A stretch of DNA of 60,751 bases from Mixta tenebrionis (GTDB lineage Bacteria; Pseudomonadota; Gammaproteobacteria; Enterobacterales; Enterobacteriaceae), in assembly GCF_006517625.1 (NCBI RefSeq), contig NZ_VHQI01000017.1, positions 1 through 60,751 on the forward strand, written 5' to 3'. Positions 1 to 60,751 of the stretch are shown here, one piece after another. Under the pieces are notes generated by a model. The model made no database searches. It was given only the letters and a program-made list of their open reading frames with translations, and was not told where the DNA came from. The position numbers were made by a program, and so were the translations under genes. Each line of letters starts with the position of its first letter. Positions within the stretch are counted from its first letter, which is position 1.

Positions 1-44
1 AGCATGGTGGACAAAAAGCGGGCGATGACGGCGGTGGAAAATAG
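1..44 (+). CDS. 3' end of an upstream gene, possibly vgrG (partial)
   Basis: The window opens inside a reading frame. Frame 3 reads HGGQKAGDDGGGK and stops at 42-44; frame 1 reads a less typical peptide and stops at 46-48. A glycine-rich hydrophilic tail just upstream of a PAAR gene would suit the C-terminus of a VgrG spike protein, but 13 residues cannot prove this and the frame itself is a guess. Confidence 0.25.
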   Translation, partial: HGGQKAGDDGGGK

Positions 45-94
45 CTAGCAGCATGCAAAAAGATAAACAAAAAAATTAAAAGAGGGACAAAGGA

Positions 95-361
95 ATGAAG
101 GGTATCGTTCGTATTGGTGATAAAACAACACATGGTGGTAAGGTGCTCTCGGGTTCCGTCAATATGAAATTTGCGGGTATTGGTGTGGCTCGTTTAAACG
201 ATCCTATAAGCTGCCCTATTCCAGGTCATAACCCGTCATATATAGCGGAAGGTCATCCGACGATGAAAGATAATGGTTTGCCAGTTGCATTTCATGGGCA
301 TAAGTGTACCTGCGGCTGTAAATTAATCTCATCCCTTAGCAACGCAAAGACGTTAAAATAA
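95..361 (+). CDS. PAAR-domain T6SS spike-tip protein
   Basis: This 88-residue protein is a stand-alone PAAR protein. Members of the family form a small metal-binding cone that sharpens the VgrG trimer and can carry effectors. It has the usual layout: the MKGIVRIGDKTTHGG start, a central SCPIPGH segment and the HGHKCTCGC segment near residues 67-75 that supplies His and Cys ligands. There is no C-terminal extension, so it is a structural tip and not an evolved effector. The start has AAAGGA just upstream. The stop overlaps the next ATG by one base (TAATG), so the next gene is probably translationally coupled. The gene is AT-rich compared with most of the T6SS locus. Confidence 0.88.
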   Translation: MKGIVRIGDKTTHGGKVLSGSVNMKFAGIGVARLNDPISCPIPGHNPSYIAEGHPTMKDNGLPVAFHGHKCTCGCKLISSLSNAKTLK

Positions 362-1581
362 TGCCTGTCGATCTCTCAATTATTCCGCCTGTTGTTAAAC
401 GTAAAAAACCGCCGTTATTAAAACGCTGGTTGTTTTTCTTGTTTATTATGACAGTATGCAACGGCTTATTAGTCGCATGGTTATGGCCAACCAATAAAGA
501 AAACCAGATAATGTTTTTTTGGATTTATGTAGTTGGTGTGCCAGTATTATCATGGCTAATTTTTTTTAGCCTGCGCTGGTTAATATATCTCGTATCCATA
601 AGTTTGTCCGATGGCTGGAATCATGAACGTGAAAAAGATATAGCTGATGAAATCCAGCGCGGACAACGCTATTTAGCATTAAAAGGATTTTGTGTACGTC
701 TGCCTCATATTGTTACTTCTGGAGTGTTGACCGAGCAATTTATGTTATCGCAAGGGGTAGTATTGCCAGCTGTAGTCAATGAGTTAACCCAGAGTGTTGA
801 TCACAAGGCTTACTTCAGTGATAAAGGCCAGCCTGTTACCTGTCGGATAATCAAACAAATTCAGTTTCTCCTTATCGACGAAGAAATCCAGAAGGAATTG
901 CTGCAAATAAATAATTCAGCGGTTGTTAAAGTAATTATACAGGTCGATAGTGATAGCATATTAACAGAGGATGCCGTTAAGGCCATTGATGAATGCGTTG
1001 GTCCGCAGGTACCACCTCAAGCTCAAATCATTTTTTCTTCACAGTTTGGTTTAACTGATATTGATAACTGGCTGGATAATGAACAGGCTATCGGTACGCT
1101 ATTGATACTTTCAGTTAAAATTCATACGGAAATAAAAAATGGCGAAGGAGAAGCAGCGGTTGCTTTAATTCTTCATTCATCGCCAGAAAACCTTTATTTG
1201 GAAAACTGCATCGCTCATATTCACAGGCCTGAAAAATCCTCGCCTGAAATAACCAGTGATACAATAGGCAACGCTTTATTATGGGGTAAAACAACCATTG
1301 AAGAAATTAACTTGCTTTGGTTGGCCGGCATAAATAGTGAAGAAGCTACGGAAATATTATTTTCTGGCTGTATTGTCGATTCGCAGAGTAATTTACTCAC
1401 TGATAATTTTATTAACATTAATAATCGTAGTGGCGATATTGGACTTGTTACGCCATGGCTTGCAATCATACTTGCTGCAGGCGCAGGCTCTAACAGCTAC
1501 TCATCATCACACTTAGTAGTAAGCAAGTGTAGACAGGATACTTCTTTATGGTGTCTGGTCGTTCGTCCGGTAAATAGCTAA
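361..1581 (+). CDS. Unidentified two-helix membrane protein of the T6SS locus
   Basis: I do not recognise this 406-residue protein. It has a basic N-terminus with prolines and lysines, two transmembrane helices at about residues 22-44 and 50-76, and then about 330 mostly soluble residues without a signature motif that I can name. The two helices close to the N-terminus suggest that the large domain lies in the cytoplasm. It overlaps the PAAR stop by one base and ends 81 bp before tssM, so it is probably in the same transcript. It is strikingly AT-rich. It could be an accessory protein of the membrane complex, a spike or effector loader, or an immunity protein. The context supports a T6SS role, but nothing more specific can be seen. 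Confidence 0.7.
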   Translation: MPVDLSIIPPVVKRKKPPLLKRWLFFLFIMTVCNGLLVAWLWPTNKENQIMFFWIYVVGVPVLSWLIFFSLRWLIYLVSISLSDGWNHEREKDIADEIQRGQRYLALKGFCVRLPHIVTSGVLTEQFMLSQGVVLPAVVNELTQSVDHKAYFSDKGQPVTCRIIKQIQFLLIDEEIQKELLQINNSAVVKVIIQVDSDSILTEDAVKAIDECVGPQVPPQAQIIFSSQFGLTDIDNWLDNEQAIGTLLILSVKIHTEIKNGEGEAAVALILHSSPENLYLENCIAHIHRPEKSSPEITSDTIGNALLWGKTTIEEINLLWLAGINSEEATEILFSGCIVDSQSNLLTDNFININNRSGDIGLVTPWLAIILAAGAGSNSYSSSHLVVSKCRQDTSLWCLVVRPVNS

Positions 1582-1662
1582 TTATATACCTGGTGTCGTG
1601 AAGAGAATATCTCTAATTAAAAAAACGTAGCTATATCTGATCACTCTGTTTCGGAGGCGAGA

Positions 1663-4600
1663 GTGGATAATATTTTAAAAGGATTGAAGTCTAAAACATT
1701 TCAGTTATGGTTAGTTTTATTTGTTTTTTTATGTCTTGGAGTTATTATTTGCCTTGTAATAAAAAATCAACCTCTATTGTTAAATGTTACTCCAGAATCT
1801 GTCTGGCAGGAGCGCTTATTTACTTTATTTATGGTTTTAACCGGAAGCCTGCTTCTTTTTATTATCCTCTTCTTTTTTATGTCATATTTTTATGGCAAAA
1901 GCGTTTACCGCAAAGCCAAATCGCTGTCTTCCGGGCACAGCGATAATTATGCACAGAATAGTACAGATAAATTATCATCGGCAGTAGCCGGTTTACAGCA
2001 GTTAAAAAAATACCTGCGTCGTCGCTACGGCCCTTTCTGGCGCGGTAAAGTCCGCCTGCTGCTGGTCGCCGGCGATGACGCCGCCATCGGCCAGCTTATT
2101 CCTGGTTTACAGGCCAGTTTGTGGCTGGAAGGTGACCGTACCGTTCTGATTTATGGCGGCAGCCTGGCCGCCGATAGCGACAGTGAAAAATATAAGGCCC
2201 TGCGTAAACTGCGCCGCAGCCGCCCGCTGGACGGAATCGTTCGCGTTATCGGCGAGAAGCAAAATCTGACGCCGCAGTTAAGCGATAACGATTTACGCGG
2301 GCTGGAAAAAGCAGGCGAGGCGTTGCGTTATCAGCCGCCGGTTTGGCTGTGGCAGCTCTGCAGCAGTGACTGGCCTCAGGCGGCAAGAATAAACCAGGCC
2401 GTGGGAGTGACGTTGCCGGCGCGGGCTGTGCCGGACGATGTGGCGGCGCAGCTTAACAGGCTGTTGCCGCAGCTGCGGGAGCAGGGAATGGCGCAGGTTG
2501 CGCAAAACCACGCCTGCGATTTCCTGCTGCGCCTGGCGCAGCGGCTGGAGCGCGGGGAAAGCGAGGGCTGGAAAGCTCGCCTCGCTCCCTGGCTGCACGG
2601 CGCGCAGCAGCGCGTTCCGCTGCGTGGATTGATGTTCAGCCTGGCAAATCAACCGGAGCCGTCGCTTGACGCAGAGGTTAGCGGCAGCGCGGTGCTTTCG
2701 CCGCTGCATCGCCATGCGCTGACGCTTCCCGCCAGCTGGCAGGGGATCGTTGCCGACTGCGCGCGCGTACGCGGGCGCCGCGTCGGTATGCGTTGGGAGC
2801 AGGTGCTGGCCTGGTCGTCATTGATATTTACCGGCGTCTGGATCGCGGGCCTGCTGCTGTCATTTATCATTAACCGCCAGCAAATCGTTTCCGTTGCGGA
2901 AAAAGCCCATACTCTGGCGGAAAGCCGGGCGCTCACTGATGCCCAGCTGATCGCCCTGCATGAGCTGCGTAATGATGCCGGACGGCTACAACACGCTCTG
3001 CAGAAAGGCGCGCCGTGGTATCAGCGTTTTGGCCTGGATCATAATCAACAGCTGCTGGGCGCGATGCTGCCCTGGTATGGCGTGGCTAACAACCGGCTTA
3101 TCCGCGATGCGGCAAACGAGGCGCTGGCGGCTAAGCTGATGAAGCTCACCAATACCGCACCAAACAGCGCGCAACGCGCGGAGCTGGCCAAAGCGGGTTA
3201 TGACCAGCTGAAAGCCTGGTTGATGATGGCGCATCCCGATAAAGCTGACAGCGCCTTCTATGCGCAAACCATGAAAGCGGTGCAGCCGGAACGCGCGGGT
3301 TTCTCAACCAGCCTGTGGCAGAGCCTTGCCGCTGATTTATGGCGATTTTATATTGATGAGCTGCCGCATCAGCCGCAGTGGAAAACCATGCCTGATGCTG
3401 AACTGGTCACCCAGAGCCGTCAGGTGCTGCTGCAACAGATTGGGCGTCGCAACGCGGAAAGTACACTCTATCAGAACATGCTTAAATCGGTACGGCGCAA
3501 TTTTGCCGATGTGACGCTGGAGGATATGACCAGCGGAACCGATGCGCGCCGTCTGTTTACTACCGATGAGATGGTGCCGGGCATGTTTACGCGTCAGGCA
3601 TGGGAAGGCGGCGTTCAGCAGGCTATCGAAAAAGCGGCAAACTCTCGCCGCGATGAGATCGACTGGGTGCTAAGCGACAGCCGTAAAACGGTTGCCGCAG
3701 ATATTTCGCCGGAGGCGCTGAAGGCACGTCTTACCCAACGCTATTTCACCGATTTTGCCGGAAGCTGGCTTAACTTCCTTAACAGCCTGCGCTGGAACCC
3801 GGCGCACAATATTGCCGACGTTACGGATCAGTTAACGCTGATGAGCGACGTGCGCCAGTCGCCGGTGATTGCGTTGATGAATACGCTTTCCTGGCAGGGA
3901 CAGACCGGACAACGCGGCCAGGGGCTATCGGATTCGCTCATCAAATCAGCGAAAGATCTGATCGGCAACAAAGAAAAACCGGCGATCGATCAAAGCGCCG
4001 CCGGGCCGCAGGGGCCGCTAGACGAAACTTTTGGGCCGCTGCTGTCGCTAATGGGTAAAAACACGGCCAGCAACCTTATGTCGGCAGACAGCACGCTGAG
4101 CCTGCAAACTTACCTGACCCGCATCACGCGCGTGAGGCTGCGCCTGCAGCAGGTAGCCAGCGCATCGGATCCGCAGGAGATGATGCAGACGCTGGCGCAA
4201 ACAGTTTTTCAGGGCAAGAGTGTCGATCTGACCGATACCCAGCAGTACGGCAGCCTGATCTCCGCCAGCCTGGGCGAAGAGTGGAACGGTTTTGGGCAAA
4301 CGATGTTTGTTCAACCGCTAACCCAGGCCTGGGAAACGGTACTGCAGCCCTCGGCTGCCAGCCTGAACGCCCGCTGGAGCCGGGCAATAGTGGCAAACTG
4401 GCGCACGGCGTTTGAAGGGCGTTATCCCTTTGTCGCCAGCAAAAGCGATGCTTCCCTGCCGATGTTGGCGGAGTTTATACGTAAGGATAGCGGACGAATT
4501 GAGCGCTTTTTAACCAGCGAACTTGGCGGCGTACTGCATAAAGAGGGCAGCCAGTGGGTGCCGGATAAAACCAACAGTCAGGGGCTGACGTTTAACCCGC

Positions 4601-5130
4601 AATTCCTGAAAGCCGTCAACCAGCTAAGCCAGCTGTCGGATATTCTGTTTACCGACGGCAGCCAGGGCATCAGCTTCGAACTGCAGGCGCGCCCGGCTGC
4701 GCAGGTGGTAGAAACGCAGCTGACCATTGATGGACAAAAGCTGCGCTACTTTAATCAGATGGCTGACTGGCAAACGTTCCGCTGGCCGGGTGATACCTGG
4801 AAACCGGGTACAATGCTTACCTGGAGCACCACCAGCGCAGGTGCGAGACTGTTTGGCGATTACAGCGGTACCTGGGGATTTATCCGCTGGCTGGAGCAGG
4901 GCAAGCGGCAGCAGCTTGACCGCAGCCAGTGGATGATGAGTTTTAACACGCCGGACGGGCGTACATTGCAGTGGGTGCTGCGATCGCAGCTGGGAAAAGG
5001 GCCGCTGGCGCTGCTGGCGCTGCGCGGCTTCAGCCTGCCGGAGCAGATTTTCAGCGTTGACGCCGCAACCACGGCACAGCTGCTGGTTAAAAATAGCGAG
5101 GCAGCAGAAATGGATAGCATGGAAGAATAG
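1663..5130 (+). CDS. tssM: T6SS inner-membrane complex protein TssM (IcmF/VasK)
   Basis: At 1155 residues this is the length and layout of TssM, which with TssL and TssJ forms the trans-envelope complex of the T6SS. Two helices lie at about residues 13-33 and 52-78, a cytoplasmic domain follows, a third helix is at about 380-402 (WSSLIFTGVWIAGLLLSFII), and the rest is the large periplasmic domain that contacts TssJ. Where many TssM proteins have a Walker A loop, this one reads LLLVAGDDAAIGQLIPGL (about residues 132-149), which lacks the GxxxxGK[ST] pattern, so NTP binding is doubtful. The start is GTG with GGAGG at 1653-1657. The first 340 bases are AT-rich and the rest is GC-rich, with a change near 2000. 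Confidence 0.93.
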   Translation: MDNILKGLKSKTFQLWLVLFVFLCLGVIICLVIKNQPLLLNVTPESVWQERLFTLFMVLTGSLLLFIILFFFMSYFYGKSVYRKAKSLSSGHSDNYAQNSTDKLSSAVAGLQQLKKYLRRRYGPFWRGKVRLLLVAGDDAAIGQLIPGLQASLWLEGDRTVLIYGGSLAADSDSEKYKALRKLRRSRPLDGIVRVIGEKQNLTPQLSDNDLRGLEKAGEALRYQPPVWLWQLCSSDWPQAARINQAVGVTLPARAVPDDVAAQLNRLLPQLREQGMAQVAQNHACDFLLRLAQRLERGESEGWKARLAPWLHGAQQRVPLRGLMFSLANQPEPSLDAEVSGSAVLSPLHRHALTLPASWQGIVADCARVRGRRVGMRWEQVLAWSSLIFTGVWIAGLLLSFIINRQQIVSVAEKAHTLAESRALTDAQLIALHELRNDAGRLQHALQKGAPWYQRFGLDHNQQLLGAMLPWYGVANNRLIRDAANEALAAKLMKLTNTAPNSAQRAELAKAGYDQLKAWLMMAHPDKADSAFYAQTMKAVQPERAGFSTSLWQSLAADLWRFYIDELPHQPQWKTMPDAELVTQSRQVLLQQIGRRNAESTLYQNMLKSVRRNFADVTLEDMTSGTDARRLFTTDEMVPGMFTRQAWEGGVQQAIEKAANSRRDEIDWVLSDSRKTVAADISPEALKARLTQRYFTDFAGSWLNFLNSLRWNPAHNIADVTDQLTLMSDVRQSPVIALMNTLSWQGQTGQRGQGLSDSLIKSAKDLIGNKEKPAIDQSAAGPQGPLDETFGPLLSLMGKNTASNLMSADSTLSLQTYLTRITRVRLRLQQVASASDPQEMMQTLAQTVFQGKSVDLTDTQQYGSLISASLGEEWNGFGQTMFVQPLTQAWETVLQPSAASLNARWSRAIVANWRTAFEGRYPFVASKSDASLPMLAEFIRKDSGRIERFLTSELGGVLHKEGSQWVPDKTNSQGLTFNPQFLKAVNQLSQLSDILFTDGSQGISFELQARPAAQVVETQLTIDGQKLRYFNQMADWQTFRWPGDTWKPGTMLTWSTTSAGARLFGDYSGTWGFIRWLEQGKRQQLDRSQWMMSFNTPDGRTLQWVLRSQLGKGPLALLALRGFSLPEQIFSVDAATTAQLLVKNSEAAEMDSMEE

Positions 5131-5141
5131 CATTATCGCCA

Positions 5142-5798
5142 GTGGCAAAGCCGCCGCTGCTTATAGTGGGGGTTTTAGGTTCAGCCCTTATGCTGCCAAC
5201 AGGAATAGCTTTTATGTTTGGCTGTTTCTACAGTGTCGAAAAATTAAAAAACCAGCAAGTAGCAAAAGTTGCTGCTCAACTGCATAATCAGCAATCTATT
5301 CAGAAGGCTGCATATAGGAATAAGATTCAGCTTAAGATTGATAATGCTAATGGGCTGAAACAGCCAATGGAGCCACTTTCAGATGAGGTAATTAAAGTTA
5401 ACGATGTGCAATTGAAATTTAAAACCATACATTTTTTGATTAATGGTTTGATAGTTTTTATATTCGGTGGGATGTTTCTGAATTGCGTGGTGGGTGGTAA
5501 TGAAACTTTATTTATCTTGTTTTTATTGCTCTTTATTAATGGTTGCTTTCATAGAAGTCGTACCTTTATCGCTCTGGATAAAGGAAGTCTGATTCTCACG
5601 CCGGGACTTTATGCAGAAACTTATCGTATTCCTTTAGATGATGTTTTACTCGTTCATAATAACCAAAAAACTTTCGGGCTGCTGGTTAAAACTCCGGGTG
5701 AAGAACAATTTTATGAGTTAAATAAAAATCTAATTCGGGGTGATGATGGACATGAAAGACTCGGAGAAATATTGTTAAGGTTGGACAAAATGTCCTAA
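5142..5798 (+). CDS. Unidentified membrane protein between tssM and tssF
   Basis: I do not recognise this 218-residue protein. It starts with GTG 11 bases after tssM. It has a hydrophobic N-terminal helix (residues 6-28), a Gln- and Lys-rich hydrophilic stretch (about 33-80), a pair of helices at about 98-135 and a C-terminal soluble domain with beta character. The last part (ALDKGSLILTPGLYAET and onward) resembles small PH-like domains on membrane proteins, but that is only an impression. It is AT-rich between the GC-rich bodies of tssM and tssF, which points to separate acquisition. Its position suggests a T6SS accessory or immunity role; no function can be assigned. Confidence 0.68.
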   Translation: MAKPPLLIVGVLGSALMLPTGIAFMFGCFYSVEKLKNQQVAKVAAQLHNQQSIQKAAYRNKIQLKIDNANGLKQPMEPLSDEVIKVNDVQLKFKTIHFLINGLIVFIFGGMFLNCVVGGNETLFILFLLLFINGCFHRSRTFIALDKGSLILTPGLYAETYRIPLDDVLLVHNNQKTFGLLVKTPGEEQFYELNKNLIRGDDGHERLGEILLRLDKMS

Positions 5799-5882
5799 AG
5801 AAAGCACTAACTGCTCAATTTCATGCCTTATTTACCTTTTTTTCCGCAGAAAAATGAAATAAATAATAATTTAGGTGCATTA

Positions 5883-7637
5883 ATGGATGATCTAACCCTG
5901 CGTTATTATGACGCTGAAATGCGTTACCTGCTTGAAGCGGGCGAAGAGTTCGCCCGCGCGCATCCCGATCGGGCGGCGATGTTAAACCTGGATAAGGCCG
6001 GCGCGCGCGATCCTTATGTTGAGCGTCTGTTTGAGGGCTTCGCCTTTTTAATGGGGCGGCTGCGCGAGAAACTGGATGACGATCTGCCGGAATTAACCGA
6101 AGGGCTGGTCAGCCTGCTATGGCCGCACTATCTGCGTACCGTTCCGTCCATGTCCATTGTCGAATTCACGCCGGACTGGCGCGAAATGAAAGAGATGATG
6201 CGCATTGCAAAAGGCTTTGAGGTGCTCTCCCGGCCGATTGGCGAAAAGGGCACGCGCTGCCGTTATACCACCACCAAAGAAATTGGCCTGCAGCCGCTGT
6301 CGCTGGAGCGCGCCGCCTTGACCACCGATAGCGATGGGCGCTCGGTCATCAGCCTGCATTTTGCCTGTAGCCCGCTGGCCGACTGGAGCCGCATCGATCT
6401 CAGCACGCTTCCGCTCTATTTTAACGCCGACGCGCCGCTTGCCAGCGCGATGCATGAAGCTTTTACCATGAATGTTGCGCGCCTGTGGCTACGGCTGCCG
6501 GGAGATGCGGAGCGGCGTCCGCTGAACGGCCATTTTAGCGCGCTGGGTTTTGGCGATGAAGACGGCCTGTGGCCGAAAGGAAGCAGCAGCTTCAGCGGCT
6601 ATCAGCTGCTGTTGGAATATTTTACTTTCCGCGAAAAATTTATGTTTACCGGCCTGCACGGGCTGGAAACGGCGAATTTCCCCGCCGATCTGCAATGGTT
6701 TGAGATCGATATCGTACTGGCCGAGCGCTGGCAGCACGATTTCAGCTTTACGGAAAAGCATCTGCGCCTTAACTGCGTGCCGGTGATCAACCTCTTCCCG
6801 CTGGAGTCCGATCCGCTGACGCTGAACTCGCTGGAAACGGAGTATCTGCTGCGTCCGATGCGCGTGCAGGACGGCCATACTGAAATCTATTCGGTAGATT
6901 CGGTAATGTCATCCGGCAACCATACCTATGTGCCGTTCTCCAGCTTCCGTCACAAAGGCGGCATGCTGCGCCATGAGGCGCCGGAGTATTACTACCATAC
7001 CCGCGTGCGGCGCGGGCCTTCCGGCCTGCATAACACCTGGCTGATCCTCGGCGGCGAAGCCTTTGATAATCATACGGTGCCGGCGGATGAAAGCTTATCG
7101 CTGACGCTGACCGGAACCAACGGCCAGCTGCCGCGGCGGGCGCTGCAAAGCACGGTGCTGGATACGGTAATGAAAACCACCTCGGCAAGTATTCGGGTGC
7201 GTAATCTCTGCGCGCCGACGCAGCCCTGCTACCCGCCCGATCGCGATCGTTTTCACTGGCGCGTGCTGAGCCATCTGGGAACCAACTTCCTTTCAATGAT
7301 GGATAATGCGGAAGTGCTGCGTGGAACGCTGGCGCTGTATGAGTGGACCAACGGTGAAATGAATCGGCGTCGGCTGGAGGCGATTGTCGATGTCCGCCAT
7401 GGTGAAACCGAGCGTTTTGAACAGGGTTACCTGCTGCGCGGCGTACAGATAGAGGTGACGCTCGACAGCGGCGGCTTTGCCGGCAGGGGCGATATCTGTC
7501 TGTTTGGCGAAATGCTGAGTCGCTTCTTTGCGCTCTATACCGATATCTATTTGTTTAACCGCCTGATTATTATCCTGCAACCGACCGGGGAGCGTCTGGA
7601 ATGGGAAGAGAAACACAATCGCCGTATTCCCGGCTAA
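5883..7637 (+). CDS. tssF: T6SS baseplate protein TssF
   Basis: TssF is a baseplate wedge component that works with TssG, TssE and TssK around the VgrG hub. The N-terminus MDDLTLRYYDAEMRYLLEAG matches the family pattern, followed by EFARAHPDRAA. I chose the ATG at 5883 (584 residues), with AGGTG 6 bases upstream, over an ATG at 5823 that would add 20 residues unlike the family. The C-terminus contains the usual RGD-like and FGEMLSRFFALYTDIYLFNRL segments. It overlaps tssG by 37 bases. The short stretch before and just after the start is AT-rich, the rest GC-rich. Confidence 0.92.
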   Translation: MDDLTLRYYDAEMRYLLEAGEEFARAHPDRAAMLNLDKAGARDPYVERLFEGFAFLMGRLREKLDDDLPELTEGLVSLLWPHYLRTVPSMSIVEFTPDWREMKEMMRIAKGFEVLSRPIGEKGTRCRYTTTKEIGLQPLSLERAALTTDSDGRSVISLHFACSPLADWSRIDLSTLPLYFNADAPLASAMHEAFTMNVARLWLRLPGDAERRPLNGHFSALGFGDEDGLWPKGSSSFSGYQLLLEYFTFREKFMFTGLHGLETANFPADLQWFEIDIVLAERWQHDFSFTEKHLRLNCVPVINLFPLESDPLTLNSLETEYLLRPMRVQDGHTEIYSVDSVMSSGNHTYVPFSSFRHKGGMLRHEAPEYYYHTRVRRGPSGLHNTWLILGGEAFDNHTVPADESLSLTLTGTNGQLPRRALQSTVLDTVMKTTSASIRVRNLCAPTQPCYPPDRDRFHWRVLSHLGTNFLSMMDNAEVLRGTLALYEWTNGEMNRRRLEAIVDVRHGETERFEQGYLLRGVQIEVTLDSGGFAGRGDICLFGEMLSRFFALYTDIYLFNRLIIILQPTGERLEWEEKHNRRIPG

Positions 7638-8686
7638 CGCCGCGGCTGGAGGCGGAGCTGACGCGGATCAACTTCTATCGTTTTTGCCAGCTTCTGGAAA
7701 AACAGCAGCCGGGCAAGCCGTTAATGGGCAGTACCAGCCATCCTGCCGACGATCCGGTACGTTTTCGGCCGCATCCGGGAATGGGATTTCCGGCCAGCGA
7801 GCTGAAAAGCGTGGAGTATGACGAAGAGAATGCAGCGGCGCCGCCAACGATACGTACCACGTTTATGGGACTGTACGGCGTCGATTCTCCGTTGCCGCCG
7901 GCCTATCTTGACGATATCGCTCAGGGCAGAGAAGGGCACGAGGCGCAGCAGCGCTTTCTCGATATCTTCAGCCATCGCATTCTGACGCAGTTTTATCGCA
8001 TCTGGCGTAAGTACTCCTGGCCCGCCACCTTTGAGCCGGGCGGAAGCGATAATATTTCGCAGTCGCTGCTGGGGCTGGTGGGGCTGGGCATTCCGGGAAC
8101 CGCAAATCATATCGCCACTCCGATCTCACGCTTTCTCGCGTTGCTCAGCGTGCTGCGCCAGCCAGGGAAAACCGCGGAGGGCATACAGGCGCTGGTGCAG
8201 CTTCTGGCGCCGAACACCACGGCGCGCGTCAGTCCTTACTGCCTGCGGCCCGTGGCGATCGAACGGCCTCCTGGTTTTATCGATGACGAAGATTTCTTGC
8301 TGGACGGCAATACGCCGCTGGGCGATGAGGTAATGGATACCAGTAGTCAGCTATTAATCGAGCTGCTCACTGATAATGCTGCCGAGGCGCGGGGCTGGAT
8401 GCCGGAAGGCCCGCTTTATCAGGATTTTTTAGTGATGCTGCGCGTCTATCTCGGCTGGCGCTTTAAGGCCAAAATTCGCCTGACTCTGAGCACCGATCTG
8501 CTGTCCGTTCCGCCGCTTGGCGAAGCGCCGCTCTGGCTGGGAATGAACGGCGTGCTGGGCGTTGAGGAAAACCACGTTCCCGATGATGTGCCGCCAACCT
8601 TTACTACTGAACTGGGAAACTATGACGGCTTGCGGCCCGCAACACAGATAAAAGGAAATCGACGTGTTACGTACAAATTTGACTAA
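7601..8686 (+). CDS. tssG: T6SS baseplate protein TssG
   Basis: This 361-residue protein is TssG (VasB/ImpH family). It binds two TssF copies to make the baseplate wedge. Diagnostic stretches are INFYRFCQLLEK near residue 24, VRFRPHPGMGFPASEL, TFMGLYGVDSPLPPAYLDDI and DIFSHRILTQFYRIWRKY. The ATG lies 37 bases inside tssF, and its stop lies 23 bases inside tssJ. This dense overlap indicates a single operon with coupled translation. Confidence 0.93.
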   Translation: MGRETQSPYSRLTPRLEAELTRINFYRFCQLLEKQQPGKPLMGSTSHPADDPVRFRPHPGMGFPASELKSVEYDEENAAAPPTIRTTFMGLYGVDSPLPPAYLDDIAQGREGHEAQQRFLDIFSHRILTQFYRIWRKYSWPATFEPGGSDNISQSLLGLVGLGIPGTANHIATPISRFLALLSVLRQPGKTAEGIQALVQLLAPNTTARVSPYCLRPVAIERPPGFIDDEDFLLDGNTPLGDEVMDTSSQLLIELLTDNAAEARGWMPEGPLYQDFLVMLRVYLGWRFKAKIRLTLSTDLLSVPPLGEAPLWLGMNGVLGVEENHVPDDVPPTFTTELGNYDGLRPATQIKGNRRVTYKFD

Positions 8687-9209
8687 AATTGCTTTCTGGC
8701 TGCTGCCGCTGCTGGCTGTCGGCCTTGCCGGTTGTGGGCTGACTCAGAGCGTCAGTGACGGCACCAAAAGCGCCGTATCCTCTATTTTTTATAAAAAGAT
8801 CAAGGTGCTGCGCCTTGATTTTATGGCGCGTGGCGCATTGAATACTGACGCTCGTGAAAATAATTCGCTCTCTGAGCCAGTAGTGATCCGTATTTATCAG
8901 CTCAAAGATCGTGCCTTGTTCGATAAGTTGGTTTATCAGCAGCTGTTAAAAGAGGATGAGGTGCTGCTGGGTGATGTTCTGCTTGCCAGTCGTGAGGTGG
9001 TGTTAAAGCCGGGCGGTGATGCTTCGCTGGATATGGCGATGGAAGCCGACGCTAAATTTGTGGCGGTAGTGGGGCTGTTCCGCCATCCTGATACGCAAAA
9101 GAGCAGCTGGAAGCAGGTGCTGGAACGGGAAGAGCTGGATCCGGACAGGCCGCGCGTATTTGAGGCCGGCGATAACAGCCTGAGGCTGCTGCCGTTTAAA
9201 GAAGATTGA
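8664..9209 (+). CDS. tssJ: T6SS outer-membrane lipoprotein TssJ
   Basis: TssJ is the outer-membrane lipoprotein that recruits TssM. The 181-residue product starts with a lipoprotein signal peptide ending in the lipobox LAGC (Cys24). The mature part has the TssJ beta-sandwich features, including VIRIYQLKDRALFDK and VVGLFRHPDTQKSSWKQVLE. The GTG start overlaps the end of tssG and has AAGGAA about 8 bases upstream. It is the last T6SS gene here. tssA, B, C, E, H, K, L and hcp are not in the window and would be expected to the left. Confidence 0.92.
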   Translation: MLRTNLTKIAFWLLPLLAVGLAGCGLTQSVSDGTKSAVSSIFYKKIKVLRLDFMARGALNTDARENNSLSEPVVIRIYQLKDRALFDKLVYQQLLKEDEVLLGDVLLASREVVLKPGGDASLDMAMEADAKFVAVVGLFRHPDTQKSSWKQVLEREELDPDRPRVFEAGDNSLRLLPFKED

Positions 9210-9431
9210 TTCGCCGGGCGCCCTTAAAGGCTTAGCGGCAATATGAGTGTTTCGCTCTGAGCGGTAAATGCCTCCCCCGATTTAAGTCGCTGGTTGGGCG
9301 GTTGAATTTTCAACGGCGCTGGGTAGTTACTGTGCGGCGCCTTCTCCCATTGGTTTCGGCATTCCGGCTGGTAGCTTTACGGCCGAATTTGTTATTTTTC
9401 CGCTCCCTCTTCTTTCCCGTGTCTGATTTCA

Positions 9432-9626
9432 GTTTTTAGCCGCCAGCCGCCGGTTGTTAGACGGCAACCAGCACTCATTAGCCATCGGTTGGTTAGCCGT
9501 CACTGGCCGCCAGCTATTCGTTGGTCGCCAGCGTTCAACCACTATTTACTGGCTATCATCCGCCGGCCATCGGTTACTATCTACCATTCGCCATTCGCCA
9601 TTCGGCAGCCACCAGCCACCAGCATC
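9432..9626. repeat. Degenerate short tandem repeats including CCATTCG x3 and CAGCCAC x2
   Basis: The stretch is built from recurring short words. CCATTCG occurs three times in perfect tandem at 9584-9604. Two base pairs later CAGCCAC occurs at 9606-9612 and 9613-9619, followed by the partial copy CAGCATC. GCCATCGGTT occurs at 9481-9490 and again at 9566-9575, and variants of CGCCAGC are scattered upstream. The heptamer period is clear in the last 45 bases and blurred before that. No protein or RNA structure explains it. Confidence 0.7.
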
Positions 9627-9875
9627 TGTTCTCTAATCACTTTCAGACGCCAACCCTAACTTCCTGTCTTCAACTCCTTCTTGATAATTTTCTGGCGGTA
9701 GTTTTATCGCCAGGCATAACCCTGTCTCAATTAATCCTCCGCAACACTTTTCTTCAGGCAATTGTTTCTTACGTTTAAAAATAATTATTTATTATCATTG
9801 TTTTTGTTTTATTTATGTTAATTGCAAGATCGGGAATTAACTAAATTCAGCTAATAGCAATCGAATATTTACTAA

Positions 9876-9907
9876 GGAATAGTGATTTTGTGACGTACCG
9901 CTATTCC
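9876..9907. promoter_or_regulatory. Inverted repeat in the leader of the beta-glucoside operon
   Basis: GGAATAGTG (9876-9884) and CGCTATTCC (9899-9907) are inverted with one mismatch, separated by 14 bases, 134 bases before the EIIC start. This is the size and symmetry of an operator for a dimeric regulator, but it could also fold in the mRNA. No ChbR/CelD or antiterminator gene lies next to the operon, so the cognate protein is unknown. Confidence 0.35.
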
Positions 9908-10040
9908 ACAGTAGTAATGATAGGGGGATATTTTACCGATTGCTGAAGGTGATAAAAACACAGGGTGATAGTTATATTCCCCTGCGTGAAAATTAAGAAA
10001 AATACAGTTTTTTACAGGCTCCAGCAGGGGAAGGGATAGC

Positions 10041-11351
10041 ATGAATAACAAAACAGTTAACAGCTTAGAAAGCTGTCTTAATATACTTGCGCGTATTGCC
10101 AGTACTAAAGCCCTGGTGGCTTTAAAGGATGGGTTCATTTTAACTATGCCGGCAACGCTCATAGGCTCGCTATTTTTACTGGCCGCTAATCTGCCCGTGG
10201 CGGGATATCAGGATTTTATGGCCTCGCTCTTCGGAGAACGCTGGGATAGCGGGATAAACAAAGTTGTCGGATCGACATTTGATATTATCGCCATTATCTC
10301 AGTTTTAGGAATTTCCTATCATTACGCCAAAAATGAACGTGTGGATGGCATATCTAACGCGATAACGGCATTAATATCTTTCCTGATCGTTTCATCTTCT
10401 TCGGTTAGCGCGCCTGGCGGCGAAGAGATAGAGGCGGTTATACCAAAATTATGGACCGGCGGTCAGGGCGTGATTACAGCGATAATTATCAGCTTACTCT
10501 CATCCGTCATATTTTGCTTTTTCGTTAAGAGGAAGATAACCATAAAGATGCCCGCCGGCGTGCCGGATGGCGTAGCTAATGCATTTATCGCCGTTATCCC
10601 CGGATTTGTTATTATGCTGCTGTCGATGATGGCGTTTTGCGTTTTTAACGCAATGAATACCACTCTCACCGAATTTATCTTTACCGGGCTGCAAACGCCG
10701 ATGCAGATGTTAACTGATACCTGGATCGGAGCGGTGATCATGGTTTTCCTGTGCGCGCTTCTGTTCTGGATGGGGTTGCACGGGCCTAATATCGTCATGG
10801 GTCCGATCCTTCCGGTACTGACGGCTAACTCCCTGGCAAATGCGCAGCTGGCCGCTGCAGGAACATTATCAATATCGGCCGGGGCCTATATTATGACGCC
10901 GCAGGTGCTTGACTACTTTGTGAAAGCGGGCGGCACCGGCGTGACTATCGGTTTGCTAATCGCGGCGCTGCTGCGTGCAAAATCGAAGCAGATGAAAGAT
11001 ATATCAAGGCTGGCTCTGCTACCGGGTTTATTTAATATCAATGAGCCAATTATTTTTGGCCTGCCGATTGTTTATAATTTCATTATGATTGTGCCTTTTT
11101 TATGCGTGCCTATTGTTACGCTGACCGTTATATATATGGCGATCGCCAGCGGATTTTTACCACCTTTTACCGCAATACAGGTTCCCTGGACAATGCCGCC
11201 CATTCTGTCTGGTTTTATATTGCAGGGATATAAAGGGGTTATTGTTCAGATGGTCGTTATTATCGTATCGGTGCTGATCTACTATCCGTTTATGGTTATC
11301 CAGGACAGGATCTATCTGGAAAAAGAGAAGAATCAGCAGAGTAAGGGTTAG
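10041..11351 (+). CDS. PTS cellobiose/lichenan-type permease EIIC (CelB/ChbC family)
   Basis: This 436-residue protein is a lactose/cellobiose-family EIIC, the membrane channel that moves a beta-glucoside through the inner membrane for phosphorylation by EIIB. About ten hydrophobic segments are visible, along with the family signature LPGLFNINEPIIFGLPIVYN near residues 330-350, which carries the conserved NEP substrate-site residues, and the MGLHGPNIVMGPI segment. It is the first gene of an operon with a GH4 hydrolase and a ROK kinase. The oddity is that no EIIA or EIIB gene is present. They may be supplied from another locus, or the protein may act as a facilitator feeding the kinase. Confidence 0.9.
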   Translation: MNNKTVNSLESCLNILARIASTKALVALKDGFILTMPATLIGSLFLLAANLPVAGYQDFMASLFGERWDSGINKVVGSTFDIIAIISVLGISYHYAKNERVDGISNAITALISFLIVSSSSVSAPGGEEIEAVIPKLWTGGQGVITAIIISLLSSVIFCFFVKRKITIKMPAGVPDGVANAFIAVIPGFVIMLLSMMAFCVFNAMNTTLTEFIFTGLQTPMQMLTDTWIGAVIMVFLCALLFWMGLHGPNIVMGPILPVLTANSLANAQLAAAGTLSISAGAYIMTPQVLDYFVKAGGTGVTIGLLIAALLRAKSKQMKDISRLALLPGLFNINEPIIFGLPIVYNFIMIVPFLCVPIVTLTVIYMAIASGFLPPFTAIQVPWTMPPILSGFILQGYKGVIVQMVVIIVSVLIYYPFMVIQDRIYLEKEKNQQSKG

Positions 11352-11410
11352 CGCATGTTTTTGCCGGCGGTTAAACATCAACTCGCGCCGGAAAAGAAAA
11401 GGAAGTTAAA

Positions 11411-12790
11411 ATGCAAAGAAAGTCTTTAAAAATAGTAACTATCGGCGGCGGCAGCACCTATACGCCGGAACTGATCGATGGCTTCATAAAACGCTATGAT
11501 GAATTGCCTATTACTGAAATGTGGCTGGTGGACGTTGAGGAAGGCAAAAACAAGCTGGAGATTGTAGGCAAGCTGGCGCAAAGAATGTGGAACGCCTCTC
11601 CTTACCGCGTAAAAGTCCATTGTACGCTGGATCGTAAAGCGGCATTAAAAGATGCTGATTTTGTTACCACCCAGTTTCGCGTCGGGCAGCTGGAAGCAAG
11701 AATAAAGGATGAAAGAATTCCTTTTTCATACGGGCTGTTAGGCCAGGAAACTAACGGGGCCGGCGGCATTTTTAAAGCTCTGCGAACCATCCCGGTAATT
11801 ATCGAGATAATCGAAGATATGATGGCGCTGTGCCCAAACGCGTGGCTGATTAATTTCACCAACCCCAGCGGCATGGTTACCGAGGCTATTCTCAGATATA
11901 CCCGCTGGCGGCGCGTTATTGGGCTGTGCAACGTGCCGGTTAACGCAATGATGAAAGAGCCGCAATCTATCGATGCCACCCTGTCGGAACTTACCTATAA
12001 ATTTGCCGGGCTGAACCATTTTCACTGGCACCGCGTTTTTGACCATAACGGTGATGATGTTACTGCAAAAATTATCGATGCCATGTACAACAACCGGGAT
12101 ACAGGCATACCGGCCAATATTCACAAGGTTCCTTTCCTGCGAGAACAGCTGGATCGGATGAACCTGCTGCCCTGCGGCTACCATCGCTATTATTACCGGC
12201 AGGAGGAGACGCTAAAGCGCGGAATCGAAGAATACCAAACCACCGGCACCAGAGCAGAAAAAGTCCAGCAAATGGAGGCGGAGCTGCTGGCGCTCTATCA
12301 GGATCAAACGCTCAGCACCAAACCTGAACTTTTATCTCAGCGAGGAGGGCTCTACTATTCTGAGTCAGCGTGTGAAGCTATCTCCGCCATCTATAACAAC
12401 AAACATTCACATATTGTGGTTTCCACCCGCAATGACGGCGCCGTGGCGGATCTTGATGACGATTGTGCGGTTGAGGTTTCCTGCTTTATCGGCGCGGCAG
12501 GCGCATTACCCATCGCCTTTGGGCGCCTGGCGCCCGCCGAGAGGGGCTGGCTTCAGCTGATGAAGAATATGGAGCTGTGCATCTGTGAAGCCGCTGTTAC
12601 CGGGGATTATGGCCTGGCGCTGCAGGCTTTTATCATGAATCCATTGATCCCCGGCGGCGAAACGGCGAAGCGCGTAATAGATGAGTTATTTATAGCACAT
12701 CGAAAATATCTCCCCCGTTTTGCAGAGGCAATCGCCAGGTTAGAGGGCACAGAGATAAAAGATCCGATTGCCAGACGTCTGTCTGTTTAA
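11411..12790 (+). CDS. 6-phospho-beta-glucosidase, glycoside hydrolase family 4
   Basis: The 459-residue product is a family 4 glycosidase of the CelF/ChbF type. These enzymes cleave phosphorylated beta-glucosides in the cytoplasm by an NAD- and metal-dependent redox-elimination route. The nucleotide-binding loop IGGGSTYTPE is at residues 11-20. GQETNGAGG follows at 111-119, INFTNPSGM at 147-155, then the metal ligands Cys173 in GLCNVP and His203 in GLNHFHW. The length and motifs are complete. GGAAG lies a few bases before the ATG. The gene sits 59 bases after the permease and 25 bases before the kinase, so it is almost certainly co-transcribed. Confidence 0.93.
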   Translation: MQRKSLKIVTIGGGSTYTPELIDGFIKRYDELPITEMWLVDVEEGKNKLEIVGKLAQRMWNASPYRVKVHCTLDRKAALKDADFVTTQFRVGQLEARIKDERIPFSYGLLGQETNGAGGIFKALRTIPVIIEIIEDMMALCPNAWLINFTNPSGMVTEAILRYTRWRRVIGLCNVPVNAMMKEPQSIDATLSELTYKFAGLNHFHWHRVFDHNGDDVTAKIIDAMYNNRDTGIPANIHKVPFLREQLDRMNLLPCGYHRYYYRQEETLKRGIEEYQTTGTRAEKVQQMEAELLALYQDQTLSTKPELLSQRGGLYYSESACEAISAIYNNKHSHIVVSTRNDGAVADLDDDCAVEVSCFIGAAGALPIAFGRLAPAERGWLQLMKNMELCICEAAVTGDYGLALQAFIMNPLIPGGETAKRVIDELFIAHRKYLPRFAEAIARLEGTEIKDPIARRLSV

Positions 12791-12815
12791 CCGTTAACAT
12801 TATGCGGGAAAGAGC

Positions 12816-13733
12816 ATGCATTATTTAGGGATTGATATCGGCGGCAGCTTTATAAAATATGCCGTTGTCGATGACCGCTACAGGATAATCAGCGCCTGGC
12901 AGAAACCTACGCTCGGCTTCGATGCGGCGCAGGATTTTTATGATTATCTGTGTCAGGGCGTTGATGACTCAGCCGTTCAACTGGTGGGTATCAGCGCGCC
13001 CGGCGTTATCGATAAATCATCGAGGGTGTTATCTAAAGCGGCCAGCAGCCTTGAGATTATCTGCGGCACCAACGTTAACGCTGAAGTAGCGAAAAGGCTT
13101 CATCTCCCGATAAAAACCTTAAATGATGGAAAAGCTGCTGCCTGTTGCGAACTTAAAATGGGCAACGGAAGGCATACGAAATCCAGCGCTTACTGGATTA
13201 TCGGTACCGGCATCGGCGGCTGTCTTTGTCTGGGCGATAAGATAATTTCTGGTGAGAACGGTATTGCCGGCGAATTCTCACATATTCCACTTTCCGTAGA
13301 GAAGGGGAAAATACGCGGTATTGGCAGCGCGGCTTCCGTCAGCGCGCTGTTGGCCGCCTATAACGCCAGAGTTCCGGCAGCTAAAAGCGTTACTGACGGC
13401 AAGTCGGTTTGCCAAAGATATCTTAATGGCGATCCAGAAGCGCAGCTGGCAATCGATGAATGGTGCCAGCATAACATTATGGGGCTGTATACGCTTACCA
13501 TGACCTTTAATCCTGAGGTGATATGCATCGGCGGCGCTATTAGCGAAGAAAGCTGGCTGATAGAGAAACTGCGGGAGGCCTATTATCAGATCGGTTCCCG
13601 CTTCAACAAGCTACTAACCACCAGAATCATCGGCTGTATGCATACGAAAAACGCTAATGTTTTAGGGGCGATTTTATATGCAAGGGAAGCGGTTATCGTT
13701 CCATCTTCGCCCGAAAGGGAGATAGATTCCTAA
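12816..13733 (+). CDS. ROK-family sugar kinase (beta-glucoside kinase-like)
   Basis: The 305-residue protein belongs to the ROK family. It has the phosphate-binding loop LGIDIGGSFIKYAVV at the N-terminus, the second phosphate motif WIIGTGIGGCL near residue 128 and a GENGIAGEFSHIPL segment. It lacks the CxCGxxGCxE zinc motif common in glucokinase-like ROK proteins; enzymes of the BglK (beta-glucoside kinase) type are, from memory, similar in this. In this operon a kinase making 6-phospho-beta-glucosides, the GH4 substrate, is the most economical reading; an alternative is phosphorylation of the glucose released by the hydrolase. It has no HTH, so it is not a NagC/Mlc-type repressor. Confidence 0.85.
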   Translation: MHYLGIDIGGSFIKYAVVDDRYRIISAWQKPTLGFDAAQDFYDYLCQGVDDSAVQLVGISAPGVIDKSSRVLSKAASSLEIICGTNVNAEVAKRLHLPIKTLNDGKAAACCELKMGNGRHTKSSAYWIIGTGIGGCLCLGDKIISGENGIAGEFSHIPLSVEKGKIRGIGSAASVSALLAAYNARVPAAKSVTDGKSVCQRYLNGDPEAQLAIDEWCQHNIMGLYTLTMTFNPEVICIGGAISEESWLIEKLREAYYQIGSRFNKLLTTRIIGCMHTKNANVLGAILYAREAVIVPSSPEREIDS

Positions 13734-13846
13734 TAAGAAGCGCTTACAGGAAAAGGATATCTTAGAACAATTAATGGCGCCTTAGCCAGATGCCGTCCTG
13801 ACTTTGCCGTTAAGTAAGCGGCACTCTCTTCTGGGGGATCAACGTG

Positions 13847-13963
13847 ATGCATATAAACCATTCGCTGAAGCAGTACATAACATCGGAGGCTCCAGCACCA
13901 GCACCAGCACCAGCACTAGCACCAGCATCAGCGCTTCCCTCAGGCAGATTTAAGACAGCATGA
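13847..13963 (+). CDS. Possible small protein with an Ala-Pro repeat
   Basis: An ATG with GGGGGA 8 bases upstream opens a 38-residue frame whose middle is an alternating Pro-Ala run (EAPAPAPAPALAPASALP). Pro-Ala runs act as stiff flexible linkers in larger proteins, for example in lipoyl-domain enzymes. The frame follows the ROK kinase by about 110 bases. It may be a real small protein, a remnant of a larger gene, or an accident of the hexamer repeat. I have no homologue in mind. Confidence 0.3.
   Translation: MHINHSLKQYITSEAPAPAPAPALAPASALPSGRFKTA
13892..13933. repeat. Hexanucleotide tandem repeat (CCAGCA)n
   Basis: Seven hexamer units run in tandem. Units 1-4 are perfect CCAGCA, unit 5 is CTAGCA, unit 6 is CCAGCA and unit 7 is TCAGCG. 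Because the unit is six bases, gain or loss of copies would keep the reading frame of the small ORF over it. Perfect units at one end and decayed units at the other are typical of a slippage-prone tract. Confidence 0.85.
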
Positions 13964-14191
13964 GTTCCGGTTTGGCGCTTTCGACAGTGCTAAAATCTGT
14001 TAGCGCTTTAAGCTCAATGCCGAATAAATCTTCATAATAGCTTTACTGATTGAAGGCCATGCGCGTAAGTTTTCCTGCGCATGCCCATAATGAATAAATC
14101 CATATCTCAGAAAACCCTGCGTAACTTAACTTCTTCCGTTCTGTTCATTCGTCACTGCTTTTAACTCGTTATCGTTTTTTGTGAGCCCAGG

Positions 14192-14305
14192 ATGATTTGT
14201 GAGAATGTCAGTGAGCAAGAATCCATAAATATCCTTAAGCCATATATTGGCGATATAAATTTAGCCTATCATCCAGGATTATATGTAATTGAAGATGGGG
14301 CTTAG
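14192..14305 (+). pseudogene. Small ORF or gene remnant before an orphan terminator
   Basis: The frame gives 37 residues starting MICENVSEQESINILKPYIG and ending GLYVIEDGA. It has a natural, protein-like composition and ends 32 bases before a strong terminator. The ATG lacks a proper ribosome binding site (AGG directly adjoins it), and the frame is open for nine more codons upstream without a better start. It looks like the 3' end of a decayed gene; a true small protein is less likely. The product is not recognised. Confidence 0.3.
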
Positions 14306-14337
14306 TCAGTTTGATTGTTTGTAATTATTGCCTGCCA

Positions 14338-14361
14338 GCCCGCCAAACGGCGGGCATTTTT
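14338..14361 (+). terminator. Intrinsic terminator without an obvious gene
   Basis: GCCCGCC (14338-14344), loop AAAC and GGCGGGC (14349-14355) form a perfect 7-bp GC stem, followed by ATTTTT. It reads on the + strand. No normal gene precedes it, only the 37-codon remnant, so it may end that gene's old transcript or a small RNA. Confidence 0.75.
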
Positions 14362-14603
14362 ATTGTCTCGCCGGAATGTGGAAGAGATTACCTGTAAACA
14401 TGTGCTGTTATTCTGAGTCCCGCAGCAAATTTTTAGCTTAATTTAGCGTGTTAGCAGTAGGCCATTCCGCACCGGCTGTCATTTTATCTTACGTCGCGGC
14501 TGGCGGCTTTTGCGAGGACGTTCACGCCAGGATTCAAGTGATTGTAACAAACAAAAGATATAAGTGATCTCCGCTGCAAATTTCATCTTTCCACTTGCTT
14601 AAG

Positions 14604-14658
14604 CTACGCGGGTAGATCTATTACTCTGCGTTAAAAAAATCGCTATCTACGCGAGTAG
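14604..14658. promoter_or_regulatory. Paired operator-like boxes before the MHS transporter
   Basis: CTACGCGGGTAG (14604-14615) and CTACGCGAGTAG (14647-14658) differ at one base and lie 43 bases apart, close to four helical turns. Each has inverted CTAC/GTAG ends, as LacI-family operators often do, with a CG-containing core. The boxes lie 57-111 bases before the transporter ATG, and a LacI-family regulator is encoded two genes on. Autoregulation of this cassette by that protein is the natural inference; no binding data are available here. Confidence 0.5.
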
Positions 14659-14714
14659 AATGGGAACGGGATAAGCCTGCAGCCCTTTGTTGACAGTTAC
14701 TTTAAGGATTCCTT

Positions 14715-16109
14715 ATGAACACTCATTCAACCTCTGTTCCTCCGTCCGGCGATCAACAGGCCGCACAGGAACGTCTGGCAACCCCTGAGGGGCGCCGCGA
14801 ATTCTGGCGTGCGACGCTCTCCTGCTGGCTGGGCACAACCATGGAATACGCTGATTTCGCCCTCTACGGTCTTGCTGCCGGCATTATCTTCGGCGACGTC
14901 TTTTTTCCGGAGGCGACGCCCGTTATGGCTCTGCTTTCCAGCTTTGCCGCCTATTCCGTCGGTTTTATTGCCCGTCCCATCGGTGCGCTGCTTTTCGGCT
15001 GGATAGGCGATCGTCATGGCCGTAAGGTTGTTATGGTTATCACTATTGGGCTGATGGGGCTATCAACCATGCTGATAGGGCTAATCCCCAGCTATGCCCG
15101 GATTGGAGTATGGGCTCCGATATGCCTGGTTATTCTGCGCTTTTCTCAGGGATTGGGGGCCGGAGCGGAACTTTCAGGCGGCACCGTTATGCTGGGCGAA
15201 TATGCGCCCGTAAAGCGACGCGGGCTGGTTTCTTCAATCATTGCCCTGGGTTCCAATAGTGGGACATTGCTGGCTTCGCTGGTCTGGCTGATCGTATTAC
15301 AAATGGATAAAGAGGATTTACTGAGCTGGGGATGGCGCATTCCATTCCTGTGCAGCATTTTCATTGCCGCAGCGGCCCTGTTAATCCGCCGCCATATGCG
15401 CGAAACGCCGGTTTTTGAGCGGCAAAAAGCTCAGCTACAGACAGAACGCGCGCGTGCGCTGCAGCAGGGGCAGGAGATGCAGCGCCACGACACCCGTAGT
15501 TTCTGGCGGCGTACCAGAGCATTCTGGACGATGGTCGGCTTGCGCATCGGCGAGAATGGCCCTTCTTACCTCGCTCAGGGATTTATCATTGGCTATGTCG
15601 CCAAGGTGCTGATGGTAGATAAATCCGTACCGACGGTTGCCGTATTCCTCGCTTCCGTGCTGGGGTTCGCCATTATTCCTCTGGCGGGCTGGCTTTCTGA
15701 CCGGTTCGGCAGACGCATCACCTACCGCTGGTTCTGCCTGCTTTTGATTCTCTACGCTTTTCCAGCCTTTATGCTGCTGGATACGCGTGAGCCCTGGATT
15801 GTTATCGCCACCATCGTCACAGGAATGGCGCTGGCGTCGCTGGGCATTTTCGGCGTGCAGGCTGCCTGGGGCGTCGAGCTGTTCGGCGTAACCAACCGTT
15901 ATACTAAAATGGCATTTGCTAAAGAGCTGGGTTCTATTATGTCTGGCGGAACGGCTCCGCTGGTGGCCTCGGCATTGCTCTCTTTCTATGGACACTGGTG
16001 GCCTATCGCCCTCTATTTTGTATGTATGGCAGCTATCGGCCTGGCAACCACCTTTTTCGCCCCGGAAACGCGTGGACGGGATCTTAACCTGCCGGAGGAT
16101 GCGATTTAA
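14715..16109 (+). CDS. MFS transporter of the metabolite:H+ symporter (MHS) type
   Basis: The 464-residue protein has about twelve transmembrane segments and MHS hallmarks. These are the start of helix 1 (WLGTTMEYADFALYG), the RPIGALLFGWIGDRHGRK loop between helices 2 and 3, RFSQGLGAGAELSGG and the SDRFGRR repeat in the second half. Relatives such as ShiA and ProP take up organic acids or osmolytes with protons. Here the neighbours are a LacI-family regulator and a nucleoside hydrolase, so a nucleoside or ribosyl compound is a plausible substrate, but that is inference from context. AAGGA precedes the ATG at a good distance. Confidence 0.88.
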   Translation: MNTHSTSVPPSGDQQAAQERLATPEGRREFWRATLSCWLGTTMEYADFALYGLAAGIIFGDVFFPEATPVMALLSSFAAYSVGFIARPIGALLFGWIGDRHGRKVVMVITIGLMGLSTMLIGLIPSYARIGVWAPICLVILRFSQGLGAGAELSGGTVMLGEYAPVKRRGLVSSIIALGSNSGTLLASLVWLIVLQMDKEDLLSWGWRIPFLCSIFIAAAALLIRRHMRETPVFERQKAQLQTERARALQQGQEMQRHDTRSFWRRTRAFWTMVGLRIGENGPSYLAQGFIIGYVAKVLMVDKSVPTVAVFLASVLGFAIIPLAGWLSDRFGRRITYRWFCLLLILYAFPAFMLLDTREPWIVIATIVTGMALASLGIFGVQAAWGVELFGVTNRYTKMAFAKELGSIMSGGTAPLVASALLSFYGHWWPIALYFVCMAAIGLATTFFAPETRGRDLNLPEDAI

Positions 16110-16212
16110 AGGCGGTAGAACTGAAATGCACATGCTTCAGCCGGGATTTTTGGGTTGCAACGCCTTATGCTGTCTGGAAAAAATGGCTTAATCTGAACCA
16201 GGTAGGTGCCCT

Positions 16213-17244
16213 GTGACCCAATCACATTTGCAGCGCGTAACGCGCTCCGACGTAGCCCGCGAGGCGGGAACGTCAGTGGCGGTAGTCAGCTACGTTATCA
16301 ATAATGGTCCGCGCCCCGTTGCGGAGGCGACCCGGCAGCGCGTGCTTCAGGCTATTGAGAAAACCGGCTACCGCCCGAATGGCATAGCGCGCGCGCTGGC
16401 TTCGGGCAGTACGCAGACCTACGGCCTGGTCGCGCCTGATATCTCCAATCCGTTTATCGCTTCAATGGCGCATGCGCTGCAGCGCGAGGCTTTTGCTGAC
16501 GGCAAGGTGTTGCTGCTGGGGGACGCCGGCGATAACAGCGGGCGTGAGCGTGAGCTTATCAACAATATGTTACATCGTCAGGTTGACGGTCTGATTTATA
16601 CCAGCGTCGATCGGCATCCACATATTGGGCTAATCCAGCAGAGCGGAACACCATGCGTCATGCTGGATCGCGTAGATCCAGGGTTAAACGTCAGCGTTAT
16701 TCAGGTTGATGAACAGCTGGCGGCCTGGCAGGCGACGCGTCATCTCATCAGCCACGGATACCGGGAGATCGGTATTATCTGCGGCCCGCGTGAAATGCTT
16801 AATACTCAGGATCGTATAAGGGGATGGCAAAGGGCGCTGGAGGAAGCGGCGCTGAGCATTAACCCGGCGTGGATCTTTGCTACCAACTATACGCGAGCAG
16901 GCGGATATGAGGCGACAAAACGTATGCTGCAAGGAAGCGTGCCGCGCGCGCTGTTCGCTACCAATGAGCTGCAGGCGCTTGGCTGCCTGCGCGCTTTGGC
17001 GGAACAGGGGCTGGGTGTTCCACAGGATGTCGCTCTGGTCTGCTTTAACGCAACAGAGGAATCCGCTTATAACGTCCCGTCACTGACGGCGGTTCGCCAG
17101 CCGGTAGATAAAATGGCGCGTGCTGCAATTGATATGCTGAAAAGCTGGGATGGAGAAGTGCGTCGCGTTGAATTTGATTTCTATTTAAGAGTGGGAGAGT
17201 CGTGTGGCTGTCAAGGATATGAAGTGCGCCCCGAAGAGGGCTGA
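16213..17244 (+). CDS. LacI/GalR-family transcriptional regulator
   Basis: The 343-residue protein has an N-terminal LacI HTH (SDVAREAGTSVAVVSYVING-like, residues 11-30) with the hinge sequence RPNGIARALASGST, then a periplasmic-binding-protein-like sensor domain that includes YGLVAPDISNPF and ATNELQALGCLRAL. The start is GTG, with AGGTAGGTG upstream. It lies between the transporter and the nucleoside hydrolase on the same strand, so it probably controls both and may bind the paired boxes at 14604-14658. The effector could be a nucleoside or ribose. Confidence 0.92.
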   Translation: MTQSHLQRVTRSDVAREAGTSVAVVSYVINNGPRPVAEATRQRVLQAIEKTGYRPNGIARALASGSTQTYGLVAPDISNPFIASMAHALQREAFADGKVLLLGDAGDNSGRERELINNMLHRQVDGLIYTSVDRHPHIGLIQQSGTPCVMLDRVDPGLNVSVIQVDEQLAAWQATRHLISHGYREIGIICGPREMLNTQDRIRGWQRALEEAALSINPAWIFATNYTRAGGYEATKRMLQGSVPRALFATNELQALGCLRALAEQGLGVPQDVALVCFNATEESAYNVPSLTAVRQPVDKMARAAIDMLKSWDGEVRRVEFDFYLRVGESCGCQGYEVRPEEG

Positions 17245-17254
17245 AGGCGAACCG

Positions 17255-18238
17255 ATGCGCATTATTATTGACTGCGATCCGGGCAACGGCATCCCTGGCG
17301 CCAATATTGACGACGGTCTGGCGCTGGCGCTGGCTATCGCCGCGCCGCAAATCTCTCTGGAAATGATATCTGTGGTAGCGGGTAATACCCCGGTCGCAAC
17401 GGGATATGCCGTCGCCCGCGATTTAATTCAGCAACTGGGCCTGGCGTTACCGGTATACCGGGGCGCTTCTCAAGCGCTGCTGGAAGATCCCGAACCGTGG
17501 CGCGACAGGCTGGATAACGGGATAGATCGTTTCGGTCTGCGCGAACTGTGGTCAGCGGTTCCTGCTCCGGCATCCTGCCAGGCGACAAGCCCGCTGGCGC
17601 CTAACGCTATCGGTGAGCTTATATGCAACAACCCTGGCGAAATAACGCTGGTGGCGACCGGCCCGCTGACCAACGTTGCGATTGCGTTGCAGCTCTATCC
17701 CGCGATGGTCTCTGCGGTAAAAAATATCGTCATTATGGGAGGAGCCTTTAACGTTGCCGGCTATATAAAAGATACTAACTTTGGTCTGGATCCAGAGGCT
17801 GCCCATGTCGTATTAACCAGCGGAGCGCCGATTACGCTGGTTCCGATGGATGTCACGACACAAACCCAAATGCTTCATACCGATCTGGATCGCCTGGCCA
17901 AAGCAGATAATATTTTGAGCCGCTATCTGGAACAAACTATCCGGCCATGGATCGCTTACTCCATGCAGACTCGTAACCTGCCCGGATGTTGGATCCACGA
18001 TGTGTTAACCGTCGCCTGGCTGCTTGATCCTTCACTGGCCGCAATCGCGGAAGACTATCTGGATGTTTCACTGGACGGCATTACGCGCGGGATGACCTGT
18101 CGCTATGGCCGTGATGCCCTACGCCTGGATGTCGGCGTTCCGGTACCGACAGGCGCAGCGATCCAGATATTGCAAAGCATAGATAATAAACGGCTGCTTT
18201 CATTGATAGAACACTATATTCACAGCTATACGCCATAG
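17255..18238 (+). CDS. Inosine-uridine-type nucleoside hydrolase
   Basis: This 327-residue cytoplasmic enzyme belongs to the nucleoside N-ribohydrolase family, which splits nucleosides into base and ribose. The calcium-binding N-terminus is IIIDCDPGNGIPGANIDDGL, with an insert between the first Asp residues and the final DD pair compared with the usual DPGxDD. Other family segments are VAGNTPV, VATGPLTNVAIAL, IVIMGGAF and a late IHDVLTVAWLLDP containing the conserved His-Asp. I chose the ATG at 17255, with AAGG upstream, just 10 bases after the regulator stop. A GTG at 17204 would start inside the regulator. The insert suggests a distinct subgroup. Confidence 0.9.
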   Translation: MRIIIDCDPGNGIPGANIDDGLALALAIAAPQISLEMISVVAGNTPVATGYAVARDLIQQLGLALPVYRGASQALLEDPEPWRDRLDNGIDRFGLRELWSAVPAPASCQATSPLAPNAIGELICNNPGEITLVATGPLTNVAIALQLYPAMVSAVKNIVIMGGAFNVAGYIKDTNFGLDPEAAHVVLTSGAPITLVPMDVTTQTQMLHTDLDRLAKADNILSRYLEQTIRPWIAYSMQTRNLPGCWIHDVLTVAWLLDPSLAAIAEDYLDVSLDGITRGMTCRYGRDALRLDVGVPVPTGAAIQILQSIDNKRLLSLIEHYIHSYTP

Positions 18239-18304
18239 CGCTGGCCGGGCGGATAAAGAGAAGTACTGTTTTGGACTATCGCAGGATGTTTCCGGAGGAT
18301 AATA

Positions 18305-19018
18305 ATGAATACTCTGGCGGTAATTTTATCGGGTCAGGGAGAGACGCTTTTAATAACGTTATGTAAAACCGGCGTCGCTTTTATTCTGGGAGGGGCGATC
18401 GGGCTGGAAAGGGAATCAAAAGGGAAACCTGTCGGCTTTAAAACCTGCACTATTATTGCGGTAGCAAGCTGTATACTCACCGTTGTATCTATTCAGTCGG
18501 CGGAGTATTACGCCGCGCTTTCCAGCAATATCCGTAGCGATCCGATGCGGCTGGCCGCGCAAATTATCAGCAGCGTCGGGTTTCTGGGCGCCGGCGTGAT
18601 TCTGCACCGTCATGACGATGCGATTTCAGGTCTGACAACGGCCGCCATCGTCTGGGCTTCTGCTGGAGTGGGGATAATCAGCGGCGCTGGTTTTTTTGTT
18701 CACGCGCTGCTTGCTACCGGCTTATTCCTGCTGGCGATCAAACTCAGCTACTTTGTTGTTTTTTTGCAAAGTAAAAATCACCTGCCGGGCAAAGTAAAAA
18801 TCCGTGTCATTCTTGATGAGAAATCAGGGCTAAAAACGTTAACGGATACTATTTATCAGCAGCGAAATATTATTGAGGCTGTTACTATTCGCGATTTGAA
18901 AAAGGGGAAGGTTGAGGTCAATCTTAAGGTGGTGATCAGAAAAAAAATGACGCTGCCTGAGCTCTACACGCAGCTTTCCGCTATCGATCACGTCTGCGCC
19001 ATCGCCCTGGAACACTAA
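18305..19018 (+). CDS. MgtC/SapB-family membrane protein
   Basis: The 237-residue protein has the MgtC fold, with four to five N-terminal helices carrying GGAIGLERESKGKPVGFKT, VGFLGAGVIL and GLTTAAIVWASAGVGI, followed by a C-terminal cytoplasmic ACT-like domain. MgtC of Salmonella inhibits the F1Fo ATP synthase and is needed at low magnesium; many relatives are simply membrane proteins of unknown role. No mgtB gene is adjacent. The SD (GGAGG at 18294-18298) is good. It follows the hydrolase by 66 bases, so co-transcription is possible but unproven. Confidence 0.9.
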   Translation: MNTLAVILSGQGETLLITLCKTGVAFILGGAIGLERESKGKPVGFKTCTIIAVASCILTVVSIQSAEYYAALSSNIRSDPMRLAAQIISSVGFLGAGVILHRHDDAISGLTTAAIVWASAGVGIISGAGFFVHALLATGLFLLAIKLSYFVVFLQSKNHLPGKVKIRVILDEKSGLKTLTDTIYQQRNIIEAVTIRDLKKGKVEVNLKVVIRKKMTLPELYTQLSAIDHVCAIALEH

Positions 19019-19499
19019 GAGCCGTCGTGGTTATCTGCTGCTTCAGGCAGGATAAGTAATGGCGTTTTCTGCTGATAATAGTTTATGAGATCGGGCCATT
19101 AAATCTTTTTTTAATATGAAACATTATGCACCGTAAAGGTGCTATTAAGAATGAATGCATAGTTACAAAGGATCTGTTAATTTGAAATAGTTAAATAGTT
19201 ATTACGATTAACGACGTTGTAATTTTTTATTAAAAATTATTCATCATTTAAACCCCAGCCTGGCCGCTGGGGTTTTGTTTTTTTAGCAAGGCGAATGTTG
19301 AATTTTGGACAAAATAACAGCTGTTGTTAGTGAGGTTTGTTTTGCCATTCCTGAGTAAACAGCAAGGACTGGTGGACCCTCCACAAAAGAATAGTATTAA
19401 GGCAGTAACGCTGACATTAAAAATGCTTAACGAAACGAGCTGATGAAAGCCAGTGTTATATCTGTGCCTTATTGCACTGCGTAAACTAAGGAGGAAATT
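19019..19499. other. AT-rich intergenic gap before the lysozyme-like gene
   Basis: These 481 bases hold no convincing gene. A small GCACC/GGTGC hairpin (19128-19142) lies in AT-rich sequence, and a strong terminator lies at 19253-19284. The remaining 215 bases before the GTG at 19500 should contain its promoter, but I see no box that I would defend. Confidence 0.6.
19253..19284 (+). terminator. Intrinsic terminator between mgtC-like gene and lysozyme gene
   Basis: CCCCAGC (19253-19259), loop CTGGCC and GCTGGGG (19266-19272) form a perfect 7-bp stem followed by TTTTGTTTTTTT. It reads on the + strand. It lies 234 bases after the MgtC-like stop, so it may end that transcript or a small RNA encoded in between. 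Confidence 0.85.
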
Positions 19500-20216
19500 G
19501 TGGGCCAAAAAGAAACAGCCCAACGGATATGGAATTATCTGACGGGGCGACGATGGAGCAGTCAGGCAGTCGCAGCGGTATTAGGTAATATGCAATCTGA
19601 AAGTGGAATTATTGCCGATCGTTGGGAATCCGATCTGGTCGGTAATATGTCCGGTGGCTATGGATTAGTACAATGGACGCCAGCTACAAAATATATCAAT
19701 TGGGCAAAATCAAACGGACTGGTTTACCAGGATGTAATCAGCCAGTGTAAGCGCCTTGAATGGGAAGTGGAAAATAATCAGCAATTTTATCATCCCTCTA
19801 TGACATTCAGGCAATTTACACAAAGTAAACAACCACCGGAATATCTGGCTGATATTTTCATTCGTTATTATGAACGACCCTACAACCCAAACCAACCGGC
19901 CAGACAGTCCCAGGCCAGATACTGGTTCAACCTTCTCGTAAACAGTAACACGAGTAATGATACAGATAACAATGCAAACAGTAATAAAAATAAGGAGTTA
20001 GAAGATATGATTTTTAGGTATGTAAAAAAAGCCAACGGAAAAAACGGAGAAATTTGGGCCGTTCATGGATCTAAACGCTTTCATCTACAAAATATGACGC
20101 AGGTGAATTACTTTGATGAACTGGTTGCAAATGAAATTGGGCGTAAGCCGAAAGTATATACTTTTGACGAGAGCGATACACGCTTAAAGATGATAGAGGG
20201 GATCACAAAAATTTAG
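19500..20216 (+). CDS. Phage-tail-lysozyme-type peptidoglycan hydrolase, orphan
   Basis: Residues 1-147 of this 238-residue protein match the phage tail lysozyme family best known from tail tips and endolysins of Gram-positive phages. The segment IWNYLTGRRWSSQAVAAVLG leads into NMQSESG with the likely catalytic Glu34, and then GGYGLVQWTPATKYINWA. An Asn/Ser/Asp linker (about 148-166) joins a C-terminal domain of about 70 residues that may bind cell wall. There is no signal peptide, so a holin, lysis, or injection system would be needed. The GTG start has a perfect TAAGGAGG at 19487-19494. The gene is AT-rich and lies next to tRNA-Arg(CCU), suggesting transfer. No other phage gene is adjacent. 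It could also be a T6SS-type effector, but no immunity gene is apparent. Confidence 0.75.
   Translation: MGQKETAQRIWNYLTGRRWSSQAVAAVLGNMQSESGIIADRWESDLVGNMSGGYGLVQWTPATKYINWAKSNGLVYQDVISQCKRLEWEVENNQQFYHPSMTFRQFTQSKQPPEYLADIFIRYYERPYNPNQPARQSQARYWFNLLVNSNTSNDTDNNANSNKNKELEDMIFRYVKKANGKNGEIWAVHGSKRFHLQNMTQVNYFDELVANEIGRKPKVYTFDESDTRLKMIEGITKI
19991..20216 (+). promoter_or_regulatory. Internal ribosome binding site and in-frame start for the C-terminal domain
   Basis: TAAGGAG at 19991-19997 lies 9 bases before an ATG at 20007, which is codon 170 of the lysozyme frame. Initiation there would give a separate 69-residue product (20007-20216) that contains only the domain after the linker. Several Gram-positive phage endolysins are known to make a free wall-binding domain from such an internal start. 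Here this is an inference from the match and its position at the domain boundary. Confidence 0.45.
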
Positions 20217-20883
20217 ACAAATTACCGGGAAGCAACTCATTTTCACTTTACAGGCTCGCTTCAATGAGCCTTATTTAATTGCAGGTTTCGACATCCAGGG
20301 AAATACCACCATTACTACTTATTTCACTTCCCTATGCCCGGTTAGTGACAGAATGTTATTATTGAATATTCATTGCATCTAACCGGTATAGCTATGTAAA
20401 CAGACTCTGAACTTGTGCATATGCCACTCATTGGCGATATCGCTAAACGAATAAGCGGCAGCTTCCTTTTTATTGCTTTATTACCTGCTTCTGCTGAGCT
20501 GGATTGACACTGTTAATCAACCCCAGCTTTACGTCAGTCTGTTTTACTCTGACTCCCATGGATCACATCTCAAGGGAGAGGCCAACGTCCAAAGCTGTTT
20601 CTTTATTCCCGAAGCGGTATTGCAGGTGCCAAACCTTCCTGCCTGATGACGGAACGAACAGGAAGGCTGCCGGTCAGTCAGGCAATACGATCTCTCCTGA
20701 AGCTTTGCTTTAGGGCAAAGGTACGGACATAAAACCACGGGGGTTTTAATTATGCCTGCAATATGCCAACAAAATATCGGTGTAATCAATGAATAGTGGA
20801 TAATGCTGGATAACTCAGCTGGGTGCTTAAGCCTTAAAGTAAGGGGGTTTGGTAACGTAAAGGAGCGGTAGGTAGTGTCAATA
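20217..20883. other. Intergenic gap between lysozyme gene and tRNA-Arg
   Basis: These 667 bases contain no gene that I can support. A hairpin at 20252-20276 may terminate the lysozyme gene. Two weak hairpins lie at 20703-20720 (CTTTGC/GCAAAG) and 20731-20747 (AAAACC/GGTTTT). Short open frames on both strands (for example 20504-20713 and its antisense at 20544-20789) lack ribosome binding sites. The region is on the 3' side of a tRNA used elsewhere as an integration site, so it may be what remains of an inserted element, but I found no second copy of the tRNA end. Confidence 0.6.
20252..20276 (+). terminator. Possible terminator of the lysozyme-like gene
   Basis: AGGCTC (20252-20257), an 8-base loop and GAGCCT (20266-20271) form a 6-bp stem followed by TATTT. 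The stem is short and the T-run is broken, so termination efficiency is uncertain. Confidence 0.4.
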
Positions 20884-20958
20884 TGGCGTCCCCTGCAGGA
20901 ATCGAACCTACAACTAGCCCTTAGGAGGGGCTCGTTATATCCATTTAACTAAGGGGAC
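20884..20958 (-). tRNA. argW: tRNA-Arg (anticodon CCU)
   Basis: Read on the minus strand, the 75 bases run from GTCCCCTTAGTT to AGGGGACGCCA. The acceptor stem GTCCCCT/AGGGGAC pairs perfectly, the T arm carries GTTCGATTC, and the anticodon loop CTCCTAA gives CCU, which reads AGG codons. The CCA is encoded. In E. coli argW occupies the same place beside yfdC and is the attachment site of a prophage, consistent with the foreign-looking lysozyme gene on its 3' side. Confidence 0.95.
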
Positions 20959-21040
20959 GGCGGCGGGCAGTATAGCGCAATTTTTGCCGCAGATTAACCA
21001 CTTACCCGCCTGACTGCTTATAATATCGACAGCTTGACGC

Positions 21041-21967
21041 TCAGGCGTTCTTTTTGCCGGTTTTTTCCTGCCGTTGCGCCTGCTTTTTACGCTCGGCTTC
21101 CGCCGCGGCTTTTGCTTTATTACTCATATCGTTACGGATCTGCGCATGGCTGAGCAGCGCAAAGATAAAGGTGCCGCCGATAATATTGCCAATAAGGGTA
21201 GGCAGGGCGAAAGGCCAGATAAACGACTGCCAGGGCAGCGCGCCGGTAAAAACCAGATACCAGATCTCTACCGAACCAACGACAATATGCGATAGATCGC
21301 CCAGCGCTACCAGCCAGGTCATCATCACGATGATCAGCACCTTCGCGGCGCCAGCCGATGGAAACATCCACACCATAGTGGCGATAATCCAGCCAGCCAC
21401 GATGGCGTTTGCAAACATTTCGCCCGGCGGATTCGCCATAACTTTTTCACTGATATGGGTAAAGGCGAGACGCGTCGGCTCGTCAAAAATCGGCATCTGT
21501 GCAAAGGCCAGCGCCGCCAGCCCGGTGCCAATCAGATTTCCCAGCAGCACTATGCCCCACAGGCGCAGCAGCAGCAGAAAATTACTGCCGGATGGCTTGT
21601 GCATCACCGGCAGTACGGCAGTAACCGTGTTTTCGGTAAACAGCTGCTGACGCGCCATAATTACGATGACAAATCCAAAGGTATAGCCTAAATTTTCCAG
21701 CAAAAAAGCGCCCGGCACGTCAGCCAGGTGGGTCTGAAAGATACCTTTCGCCATCAGCGAGGCGCCCATCGAAAGTCCGGCGGCGATCGCCGACCACAGA
21801 AGCGCCATGCCGTCTCGTTCCAGCTCTTTCTCCCCATCCTGACGTATCTGTTCGTGAATGGCCGCCGCGCGTGAGGGAAGCCGCTCTTCGTCAACCTCTA
21901 TCTCTTCTCCCTGTTCCTTTTCTTCGCTTTCGACTTCCGGTTCATGTTCCTGCTGCTGCGATGACAT
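21041..21967 (-). CDS. yfdC: Formate/nitrite-transporter-family inner-membrane protein YfdC
   Basis: The 308-residue protein has a very acidic N-terminal extension of about 50 residues (EEKEQGEEIEVDEERLPSR), followed by six hydrophobic segments of the FNT (FocA/NirC) fold and a basic C-terminal tail. Size and charge pattern match E. coli YfdC, whose substrate is not firmly known. The position next to argW is also the same as in E. coli. It is read toward the tRNA and is divergent from the ccm operon. Confidence 0.9.
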   Translation of the reverse strand: MSSQQQEHEPEVESEEKEQGEEIEVDEERLPSRAAAIHEQIRQDGEKELERDGMALLWSAIAAGLSMGASLMAKGIFQTHLADVPGAFLLENLGYTFGFVIVIMARQQLFTENTVTAVLPVMHKPSGSNFLLLLRLWGIVLLGNLIGTGLAALAFAQMPIFDEPTRLAFTHISEKVMANPPGEMFANAIVAGWIIATMVWMFPSAGAAKVLIIVMMTWLVALGDLSHIVVGSVEIWYLVFTGALPWQSFIWPFALPTLIGNIIGGTFIFALLSHAQIRNDMSNKAKAAAEAERKKQAQRQEKTGKKNA

Positions 21968-22208
21968 AGCGCCCCCGATGGCTTTAAATGGTGATTTAAG
22001 CGTAGCCAGGTTTCAGGTAAGTAAAATGTGACTGTTTTTTGGCAAAAAAGTAACGGGGCTTTAAGATCGTTGTATTTTTCGCCAAAAACTTGATCTGATA
22101 CAGGTTGTTTAAGCAAATCAAACAGTTCGCAGCCGCCGGACAGGCTTCGGAGTGATACTGACTTATGTTATTATCGCGACCCGATTTAAGAGTGCGATAT
22201 TTCCCCCC

Positions 22209-22826
22209 ATGCTGGAAGCCATCAATCTGACCTGTATACGCGATGAACGCACGCTGTTCAGCGAACTTCATTTTGCGATAAACCGTGGCGATATCGTCCA
22301 GATTGAAGGACCGAACGGCGCAGGTAAAACCACGCTGCTACGCGTGCTGACGGGCCTCAGCGGCGCCGATCGCGGCGAGGTGCGCTGGCAGGGAGAGGCG
22401 CTACGGCGACAGCGGGAACGCTGGCACCGCGATCTGCTGTTTTTGGGGCACCAGCCGGGGGTAAAAAACGTGCTTTCGCCGCTGGAAAACCTCGCCTTTT
22501 ATCACGCTGAATGTCATGAAGAGCAGCGCTTTGCCGCGCTGGAGGCTGTCGATTTGCTGGGCTTTGAAGAGGTAGCCGTGGCGCAGCTTTCGGCTGGTCA
22601 GCAGCGTCGCGTCGCGCTGGCGCGGCTGTGGCTCAGCGAAGCGCCGGTCTGGATCCTTGATGAACCTCTGACGGCGATAGATGTTAACGGAGTGGGAAAA
22701 CTGATGGCGCTCTTTGTGCAGCACGCTCAGCGCGGCGGCCTCGTTATTTTGACGACGCACCAGCCGCTGCCCTCTGCCGCCTGGCCGCTGCGAAAAATAA
22801 GCCTGACGGCGGGAGAGGCGAATTGA
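22209..22826 (+). CDS. ccmA: Heme exporter ATP-binding subunit CcmA
   Basis: CcmA is the ATPase of the CcmABCD complex, which releases heme-loaded CcmE during cytochrome c maturation. The product has Walker [18 protein letters not shown], the signature [16 protein letters not shown] and Walker [13 protein letters not shown] chose the ATG at 22209 (205 residues, [20 protein letters not shown]), because this matches the E. coli N-terminus; an ATG at 22152 would add 19 unrelated residues. It is the first of nine overlapping ccm genes. The 241 bases back to yfdC should hold the promoter, but I see no clear FNR box. Confidence 0.95.
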
Positions 22827-23485
22827 TGCTGTGGCGCGTTATTCGGCGGGAGCTGCGCATCGCTTTTCTTAGCGGCGCTGAAGTTATTAACCCGCTGTGG
22901 TTTTTCTTAATCGTGATTACGCTGTTTCCGCTGGGCATCGGCCCTGAGCCGCAGCTGCTGGCGCGTATTGCGCCGGGCGTGGTGTGGGTAGCCGCGCTGC
23001 TCTCTTCGCTGCTGGCGCTGGAGCGGCTGTTTCGCGACGACTTTGCCGATGGATCGCTGGAACAGCTGCTGCTGCTGCCGACGCCGTTGCCGGTCACGGT
23101 GCTGGGCAAGGTTATTGCGCACTGGATGATTACCGGCCTGCCGCTGTTGCTGCTCTCGCCGCTGGCGGCGCTGCTGCTGTCGCTTAATTTTGCCAGCTGG
23201 TGGGCGCTGGCGCTGACGCTATTGTTGGGCACGCCGGTCTTCAGCCTGCTGGGCGCTATTGGCGTGGCGTTAACCGTCGGTCTGCGCCGCGGCGGCGTCT
23301 TGCTGAGTTTACTGGTGCTGCCGCTGGCGGTGCCGGTGCTTATTTTCGCCAGCGCGGCCATCGACGCAGCCGGTATGGGGCTGCCGATTAACGGCTATCT
23401 GGCGATTCTGGGCGCTATGCTGGCGGCCAGCGCAACTCTTGCGCCTTTCGCTACGGCGGCGGCGCTGCGTATCAGCCTGCACTGA
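22826..23485 (+). CDS. ccmB: Heme exporter permease subunit CcmB
   Basis: CcmB is the six-helix membrane partner of CcmA. The 219-residue product is nearly collinear with E. coli CcmB, with NPLWFFLIVITLFPLGIGPE, the cytoplasmic loop SLLALERLFRDDFADGSLEQ and a C-terminus PFATAAALRISLH. The ATG at 22826 overlaps the ccmA stop (TGATG). A TTG one codon upstream, in the same frame, is also possible and would give MMLW as in E. coli. Confidence 0.95.
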   Translation: MLWRVIRRELRIAFLSGAEVINPLWFFLIVITLFPLGIGPEPQLLARIAPGVVWVAALLSSLLALERLFRDDFADGSLEQLLLLPTPLPVTVLGKVIAHWMITGLPLLLLSPLAALLLSLNFASWWALALTLLLGTPVFSLLGAIGVALTVGLRRGGVLLSLLVLPLAVPVLIFASAAIDAAGMGLPINGYLAILGAMLAASATLAPFATAAALRISLH

Positions 23486-23521
23486 GCGCAACCGTTTTAT
23501 ATTTTACTGTGAGCGATAATC

Positions 23522-24265
23522 ATGTGGAAATGGATACATCAGCTGGCTAAGCCGGAACGGCTTTATCAGTTTTGCGGCCGACTGGTTCCCTGGTTTGCCC
23601 TGGCGGCGGCGGCGGCGCTGTTTATCGGCTGGGGATGGGGATTTGCTTTTGCTCCGCCGGACTATCAGCAGGGCGAGAGCTATCGCATCATCTATATTCA
23701 TGTGCCGGCGGCTATCTGGTCGATGGGCGTTTACAGCGCGATGGCCGTGGCCGCCTTTATCGGCCTGGTGTGGCAGATGAAAATGGCGGATTTAGCCGCC
23801 GCCGCTATGGCGCCGGTCGGCGCCACCTTTACCTTTATCGCGCTGGTTACCGGCTCCGCCTGGGGCAAGCCGATGTGGGGCACCTGGTGGATCTGGGATG
23901 CGCGCTTAACCTCGGAGCTGGTGCTGCTGTTCCTCTATATGGGCGTTATCGCGCTGTATAACGCTTTTAGCGATCGGCGTCTTGCCGGCCGCGCCGCCGG
24001 AATTTTAATTCTTGTCGGCGTAGTCAATATTCCCATCATCCATTTTTCCGTTCAGTGGTGGAACACGCTGCATCAGGGCTCTTCGGGCGTGATGCAGCAG
24101 GCCATTGCCCCCGTAATGCGCAGCCCGCTGCGCTGGTCCATCCTTGGCTATCTGCTGCTGTTTATCTCGCTGACGCTGATGCGCCTGCGTAACCTGATTT
24201 TACTGACCGAGCGTCATCGCCCCTGGGTTGTCGCGCTGGTAAACAGAAAAGGAGACGCCGCATGA
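23522..24265 (+). CDS. ccmC: Heme transporter CcmC
   Basis: CcmC presents heme to the periplasmic chaperone CcmE. The 247-residue protein has six transmembrane helices and the heme-handling WxWD domain, seen as WGTWWIWDARLTSELVLLFL. Conserved periplasmic histidines occur in YIHVPAAIWSMG and in HFSVQWWNTLHQ. Its stop overlaps the ccmD start by four bases (ATGA). Confidence 0.96.
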   Translation: MWKWIHQLAKPERLYQFCGRLVPWFALAAAAALFIGWGWGFAFAPPDYQQGESYRIIYIHVPAAIWSMGVYSAMAVAAFIGLVWQMKMADLAAAAMAPVGATFTFIALVTGSAWGKPMWGTWWIWDARLTSELVLLFLYMGVIALYNAFSDRRLAGRAAGILILVGVVNIPIIHFSVQWWNTLHQGSSGVMQQAIAPVMRSPLRWSILGYLLLFISLTLMRLRNLILLTERHRPWVVALVNRKGDAA

Positions 24266-24489
24266 GCCTCGCGTTTGCATCATGGCAGGATTTTCTGGCG
24301 ATGGGCGGCTACGGCTTTTATGTCTGGCTGGCCGTCTGTTTTACCCTGCTGCCGCTGGCGCTGCTGATTGCGCATACCTGCTGGCAGCGCCGCCAGCTGT
24401 TAAACAGCGTCCGGCAGCATCAGGCGCGTGAACGTCGCATCAGGGCGGCAAAAATGAAACAGGCCGCAGGCCAGGCGGCAGGAGAATAA
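24262..24489 (+). CDS. ccmD: Heme exporter small subunit CcmD
   Basis: This 75-residue protein has one transmembrane helix ([20 protein letters not shown]) and a basic cytoplasmic tail, as CcmD should. CcmD is needed to release holo-CcmE from CcmABC. The gene lies between ccmC (4-base overlap) and ccmE (1-base gap). Confidence 0.92.
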
Positions 24490-24490
24490 T

Positions 24491-24976
24491 GTGAATACCC
24501 GTCGTAAAAATCGGCTTTATGTGGTGGTGGCGATCCTTATGGGGCTGGGCCTGGCGACAACGCTGGTGATGTACGCGCTGCGCTCGAATATCGATCTTTT
24601 CTACACTCCCGGCGAAATTATTAACGGCAAAGGCGAGGCGCTGGCGAAGCCTGAGCCGGGCCAGCGGCTGCGCGTCGGCGGCATGGTGATGCCCGGCAGC
24701 GTCAAGCGCGATGAGAAAACGCTGCGCGTTAATTTTAAGCTCTATGACGCGACCGGCGTTGTCGATGTCAGCTATGAAGGCATCCTGCCCGATCTGTTTC
24801 GGGAAGGGCAGGGCGTCGTGGCGCAGGGCGAGCTGCTGACGGGCAATCAGATCCATGCCAAAGAGGTGCTGGCGAAGCATGATGAGAAGTATACTCCGCC
24901 GGAAATCGCTGACGCGATGAAGAAAAACCATCAACGTCCGGCGGCGATGGCGCTGCCGCAGGGTGACCGTCCATGA
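24491..24976 (+). CDS. ccmE: Periplasmic heme chaperone CcmE
   Basis: CcmE binds heme covalently through a histidine in a His-x-x-x-Tyr motif, here [11 protein letters not shown], before handing it to the CcmF/H ligase. The 161-residue protein has an N-terminal membrane anchor (residues 9-29) and the OB-fold segments [13 protein letters not shown] and [16 protein letters not shown]. The start is GTG at 24491. It overlaps ccmF by four bases. Confidence 0.95.
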
Positions 24977-26928
24977 TGCCGGAAATCGGGCATTTTCTGC
25001 TCTGCCTGGCGCTGGCCGTATCGCTGCTGTTAAGCGTTTATCCGCTGTGGGGCGTATCGCGCCAGGATAGCCGCCTGATCGGGCTGGCGCGTCCGCTTGC
25101 CGTTGGGCTGTTTCTCTGCGTGGCGGGCAGTTTTATGCTGCTGGCGCACGCCTTTATCGTTAATGATTTTACCGTCGCCTACGTGGCGAATAACTCCAAC
25201 AGCCAGCTGCCGCTCGGCTACCGCATCGCCGCCACCTGGGGGGCGCATGAAGGTTCGCTGCTGCTGTGGCTGCTGATGCTCAGCGGCTGGACGCTGGCGG
25301 TAGCGATCTTTAGCCGCGCGATGCCGCAGGATGCCATTGCGCGCGTGCTGGCGGTGATGGGGATGATCAGCTTCGGCTTTCTGCTGTTTATCATTTTTAC
25401 CTCTAATCCCTTTGCCCGCACGCTGCCCGATTTTCCCATCGACGGGCGCGATCTGAATCCAATGCTGCAGGATATCGGGCTGATTTTTCACCCGCCGCTG
25501 CTCTATATGGGCTATGTCGGTTTCTCTGTCGCCTTTGCCTTTGCCATCGCCTCGCTGATGGCCGGGCGCCTTGATACCGCCTGGGCGCGCTGGTCGCGTC
25601 CGTGGACCATTGCCGCCTGGCTGTTTCTGACTATCGGTATCGTGCTGGGCTCGGCCTGGGCCTATTACGAGCTTGGCTGGGGCGGCTGGTGGTTCTGGGA
25701 CCCGGTGGAAAATGCCTCCTTTATGCCGTGGCTGGCGGGGACGGCGCTGATGCACTCGCTGGCGGTAACGGAGAAGCGCGGCACCTTTAAAGCCTGGACG
25801 GTGCTGCTGGCGATTACCGCTTTTTCGCTCAGCCTGCTCGGCACCTTCCTGGTGCGTTCGGGCGTGCTGGTATCGGTTCACGCCTTCGCCTCCGATCCGG
25901 CGCGCGGCATGTTTATTCTCGTTTTCCTGGTGATAGTGATCGGCAGTTCGCTGCTGCTGTATGCCCTCAAGGGGGGACGGGTGCGCAGCCGGGTGCAAAA
26001 CGCTTTCTGGTCGCGCGAATCTTTCCTGCTTGGTAATAACGTGCTGCTGATCGCCGCGATGCTGATTGTGCTGTTGGGAACGCTGCTGCCGCTGGTGCAC
26101 AAGCAGCTGGGCCTTGGCTCGATCTCTATCGGCGAACCCTTTTTCAACACCATGTTCAGCTGGCTGATGGCGCCGTTTGCGCTGATGCTGGGCGTCGGCC
26201 CGCTGGTACGCTGGCGGCGTGATGAGCCGCAAAAGCTGTGGAAACGGCTGACGCTGGCGCTGCTGGTCGCCCTGTTGCTGTCGCTGCTGCTGCCGTGGCT
26301 GATGCAGGATCGCATCGAGGCGATGACGGTGGTAGGGCTGATGATGGCGCTGTGGGTAATACTATTGACGCTGCTGGAACTGCACGAGCGCGCCACGCAC
26401 CGGCACAGCCTGCTGCGCGGCATTGCCAAACTATCGCGCAGCCACTGGGGCATGGTGCTGGGCCATCTCGGCGTGGCCGTTACGGTAATCGGTATCGCCT
26501 TCAGCCAGAACTACAGCGTGGAACGCGACGTACGTATGCAGAGCGGCGACAGCGTTGATATCCACCACTATCGCTTCCTGTTCCGCGAAGTGCGGGAGCT
26601 GCAGGGACCGAACTACAGCGGCGGCGTGGCGCTGATCGACGTGACGCGCAACGGCAAGCCGGAGGCGACGCTGCGGGCGGAGAAACGCTATTACAGCGCG
26701 GCGCGCAGCATGATGACCGAAGCGGCGATTGACGGCGGGCTGACGCGCGATCTCTATGCTGCGCTTGGCGAGGAGCTGAGCGACGGCTCCTGGGCGGTGC
26801 GGATTTATTACAAACCTTTTGTGCGCTGGATATGGTACGGCGGCCTGCTTATGGCCTGCGGCGGTCTGCTTTGCCTGCTCGATCCGCGCTATCGCAGCCG
26901 TAACAAAGCGCAACGGGAACCGGTATGA
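24973..26928 (+). CDS. ccmF: Cytochrome c heme lyase core subunit CcmF
   Basis: CcmF attaches heme to apocytochrome c with CcmH and CcmI. The 651-residue protein has many transmembrane helices and the WxWD motif [20 protein letters not shown], flanked by conserved histidines ([10 protein letters not shown] and MHSLAV). The length is normal. It starts in an ATGA overlap with ccmE and ends in another with ccmG. Confidence 0.96.
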
Positions 26929-27482
26929 ACAAGAAGATCCTTTTTATTCCGCTGATTCTGTTTTTACTGCTGGCTGCCGCGCTGATGTGGCAGCTGTCGC
27001 GCAACGCCGACGGCGACGATCCGACGCGGCTGGAATCGGCGCTAATCGGCAAGCCGGTGCCGCTGTTTAAGCTGGAGTCGCTGGAGTCGCCGGGCAAAAC
27101 TTTCGATCAGTCGGTGCTGGCGGACGGCAGGCCGCTGCTGCTGAACGTCTGGGCGACCTGGTGCCCCACCTGTCGCGCCGAACATCAATACCTCAACGGC
27201 CTGGCGGAGCAGGGCGTGCGCGTGGTTGGGCTGAACTACAAAGACGATCGCGCAAAAGCGATTAACTGGTTGAATACGCTGGGCAATCCCTACGCACTCA
27301 GCCTGTATGACGGCAGCGGCATGCTCGGTCTGGATCTGGGCGTGTACGGCGCGCCGGAAACCTTTCTGATCGACGGCCAGGGCACTATTCGTTATCGCCA
27401 TGCGGGCGATTTAAACGATCGCGTCTGGCAGCAGGAGCTGGCGCCGCTGTGGCAAAAATACAGCAAAGAGGCGGAGAGATGA
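26925..27482 (+). CDS. ccmG: Thiol:disulfide oxidoreductase CcmG/DsbE
   Basis: CcmG keeps the CxxCH cysteines of apocytochrome c reduced. The 185-residue product has an N-terminal membrane anchor, the thioredoxin-fold active site WATWCPTCRAEH and the cis-Pro region YGAPETFLID. The family-typical acidic environment and GLNYKDD segment are present. It overlaps ccmF and ccmH by four bases each. Confidence 0.95.
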   Translation: MNKKILFIPLILFLLLAAALMWQLSRNADGDDPTRLESALIGKPVPLFKLESLESPGKTFDQSVLADGRPLLLNVWATWCPTCRAEHQYLNGLAEQGVRVVGLNYKDDRAKAINWLNTLGNPYALSLYDGSGMLGLDLGVYGAPETFLIDGQGTIRYRHAGDLNDRVWQQELAPLWQKYSKEAER

Positions 27483-27937
27483 GAAAAATAATTCTGTTGC
27501 TGGCGGCGATGCTGGTTAGCATGAGCGCGCTGGCGACCATCGAAACCTGGCAGTTTGATTCCGCGCAGCAGGAGCAGCAATATCGCGAGCTGACCGCCTC
27601 GCTGCGCTGCCCCAAATGTCAGAACAACAGCATTGGCGATTCCAATGCGATGATCGCCGCCGATATGCGGATGAAAGTCTATCAGCTGCTGAAGCAGGGA
27701 CAGAGCGAGGAGCAGATAACGCAATATATGATAGCGCGCTACGGCGATTTCGTTACCTACCAGCCGCCGGTAAGAGCATCGACGCTGGTGCTGTGGGCCG
27801 GACCGCTGCTGTTTATTCTGGCGGGCGGGCTGGTGATTTTTTTACGCAGCCGCCGTCTGCCGGCAGAGAGCGAGCGGCTGGATGAAGCGGAGCAGCAGCG
27901 GCTGGACGCGCTGCTGAACGGCGACAGGAAACCATAA
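27479..27937 (+). CDS. ccmH: Cytochrome c maturation thioredoxin-like subunit CcmH (short form)
   Basis: CcmH interacts with the apocytochrome thiols through LRCPKCQNNSI. The 152-residue protein has a signal peptide or anchor (MRKIILLLAAMLVSMSALA) and a C-terminal transmembrane helix. I chose the ATG at 27479, in an ATGA overlap with ccmG; a start 10 codons upstream would spoil the signal peptide. In E. coli CcmH is fused to the CcmI TPR domain; here the two are separate genes, overlapping by one base. Confidence 0.94.
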   Translation: MRKIILLLAAMLVSMSALATIETWQFDSAQQEQQYRELTASLRCPKCQNNSIGDSNAMIAADMRMKVYQLLKQGQSEEQITQYMIARYGDFVTYQPPVRASTLVLWAGPLLFILAGGLVIFLRSRRLPAESERLDEAEQQRLDALLNGDRKP

Positions 27938-29154
27938 TGACGCTTTTCTGGATGGTAGTGATGGCGCTGCTGGCGGTAGCGATTGTGCTGTTGCTGGCGG
28001 CGGGCTGGCGCGGCGAGCGGCCTGTCGCCGTCGATCGCGATGCGCTGAATAAGCTTTTTTATCAGCAGCGTCTGGCGGAGCTGGAACAGGATGAGGCGCA
28101 GGGCGTTATCGCCGCGCGTCAGCCGATGGTGCAGGAGCTGCAGCAGACGCTGCTGGCGGATATTCCCGCCGATGCGACGCCCGCCACGCCCGTACGGCCG
28201 CTGAGCCGCTGGGTGCTGCTGCCGGGCGCGCTGGTGCTGGTGCTGGTCAGCCTGGGCTGTTATCTGAAAACCGGCGATCTGCCGGGGCTGGTCGGCTGGC
28301 AGCAGGTGCAGGCGGAATATCCCGCGCTGCGCGCGCGTCTGCTGGATGCGCAGGCGAAGCCGATGTCGGTAGAGGAGCTGGCGCGTCTGGGGCTGGGTCT
28401 GCGTACCGCGCTGCAGCAGAATAAGGATAGCGTGCATGACTGGCTGATTCTGGGGCGCATCGGCATGGTGTTGAACAATCGCAATACCGCCGTGCAGGCA
28501 TTTCAGCGTGCGTTACAGCTGGCGCCAAATAATGAAGAGATCAGGCTCAGCTATGCGGATGTGCTGACCCGCTCCAGCGATCCGCAGGATAACCGCGAAG
28601 CGCAGGCGATGCTTAACGCAATGTTAAAGCAGAATCCCGATAATGTGCGCATACTTAGCCTTGCGGCGTTTAACGCTTTCGAGCAGCAGCAGTACCAGCG
28701 CGCCATCGGCGCATGGCAATCGATGCTGCTGCTGTTGCCCGCAGGCGATACGCGCGTTGCGCAGGTGAAGCGCAATATTGAACAGGCGAAAACCGCCGCA
28801 GGGCTGCAAACCAGCCGGCTGTCGCTAACCATCACGCTGGCGCCGGAAGCAGAAAAAATGTTACCGCAGGGCGGAGTCATGTATATTTCTGTTTTCGACG
28901 GTGTTTCACCGGTTCCGGTAGCGGCCAAAAGAGTGCCGCTGAGTCATTTTCCGCTATCGCTGACGCTGGATGACAGCAACGCCATGGTGCCGGATCGTCT
29001 GCTTTCCACGCAGCATCAGGTGCTGGCGCGCGTGCGCATCGTGCGCGACGGCAGCGCTACTCCGCAAACCGGCGACTGGTTTGGCGAAAGCGCGCTAACG
29101 CCCTTCGATGGCAAGCAGCATCTGGCTGTTGAGATCGATCGGCAGCAGCCCTGA
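27937..29154 (+). CDS. ccmI: Apocytochrome c chaperone CcmI
   Basis: CcmI holds the C-terminal end of apocytochrome c for the heme ligase. The 405-residue protein has two N-terminal transmembrane helices (about 3-22 and 90-107), with a leucine-zipper-like cytoplasmic loop between them, TPR repeats (for example NRNTAVQAFQRALQLAPNNEEIRLSYADVL) and a C-terminal periplasmic beta domain. It ends the ccm operon. A 22-base segment at 28585-28606 recurs exactly in mlaA. Confidence 0.92.
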   Translation: MTLFWMVVMALLAVAIVLLLAAGWRGERPVAVDRDALNKLFYQQRLAELEQDEAQGVIAARQPMVQELQQTLLADIPADATPATPVRPLSRWVLLPGALVLVLVSLGCYLKTGDLPGLVGWQQVQAEYPALRARLLDAQAKPMSVEELARLGLGLRTALQQNKDSVHDWLILGRIGMVLNNRNTAVQAFQRALQLAPNNEEIRLSYADVLTRSSDPQDNREAQAMLNAMLKQNPDNVRILSLAAFNAFEQQQYQRAIGAWQSMLLLLPAGDTRVAQVKRNIEQAKTAAGLQTSRLSLTITLAPEAEKMLPQGGVMYISVFDGVSPVPVAAKRVPLSHFPLSLTLDDSNAMVPDRLLSTQHQVLARVRIVRDGSATPQTGDWFGESALTPFDGKQHLAVEIDRQQP

Positions 29155-29189
29155 AGCGGTAAGCACTTAATCAGTACAGGGAGAAGATT

Positions 29190-29960
29190 ATGAACTACCG
29201 CCTGACGGGATTGGCGCTGGCGAGCATACTGTTAGTCGGCTGCGCCAGTTCTCAGGATAACCGCGAAGCGCAGGGGCGTTCCGATTCGCTGGAAGGGTTT
29301 AACCGCACGATGTTCAATTTTAACTACAACGTGCTGGATCCCTATGTTTTGCGTCCGGTAGCGGTGGCGTGGCGCGACTACGTGCCCGTACCGGCGCGTA
29401 CCGGCCTCAGCAATTTCCTGGGCAATCTTGATGAGCCGGCGGCGATGGTGAACTCCTTTCTGCGCGGCGATCCCTACCGCGGCATGATTCACTTTAACCG
29501 CTTTTTCCTGAATACCGTGCTGGGCATGGGCGGCTTTATTGACGTCGCCGGGATGGCTAACGAGAAGCTGGCGCGCGAAGAGCCGCAGCGTTTCGGCGGC
29601 ACGCTGGGCGCCTGGGGCGTTGGTTACGGGCCTTACGTGGTGCTGCCCGGCTACGGCAGTTTTACGCCGCGTGAGGATGGCGGCGACTACGTAGATACGC
29701 TCTATCCGGTGCTGGGCTGGCTGAGCTGGCCGATGACCGCCGGGAAATGGATGCTGGAGGGCGTCGAGACGCGCGCGCAGCTGCTCGATTCCGATGCGAT
29801 TTTGCGCAACACCAGCGATCCCTATGCGTTTGTGCGTAACGCCTATTTCCAGCGGCACGATTTCCTGGCGAACGGCGGCAAGCTGAAGCCGATGGAGAAT
29901 CCGAACGCGCAGGCGATAGAAGGCGATCTGGACGATATCGACGCGGCTGATGCGGAGTAA
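29190..29960 (+). CDS. mlaA: Outer-membrane lipoprotein MlaA (VacJ)
   Basis: MlaA removes mislocalised phospholipids from the outer leaflet of the outer membrane and passes them to MlaC. The 256-residue product has the lipobox LVGC (Cys18) and the conserved body DSLEGFNRTMFNFNYNVLDP, PVAVAWRDYVPVPAR, NRFFLNTVLGMGGFIDVAG and YGPYVVLPGYGSFTPRE. AGGGAGAAG lies before the ATG. It follows ccmI by 35 bases, so transcripts may run through. The start of the mature part has an extra QDNREAQ compared with E. coli, encoded by the 22-base repeat shared with ccmI. Confidence 0.95.
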   Translation: MNYRLTGLALASILLVGCASSQDNREAQGRSDSLEGFNRTMFNFNYNVLDPYVLRPVAVAWRDYVPVPARTGLSNFLGNLDEPAAMVNSFLRGDPYRGMIHFNRFFLNTVLGMGGFIDVAGMANEKLAREEPQRFGGTLGAWGVGYGPYVVLPGYGSFTPREDGGDYVDTLYPVLGWLSWPMTAGKWMLEGVETRAQLLDSDAILRNTSDPYAFVRNAYFQRHDFLANGGKLKPMENPNAQAIEGDLDDIDAADAE

Positions 29961-30010
29961 GATCAGAGAGCGGGAGGTTTCCGCTTTATGGTGGCACAGA
30001 CTTAAGGCGC

Positions 30011-30114
30011 AGGGAGGCCGGGCAGAAGAGTAAAGCGTCCCGCGCCAGAGACGGCGCGGGCCGAGCGGTGAGGGATGACATGTTTTGCGTCTTTACGATC
30101 GGCCCGGCCTCCCT
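30011..30114. repeat. 104-bp structured element with 13-bp terminal inverted repeats
   Basis: The left arm at 30011-30023 and the right arm at 30102-30114 are perfect inverted copies of AGGGAGGCCGGGC. Inside, CCCGCGCC (30039-30046) and GGCGCGGG (30053-30060) form another perfect 8-bp hairpin. The element is between mlaA and the shared terminator and contains no ORF. It resembles neither ERIC nor a simple REP unit. It may be a small mobile repeat or a structured 3' UTR. Confidence 0.7.
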
Positions 30115-30140
30115 ACTCAGTCACGGTCGTTATCGGTTAA

Positions 30141-30166
30141 AAGCGGGAAATCTCCCGCTTTTTTAC
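30141..30166. terminator. Bidirectional terminator between mlaA and fadL
   Basis: AAGCGGGA (30141-30148), loop AATC and TCCCGCTT (30153-30160) form a perfect 8-bp stem with T-runs on both strands (TTTTACTTTTTT on the + side; TTTT on the - side). It separates the convergent mlaA and fadL genes. Confidence 0.88.
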
Positions 30167-30189
30167 TTTTTTGCCTTTCAGCTCTGCTA

Positions 30190-31524
30190 TCAGAAGCGAT
30201 AGTTAAAGTTGGCGCCGTACAGCCAGGCTTTACCTTCTGAATCGAATTCATACGGGGTGGGCGCGCCGTTACGTGCGGTGGCAACCGGATCTACCCCTTC
30301 GTGAACCGTCACTTTCTGCCCGTGCATATAAGAGACGCCAACGTCCAGCGAGGCATTATCGTTAAAGGCGTAGGAAGCGCCGGCGCTCAGCCACAAACGA
30401 TCCTGATCGGGAATGGAAATTGAACGCTTGTCAGCCGGAACCGGGCTGTCGTCGAAGGCGATACCGGCGCGGAATGTCCAGTTCTTATCGTAAAAATAAG
30501 TGGTGCCCAGCGCGATGCGGTAAGCATCCTTATAGCCTTCTTGCTTATAGAACAGCTCCTGACCGTTATTGCCGGTGGCCTTCAGCTCCTGGAACTGGCT
30601 CCAGCTGGTATAGGCGAGGCTATAGTGCACCGCCCACTGCGGCGCGACTTTATGATAGCCTGAAACTTCCCACATCTCCGGCAGATTCAGCGTCAGCGCG
30701 CCGGGAATGGTACTGCCGCCGGTGCCGAAAGGCAGGCCGAGCGGGCCGGTAATGGCATTCAGCTGCGGCGGAATCGAACTCTTATAGTCGCCGTCGAAAT
30801 CGATTTTTACTTCAGAACGATAGGTCAGACCGAAGCGGTTATTCTCATCCACTTCATAGAGGATGCCGGCGTTCCAGCCGTAGCCCCACTCGTCGCCTTT
30901 CAGGTGCGCCACCTGCGTATCGGCACGGGCCGGAATGCCGGTCGCTGCGGTAACCAGGCCGCTATATTCGCCCAGATAGCGCTCAATCTTCGCCCTGGCA
31001 TAAACGGCATCAAAGCCCACGCCGAAGCTGAAATGCTGATTCATACGCCAGGCGGTACTTAAATTCAGGTTAGTGGTCAGCAGATCGGTTTTGCCGCCGT
31101 AGGCGCCGCCGGCGTAGTCATTATTAAACTCGGTAGCCAGACCGTAATTGGTAGTGGCGGATGCGCCTACCCACCAGCGATCGTTAATCGGATGCACATA
31201 ATGAATATTCGGCACCCACTCCGTAGGCGCGATATTTTCCGCCTTCAGGCTGTTGCCGGAGGCGGTGTCGCCATCGATATTTACATCAGGATCGATAAAT
31301 ACCGCACCGATAGAAAACATCGGGCGATCCATTAATGCCATGGTAGCCGGGTTGCGGCTGGCGGATGCCGCCGTATCGCCGATTGCGCCTTCGCCAGAAT
31401 AGGCGCGTCCTAAACCAACCGAGGAAAATTCATTGAGCTGAAAGCCCGCTGCGTAAAGATTGCCGGAAGCTAGCGCCACTGCAGCCGCCAACGCTGTTTT
31501 TGCACACAGGTTTTTATGGTTCAT
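30190..31524 (-). CDS. fadL: Long-chain fatty acid outer-membrane transporter FadL
   Basis: FadL is a 14-strand beta-barrel that takes up long-chain fatty acids. The preprotein has a signal peptide ([20 protein letters not shown], then GNLYA) and a mature N-terminus [20 protein letters not shown], which forms the hatch and is nearly identical to E. coli. The protein ends in F ([10 protein letters not shown]), as barrels do. I chose the ATG at 31524, with AGG 8 bases upstream, over a GTG two codons earlier that would sit on the ribosome binding site. Confidence 0.95.
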
Positions 31525-31530
31525 GACCAC

Positions 31531-31871
31531 AACCTCATTATGTGATTTTTATAAATTCTGTTACACGACGTAACAAGGGACCGGGGATTGTAGGGGCTGA
31601 AATACGACGCACAAATCAGACCAGTGCGCACAGTATAGGTCTGACCTGCATGTATGTTGCAATATTGTTTTTAAAATATTTCAAATGTGATCGATGAAAT
31701 AAGATCCACGTAACAAAAACGCGCGCAATTTCGCCGTCGCCGCGCCTTATTTCTGCGCCAGATCAATAATATCAGTGATAACGCTCACACTATTTAGTGA
31801 TGAATGAATGAACGGCGTAAAATGGCGAACAGTTTATTCATGCCGTTGAAAGCGAATAGTGGGAGATAATA
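31531..31871. other. Divergent promoter region fadL / yfcZ
   Basis: These 341 bases separate two divergent genes. The fadL-proximal part holds two FadR-like boxes (listed separately). The yfcZ-proximal half is AT-rich near 31660-31710 and should carry the yfcZ promoter, with GGGAG before its ATG. No ORF of interest is present. Confidence 0.65.
31610..31649 (-). promoter_or_regulatory. Two FadR-like operator sites upstream of fadL
   Basis: Read toward fadL, the first box is GCAGGTCAGACCTATAC (31633-31649) and the second is CACTGGTCTGATTTGTG (31610-31626). Both resemble the FadR consensus TGGTnnGACC, and their order and spacing recall the two FadR sites of E. coli fadL. FadR represses fadL in the absence of long-chain acyl-CoA. 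The match is by eye from memory. Confidence 0.65.
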
Positions 31872-32168
31872 ATGAGTGATGCTCTGAATAAATGTAGCGC
31901 CAATGAAACGGCGGCCTGCTGCTGTGTGGATGTGGGCACCGTAATGGATAACAGCGACTGCACCGCTTCCTGGTCGCGGCTGTTTGACGACCGTCAGCAG
32001 GCGGAAGCGATGCTGGCGACGCTGACCGAAAAAGCGCGCGGCGTTGAATCTGAACCCTGCGAAATTAACGCGCGTTTTACTGACCAGCCGGAAGGCGTTC
32101 TTCTCGACGTCGATTTTACCTTCAGCTGCCAGGCTGAAACGCTGATTTTCCAGCTGGGCCTGCGTTAA
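31872..32168 (+). CDS. yfcZ: YfcZ/YiiS-family small protein
   Basis: The 98-residue protein matches E. coli YfcZ through most of its length: KCSANETAACCCVDVGTVMD, NSDCTASWSRLF, LTEKARGVESEPCEI and the end AETLIFQLGLR. The Cys-Cys-Cys cluster at residues 16-18 is conserved. It is a small cytoplasmic protein of unknown function that sits between fadL and fadIJ in enteric bacteria. Confidence 0.92.
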   Translation: MSDALNKCSANETAACCCVDVGTVMDNSDCTASWSRLFDDRQQAEAMLATLTEKARGVESEPCEINARFTDQPEGVLLDVDFTFSCQAETLIFQLGLR

Positions 32169-32313
32169 GCTTCCTGCGGCGGCGTCCTGTACCACGGCGC
32201 CGTCTGTTCCGCCCGCCTGCTTCATTTTCCGCTAATTTTTCCTGCCGATGGCAACTGTGTTGCTGCTCTCATTTTCTGCGCGCGCCGCTGGCGGCTTGTT
32301 ACAAACTGGTTAA

Positions 32314-32330
32314 CACTGGTCGGATCTGAC
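32314..32330 (+). promoter_or_regulatory. FadR-like site upstream of fadI
   Basis: CACTGGTCGGATCTGAC (32314-32330) lies about 45 bases before the fadI start and resembles the FadR half-sites TGGTnnGA/TCnnACC. E. coli fadIJ is FadR-repressed, so a site is expected here. The right half is imperfect. Confidence 0.45.
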
Positions 32331-32374
32331 CTCTTTGGCAATGATGCTGCGGTCGTGGTTAACAGGTGGAAATA

Positions 32375-33685
32375 ATGAGCAGAGCGCTTCCTTTGCTGAC
32401 GCGTCAGGGCGATCGCATCGCCATTACCCACGGGCTTCGCACGCCTTTCGCCCGTCAGGCCACGGCGCTGCATGGTATTCCGGCTATCGAGCTGGGGCGT
32501 ATGGTGGTCAGCGAGCTGATGGCGCGCAGTGAAATACCAGCAGAGATTATCGAGCAGCTGGTCTTTGGCCAGGTCATTCAAATGCCGGAAGCGCCCAATA
32601 TCGCCCGTGAAATCGTTCTTAGCAGCGGGCTGAATATCAGCACCGACGCTTACAGCGTCAGCCGCGCCTGCGCCACCAGTTTTCAGGCGGTCGCTAACCT
32701 GGCGGAAAGTATGCTGGCTGGCAATGTCAGCGCCGGCATCGCCGGCGGCGCGGATTCCTCTTCAGTACTGCCGATCGGCGTCAGCAAAAAGCTGAGCCGA
32801 ACGCTGGTCGATCTCAGCAAAACGCGTACCCTGGGTAAAAAACTTAAGCTCTTCAGCCGGCTGCGCCCGCGCGATCTGCTGCCGGTGCCGCCAGCGGTGG
32901 CGGAATACTCTACCGGCCTGCGCATGGGCGATACCGCCGAGCAGATGGCGAAAAGCTACGGCATCAGCCGCGAACGCCAGGATGCGCTGGCGCATCGTTC
33001 CCACCAGCGCGCGGCGCAGGCATGGCGCGAAGGGCGACTTGATGACGAGGTGATGACCGTCTGGGCGGCGCCGTGGCGTGACGCGCTGCGTCAGGATAAC
33101 AACGTGCGTGAAAACAGCGCCGTTGACGATTACGCCCGGCTGCACCCCGCCTTCGATCGGCGGCACGGCAGCGTGACGGCGGCTAACAGCACGCCGCTTA
33201 CCGACGGCGCAGCAGCGGTGGTGCTGATGACGGAAAGCCGCGCGCGCGCGCTGGAGATTACGCCGCTCGGCTACCTGCGCAGCTACGCTTTTACCGCTAC
33301 CGATGTCTGGCAGGATATGCTGCTGGGGCCGGCCTACGCTTCGCCGCTGGCGCTGGATCGCGCCGGCGTCACGCTAAACGATCTAACCCTGATTGATATG
33401 CACGAAGCCTTTGCCGCGCAGACGCTGGCTAATCTGCAGCTGTTTAACGATGCGCGCTTCGCCCGTGAGCAGCTCAACCGCGAGCGGGCGCTGGGCGAGG
33501 TGGATGAGGAGAAATTCAACGTGCTGGGCGGTTCTATCGCTTACGGTCACCCCTTTGCCGCCACCGGCGCGCGTATGATCACTCAAACGCTGAACGAACT
33601 GCGCCGGCGCGGCGGCGGGCTGGGGCTGGTTACCGCCTGCGCGGCGGGCGGTCTGGGCGCGGCGATGGTACTGGAGGTTGAATAA
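32375..33685 (+). CDS. fadI: 3-ketoacyl-CoA thiolase FadI (beta subunit of the second beta-oxidation complex)
   Basis: FadI cleaves 3-ketoacyl-CoA to acetyl-CoA and a shortened acyl-CoA, with FadJ. The 436-residue protein has the active-site cysteine in [33 protein letters not shown], the MHEAFAAQ His, [16 protein letters not shown] and the second Cys in [14 protein letters not shown] chose the ATG at 32375 with AGGTGG upstream, which gives exactly the E. coli length; a start three codons earlier has no support. Confidence 0.95.
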
Positions 33686-33689
33686 CACT

Positions 33690-35843
33690 ATGGCACAGCA
33701 ATCCGCATTTCATTTCAGCGTGCGCGGCGACAATATCGCCGTGGTGACCATCGACGTGCCCAATGAAAAAATTAATACCCTCAGAGCGGCGTTTGTTCAG
33801 GAGATTCGCAACGTTATCGCCCAGGTGCGCCAGCAGCGGGAGCTGGCCGGGCTGATTTTTATCTCCGGCAAGCCGGATTCTTTTATTGCCGGCGCGGATA
33901 TCAGCATGATTGACGCCTGCCGCAGCGCTGATGAGGCGCGCCAGCTGGCGGAGCAGGGGCAGCGCATTATGTCGGAAATCGCCGCGCTGCCGCTGCCGGT
34001 GGTGGCTGCGATCCATGGGGCCTGCCTCGGCGGCGGACTGGAGCTGGCGCTGGCCTGCGACAGGCGCGTCTGCACGCTGGATGATAAAACCCGACTGGGG
34101 CTGCCGGAAGTACAGCTGGGCCTGCTGCCGGGCAGCGGCGGCACGCAGCGGCTGCCGCGGCTGATCGGCGCCTCGCAGGCGCTGAATCTGATGCTGACCG
34201 GCAAGGCGCTGCGGGCGCAGCAGGCGTTAAGGCTGGGGCTGGTGGATGAGGCGGTGCCGCACGCCATCCTGCTGGAAACGGCGGCGGCGCTGGCGCTACA
34301 GGGAAAAAAAACGCGTCGCCGGCTGCCGCTGCGTGAGCGCATGATGAACGGGCCGGCGGGCCGCGCGCTGCTGTTTAACCTTGCGGCGCGCCAGAGCGAG
34401 GCGAAAACCCAGGGCAACTATCCGGCAACGCGGCGCATGCTGGAAACGGTGCGTATCGGGCTGGAGCAGGGCATGCGCGCTGGTCATGAGGCTGAGGCGA
34501 TCGCCTTTGGCGAGCTGGCGATGACGCCGCAGTCGGTCGCGCTGCGCCATCTGTTCTTCGCCTCTAACGCGTTGAAAAAAGATCGCGGCGCCGATGCCGA
34601 GCCTGCGCCGCTGCGGACGATTGGCGTGCTGGGCGGCGGACTGATGGGCGGCGGTATCGCTGCCGTTACCGCCATCAGGGCGCAGCTGCCGGTGCGCATC
34701 AGGGATATCAGCGCGGAAGGCGTCGGCCATGCAATGAAATATAGCTGGCAGCTGCTGGATGCCAGGGTGAAACGTCGCCAGATAACCGCGGCGCAGCGCC
34801 AGCGGCAGATGGCGCTGATTACCGGCGCTACTGACTATCGCGGCTTCGCCCGGCGCGATGTCATTATCGAAGCGGTATTTGAAGATTTAGCCCTGAAGCG
34901 ACAGATGGTGGCGGAGGTTGAGCAGCACTGCGCGTCCCACACCATTTTTGCCTCTAACACCTCCTCGTTGCCGATTGGGGAAATTGCCGCGCAGGCGCAG
35001 CGGCCCGAAAAAATTATCGGCCTGCACTATTTCAGTCCGGTAGACAAAATGACGCTGGTGGAGGTGATACCGCATCAGGGGACTGCCGACGCGACTGTCG
35101 CCGCCGCGGTGGCGCTGGCTAAGCGCCAGGGAAAAATAGCTATCGTAGTAGCCGATCGCCCCGGCTTTTACGTTAACCGCATTCTGGCCCCCTATATAAA
35201 TGAAGCGATGCGCTGCGTGCTGGAGGGGGAACCGATTGAAAAGGTTGATGAGGCGCTGGTGAAGTTTGGCTTTCCGCTGGGGCCGGTGCGGTTGCTGGAT
35301 GAGGTGGGTATTGATGTCGGCACAAAAATTATGCCAGTGCTGGAACAGGCCTGGGGAGAGCGCTTCGCCGCGCCGCAGGCGTTTGCCGCCGTGCTGAACG
35401 ATAATCGTAAAGGACGGAAAAACCGGCGCGGTTTTTATCGCTATGACGGAGCGGGCAAGGGGAAACGCGCCGATAAAGCGATTTACCCGCTGCTGCATAT
35501 TCAGCCGCAGCATCGCCTCGATGGCGCGCTGATTGCGCAGCGCTGCGTAATGATGATGCTCAACGAGGCGGCGCGCTGTCTGGATGAGGGGATCGTGCGC
35601 AGCGCGCGCGACGGTGATATCGGCGCGGTCTTCGGCATCGGTTTTCCGCCTTTTCTCGGCGGCCCTTTTCATTATATCGATCGGCTGGGAGCGGCAAATG
35701 TCGTTAATACATTAGGGAATCTGATGCATCAATATGGCGATCGTTTTGCCCCCTGTGCCGCGCTGCGCGCGCGCGCCGGAGAGGGCGAGAAATTTTACAA
35801 ATCTCCAGAAGAAACGAATAACCATAATGATTCAGCGGCTTAG
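33690..35843 (+). CDS. fadJ: Multifunctional fatty acid oxidation protein FadJ (alpha subunit)
   Basis: FadJ carries enoyl-CoA hydratase and 3-hydroxyacyl-CoA dehydrogenase activities. The hydratase half has [27 protein letters not shown] and [20 protein letters not shown] with its catalytic Glu. The dehydrogenase half starts with the NAD loop [13 protein letters not shown], then [14 protein letters not shown] and [17 protein letters not shown] with the catalytic His. The total is 717 residues. The ATG at 33690 is 12 bases after GGAGG; the upstream TTG at 33678 would touch the SD, so it is unlikely. It lies 4 bases after fadI. Confidence 0.95.
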
Positions 35844-36012
35844 CGAACGGGGATTTTGCTACGCAGGACGCGATATTTTGCCAATAGCTCGTTTAATAAA
35901 CAATCGGTTGACTATACTCAAGCCATTAGGTTACAACACAGCCTTCATTCACAGAATGAAGCGTCGGACAGCACGATGATCCGTCGATTTTGTTAAACAA
36001 CAGCGGTGCTTT

Positions 36013-36495
36013 ATGCAAGTTTTTATCATGCGTCACGGCGACGCTGCACTTGAGGCAGCCAGTGATTCGGTTCGGCCTCTTACCCATTGCGGCTGTGATG
36101 AATCGCGCCAGATGGCGAGCTGGCTGAACAGCCAGACACTGGATATTGAGCGGGTGCTGGTCAGCCCTTATTTACGGGCGGAACAGACGTTAATGACGGT
36201 ACGCGAGGCGTTGCCGCTGCCGCCGGAGCAGGAGGTGCTGCCTGAGCTGACGCCGGGCGGCGATCCGGCGCTGGTGGCCTGCTATCTGCAGGCGCTGGCC
36301 AAAGAGGGCGTTGCTTCCGTGCTGGTAATTTCACACCTTCCCCTGGTCGGCTATCTGGTGGCGGAACTTTGCCCGCAGGAGCCGCCGCCGATGTTCGCCA
36401 CTTCCGCTATCGCCTGCATCGATTTTGATGCGGACAGAGGCGAAGGCAGCCTGAAGTGGCAGGTCAGCCCCTCTAAGCTGGCGAAGGCGATGTAA
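36013..36495 (+). CDS. sixA: Phosphohistidine phosphatase SixA
   Basis: SixA is a histidine-phosphatase-superfamily enzyme that acts on phosphohistidines, including the nitrogen PTS protein NPr in E. coli. The 160-residue protein starts MQVFIMRHGD, with the nucleophile His8 in RHG. Other elements are VLVSPYLRAEQTL and VISHLPLVGYLV, which contains the second conserved His. The length is typical. Confidence 0.93.
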   Translation: MQVFIMRHGDAALEAASDSVRPLTHCGCDESRQMASWLNSQTLDIERVLVSPYLRAEQTLMTVREALPLPPEQEVLPELTPGGDPALVACYLQALAKEGVASVLVISHLPLVGYLVAELCPQEPPPMFATSAIACIDFDADRGEGSLKWQVSPSKLAKAM

Positions 36496-36507
36496 CGCCA
36501 CTGGCCG

Positions 36508-37056
36508 TCAGGGTAACTCTGGCGGCTGCCACTCTTCCACCTCTATCAACACCAGCAGAGCCGCATCGCCGCCGAACACTTTGGGCGCCTGATGAAAGGC
36601 CATCACGTTCGGGTGCTGCGCCAGCCACAGCGGCGTCTGCTGCTTCAGAATATGTTTGCCGTGCCCGTGCATTACGCTGGCGCAGAAAATATGTTCGCGA
36701 CGACAGGCGGCGATCAGCGCGCCCAGCTCCTGCTTGGCCTGCTGCTGCGTTAGCCCGTGCAGATCGAGAAAAATTTCCGGCGTATAGTCGCCGCGCCGCA
36801 GCTTTTTCAGTTCATAATGGCTGACGTCGCTGCGCACGTAGCGCACCGGCCCAACCTCCGCCAGCAGCGGCTGAAATTCATCCGAAAAATAGTGGCTGTT
36901 ATCCGCCTGTTCCAACAGCTGGCGCTTTAGCGACACCTGCGCTTTTTTACGCGCGGGCTTATGCGCCATCGTATCCTGCTTCAGCTTGCGGGTGCCGGTC
37001 ATCAGCTGGCGAAACAGCGCTTTATCGTCGTCGCTGAGCTGCTCTTTTCTCTTCAT
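36508..37056 (-). CDS. smrB: Smr-domain ribosome-rescue endonuclease SmrB
   Basis: SmrB cleaves mRNA between collided ribosomes. The 182-residue protein has a charged N-terminal region ([19 protein letters not shown]) and a C-terminal Smr domain with the motifs [15 protein letters not shown] and HGHGKHIL. I chose the ATG at 37056, which matches E. coli; the open frame extends 40 codons upstream but that part is unlike the family. Its divergent neighbour is prmB, and its stop faces sixA 12 bases away. Confidence 0.93.
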
Positions 37057-37221
37057 ATTGCCTGATTTCTGTATGTTAAACGTCATGGCCTGTACGGCCT
37101 GAGGGCTACGATACCCCGCATTGTAAACAAAAGTTAGCTTTTTCACCCTGCTGCGCTGAATTCTGGCGCGCTTCATGGCAAACTAACCGCCGTCATTACG
37201 GAACGGCCTGTGGAGGGCAAC

Positions 37222-38154
37222 TTGGACAAAATTTTCGTCGATGAAGCAGTGAATGAGCTGCACACCATTCAGGACATGCTGCGCTGGGCGGTCAGCCGTT
37301 TTGCTGCGGCGAATATCTGGTATGGCCACGGCACGGATAATCCCTGGGACGAAGCTGTTCAGCTGGTTTTGCCAACCCTGTATCTGCCGCTTGATATTCC
37401 TGAAGAGATGCGCAACGCGCGCCTCACCTCCAGCGAACGCCACCGTATCGTTGAGCGCGTCATTCGCCGCGTTAACGAGCGTATTCCGGTCGCCTATCTG
37501 ACCAATAAAGCCTGGTTCTGCGGTCACGAGTTCTACGTCGACGAGCGCGTGCTGGTGCCGCGTTCGCCGATTGGCGAACTGATCAACAACCGTTTCGCCG
37601 GTTTGCTGAACCAGCCGCCGCAGCATATCCTGGATATGTGCACCGGCAGCGCCTGCATCGCTATCGCCTGCGCTTATGCTTTCCCGCAGGCCGAAGTGGA
37701 TGCGGTAGATCTCTCTGTCGACGCGCTGGCGGTGGCCGAGCAGAACATTGAAGAGCACGGGCTGATCCATCACGTCACGCCGATCCGCTCCGATCTGTTC
37801 CGCGATCTGCCGAAGCTGCAATACGATCTGATCGTTACCAATCCGCCCTATGTAGATGCGGATGATATGGACGATCTGCCGGGCGAATATCGCCATGAGC
37901 CGGAGCTGGGTCTGGCGGCGGGCAGCGACGGTCTGAAACTGGTGCGGCGCATTCTCGCCTGCGCGCCAGACTATCTGCAGGAAGAGGGCGTGCTGATTTG
38001 CGAAGTCGGCAACAGCATGGTGCATATGATCGAGCAGTATCCCGACGTGCCCTTTACCTGGCTGGAGTTTGATAACGGCGGCGACGGCGTCTTTATGCTT
38101 ACCCGCGAGCAGATTATCAACGCACAACATCACTTTAAATACTTCAAAGATTAA
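37222..38154 (+). CDS. prmB: Ribosomal protein uL3 glutamine methyltransferase PrmB
   Basis: PrmB methylates a glutamine of ribosomal protein L3. The 310-residue product has the SAM-binding motif [20 protein letters not shown] and the glutamine-binding NPPY in [15 protein letters not shown]. The start is most likely TTG at 37222 ([13 protein letters not shown] read as MDKIF), with GGAGGG at 37212-37217; this gives the E. coli length. A GTG at 37210 overlaps that SD. Confidence 0.94.
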
Positions 38155-38175
38155 TCGCACAAGAACGGAGCCGAG

Positions 38176-39261
38176 ATGGCAGGCAACACGATTGGAGAGA
38201 TTTTTCGCGTCACCACCTTTGGTGAGTCGCATGGCATTGCGCTGGGCTGCATCGTCGACGGCGTGCCGCCGGGCATTCCGCTTACCGAGGCGGATTTGCA
38301 GCACGATCTGGACCGGCGGCGTCCGGGCACCTCGCGCTACACCACCCAACGCCGCGAACCGGACCAGGTGCGCATTCTGTCCGGCGTGTTTGACGGCGTC
38401 ACCACCGGCACCAGCATCGGCCTGCTGATCGAAAATACCGATCAGCGCTCGCAGGATTACGGCGCGATTAAAGATCTCTTCCGCCCCGGCCACGCTGATT
38501 ACACTTATGAGCAGAAGTATGGCCTGCGCGACTATCGCGGCGGCGGTCGCTCATCGGCGCGTGAAACGGCGATGCGCGTCGCGGCGGGAGCGATTGCGAA
38601 AAAGTATCTGCGCATGAAGTTCGGCGTGGCGGTGCGCGGCTATCTGGCGCAGATGGGCGATATCGCCTGCGAGCTGAAAGCGTGGGATCAGGTGGAGCAA
38701 AACCCCTTTTTCTGCCCCGATCCCGATAAGCTGGAGGCGCTGGACGAGCTGATGCGCGCGCTGAAAAAAGAGGGCGACTCCATCGGCGCCAGGGTTACCG
38801 TCGTGGCGGATCATGTGCCGCCGGGCCTCGGCGAGCCGGTTTTCGATCGCCTTGACGCCGATCTGGCCCATGCGCTGATGAGTATCAACGCGGTAAAGGG
38901 CGTGGAAATCGGCGACGGCTTCGCGGTAATTAATCAGCGCGGCAGCCAGCATCGCGATGAGATCCGCGCCAGCGGTTTTCAGAGCAACCATGCCGGCGGC
39001 ATTCTGGGCGGCATCAGCAGCGGTCAGCCGCTGATCGCCCATCTGGCGATGAAGCCCACCTCCAGTATTACCGTGCCGGGTAAAACCATTACCCGCGACG
39101 GCGAAGAGGTGGAGATGATCACCAAAGGACGCCACGATCCCTGCGTTGGCATCCGCGCCGTACCGATCGCCGAAGCGATGATGGCGATCGTGCTGATGGA
39201 TCACCTGCTGCGTCATCGCGCCCAGTGCGCCGACGTCGCCACCACGGTTCCTCGTTGGTAA
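38176..39261 (+). CDS. aroC: Chorismate synthase AroC
   Basis: AroC makes chorismate from EPSP with reduced FMN as the last shikimate step. The 361-residue protein has all three family signatures: [37 protein letters not shown] and [17 protein letters not shown]. The ATG follows an ACGGAG box. It is 21 bases after prmB and 3 bases before mepA, so all three are probably co-transcribed. Confidence 0.97.
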
Positions 39262-39264
39262 AGC

Positions 39265-40089
39265 ATGAAAAAAAGATTACTTCTGTTGGCGGGTCTGCTG
39301 CTTAGCGGCGCCGCGCTGGCCGCCACGCCGTGGCAAAGCATTACCCGGCCCATTCCCGGCGCGCCGCAGGCGATTGGCGCTTTCGCCAACGGCTGTATCG
39401 TCGGCGCCGAGGCGCTGCCGCTGAATAATCCCGCCTATCAGGTCATGCGCCAGGATCAGCGCCGCTATTACGGTCATCCCGATCTGGTGCTGTTTATTCA
39501 GCGCCTGACCATGCAGGTACATAATCTGGGGCTGGGTCAGGTACTGATCGGCGATATGGGTATGGCGGCCGGCGGGCGCTTCAGCAGCGGTCACGCCAGC
39601 CATCAGAGCGGGCTGGATGTGGATATCTGGCTGCAGCTGCCGAAAAGCCGCTGGACTCCGCAGATGCTGCTGAAACCGCAGCCGCTGGATTTAGTCAGCG
39701 CGGACGGCAAGCGCGTGGTGGCGCGTCACTGGCAGCCGGAGATCGCCAGCCTGATTAAGCTGGCGGCGAAAGATGATGAGGTAACGCGCATCTTCGTTAA
39801 CCCGGCGATTAAAAAACAGCTGTGCGCCGACGCCGGCAGCGATCGAGACTGGCTGCGCAAGGTGCGCCCGTGGTTTGGCCATCGCGCTCATATGCACGTG
39901 CGCCTGCGCTGTCCGCCGGAAAGCCTGGAATGTCAGGAGCAGGCTCCGCCGCCGCCGGGCGACGGCTGCGGCGCCGAACTGGAAAGCTGGTTTATACCGA
40001 AAAAACCAGGCAGCGGCGCGCCGGTAAAACGCACGCCGCCGCCGTTACCGCCATCCTGTCAGGCGCTGCTGGACAATCATTTACTTTAG
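39265..40089 (+). CDS. mepA: Penicillin-insensitive murein endopeptidase MepA
   Basis: MepA is a periplasmic LAS-family metallopeptidase that cuts D-Ala-meso-DAP crosslinks. The 274-residue preprotein has a clear signal peptide ([20 protein letters not shown]). Zinc-site residues are His110/His113 and Asp120 in [15 protein letters not shown] and the C-terminal HRAHMHVRL (His206, His209, His211). The tail is rich in Pro and Cys. It sits in its usual place after aroC. Confidence 0.95.
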
Positions 40090-40097
40090 GAACGGAT

Positions 40098-40898
40098 ATG
40101 GACTGGTGGATTGTCTCTCCCGGCATGCTGGCAGTGCTGTTTGTTATCGCCATGCTGGCCTCGTTTATCGATTCGATTGCGGGCGGCGGCGGCTTGTTAA
40201 CCGTGCCCGCGCTGCTTTCCGCCGGGCTGTCGCCCGCGCAGGTGCTGGCAACCAACAAGCTGCAGGCGGTCGGCGGCTCCTTTTCCGCCAGCCTCTATTT
40301 TGTCCGGCGCGGCGCGGTAAAGCTGCGCGAGCAGCGGCTCAATATTGCGATGACCTTTATCGGCGCGCTCTGCGGCACGCTGCTGGTGCAGCATATCCAG
40401 TCGGGCTTTCTGCGGCAGGTGCTGCCGCTGTTGATTATCGGTATCGGCCTCTACTTTCTGCTGATGCCGCGGCTGGGAGAGGAAGATCGCCAGCGGCGGC
40501 TGGATGGCCTGGCCTTTGCGCTGGTAGCGGGCGGCGCGGTTGGTTTTTATGACGGCTTTTTCGGCCCCGGCGCCGGCTCCTTCTATGCGCTGGCCTTCGT
40601 AACGCTGGCAGGCTTTAACCTGGCTAAATCCACCGCCCATGCCAAAGTTCTGAATTTCACCTCTAATCTGACCAGCCTGCTATTTTTTATTCTTGGCGGC
40701 AAGGTGGTATGGGGCGTTGGGCTGGTGATGCTGGCTGGCTCGGTTTGCGGCGCCCGGCTCGGCGCGCGCATGGTACTGACGCGCGGGCAGAAGCTGATTC
40801 GCCCGATGGTGGTTATCGTGGCGGTAGTGATGAGCGGTAAGCTGCTGTATGAAGATTACGGCGCGGCTGTCGGCCAGTGGCTGAGCCACTTCGGCTGA
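40098..40898 (+). CDS. yfcA: TauE/SafE-family membrane protein YfcA
   Basis: The 266-residue protein is a TauE/SafE-type permease with about eight helices. Signatures are FIDSIAGGGGLLTVPALL near the N-terminus and GFYDGFFGPGAGSFYALAFV in the second half. Other members move sulfonates or sulfite; the substrate of YfcA is not known. I chose the ATG at 40098 with AGGAACGG upstream, 8 bases after mepA. The frame is open far upstream, inside mepA, without family similarity. Confidence 0.92.
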   Translation: MDWWIVSPGMLAVLFVIAMLASFIDSIAGGGGLLTVPALLSAGLSPAQVLATNKLQAVGGSFSASLYFVRRGAVKLREQRLNIAMTFIGALCGTLLVQHIQSGFLRQVLPLLIIGIGLYFLLMPRLGEEDRQRRLDGLAFALVAGGAVGFYDGFFGPGAGSFYALAFVTLAGFNLAKSTAHAKVLNFTSNLTSLLFFILGGKVVWGVGLVMLAGSVCGARLGARMVLTRGQKLIRPMVVIVAVVMSGKLLYEDYGAAVGQWLSHFG

Positions 40899-40966
40899 TA
40901 ATGCTCGTCAACCTGCATGCTAAATGCGACAATTGCACGTTTTTTACCGCTGACCGATATATGGAT

Positions 40967-41515
40967 ATGAGCACAACACATCACTATCAGGATTTGATTA
41001 CCTTATTCGATCGCTGCTTTCAGGATGAATTTCAGACCCGCTTAATTAAGGGCGACGACGAACCGATCTATCTGCCGGCAGACGACGACTCTCCGTGGCA
41101 CCGCGTAGTCTTCGCCCACGGTTACTACGCCAGCGCGCTGCACGAAATTTCGCACTGGTGCATCGCCGGGGCCGAGCGTCGTAAGCAGGTCGATTTTGGT
41201 TACTGGTACTGCCCTGACGGGCGCGATGCCGCAACGCAGAATAAGTTTGAGTCAGTAGAAATCAAACCGCAGGCGCTGGAGTGGATGTTCAGCGTGGCGG
41301 CAGGCTTTCCCTTCAACGTAAGCTGTGACAATCTCAACGGAGATTATGAGCCGGACCGCATTGCGTTTCAGCGTCAGGTTCATGCACAGGTTATGCGCTA
41401 TCTTGCAGACGGGATCCCGGCGCGTCCGGCTCGTTTTATCGCTGAGCTTCAGCATTTTTATCAAACGCCCCCGCTGACGGCGGCGCAGTTTCCCTGGCCG
41501 GAAGATCTGCGCTGA
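40967..41515 (+). CDS. epmC: Elongation factor P hydroxylase EpmC
   Basis: EpmC hydroxylates the beta-lysylated lysine of elongation factor P. The 182-residue protein has the diagnostic metal-binding ASALHEISHWCIAGAERRK, then VDFGYWYCPDGRDA and FNVSCDNLNGDYEPDR. I chose the ATG at 40967 (MSTTHHY), matching the E. coli length; an ATG two codons upstream is equally possible. No strong ribosome binding site is visible. Confidence 0.93.
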   Translation: MSTTHHYQDLITLFDRCFQDEFQTRLIKGDDEPIYLPADDDSPWHRVVFAHGYYASALHEISHWCIAGAERRKQVDFGYWYCPDGRDAATQNKFESVEIKPQALEWMFSVAAGFPFNVSCDNLNGDYEPDRIAFQRQVHAQVMRYLADGIPARPARFIAELQHFYQTPPLTAAQFPWPEDLR

Positions 41516-41544
41516 ACGGAGGCGCGACTGAATGAGGAATTGAG

Positions 41545-41826
41545 ATGATCGCAGAATTTGAAACGCGTATTCTGGCCCTGATTGACGATATGGTTGAACA
41601 TGCCACGGATGATGAGCTTTTTGCCAGCGGCTACCTGCGCGGTCACCTCACTCTGGCGGTCGCCGAGCTGGAGCAAAGCGGCGAACATACCGCGGAAGCC
41701 CTGCAGATCCACGTGCAGAATAGTCTGCAAAACGCCATCGCCGCCGGCGAACTCTCGCCGCGCGATCAGGCGCTGGTCATCGGCATGTGGGATAATCTGT
41801 TCCTGCAGGCGCGTCAGCCAGCCTGA
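41545..41826 (+). CDS. yfcL: YfcL family protein
   Basis: The 93-residue acidic, helical protein matches the YfcL family in size, neighbours and sequence ([20 protein letters not shown] and [11 protein letters not shown]). No function is known. It follows epmC by 29 bases and is followed by a hairpin. Its product shows no membrane segment or signal. Confidence 0.9.
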
Positions 41827-41836
41827 CCCGAATAAC

Positions 41837-41861
41837 AAAGCGGCCCGCGGGCCGCTTTAGC
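41837..41861. terminator. Palindromic hairpin between yfcL and mnmC
   Basis: The bases 41837-41858 are a perfect 22-bp palindrome (AAAGCGGCCCG and its complement). It forms a 9-bp GC-rich stem with a TTT end on each strand. It lies between convergent yfcL and mnmC and probably works in both directions, although the T-runs are short. Confidence 0.6.
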
Positions 41862-41944
41862 TTGCACATCTCTTCACCCGCAAGGCCGCTTTACTGAAGC
41901 GCTGATGCGGGCCGCAATTGTTTTCTCCCTTTCTTTGTTCGGCA

Positions 41945-44011
41945 TCAGCCTGCCGGCCTGCCCTTCAGCAGTTTACGCACCCAGTAACGGCCAGGATGCA
42001 GCGCGGCCAGCGTGGCGCGATCGAGCGGCAGCGGCTCGTCGCACAGCTGCGCCGCCAGCGTTTCCGCCGCCAGCGGCCCGCTGCACAGGCCGCGCGAGCC
42101 GAGCGCGCCGAGTACGAACAGACCGGGCCAGACCGGCGCAGGAGCAATCTCCTGCTGCTGCTGACGCTGGCGCGGCAGATCCTGATAGCAGCGCAGTATA
42201 GCCTCATAGTCGGGCAGGTTGCCGGCGAACGGCAGATGATCGCGCGTGGCGCAGCGCACGCCGTTACGCGCCTCGCCGGCGCTGACGTCTACCGCCTCAG
42301 TCCATGCGCAGTCCGGCAGGCAGCGCCGCAGCCGCTCGCGGTTTTCCTGCTGATCGTCTTCACGATAGGCGATGGAGGTATCGCCGCGATGGTAGCTGGC
42401 GCCGATACAGTGGCTGCCGAACGCCGGGCTGAGCGGCGTCAGATAGCCTTCATAGCAGAGCACCTGCTTCAGCGCCGTCAGGCCGGGGCGGGTAGGGATA
42501 TGGCTTACCTGACCGCTAACCGGATAGACCGGCAGCCTGGCGCTCTGCGCCAGCGACGTTATCGCATGCCCGTTCGCCAGCACCACGTTCTGATGCCGCG
42601 TCGCGCTTTCATCGGCGAAACGCAGCCGCCAGCCGCCATCTTCAGCCTCCAGCGCCTCCAGCCGGTGCCGCCAGTGAATCAGCAATCCCTGCTGTTGGGC
42701 CAGCTCAAACAGCGCGGTCGTCAGCTGCTGCGGCGCCAGCCAGCCGCCGGCAGGATAGTGAATGCCGCCGCAGGCCAGCGGTACGCCAGCCAGCCGTGAG
42801 GCCTCGTCTGCATCCACCGCCCGCGCCAGCGCTTCCGGCAATCCCATCGCCAGCATATGGCGGATTTTCTCCGCGCTTTTGTTATCCCAGGCAAGCTGGG
42901 TAACGCCGCACCATTGATGAGCGAAGTCGACCGGCAAACGATCGTAGAGCCGCCGCGCAAAATCAAAGGCGGCGGGGAAAAAGCGCGCCAGCGCCGGGTC
43001 GTGCTGGTTAAGCAGCGGATAGAGCGCTCCCTGGCGGTTGCCGGAAGCATTCTGCGCCGGAGCGCTGTCGGCGCAGTAGAGCGTGACCTTTTTGCCGCGT
43101 CGCAGCAGCGCCAGCGCCAGCAGCACGCTGGCGACGCCGCCGCCGATTAATGCGATATCGTCGCCTTCGGCGGGGAAGCGTGCGTACCAGGGCGTGTCAA
43201 GGGAGCGCGCCGGCGCCGCGGCCAGCCTACCGCACAGCATTTCGCGCTTCGATCCGAAACCTTTACGCCTGCTGACGGTAAATCCCGCCTGCTGTAGCCC
43301 GCGTCGCACAAAGCCGGCGGCGGTAAAGGTGGCGAAGGTGGCGTCAGGACGCGCCAGCCGCGCCATGGCATTAAACAGCGCGGGCGTCCACATTGCGGGG
43401 TTTTTCGCCGGCGCGAAGCCGTCGAGAAACCAGGCGTCGACGCTGCGCTGCATGCTGTCATCAAAATCGTTAATTAGTTGGTTAACATCGCCGAACCACA
43501 GGTCCAGCGTTACCCGGCCTTCATCCAGCAGCAGGCGATGGCAGCCCGGCAGCGCCTGCGGCCACTGCTGACGCAGTTCGTCGGCCCAGGGCGCCAGCTC
43601 CGGCCAGCGCGCGTGCGCGGCGGCGAGATCCGCCTGGGTAAGGGGAAATTTTTCCATGCTGATAAAGTGCAGGCGCCGTAACCGCGCCTGCGGCTGCGCC
43701 TGGCGGAAGTGATGAAACGTCCGCCACAGCGTCAGAAAATTGAGGCCGGTGCCGAAGCCGGTTTCCGCAGCGATAAACAGCGCGCGCGGATGGTCAGCAA
43801 AGCGGTCGGGCAGGCCGTTGCCGCCGAGAAAAACATAGTCGGTCTCCTGCAGGCCGTTCTGATTAGAAAAATAGACGTCGTCAAATTCTCGGGATACAGG
43901 TGTACCCTGATCGTTCCAGTCCAGTTTAGCGTGTTCAATCGGTGAGTTATTCAACGGGAATGGCTCATTTATCAGGCAGTGCCAGGATTTTATCGGGAGC
44001 GGCAGGCTCAC
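41945..44011 (-). CDS. mnmC: tRNA mnm5s2U biosynthesis bifunctional protein MnmC
   Basis: MnmC finishes 5-methylaminomethyl-2-thiouridine at tRNA wobble positions. The C-terminal FAD oxidase removes the carboxymethyl group and the N-terminal methyltransferase adds methyl. The N-terminal part has [38 protein letters not shown] and [13 protein letters not shown]. The FAD part begins [21 protein letters not shown] and includes [13 protein letters not shown]. It is 688 residues from the GTG at 44011, some 20 more than in E. coli. The family similarity starts around [20 protein letters not shown], so the start is uncertain; a TTG at 43954 is an alternative. Confidence 0.93.
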
Positions 44012-44050
44012 GCAAATTTACGCAACAATTTTGCTGATCGGACTTGTTCG

Positions 44051-44066
44051 GCTTACAAGTGTACGC
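44051..44066. promoter_or_regulatory. FabR-like palindrome upstream of fabB
   Basis: GCTTACAAGTGTACGC is an imperfect palindrome (arms GCTTACA and TGTACGC, six of seven matching) about 50 bases before fabB. It resembles the FabR site expected in front of fabA and fabB, by which FabR adjusts unsaturated fatty acid synthesis. It is called by memory of the motif and by position. Confidence 0.5.
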
Positions 44067-44112
44067 TAAAGTGCCTGTCAAATCCTAATAGTGAGTTGGA
44101 AGAGGTATTTTA

Positions 44113-45330
44113 ATGAAACGTGCGGTGATTACTGGCCTGGGAATCGTTTCCAGCATTGGTAACAACCAGGAAGAAGTGCTGGCATCTCTGCGTGAAGGCC
44201 GCTCTGGCATCACCTTCTCTCAGGAAATGAAAGATTCCGGCATGCGTAGTCACGTCTGGGGTAACGTAAAACTCGATACCGCCGGCCTCATCGATCGCAA
44301 AGTCGTGCGCTTTATGAGTGATGCGTCCATTTATGCTTACCTCTCCATGGCTGAAGCGATTAAAGACGCTGGTCTGAGCGAAGAAGCGTACCAGAATAAC
44401 CCGCGTGTAGGCCTGATTGCCGGTTCCGGCGGCGGCTCCCCGCGTTTCCAGGTGTTTGGCGCTGATGCCATGCGCAGTCCGCGCGGCCTGAAAGCCGTTG
44501 GCCCTTATGTGGTGACCAAAGCGATGGCCTCCGGCGTTTCCGCCTGTCTGGCGACGCCGTTTAAAATCCACGGCGTGAACTACTCCATCAGCTCCGCCTG
44601 CGCCACCTCCGCGCACTGCATCGGCAACGCGGTAGAGCAGATCCAGCTGGGCAAACAGGACATCGTCTTTGCTGGCGGCGGCGAAGAGCTGAGCTGGGAA
44701 ATGGCCTGTGAATTTGATGCGATGGGCGCGCTCTCTACCAAATATAACGAAACGCCGGAAAAAGCGTCCCGTACCTATGACGCTAACCGCGACGGTTTTG
44801 TTATCGCCGGCGGCGGCGGCATGGTGGTAGTGGAAGAGCTGGAGCACGCGCTGGCGCGCGGCGCGCATATCTATGCGGAGATCGTCGGCTACGGCGCCAC
44901 TTCTGACGGCGCGGATATGGTGGCGCCATCGGGCGAAGGCGCGGTGCGCTGCATGAAGATGGCGATGCAGGGCCTTGATACGCCGATCGACTACCTGAAT
45001 ACGCACGGCACTTCCACGCCGGTTGGCGATGTGAAAGAGCTGGGCGCGATTCGCGAAGTGTTCGGCGACCAGCAGCCTGCTATCTCCGCTACTAAAGCGA
45101 TGACCGGCCACTCGCTGGGCGCGGCGGGCGTACAGGAAGCCATCTATACGCTGCTGATGCTGGAGCACGGCTTTATTGCACCGAGCATCAACGTTGAAGA
45201 ACGCGATCCGGCGGCGGAAGGGATGAACCTGATCACTGAAACCACCGAGCGTAAACTGACTACGGTAATGTCCAACAGCTTCGGTTTTGGCGGCACCAAC
45301 GCAACGCTGACAATGCGTAAGTATCAGTAA
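44113..45330 (+). CDS. fabB: 3-oxoacyl-ACP synthase I FabB
   Basis: FabB elongates acyl-ACP and is essential for unsaturated fatty acids. The 405-residue product has catalytic Cys163 in [12 protein letters not shown], His298 in [11 protein letters not shown], and Lys328 and His333 in [19 protein letters not shown] lies shortly before the ATG. It is flanked by divergent mnmC and by a strong terminator, so it is monocistronic. Confidence 0.98.
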
Positions 45331-45661
45331 GCGCAGCGTTAATATCAGCCCGGCCTGCGCCGGGCTTTTTTGTGTCTGCGCGATGACGCTGGAGTTGATT
45401 TTTGTTTAACAGTGCGCATTTTCCCCTCCGCAGGGTAAAAAGCGTCCGGTGCTGTTGGTGCTCCCGGTCACTTCTATTACACTCCTGCCGTCTGCTGGCA
45501 GACACCCTATTTTTTAACGTGGTTTTTTCTTTTAATTAACATCATCGTCATGATGTTGCGTAAGCGTTCACGTTAATCAACGCACCCGGTTCGGCAGATA
45601 ATGCCGGGCATAAAGGGCGCGCGGCTGACGTGCGCCCGCAATAGCAGGAGAACCGTGACGA
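45331..45661. other. Intergenic gap fabB / yfcJ
   Basis: The 331 bases start with the fabB terminator. Later a GC-rich imperfect hairpin with arms near 45615-45623 and 45629-45637 lies just before the AGGAG of yfcJ and could affect its translation. No ORF with a ribosome binding site is seen. Confidence 0.6.
45347..45371 (+). terminator. fabB intrinsic terminator
   Basis: AGCCCGG (45347-45353), loop CCTGCG and CCGGGCT (45360-45366) form a perfect 7-bp stem with TTTTTT following. It lies 17 bases after the fabB stop. Confidence 0.92.
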
Positions 45662-46837
45662 ATGTCTGAAACGACAATCAACACATCGAGAAAAGGGACA
45701 GGACTTATCGCCTGTACCTCATTTGCGGTCTTTTTAACCTATTTGACCGCCGGGCTGGCTTTGCCCGTTATACCGCTGTTTGTTCACCAGCAGCTGGGTT
45801 ACAGCAATTTAATGGTAGGTATCGCCGTCGGTATTCAGTTTCTTGCCACGCTGCTGACGCGTGGCCTGGCGGGCAGGCGCGCCGATCGGCACGGCGCCAA
45901 GATCACTACGCAGCAGGGCATGATGGCGATTGTGCTGGTGGGCGTCGCTTACCTGCTGGCGGCGCAGCTGCCGCTGGCCGCGGCGGGAAAGTTTGCGCTG
46001 CTGGTGGTAGGGCGGCTGCTGCTTGGCTTTGGTGAAAGCCTGTTGCTGACCGGCAATCTTACCTGGGGGCTGGGGCTGGTAGGGCCGCGGCGCTCCGGAT
46101 TGGTAATGTCCTGGAACGGCATGGCGATTTACGGCGCGCTGGCGGCGGGCGCGCCGCTTGGGCTGCTGATCTATGCGCGCTGGGGCTTTACCGGCCTTGG
46201 CGCGGTAGCGCTGGTGATGCCGCTGATTTCGCTGGCGCTCAACTGCTGGATTCGTGCGGTGCCGGTGCAGGGCGGCGAACGCCCGGCGCTATGGCGCGTG
46301 GTGGGGCAGATTTTGTCGCCCGGCAGCGCGCTGGCCCTGCAGGGCGTCGGCTTTGCCGCGATCGGAACCTTTACCTCGCTGTGGTTTGCCGAGCGTCACT
46401 GGGGCAACGCCGGTTTTGCGCTGAGCGCGTTCGGCTGCGCCTTTGTTATGGTGCGTGTCTTGTTCGGCGCGCTGCCGGATCGCCTGGGCGGCACGCGCGT
46501 GGCGGTGGTGTCGCTGCTGGTTGAAGTTGCTGGCCTGCTGCTGCTGGGATTTTCCAGCAACGGCTGGATGGCGCTGGCCGGAGCGGCGTTAACCGGCTGC
46601 GGCTGCTCGCTGGTTTTCCCGGCGCTTGGCGTGGAAGTAGTAAAACGGGTGGCGCCGCAGGTGCGCGGCACGGCGCTGGGCGGCTTTGCCGCCTTCCAGG
46701 ATATCGCCTATGGCGTAACCGGTCCGCTAACCGGGCTGCTGGCGACCTCGCTGGGCTACGGCTCGGTTTACCTTGCCGCTGCCGCCTGCGCCGCGCTCGG
46801 TATCCTGCTGTCGCTGCTGATGAAAAAGGCGGCTTAA
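45662..46837 (+). CDS. yfcJ: MFS transporter YfcJ
   Basis: The 391-residue protein has about twelve helices and is close to E. coli YfcJ, a drug/metabolite MFS member with an efflux role proposed for sugars. Matches include [57 protein letters not shown] and [20 protein letters not shown]. It ends tail-to-tail with the MocR-like gene, with 4 bases shared. Confidence 0.9.
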
Positions 46838-48309
46838 AACAGCGCCGCGAGTTTGTTTACGCCGCTGACGATTTCCATGCGATCCAGCGCGGAAAAGCCC
46901 AGCAGCCAACCCTGCTGTACGGCGGATGAAGCGGGTAGCCAGCAGGGATTCAGAGGCGGCAGCAACAGCTGTTGACGCGCCGCCTGACGGGTCAGCGTCT
47001 CCTCATCGCCCTGGCGCAGCAGCACGGTCAGCTGCAGGCCGCCGCGGCAGGGCAGCAGATGCAGCCGATCGGCGAGGCGTGCGTTGAGCTGCTCCTGCAG
47101 TAAATCGCGGCGGCTGTGGTAGAGCTGGCGCATCAGGCGCAGGTGCGCCGCATAGTGCCCCTGTTCAATAAAGTCAGCGGTCACCGCCTGCGGCAGCTGT
47201 GCGCTGTGCCCATCCATAATGCTGCGCAGCCGTATCAATGGCTCGATAAGCGCCTCGGGCGCCACCAGCCACGCCAGCCGCAGTGAAGGGAACAGCGATT
47301 TGGAAAAGGTGCCGAGATAAATAACGCGCCCGTGTCGCGCCAGTCCCTGCATCGCAGGCATCGGCTGCGCGTCGTACCAAAATTCGCTGTCGTAATCATC
47401 CTCTATAATCCAGCTCTGCTGCTGCTCCGCCAGCTGCAGCCATGCCAGCCTTCTTTCCAGACTGAGCGCCGCTCCGGTGGGATAGTGGTGCGAAGGCGTC
47501 AGATAGATCAGCCGCGGCGCGCCAGCGGCGGGGATCGCGCCCCGATCGTCCACGGCAATGCCGGTCAGGTCAGCGCCCGCGCTGGTAAAAGCGTGGCGCG
47601 CGCCCGGATAGCCGGGGTTTTCCATCCAGACCTCTGCGCCATCATCCAGCAGCAGCAGCGCCAGCATTTGCAGCGCCTGCTGCGAGCTGGTTAAAACCAT
47701 CACCTGTTCAGGCAATGCACGCACGCCGCGCGCCTGCGCCAGATAAGCGGCGATTGCCTGACGCAGCGGCAGATAGCCCTGCGGATCGCCATAGCGCATC
47801 AGGGCGCTGCCCTGTTTTTGCTGGCGAGCGGTTAACCTGCGCCACAGCAGATGGGGGAAGGCGCGAAGCTCCGGCGAGCCGGCGGCGAAGGCGTGGGGAA
47901 ATGCGGGATCCTGACAGCCGCCGCTGGCGACTATCGCCGCGGCACGACGGGAAAGCGCCACGGGAGGCGGCGCGTCCGCCGCGGCGGCATCGATTTTCGT
48001 CGCGCGCAGGGCAATGGCGACAAAGGTGCCGCGACCGGTCTGGCGCAGCAGATAACCTTCGCTCTCCAGCTGGCTATAGGCAGCCTCCGCCGTAACGCGC
48101 GACAGCCCCAGCTCAGCGGCCAGCAGGCGCGAAGATGGCAGGCGGGCGCCTGCCGTCAGGCTGCCTTCGTTGATCGCCTGACGCAGCGCGCAGCAGAGAC
48201 GATGGCGGCGGGTGACGCCGCTTTGCGAGTCGTACAGCATCATGATGCGCGCGCTGAGAGAGGCCAAAATCGGTCTTATTAATGGGATGAAATGGGTATC
48301 CGACATCAT
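46834..48309 (-). CDS. MocR/GabR-type regulator (GntR HTH fused to aminotransferase fold)
   Basis: The 491-residue protein has an N-terminal GntR-type winged helix (about residues 30-98; [39 protein letters not shown] and [10 protein letters not shown]) and a class I aminotransferase-like domain. The latter has [13 protein letters not shown] and [17 protein letters not shown] with the likely PLP lysine. MocR proteins sense PLP or amino compounds and usually control a divergent neighbour, here a rhodanese. The start could be 48309, 48306 or an internal ATG near 48243; no ribosome binding site helps. It is absent from this position in E. coli. Confidence 0.88.
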
Positions 48310-48329
48310 ACCAATATGCCGCTATGATG
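48295..48329. promoter_or_regulatory. Overlapping inverted repeats between the MocR regulator and the rhodanese
   Basis: CATCATA (48304-48310) and TATGATG (48323-48329) are a perfect inverted pair with a 12-base spacer. GGTAT (48295-48299) and ATACC (48308-48312) form a second overlapping pair. They lie between the divergent genes, just before the rhodanese start, where a MocR-type operator is expected. TATGAT could also serve as a -10 box. Confidence 0.4.
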
Positions 48330-48353
48330 AAAGAACATTCACTGGAGAAAACC

Positions 48354-48806
48354 ATGACTACAACTTCCGCCGTACTTGCTTTTCCCCCGCCCGCCGCTGC
48401 CGACAGCGCCGCATGGCTGGCGCGCAAACTGGCCCGCTATGCTGATGCCTGGGATGTCGCTGAAGATTTAGCCAACGGCGTAACGGAGATTGTGGTAATC
48501 GATGCGCGCTCGCCGCAGGCCTGGCGCGCGGGACATATCTGCGGCGCCGTCAACTTCCCGCATCGCGATATGACGCCGCAAAGCCTGGCGACGCTCGATC
48601 GCAGCAAAGTTTATATCACCTACTGCGACGGCATCGGCTGCAACGGCTCGACCAAAGCGGCATGGAAGTTGGCCAGCGCCGGGCTGCGCGTTAAGGAGCT
48701 GATCGGCGGGCTGGATTTTTGGCGGCGCGACCGTCATCCGGTTGTCGCCGGCGAGATGCCGGGAGAGTGGCCACGGCGGGAGAGCTTGCCCGACTGCGGC
48801 TGCTGA
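48354..48806 (+). CDS. Rhodanese-like sulfurtransferase
   Basis: The 150-residue protein has one rhodanese domain. VVIDARSPQAWRAGHICGAV is the CH2A-like region, and the active loop is CDGIGCNGSTKAAWKL, where the second Cys is the likely persulfide carrier. The C-terminus ends in CGC. The ATG at 48354 has GGAGAA upstream. It is divergent from the MocR-like gene and is probably its target. A sulfur acceptor is not known. Confidence 0.88.
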   Translation: MTTTSAVLAFPPPAAADSAAWLARKLARYADAWDVAEDLANGVTEIVVIDARSPQAWRAGHICGAVNFPHRDMTPQSLATLDRSKVYITYCDGIGCNGSTKAAWKLASAGLRVKELIGGLDFWRRDRHPVVAGEMPGEWPRRESLPDCGC

Positions 48807-49844
48807 TTACGCCAGCAGCCAGATTAGCAGAGCGGCCAGCAGCATGGCGATAAACAGCGCCAGCACCGGCTTGCCGGCCAGCGGCTGCAGCGGCGTCGGC
48901 AGCCAGGCGACCAGCGGGTTGTAAATCGGCTGCGGGTTCATCTCGCCGGCGGCGCGCGGCGCTTCGCTTTCGCCGGCACGTTCTGCGCGGCGGGAGAAGA
49001 GCAGGTTCAGCAGATCCTGCGCCTGCGCGGCGGTGAGTACCGTCTGCGGCGTCGCCTGAAAACGCTGCTGGCTGTAATCCTCCAGCAGTCGTTGTTCGGT
49101 GCTGTCCGGCGGATGCTTCAGCGCCGCCTCCAGCATCTGTAGCGTAGGCGTATGCTGCTGGCTCAACGTCTGACGCACCTGCAGATACTGAGTTAACAGC
49201 GGAAAATGGCGCGAGGGAATCGGATCGCCGCTTTTCAGCCCCACCAGCTTCAGGACGGAGGTCCAGATGGCGGAGGGCTGTTCGCCGGTAGCGGCGGCCA
49301 GCTTCACTACCTGCTGATTCAGGGTTTGATGCTCCGCGGGCAGCAGCGTGCGATCGCTGTTGCGGCTAAGCTGCGGCTGCGGAATGGTCATCTGACCGTT
49401 TTGCAGCATGGTCAGCACCTGACGCAGCTGATCCGGCGACAGCGAACTCAGCACGGTATGCCCGAACTGCTGACGAATAAAATCGCTCACCGCCTGACGA
49501 TTGTTGCCCTGCGGCAGCAGTCCGGTCAGCTGCTGCAACAGCTGGCGCGTGGCGTGGTTATTCTGCACCTGCGTCAGCCTGCCGTTGAGAAAGTTTTCGG
49601 CGGCGGGAAAATGGCGCGACTGCAGCTCCGCATCGTTTTTTACTCCCACCTCATGGCGCAGCCCGGCCCACAGCTCCGGCGCCTTCAGCGGGCTGAGCGA
49701 CATAATGCGCACGATCAGCCGTTCCAGCGTGGTGCGCTGCGTCGGAGAAAGCGGCTGCTCGCCGGGCGTGCCGCCGCGCGAAGGCTGGCCGGCTACAGTT
49801 GTGCGATCGCCCTGGGGCGCGCCTGGGCCAGTAAGAGGTTGCAT
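48807..49844 (-). CDS. flk: Flagella biosynthesis regulator Flk
   Basis: Flk is an inner-membrane protein that in Salmonella prevents premature secretion of late flagellar substrates. The 345-residue protein has a Pro/Gly-rich start (MQPLTGPGAPQGDRTT), conserved SRHFPAAENFL, GNNRQAVSDFIRQQFG, LLPAEHQTLNQQVVKLAAAT and RQTLSQQHTPTL, and a C-terminal anchor (VLALFIAMLLAALLIWLLA). I chose the ATG at 49844 with AAGGA upstream; 24 further codons upstream do not match the family. Its presence suggests a flagellated organism, although no flagellar gene is in the window. Confidence 0.92.
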   Translation of the reverse strand: MQPLTGPGAPQGDRTTVAGQPSRGGTPGEQPLSPTQRTTLERLIVRIMSLSPLKAPELWAGLRHEVGVKNDAELQSRHFPAAENFLNGRLTQVQNNHATRQLLQQLTGLLPQGNNRQAVSDFIRQQFGHTVLSSLSPDQLRQVLTMLQNGQMTIPQPQLSRNSDRTLLPAEHQTLNQQVVKLAAATGEQPSAIWTSVLKLVGLKSGDPIPSRHFPLLTQYLQVRQTLSQQHTPTLQMLEAALKHPPDSTEQRLLEDYSQQRFQATPQTVLTAAQAQDLLNLLFSRRAERAGESEAPRAAGEMNPQPIYNPLVAWLPTPLQPLAGKPVLALFIAMLLAALLIWLLA

Positions 49845-50015
49845 GGCGGAATCCTTAACACGGCGGGTCAATATCCGGGGCGACCGGAAAGGTGGAATAG
49901 AGTGACATAATAACAATCCTGAGCGTAAAAAATCCAGGGGCGCGACCGTCGCCGCGCCCGGTTTTTCTGTGATGAAGGCTGTCCCGCATCGGGCGACAAA
50001 GCCGTTACCAATGGC

Positions 50016-50927
50016 TCAGGCCGCCGAATCGTTGTTCGCTACCCCATCCGACCGGCGTTTAAACAGCGGCCGACGCAGACGCTGCGCCAGCATCACGCCC
50101 AGCAGCGTGACGCCGCCGCCGATAAAGTGGTAGCCGTGCAGTTCTTCATGCAGCAACAGCACGGCGATGACGGCGGTGAAAATCGGCGTCAGATTCATAA
50201 AAATGCTGGCGGTGCTGGCGCCCATGCGCAGCACGCCCTGAATCCAGAGAAAGGGCGCGATAATCGAGGCGGGAATGCCGGCGAACAGCACCAGCGGAAT
50301 ATTTTGCGCGGTCAGGCCGACCTCCGGCGCCAGCAGGAAGCCGGGCAGCAGCAGCAGCACGCCGAAGAAAATCTGCATATAGAGACTCTGCCAGCCAGGC
50401 AGATCGATCGCCCAGCGCCTGGTCAGCACGCCATACAGCGCGTATGAGCCAGAGGCGGCAAACATCATCAGTTCGCCTTTGCCCAGCCCGTGCGTCAGCA
50501 GCTGCGCGGGCTGTCCCTGGCTTACCAGCCATACCAGCCCGCCGAATGAAAGCAGCGTGCCGAGCAGAATGCCCAGCGTCGGCGCGAGGCGCAGAATAAA
50601 CACGCTCAGCAGCACCGTCAGCAGCGGGATCAACGCGCTCAGAATGCCCATAAACAGCGCGCTGACGCTGTGCGCCGCATAGTAAGTTAAGCACTGATAG
50701 AGCACCATGCCCAGCAGCCCCAGCACCAGCAGCTTCCACCACACCGACATCACCTGGCGGCGGTTGCGCCAGAGGGCGGGCAGCACAAACGGCGTCAGCG
50801 TCAGCAGCGCCAGTAGCCAGCGATAAAAGGAGATCGCTGCCGGATCGATGGCGCCAGCCGAGAGTTTGCTGACGATAGCGTTAACCGACCAGATCAGGAC
50901 GGCAAAAAGAGGAAAAAGAAAGCTCAT
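50016..50927 (-). CDS. EamA/DMT-superfamily transporter
   Basis: The 303-residue protein has ten helices in two EamA repeats: FAVLIWSVNAIVSKL in the first and GELMMFAASGSYALYGVLTRR in the second. The substrate is unknown; relatives export amino acids and metabolites. It is inserted between flk and pdxB, which are neighbours in E. coli, and is divergent from pdxB with 179 bases between them. This suggests a lineage-specific addition. Confidence 0.9.
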   Translation of the reverse strand: MSFLFPLFAVLIWSVNAIVSKLSAGAIDPAAISFYRWLLALLTLTPFVLPALWRNRRQVMSVWWKLLVLGLLGMVLYQCLTYYAAHSVSALFMGILSALIPLLTVLLSVFILRLAPTLGILLGTLLSFGGLVWLVSQGQPAQLLTHGLGKGELMMFAASGSYALYGVLTRRWAIDLPGWQSLYMQIFFGVLLLLPGFLLAPEVGLTAQNIPLVLFAGIPASIIAPFLWIQGVLRMGASTASIFMNLTPIFTAVIAVLLLHEELHGYHFIGGGVTLLGVMLAQRLRRPLFKRRSDGVANNDSAA

Positions 50928-51106
50928 GGTGATATCGCCTTAAAACAGAGGGCGCCAGTGTACGCTGCTCCGTTTATCAGCGGATAGTTAAAATCCGCAA
51001 AATTTTTACCCGCCGTCGCGCGCGCCGGCGGCACGCGGCGGCATGAATTTTCGCAGGGAGTGTGGCACCATAAGCTACTCTTTTCCGTCGATGCAGGTAA
51101 GTCGCA

Positions 51107-52240
51107 GTGAAAATTCTGGTAGATGAAAATATGCCCTATGCCCGTGAGCTGTTCAGCCGCACGGGCGAGGTGGTTGCGGTTCCCGGCCGTCCCATTCCAA
51201 CGGCGGCGCTGGATGACGCCGATGCGCTGATGGTGCGCTCCGTCACTAAGGTTAATGAGGCGCTGCTGAGCGGCAAAAAAATCCGCTTTGTCGGCACCGC
51301 CACCGCCGGTACCGATCATGTTGATGAGGATTTTCTCGCCCGCGCGGGCATCGGCTTTTCCGCCGCGCCGGGTTGCAACGCGATTGCGGTAGTGGAGTAT
51401 GTTTTTTCTGCGCTGCTGATGCTGGCGGAGCGCGACGGCTTTCAGCTTACCGATCGCACCGTGGGCATTGTCGGCGTCGGCAACGTCGGCGGCCGCCTGC
51501 AAAAGCGGCTGGAAGCGCTGGGCGTGAAAACATTGCTGTGCGATCCGCCGCGCGCCGATCGGGGCGATGAAGGTGATTTTCAGCCGCTGGAAGCGCTGGT
51601 GGCGCAGGCGGACGTGCTGACCTTCCATACGCCGCTGTTTAAAGATGGCCCTTACAAAACGCTGCATATGGCGGACGACACCTTGCTGCGCGCGCTGCGG
51701 CCGAACGCCATTCTGATCAACGCCTGCCGCGGGCCGGTGGTGGATAACGCCGCGCTGCTGCGGGTGCTGCGCCAGCGCAACGATCTCAGCGTGGTGCTGG
51801 ATGTCTGGGAGCCGGAGCCGGATCTCAATGTAGAGCTGCTGCAGCGCGTCGATATCGGCACCGCCCATATTGCCGGCTATACGCTGGAAGGCAAAGCGCG
51901 CGGCACCACTCAGGTATTTGAGGCCTGGACGCGCTTTATCGGCGCCGCGCAGCAGGTGGCGCTGGATACGCTGCTGCCCGCGCCGGAGTTTGGTGATATC
52001 ACCCTTCACGGCGCGCTCGATCAGGCAACGCTAAAACGTCTGGCGCATCTGGTGTATGATGTGCGCCGCGACGATGCGCCGCTGCGAAAAGTCGCCGGGC
52101 AGCCGGGCGAATTCGATCGCCTGCGCAAGCAGTATCAGGAACGTCGCGAGTGGTCATCGCTGCGCGTACAGTGTGATGACGCGGCGGCGGCAGAGCTGCT
52201 GCAAAAGCTGGGCTTTAATGCGGTCTGGCGGCCAGCATAA
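51107..52240 (+). CDS. pdxB: Erythronate-4-phosphate dehydrogenase PdxB
   Basis: PdxB oxidises 4-phosphoerythronate in pyridoxal phosphate synthesis. The 377-residue protein has [20 protein letters not shown] at the start, [20 protein letters not shown], the NAD loop [31 protein letters not shown] and [17 protein letters not shown] with the active His. The start is GTG at 51107, with weak upstream GTAAG. The short C-terminal dimerisation domain is present. Confidence 0.95.
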
Positions 52241-52301
52241 TTCTTATTTTTCCTGCGCTGCCCGGTCGCTGGCCGTCGCAGGGGAATAATCTGAATCAAC
52301 G

Positions 52302-52330
52302 GGCGGTGAATATCACCGCCTTCTGTTTTT
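52302..52330 (+). terminator. Hairpin terminator between pdxB and usg
   Basis: GGCGGTGA (52302-52309), loop ATA and TCACCGCC (52313-52320) form a perfect 8-bp stem followed by TTCTGTTTTT. It lies 62 bases after pdxB and 26 bases before usg. It probably ends most pdxB transcripts. Confidence 0.75.
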
Positions 52331-52355
52331 ATGTCATTGTCTGGAGTAAATCACC

Positions 52356-53366
52356 ATGTCTGACGGCTGGAATATTGCCCTACTGGGCGCGACAGGCGCA
52401 GTGGGGAGCGCTTTACTGGAGCTGCTGGCTGAACGCCAGTTCCCGGTTGGTGAAATTTATCTGCTGGCGAGCGAGCGCAGCGCCGGAGAGAGCGTGCGCT
52501 TTGCCGGAAAATCGCTGCGCGTGCAGGAGGCCGGCGAGTTTGACTGGGCGCAGGCGCAGCTGGCGTTTTTCGCCGCCGGACGCGAGGCGTCGGCGCGCTA
52601 TGCCGAAGAAGCGGCCAGCGCGGGCTGTCTGGTGATCGACAGCAGCGATCTGTTCGCGCTGGAGCCGGACGTGCCGCTGGTGGTGCCGGACGTTAATTCG
52701 CAGGTGCTGGCTGATTACCGCAACCGCAATATTATTAGCGTTGCCGACAGCCTGACCAGCCAGCTGCTGTGCGCCATCAAGCCGCTGATCGATCAGGCGG
52801 GCCTGGCCCGACTGCAGGTAACTAATCTGCTTTCCGTGTCGTCGCAGGGCAAAGCGGCGGTTGATTCGCTGGCGGGCGAGAGCGCGCGTTTGCTCAACGG
52901 CATACCGGCGGAAGAGCACTATTTCGGCCGTCAGCTGGCGTTTAACCTGCTGCCGCAGCTGGCGGATGAAACGGGCAGCGTTGCCAGCGAGCGACGGCTG
53001 GTCGATCAGGTGCGTAAGGTGCTGCAGGATGAAGGGCTGCCGATCGCGGTGAGCAGCGTGCAGGCGCCGGTATTTTACGGCAATGCGCAGATCGTCCACC
53101 TGGAAGCCCTGCGTCCGCTGTCGGCGGAAGAGGCGCGTGACGAGCTGGCGCGCAGCGAAGAGATTGTACTGTCGGATGAATATACTTATCCGACCCCGGT
53201 GAGCGACGCTTCCGACAACTGCAATCTTAACCTTGGCTGCCTGCGCAACGACTACGGCATACCGGAACTGCTGCAGTTCTGGTCGGTGGCTGACAATATC
53301 CGCTTCGGCGGCGCGCTGATGGCGATCAAAACCGCTGAGAAGCTGGTGCAGGAGTATCTCTACTGA
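52356..53366 (+). CDS. usg: Aspartate-semialdehyde-dehydrogenase-like protein Usg
   Basis: Usg is a 336-residue relative of aspartate-semialdehyde dehydrogenase without a proven activity. The N-terminal Rossmann loop [20 protein letters not shown] and the [20 protein letters not shown] region are clear. At the position where the true dehydrogenase has its catalytic Cys (NCxT/S), the surrounding [13 protein letters not shown] shows no such pattern, consistent with a non-canonical role. It overlaps truA by one base (TGATG). Confidence 0.92.
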
Positions 53367-54178
53367 TGACGCAGGCGGTAAATCCAGACGCCTATAAACT
53401 GGCGCTGGGCATTGAATATGACGGCAGCCGCTACTACGGTTGGCAGCGGCAGCAGGAGGTACGCAGCGTACAGGCGCGGCTGGAGCAGGCGCTGTCGCAG
53501 GTGGCGAACCACGAGGTAACGGTGTTCTGCGCCGGACGCACCGACGCAGGCGTACACGGCACCGGGCAGGTAGTGCATTTTGAAACCACTTCGCAACGTA
53601 AAGATGCGGCCTGGACGCTGGGCGTCAACGCCAACCTGCCGGATGATATCGCGGTGCGCTGGGTAAAGGCGGTGCCGGAGGAGTTTCACGCGCGTTTCAG
53701 CGCAACGGCGCGCCGTTACCGTTACGTCATCTATAATCATCGGCTGCGCCCGGCGATTTTGCACGGCGGCGTCACGCACTTTCACTTTCCGCTGGATGCG
53801 GAAAAAATGCATCGCGCCGGTCAGTGTCTGCTGGGCGAGAACGATTTTACCTCGTTTCGCGCCGTGCAGTGCCAGTCGCGTACGCCGTGGCGTAATGTGA
53901 TGCACCTGAACGTCAGCCGTCACGGCGCTTACGTGGTGGTGGATATCAAGGCGAACGCCTTTGTGCATCATATGGTGCGTAATATCGTCGGCAGCCTGTT
54001 GGAAATTGGCTGCGGCAATCAGCCCGAAGGCTGGATGGCTGAATTGCTGGCGGCTAAAGATCGCAAGCTGGCGGCCGCAACGGCAAGGGCGGAGGGCCTT
54101 TATCTGGTCGCCGTCGACTATCCGGCGCGTTTCGCCTTACCTTCCCCGCCAATGGGGCCACTCTTTCTTGAAGATTAA
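53366..54178 (+). CDS. truA: tRNA pseudouridine synthase A (TruA)
   Basis: TruA modifies positions 38-40 in the anticodon stem of tRNAs. The 270-residue protein has the catalytic Asp60 in [18 protein letters not shown], together with [17 protein letters not shown] and [13 protein letters not shown]. Its ATG overlaps the usg stop, so it is coupled, as in E. coli. Confidence 0.96.
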
Positions 54179-54207
54179 CATTCAGGCGCTGCCGCTAAGG
54201 AACAGTT

Positions 54208-54870
54208 ATGGAGTTCATCCAGTTCATTATTGATTTTATTCTGCACATTGATGTCCATCTCGCCGAGCTGGTAGCGCAGTATGGGATTTGGGTGTATGCC
54301 ATTCTGTTTTTGATTCTGTTTTGTGAAACCGGACTGGTGGTTACGCCGTTTCTGCCGGGCGATTCGCTGCTGTTCGTCGCGGGCGCGCTGGCGGCGCTGC
54401 CGGATAACGATCTGAATGTGCATATGATGGTGACGCTGCTGGTGATTGCCGCGGTGCTGGGCGATGCGGTCAACTATATGATCGGCCGCCTGTTTGGCGA
54501 AAGGTTGTTCAGCAACCCGAATTCGCGTATTTTTCGTCGTAGCTATCTGGATAAAACCCACGCTTTTTACGAGCGTCACGGCGGAAAAACGATTATTCTG
54601 GCGCGCTTCGTGCCGATCGTTCGCACTTTTGCGCCGTTTGTCGCCGGGATGGGGCATATGTCCTACCGCCATTTTGCGCTGTTTAACGTGGCCGGCGCGC
54701 TGCTGTGGGTAGTGTTATTCTCCTACGCGGGCTATTTCTTCGGCGCGTTGCCGATGGTGCAGGAAAACCTGAAGCTGCTGATCGTGGCGATTATTGTGGT
54801 TTCAATCCTGCCGGGCGTGATTGAAGTATGGCGCCATCGTCGGGCGGCGCGGCGGCAAAAGCAGTCTTAA
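54208..54870 (+). CDS. dedA: DedA-family inner-membrane protein
   Basis: The 220-residue protein belongs to the DedA/SNARE-associated family, recently linked to undecaprenyl phosphate or phospholipid flipping. The family motifs are [20 protein letters not shown], the membrane-reentrant [10 protein letters not shown] and [19 protein letters not shown]. It lies in the pdxB-usg-truA-dedA-accD order typical for enterics. Confidence 0.95.
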
Positions 54871-55017
54871 GCCGGCGCGGCGCAGGGGTATGACCAGATT
54901 TTTATCCACAGCGCTGAGCGGTTATGGTTTAATGAGCAACAATTATGGTCTGCTGAAGACGGCTTTAGCAGCAACAAGAAAAACTGGTCTCACCAGGTTC
55001 AAACAGAAAGGTCATCA

Positions 55018-55929
55018 ATGAGCTGGATTGAACGAATTCTCAATAAGAGCACAATTACCCCGTCGCGCAGAGCAAATATCCCGGAAGGGGTGTGGACGAA
55101 ATGCGACAGCTGCGGACAGGTACTTTACCGTGCCGAGCTGGAACGCAACCTGGAAGTTTGTCCTAAATGCGACCACCACATGCGTATGCACGCGCGCGAG
55201 CGCCTGCACAGCCTGTTAGATCAGGGCACGCTGGTCGAGCTGGGCAGCGAGCTGGAGCCGAAAGACGTTCTTAAGTTCCGCGACTCGAAAAAGTATAAAG
55301 ATCGTCTGGCTGCGGCGCAGAAAGAGACGGATGAAAAAGATGCGCTGGTGGTGATGAAAGGTACGCTGCACAGCATGCCGGTAGTCGCCGCCGCGTTTGA
55401 ATTCGCCTTTATGGGCGGCTCTATGGGCTCGGTAGTAGGCGCGCGCTTCGTGCGTGCCGTGGAACAGGCGCTGGAAGATAACTGCCCGCTGATCTGTTTC
55501 TCCGCCAGCGGCGGCGCCCGTATGCAGGAAGCGCTGATGTCGCTGATGCAGATGGCGAAAACCAGCGCCGCGCTGGCGAAAATGCGCGAGCGCGGCCTGC
55601 CTTATATTTCGGTGCTGACCGATCCGACCATGGGCGGCGTCTCCGCCAGCTTCGCAATGCTGGGCGATCTGAACGTGGCGGAGCCGAAGGCGCTGATCGG
55701 CTTTGCCGGCCCTCGCGTTATTGAGCAAACCGTGCGTGAAAAACTGCCGCCGGGCTTCCAGCGTAGCGAATTCCTGATTGAAAAGGGCGCTATCGATATG
55801 ATTATCCGGCGCCCGGAAATGCGTTTTAAACTGGCGAGCCTGCTGGCGAAAATGCAAAATCTGCCCGCGCCGCTGCAGGACAGCGAAGATCGTCCTGAGC
55901 CGACGGAAGCGGAGAGCCACGAGGCCTGA
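55018..55929 (+). CDS. accD: Acetyl-CoA carboxylase carboxyltransferase beta subunit AccD
   Basis: AccD with AccA transfers CO2 from carboxybiotin to acetyl-CoA, the first step of fatty acid synthesis. The 303-residue protein has an N-terminal zinc ribbon with Cys29, Cys32, Cys48 and Cys51 (CDSCG and CPKC) and the carboxylase core [39 protein letters not shown] and [25 protein letters not shown] precedes the ATG. The gap of 147 bases after dedA should hold its promoter. Confidence 0.97.
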
Positions 55930-55996
55930 CAGATGATGGAAAGGCGTCGCGCGCGGCGCCTTTCTCCAGTGAACCGTAACTTTGTGAACGGGACCC

Positions 55997-57271
55997 ATGG
56001 AAAATCCTCAACTTCCTCAAGCCACGTCGCCTCTGGCCGCGTGGCTTTATTATCTTGAGCGTCTGCATACGCAGGCCATCGATTTAGGACTGACGCGTAT
56101 CGAACGCGTTGCCCGCTCGCTCGATCTGTTAAAACCCGCTCCCTTTGTGTTTACCGTTGCCGGCACTAACGGCAAAGGCACCACCTGCCGCACGCTGGAA
56201 ACGCTGCTGCTGGCGGCGGGCTATCGCGTCGGCGTTTACAGCTCGCCGCACCTGCTGCGCTATACCGAACGGGTACGGGTGCAGGGCGAAGAGCTGCCTG
56301 AGGCGGCCCACACCGCCAGCTTCGCCGCGATTGAAGCGGGGCGCGGCGCCACCTCGCTGACCTACTTTGAATACAGTACGCTGTCGGCGCTACAGCTGTT
56401 CAAACAGGCGGCGCTGGACGTCGTGATCCTTGAGGTTGGACTGGGCGGGCGTCTTGACGCCACTAATATTGTTGATGCGGACGTGGCGGTGATCACCAGT
56501 ATTGCGCTGGATCACACCGACTGGCTGGGGCCGGATCGCGAAAGTATCGGGCGGGAAAAGGCGGGCGTATTTCGCGCGGCGAAACCGGCGGTGGTCGGCG
56601 AGCCGGAGATGCCGCACACCATTGCCGACGTGGCGCAAGAAAAAGGCGCCCGGCTGTGGCAGCTGGGGCGCGACTGGCGCTGGCAGCAGCAGGAGAACGG
56701 CTGGCGCTTCAGCGATGGCCGCCTCACGCTGGAGAACCTGCCGCTGCCTCAGGTGCCGCTGCCCAACGCGGCGACCGCGCTGGCTGCGCTCAGCGTTTCC
56801 GGGCTGCAGGTCAGCGAGGCGATAATTCGTCAGCACCTCGATAAGGCGATTTTGCCGGGGCGTTTTCAGACCGTCGCGCAGGCGCCGCAGGTGATTCTGG
56901 ATGTGGCGCATAACCCGCATGCCGCCAGCTATCTCGCCTCGCGGCTGGCGCAGCTGCCGAAATCGGGCATGGTGCGCGCGGTGGTGGGAATGCTGCACGA
57001 TAAAGATATCGCCGGTACGCTTGCAAATCTCGCGCCGCAGGTTGATCGCTGGTATGTTGCGCCGCTGGAAGGCCCGCGCGGCGCCAGCGCCGAGCAGCTG
57101 CTGGCCGTGCTGGCGACGGACCGCGCCGATGCCTTTGGCTCGGTTGCCGCAGCCTGGCAGGCGGCGATGCAGCAGGCTGCGAAACAGGATATCGTGCTGG
57201 TGTGTGGATCCTTCCACACGGTAGCACAGGTCATGGAAGCGATAGATATGGAGAAGGGCAGTGGCAAGTAA
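55997..57271 (+). CDS. folC: Bifunctional folylpolyglutamate/dihydrofolate synthase FolC
   Basis: FolC makes dihydrofolate from dihydropteroate and adds glutamates to folates. The 424-residue protein has the ATP loop VFTVAGTNGKGTTCRTLETL, VILEVGLGGRLDATNIVDAD and DVAHNPHAASYLASRL, all typical of Mur-ligase relatives. Its end overlaps the dedD start by 11 bases. Confidence 0.96.
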   Translation: MENPQLPQATSPLAAWLYYLERLHTQAIDLGLTRIERVARSLDLLKPAPFVFTVAGTNGKGTTCRTLETLLLAAGYRVGVYSSPHLLRYTERVRVQGEELPEAAHTASFAAIEAGRGATSLTYFEYSTLSALQLFKQAALDVVILEVGLGGRLDATNIVDADVAVITSIALDHTDWLGPDRESIGREKAGVFRAAKPAVVGEPEMPHTIADVAQEKGARLWQLGRDWRWQQQENGWRFSDGRLTLENLPLPQVPLPNAATALAALSVSGLQVSEAIIRQHLDKAILPGRFQTVAQAPQVILDVAHNPHAASYLASRLAQLPKSGMVRAVVGMLHDKDIAGTLANLAPQVDRWYVAPLEGPRGASAEQLLAVLATDRADAFGSVAAAWQAAMQQAAKQDIVLVCGSFHTVAQVMEAIDMEKGSGK

Positions 57272-57959
57272 GTTTCAGAACCGCCTGGTCGGCACGATCA
57301 TCCTGGTCGCCGTCGGCGTCATCGTTTTGCCAGGCCTGCTTGACGGTCAAAAAAAGCACTATAAAGAGGAGTTCGCTGCGATTCCGCTGGTGCCGAAGCC
57401 GGACGATCAGCAGGACGGCGATATGGTGCCGCCGGTAACCCAGGCGCTGCCGACCCAGCCGCCGGAAGGGGCTGGCGCGGCGATTGGCGGCAACAGCAAC
57501 CGTCCGCCGCAGTCGGCGGACAGCGGATCTACCGTGCCGCAGCAGAACAGCGCGCCGTCGGTTGTTGCACCGCCGCCGGTGGTTTCCACCAGGCCGCGCG
57601 TCGAGCCGCCGAAACCGAAGCCGGCAGAGACGCCAAAGCCGAAACCGATCGAACAGCCGAAACCGAAACCGGTCGAGCAGCCGAAGCCGAAACCGGCGGA
57701 ATCTGCCGCGCCTGCGGGCCAGGCTTACGTGGTACAGCTCGGCGCGTTGAAAAACGCCGGCAAGGTTAATGAGATTGTGGCGCAGCTGCGTCTGTCCGGC
57801 TATCGCGCCTTTACCGTGCCCGCCACGCCGGTACAGGGGCAGATTACCCGGATTTACGTTGGCCCGGACGCCTCAAAAGCTAAAATGCAGGCGGCGATCG
57901 GCGAGCTGAAAAGCCTTTCCGGCCTGAGTGGAGTAGTTAAGCCCTACAGCGTGCGCTGA
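57261..57959 (+). CDS. dedD: SPOR-domain cell-division protein DedD
   Basis: DedD localises to the septum through binding of denuded glycans by its SPOR domain. The 232-residue protein has a short cytoplasmic start, one helix (LVGTIILVAVGVIVLPGLLD), a Pro-rich linker and a C-terminal SPOR domain (AYVVQLGALKNAGKVNEIVA). The linker has about five PKPKP-type repeats (residues about 115-152) with periods of eight or nine residues. The start is GTG at 57261. Confidence 0.93.
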   Translation: MASKFQNRLVGTIILVAVGVIVLPGLLDGQKKHYKEEFAAIPLVPKPDDQQDGDMVPPVTQALPTQPPEGAGAAIGGNSNRPPQSADSGSTVPQQNSAPSVVAPPPVVSTRPRVEPPKPKPAETPKPKPIEQPKPKPVEQPKPKPAESAAPAGQAYVVQLGALKNAGKVNEIVAQLRLSGYRAFTVPATPVQGQITRIYVGPDASKAKMQAAIGELKSLSGLSGVVKPYSVR

Positions 57960-58016
57960 GGGGGGTAACTTTCAGTACCGATGTCCGGCAATGTCAGTCG
58001 TTGTCGGGCGTTAAAC

Positions 58017-58040
58017 GGCGGCCGCACGCCGCCTTTTTTT
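58017..58040 (+). terminator. dedD intrinsic terminator
   Basis: GGCGGC (58017-58022), loop CGCAC and GCCGCC (58028-58033) form a 6-bp all-GC stem with seven T residues following. It ends the accD-folC-dedD transcript. Confidence 0.9.
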
Positions 58041-58077
58041 CGCGCTTTTTTTATTTTTGTGCCGCAGGGAAAACGCT

Positions 58078-58106
58078 ACGCAAACGTTTTCTTTTTCTGT
58101 TAGAAT
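58078..58106 (+). promoter_or_regulatory. PurR operator and promoter of cvpA-purF
   Basis: ACGCAAACGTTTTCTT at 58078-58093 matches the PurR operator consensus in full (ACGCAAACGTTTTCnT). A likely -10 box TAGAAT is at 58101-58106. PurR with hypoxanthine or guanine represses the purF operon. The site is 57 bases before the cvpA ATG, as in E. coli. Confidence 0.93.
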
Positions 58107-58149
58107 GCGCCCCGAACTGGATGCAGGGGCCTCGTCGCTGGAATAGTTC

Positions 58150-58635
58150 ATGGTCTGGATAGATTACGTCATCATTGGGATTGTTGGTTTTTCTGCTCTT
58201 GTCAGCCTGATCCGTGGGTTTGTTCGGGAAGCTTTATCGCTTATCACCTGGGGATGCGCATTCTTTGTTGCCAGTCATTACTATCCCTATCTTGCGGTCT
58301 GGTTCACCGGTTTTAACGATCAGCTGGTGCGCAACGGCATCGCCATCGCCGTTCTGTTTATCGCCACGCTGATTGTTGGAGCGATAGTGAACTATGTGAT
58401 TGGCTCGCTGGTCGAAAAGACCGGATTGTCAGGCACCGACAGGGTGCTGGGAGTTTGCTTCGGGGCGCTGCGCGGCGTATTGATTGTGTCAGCGATGCTG
58501 TTCTTCCTCGATACCTTTACCGGTTTTTCCAAAAGCCCGGACTGGCAGCAGTCTCAGCTGATTCCTGAGTTCAGTTACATCATCAGATGGTTCTTTGACT
58601 ATCTGCAAAGCACGTCGAGTTTTTTACCCCGGTAA
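58150..58635 (+). CDS. cvpA: Colicin V production family membrane protein CvpA
   Basis: The 161-residue protein has four transmembrane helices, starting MVWIDYVIIGIVGFSALVSL and followed by RGFVREALSLITWG. CvpA is needed for colicin V production in E. coli and for envelope homeostasis. It shares the PurR-controlled promoter with purF, 36 bases downstream. Confidence 0.94.
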   Translation: MVWIDYVIIGIVGFSALVSLIRGFVREALSLITWGCAFFVASHYYPYLAVWFTGFNDQLVRNGIAIAVLFIATLIVGAIVNYVIGSLVEKTGLSGTDRVLGVCFGALRGVLIVSAMLFFLDTFTGFSKSPDWQQSQLIPEFSYIIRWFFDYLQSTSSFLPR

Positions 58636-58671
58636 TCGCGCCGGGTGTGCGGCCAATGAGGATATGACAAC

Positions 58672-60189
58672 ATGTGCGGTATTGTCGGTATCACCGGTTT
58701 CATGCCGGTCAACCAGTCGATTTATGACGCGTTAACGGTGCTCCAGCACCGTGGGCAGGATGCCGCAGGCATTTGTACCATCGATGCGCTGAACTGTTTC
58801 CGTCTGCGTAAGGCGAACGGGCTGGTCAACGATGTGTTTGAAGCTCGCCATATGCAGCGTTTGCAGGGCAATATGGGCATCGGCCACGTGCGTTATCCGA
58901 CTGCCGGTAGCTCCAGCGCTTCCGAAGCGCAGCCTTTTTACGTCAACTCCCCGTACGGTATCACCCTGGCCCACAACGGCAACCTGACTAACGCGCACGA
59001 GCTGCGCAAGCAGCTGTTTGAAAGCGGGCGCCGCCACGTTAATACCACCTCAGATTCAGAAATCCTGCTTAATATCTTTGCCCAGGAGCTGGATCGCTGT
59101 AAGCACCACCCGCTGGAAGCGGACGATATCTTCTCGGCGGTTGCTGCGGTACATCAGCAGGTACGCGGCGCTTACGCCTGCGTGGCGATGATTATCGGCC
59201 ACGGTATGGTCGCTTTCCGCGATCCGAACGGCATCCGCCCGCTGGTAATGGGCAAACGCGAGCTTTCCGAAGGGCGCACCGAATATATGGTGGCTTCGGA
59301 GAGCGTGGCGCTGGATACGCTCGGCTTTGAATTCCTGCGCGACGTAGCGCCGGGCGAGGCGGTTTATATCACTACCAAAGGGCAGCTCTATACCCGTCAG
59401 TGCGCGGAAAATCCGCGTAACAACCCCTGCCTGTTTGAATACGTTTATTTTGCCCGTCCCGACTCTTTCCTGGATAAAATTTCGGTCTACAGCGCCCGCG
59501 TGCGCATGGGCACCAAGCTGGGCGAAAAAATCGCCCGCGAATGGGAAGATCTGGATATCGACGTGGTGATACCGATTCCGGAAACCTCTACCGACGTGGC
59601 GCTGGAAATCGCCCGCATTCTGAATAAACCCTATCGTCAGGGGTTTGTGAAAAACCGCTATGTGGGCCGCACCTTTATTATGCCGGGCCAGCAGCTGCGC
59701 CGGAACGCGGTGCGCCGTAAGCTGAACGCCAACCGCGCCGAGTTCCGCGATAAAAACGTGCTGCTGGTGGATGATTCCATCGTGCGCGGCACTACCTCTG
59801 AGCAGATTATTGAAATGGCGCGCGAGGCGGGGGCGAAAAAGGTTTACCTCGCTTCGGCAGCGCCGGAGATTCGCTTTCCCAACGTTTACGGCATCGATAT
59901 GCCCAGCGCGACGGAGCTGATCGCCCATGGACGCGAAGTGGATGAGATTTGCCAGCTGATTAAAGCCGATGCGCTGATCTTCCAGGATCTGGACGATCTG
60001 ATTGAGGCGGTGCGTGAAGAGAATCCCGATATCGCTCAGTTCGAATGCTCGGTATTTAACGGCATCTACGTGACGAAAGATGTCGATCAGCAATATCTGG
60101 AGTATTTGCAGTCGCTGCGCAACGATGACGCTAAAGCGCTGGCGCGGCAGAATGAGGTGGAAAGCCTCGAACTGCATAACGAAGGTTAA
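58672..60189 (+). CDS. purF: Amidophosphoribosyltransferase PurF
   Basis: PurF makes phosphoribosylamine from PRPP and glutamine, the first committed step of purine synthesis. The 505-residue protein has the N-terminal nucleophile Cys2 (MCGIVGI), glutaminase segments [20 protein letters not shown] and [14 protein letters not shown], and the PRPP loop [20 protein letters not shown]. Length and motifs are complete. Confidence 0.98.
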
Positions 60190-60195
60190 TGCTTT

Positions 60196-60225
60196 GCGGG
60201 CCGGTTATCCGGCCCGCCGTTTTTC
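60196..60225 (+). terminator. purF intrinsic terminator
   Basis: GCGGGCCGG (60196-60204), loop TTAT and CCGGCCCGC (60209-60217) form a perfect 9-bp stem followed by CGTTTTTCT. It lies 7 bases after the purF stop. Confidence 0.92.
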
Positions 60226-60751
60226 TGCCCCGTTGCTTTTCTTGCGTGATGCTTATCGCTTTTACTTTTAACAGAGTAGGTTACGTGTTTATGTAGAACA
60301 CTCGCTTTTAGCCTGGCGCGGCTAAAGTGGTTTTACTTGATTTACCTGTCCTATACTTTGCGTCCCGCTTGTTAATTGTTTGATGTAGTGAAACACATGT
60401 TATTTTTCTTAAATAAGAATCAACAGGGCTACCTGCAAAATTATATTATTACAATAAACTGATTTTATGTTTGCCTTAATCAGTTTTTTATCTGTCAGAG
60501 ACAATAAATTTTTATATAAACCTTAATTTTAAACCAGCAAATTAAAAGATAAAAAAGTAATGCTCAAAATAATAATAAGCTGTTTATTTTATTAAAATTA
60601 AAGATAAAACTTAAATCATAATAAATGTTTCATCTGCCCCCCATATATTTTAATAAATAATTGACGCCTTCCTGTTTTAGCAGTATTTAATTCTCAAAAA
60701 GTTTACCGCCTTTAAATCATGGATAAAAATTATGCCCAGCCGGATTACCGT
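60226..60751. other. AT-rich gap after purF, possible start of another gene at the edge
   Basis: These 526 bases hold no gene of normal size. From about 60400 on the sequence is extremely AT-rich, with long A and T runs, which is typical of H-NS-bound regulatory DNA ahead of a horizontally acquired gene. At the right edge two frames open: ATG at 60719 (MDKNYAQPDYR, running off the window) and ATG at 60732 in another frame. Neither has a clear ribosome binding site, so a following gene is possible but not shown. In E. coli ubiX would be expected here; the edge peptide does not resemble it. Confidence 0.55.

Follow-up and report, generated by a model that had tools for sequence, protein, structure and literature searches.

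The locus described here raises the question of what a lysozyme of Gram-positive style, apparently made in two forms, is doing on its own in the genome of an enteric bacterium. In the window (the whole stretch of DNA that was analysed, 60,751 nucleotides long) the gene occupies 19500..20216 of the forward strand, from a GTG start at 19500 to a stop codon that ends at 20216, and encodes 238 amino acids. A Shine-Dalgarno (SD) sequence for the full-length protein, TAAGGAGG, lies at 19487..19494 (+), 5 nt 5' of the GTG, with an anti-SD duplex energy of -12.0. The original prediction had described an orphan tail lysozyme with an internal start for its binding domain; read directly, the reading frame, both SDs, the ATG at codon 170, the linker and the neighbouring genes are as it had them.

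The gene and its candidate second start

The N-terminal part of the protein is a phage tail lysozyme domain of the phi29 gp13 type (PF18013; 19512..19937, +). The profile is matched over its full length (positions 1-140 of 140, protein residues 5-146, E 2.9e-36), and at 125.2 bits the score lies above the curated cut-off of 28.2; with its nearest relatives in the Lactobacillales, the predicted lysozyme fold of Gram-positive style is thus upheld. Glu34 aligns with Glu45 of phi29 gp13, which we take to be the catalytic residue there. The lysin is the sole PF18013 match in the window's own 4.66-Mb genome, and PADLOC and NCBIfam contain no match to it. The lysozyme domain is followed by a linker rich in Asn, Ser and Lys (19938..20006, +; residues 147-169 of the translation), modelled at a pLDDT below 50 for residues 151-168, and by a cell-wall-binding domain of a multimerising type (20007..20216, +). 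Starting from the in-frame ATG at codon 170, this domain would be a free product of 69 aa. An internal SD, TAAGGAG (19991..19997, +), lies 9 nt 5' of this ATG, with its AAGGAG in codon register 0 and a duplex energy of -8.8. Modelled alone and without an alignment, the 69-aa domain reached a pLDDT of 63.6, a low confidence.

To what extent is the second start a feature of the family? We scored the anti-SD duplex before the boundary Met in 21 genes, comprising 11 lysozymes (including those of the window, of a second genome of the genus, G005, and of a viral contig, L079) and 10 partner hydrolases. Of the 21 domain-start Met codons, 19 have energies of -7 kcal/mol or lower; these reading frames contain 87 further in-frame internal ATGs, one of which is as strong, their mean being -1.95 and their best value -7.5 (Fisher p 6e-18, over rows that are related and not independent). 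The boundary sites weaker than -7 are those of the L009 lysozyme (-6.6) and of NlpC-a in L017 (-6.9). The Met sites were designated as domain starts after the pattern had already been noticed, and rows from one locus or class are not independent; taking one gene per binding-domain class, in our own grouping, strong internal SDs are present in 7/7. The scoring omits the L017 lysozyme, which has no boundary Met, as well as genes with other C-termini (L008, L012, L013, G089, L075, L076, L077, L019 and L058). Conservation of the internal SD and of Met170 was thus as the original prediction implied: 10 of the 11 lysozymes reach -7 kcal/mol, and both SD and Met persist in the majority of relatives that have such a domain, in G005 and L079 as in the window. 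Additionally, in the alignment the boundary Met of the window lysin lies at most one codon from the proven internal start of the enterococcal phage endolysin LysIME-EF1. Among relatives of LysIME type (seven loci, six of them read and L095 omitted) the Met is present in 6/6, with weak SDs (-5.4 to -5.8) in 4/6.

A sceptic could see in the internal SD and ATG a mere coincidence of a Lys/Glu-rich linker, since AAGGAG is often spelled by codons of the KGE type. Indeed, for the other 20 genes 13-46% of synonymous recodings of the linker gave an SD as strong as the one observed, and the combined p of 0.042 over all 21 genes rises to 0.12 minus the window, so that the encoded KGE motif accounts for much of the relatives' signal and recoding is weak evidence overall. 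Nonetheless, the window itself gives p 0.015, and its AAGGAG register differs from the register 1 of the relatives that have this motif; together with the rarity of equal strength at other internal ATGs and the nearness to the proven start of LysIME-EF1, this makes coincidence hardly credible. Judged from these sequence signals, the lysin very likely has a second product.

The island at the tRNA-Arg gene

The window lysin is the only recognised gene of a segment of about 1.28 kb (19038..20314) between blocks that are conserved in the genus: homology to G005, on the mgtC side, ends at 19037, and homology to G003 and G006, on the tRNA side, begins at 20315. GC content is 0.35-0.45 in 300-base windows over 19000-20500; the MFS and ccmF genes, by comparison, are at 0.56-0.62 and the mgtC-like gene is at 0.49. 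The latter (MgtC family, PF02308) lies at 18305-19018, and on the other side a tRNA-Arg gene (anticodon cct) occupies 20884..20958 on the reverse strand. Within the genus, this tRNA gene is a hot spot for integration. Of the seven other genomes, three (G002, G004 and G007) have homology that starts beside it at 20883, and in G005 homology starts at 20888; G001 carries an exact 76-base copy of 20883-20958 at 6.1 kb from the stretch that resumes at 20940; and integrase genes (PF00589) adjoin the site in G005 and G003. Judged by Pfam for the integrases and by eye for the rest, the site holds an integrase plus a phage-like island in G005 (L035:2118-14439) and, in G003 (L036:3030-11270), an integrase plus lambda-like tail genes.

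As had been predicted, the gene stands alone: no holin, no signal peptide and no partner hydrolase were recognised at the locus. Six other ORFs of at least 40 aa lie in 19019-20883, and the four of at least 60 aa were scanned; none has a Pfam match or a holin-like PHROG, and their one weak PHROG match is to an unknown family (E 0.015). Terminator-like hairpins, found by a pattern scan as consensus matches only, are placed 5' (19250..19275, +) and 3' (20252..20271, +) of the lysin. A scan of 19000-21000 for consensus sigma-70 promoters returned none where 4.6 were expected by chance, and Rfam recognised only the tRNA at this place. A search for attachment-site repeats flanking the island gave no convincing direct repeat. 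A 20-nt stretch in its left part (19188-19207) matches the tRNA-Arg gene (20932-20951) in inverted orientation at 85%. At the DNA level, prophage leftovers were sought in the island; there was no E. coli match, and all seven phage matches fall within the lysozyme motif. We would read the window copy as what remains of an island at the tRNA-Arg hot spot for integration.

Contamination is an unlikely source of the gene, which is embedded among genes of enteric type on a 60.75-kb contig and has flanks that align to relatives; moreover, a sister gene is found at a different place in G005, a two-contig genome of the genus.

Relatives in Lactobacillales and in enteric late regions

The lysin has its closest relatives in Enterococcus and Lactococcus, with up to 84% identity in the lysozyme domain. 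In a scan of the whole collection, which detects close relatives only, all ten loci were titled Enterococcus, Lactococcus or Lactobacillales, their best segments being 63-84% identical (one of them, L004 in G665, is titled Enterococcus and belongs to the family sample of a Lactococcus genome). At E 1e-40, matches occur in 9/105 Enterococcaceae genomes and in 5/295 genomes of the Lactococcus family sample. Among enterics the gene is rare. The PF18013 cut-off is passed in 3/392 sampled Enterobacteriaceae genomes, including the window's (G226 stays below it), and protein searches found the lysin in 2/8 genus, 2/295 family, 1/394 order and 1/369 class genomes, the window's own being counted each time. 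The 5,426 E. coli genomes gave no match to the window stretch, to the G005 gene or to that of G089, and P0002 had no confirmed match in viral contigs. Besides the window, the enteric carriers are G005 of the same genus, G089 of one other genus and, presumably, the viral contig L079; uniqueness to this genome was therefore not borne out.

In a tree of 25 rows the window lysin pairs with that of G005 (86/64, not starred), and the G089 gene falls in with two from the Enterococcaceae sample (98/96, starred). For the starred branches to hold, the labels must change at least twice, for which two transfers into enterics are the simplest account. Transfer apparently went from Lactobacillales into enterics, the direction being our inference from sequence kinship. 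Between window and G005 the lysozyme domain has a dN/dS of 0.114 at a dS of 0.72, an average over the whole divergence that includes time spent in phages.

In the Lactobacillales loci that were read, the lysozyme often adjoins another hydrolase, which likewise ends in a short domain of this kind and has a boundary Met of its own. These partners are a CHAP protein in L004, M23 in L006, Amidase_5 in L009 and L010, CHAP-like proteins (by eye) in L011 and L005, three hydrolases in L017 and one in L078; one of these loci is a viral contig. Within a locus (L078 being left out of this comparison) the binding domains of matching pairs are 97, 96, 86, 83, 70, 68, 58 and 25% identical, and the four other pairings in L017 give 21-27%. 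Since neighbouring hydrolases of different classes share binding domains, each with a boundary Met, mixed rings of two enzymes are conceivable. The flanks of L004, L006, L009 and L010 (eight proteins, two per locus) belong to ordinary chromosomal families; L013 and L017 adjoin phage-like genes (by eye). Elsewhere, a gene for a phage tail tip lysozyme (L085:995-2293) sits on an 8.9-kb Pediococcus plasmid, among whose ten annotated features there is no other phage structural gene.

In all three other enteric loci the lysin lies behind the antiterminator Q. The cassette of G005 consists of a divergent S24-type repressor, Q (PF06530), a lambda-type holin (PF05106), the lysin, which lies 46 bp 3' of the holin, a lipase-like alpha/beta hydrolase, a phrog_873 protein (labelled endolysin, with no Pfam match) and Rz (phrog_214). 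By eye, no further phage gene was recognised between a molybdopterin oxidoreductase and an SbcB-type exonuclease, and the site corresponds to about 310 bp in the window's genome. The small stand-alone cassette (L014:6383-11210), in which no capsid or replication genes were recognised, looks like a domesticated lysis-and-release unit. Partial matches to it occur in 725/5,426 E. coli genomes, none above 80%; in one E. coli relative the order is Q, holin, GH104, a hypothetical gene where Rz would stand, and terminase, with no gene between holin and GH104. In L079 the order is Q, NUDIX, GH24 lysozyme, lysin, a second GH24 with an N-terminal hydrophobic stretch, Rz (PF03245), a GMC oxidoreductase and a DUF3383 gene. 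This lysin is 82% identical to that of G005 over its length, and from the Q and Rz families the host of L079 would be enteric. The oxidoreductase adjoining Rz (L079:5749-7311) is weakly cholesterol-oxidase-like (NCBIfam E 4e-33, far below the cut-off). In G089 a cI-type repressor region (by eye) is followed by Q (Pfam) and by a lysin of 475 aa that combines PF18013 with Amidase_5. No other hydrolase was seen on the stretch examined, and the contig ends before the standard lysis genes, so that the lysin could be the endolysin there. Behind it lie two genes (L016:11874-13024) that resemble, by eye, a secreted ADP-ribosylating toxin and its partner subunit, the first being placed by PHROGs only in an unknown family.

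Two of these three loci (G005 and L079) have, besides the lysin, an endolysin or endolysin-like gene as well as Rz, and the lysin therefore looks like extra cargo. The original prediction had left the route of delivery open. For the window this stands, as no route was recognised; for the relatives, which lie in late regions under Q control, one of them with a lambda-type holin, a route exists in phage lysis.

Proposed role and known systems

The window gene is a real, rare and apparently transferred lysin, and the carriage of an enterococcus/lactococcus-type lysin by Gram-negative enterics, as prophage cargo, suggests a weapon against Gram-positive neighbours. Specifically, we propose, at a probability of roughly 0.6, a two-product bacteriolysin of Lactobacillales phage origin that enteric prophages carry as cargo, that is released by lysis and that attacks Gram-positive walls from outside, the window copy being orphaned and possibly silent. 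Domains, kinship, internal-start signals and adjacency to lysis genes in two relatives are read from the sequence; from them we infer multimer, target, release, expression and direction of transfer. Translation from the GTG would give the full-length chain of lysozyme and binding domain, and from the internal ATG free binding domains. These would likely join the full chain in a ring, as in LysIME-EF1 with its one full chain and three free domains, and the ring would raise avidity for a wall polymer of enterococcal type. Enteric prophages would have taken up such genes, apparently at least twice, as additional late cargo behind Q. When holin, endolysin and spanin of the phage lyse the producer, the lysin, dispensable for that lysis, could escape and hit Gram-positive neighbours from outside. 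The window copy would have been orphaned at the tRNA-Arg integration site with its gene intact; lacking lysis genes and an obvious promoter, it would need another lysis event for release, and its expression may be low or absent. Of the candidate mechanisms, the putative anti-Gram-positive role is the best supported.

The strongest alternative concerns the window copy only, which could be a dead prophage leftover with no present function while just its relatives are active. A single recognised gene between two terminator-like hairpins, at a tRNA-Arg hot spot and without a consensus promoter, is what one would then see. We consider this a serious but somewhat doubtful option, given an undamaged frame, two undamaged SDs, a retained binding Arg and a low dN/dS against G005, although the latter value averages the whole divergence, phage time included. 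An unlikely option is that the lysin is an alternative endolysin of enteric phages, with a holin giving it access to the producer's own peptidoglycan and its Gram-positive ancestry incidental. The lack of a visible signal peptide, the position directly behind the holin in G005 and the lone hydrolase seen on the G089 stretch would fit. Against it, G005 and L079 also have an endolysin-like gene or GH24 lysozymes, plus Rz; nothing in a Gram-negative wall is an evident ligand for a binding domain of enterococcal type; and the start of that domain is kept in the window, G005 and L079. Finally, a virion-associated tail lysin that opens the wall at phage entry, like gp13 in phi29, is suggested by family name and fold and by such a role proposed for LysT in the accessible part of PMC10377672, but it is highly improbable in view of the short two-domain layout with a free binding-domain start and of the late region in which the enteric relatives lie, beside lysis genes in two of three; for these relatives a tail-associated role was rejected on account of their place behind Q and not among tail genes.

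If the cargo reading is right, a broader one comes to mind, which we hold at somewhat less than even odds. Enteric prophages and domesticated lysis cassettes may time and again acquire multimeric bacteriolysins from enterococci and lactococci; set free by lysis, as a colicin or phage-borne toxin is, these would kill Gram-positive competitors across the phylum border. The enzyme would be retargeted by exchange of its internally started binding domain, which is of LysIME-EF1 type in the window and of Lys170 type in the sister gene, and hydrolase pairs with near-identical binding domains at the source loci might share one ring. An enterococcal type of binding domain with an intact internal start in enteric genomes points to the transfer of an anti-Gram-positive enzyme between phyla, and relatives beside enteric lysis genes make the weapon hypothesis directly testable. 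In titles and abstract openings, a scope that largely excludes subscription literature, we found no report of such a lysin in an enteric prophage. A survey of endolysins with two products confined itself to phages of Gram-positive hosts, internal starts having been thought unlikely elsewhere, and set aside proteins with tail domains (PMC9430671).

Several known systems invite comparison. Bacteriocin 41 (BacL1/BacA) was considered as kin and rejected, its SH3 repeats being different in the portion of the source available (PMC9951850). The lysozyme domain of phi29 gp13 (3CSQ/3CSR) corresponds to the catalytic domain of the window lysin, at 51% identity (tblastn), but gp13 belongs to the phage tail and its C-terminal part is a different one. 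Prophage lysins of L. lactis, likened here by description, resemble the window lysin in lacking a signal peptide and in having C-termini of unknown type; they include one tail-type lysozyme and are reported to act as bacteriocins, and they differ in having a Gram-positive producer (PMC10377672). There, LysL and LysP kill other strains, whereas LysT, the tail-type lysozyme of 233 aa, also present in the supernatant, is active in zymograms yet neither killed indicator cells nor made them leak (PMC10377672). Lys170 of the enterococcal phage F170/08 (binding domain 7D55) is an amidase by its PDB name, and the window domain is nearer to LysIME-EF1 (PDB 6IST). The latter has a CHAP catalytic domain in place of the tail lysozyme and is an endolysin of a phage with a Gram-positive host; a lysis role beside a holin, as in LysIME-EF1 and Lys170, was not seen at the window locus, where the four ORFs scanned include no holin-like gene, and we therefore do not claim the name endolysin for the window gene. 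What the gene does share with this type is a homologous C-terminal binding domain and an in-frame internal ribosome-binding site and start at its boundary, of the AAGGAG kind as in LysIME-EF1, whose internal start works in E. coli by the part of the study available (PMC7098653). Of the two residues of the tetramer-breaking double mutant, placed by hand from the alignment, Y218 is Phe and F184 is Ala in the window. R190, described in the same accessible part as essential for binding (PMC7098653), corresponds to Arg193 of the window lysin, and this Arg is kept in all six further Enterococcaceae relatives compared by eye (seven loci were found).
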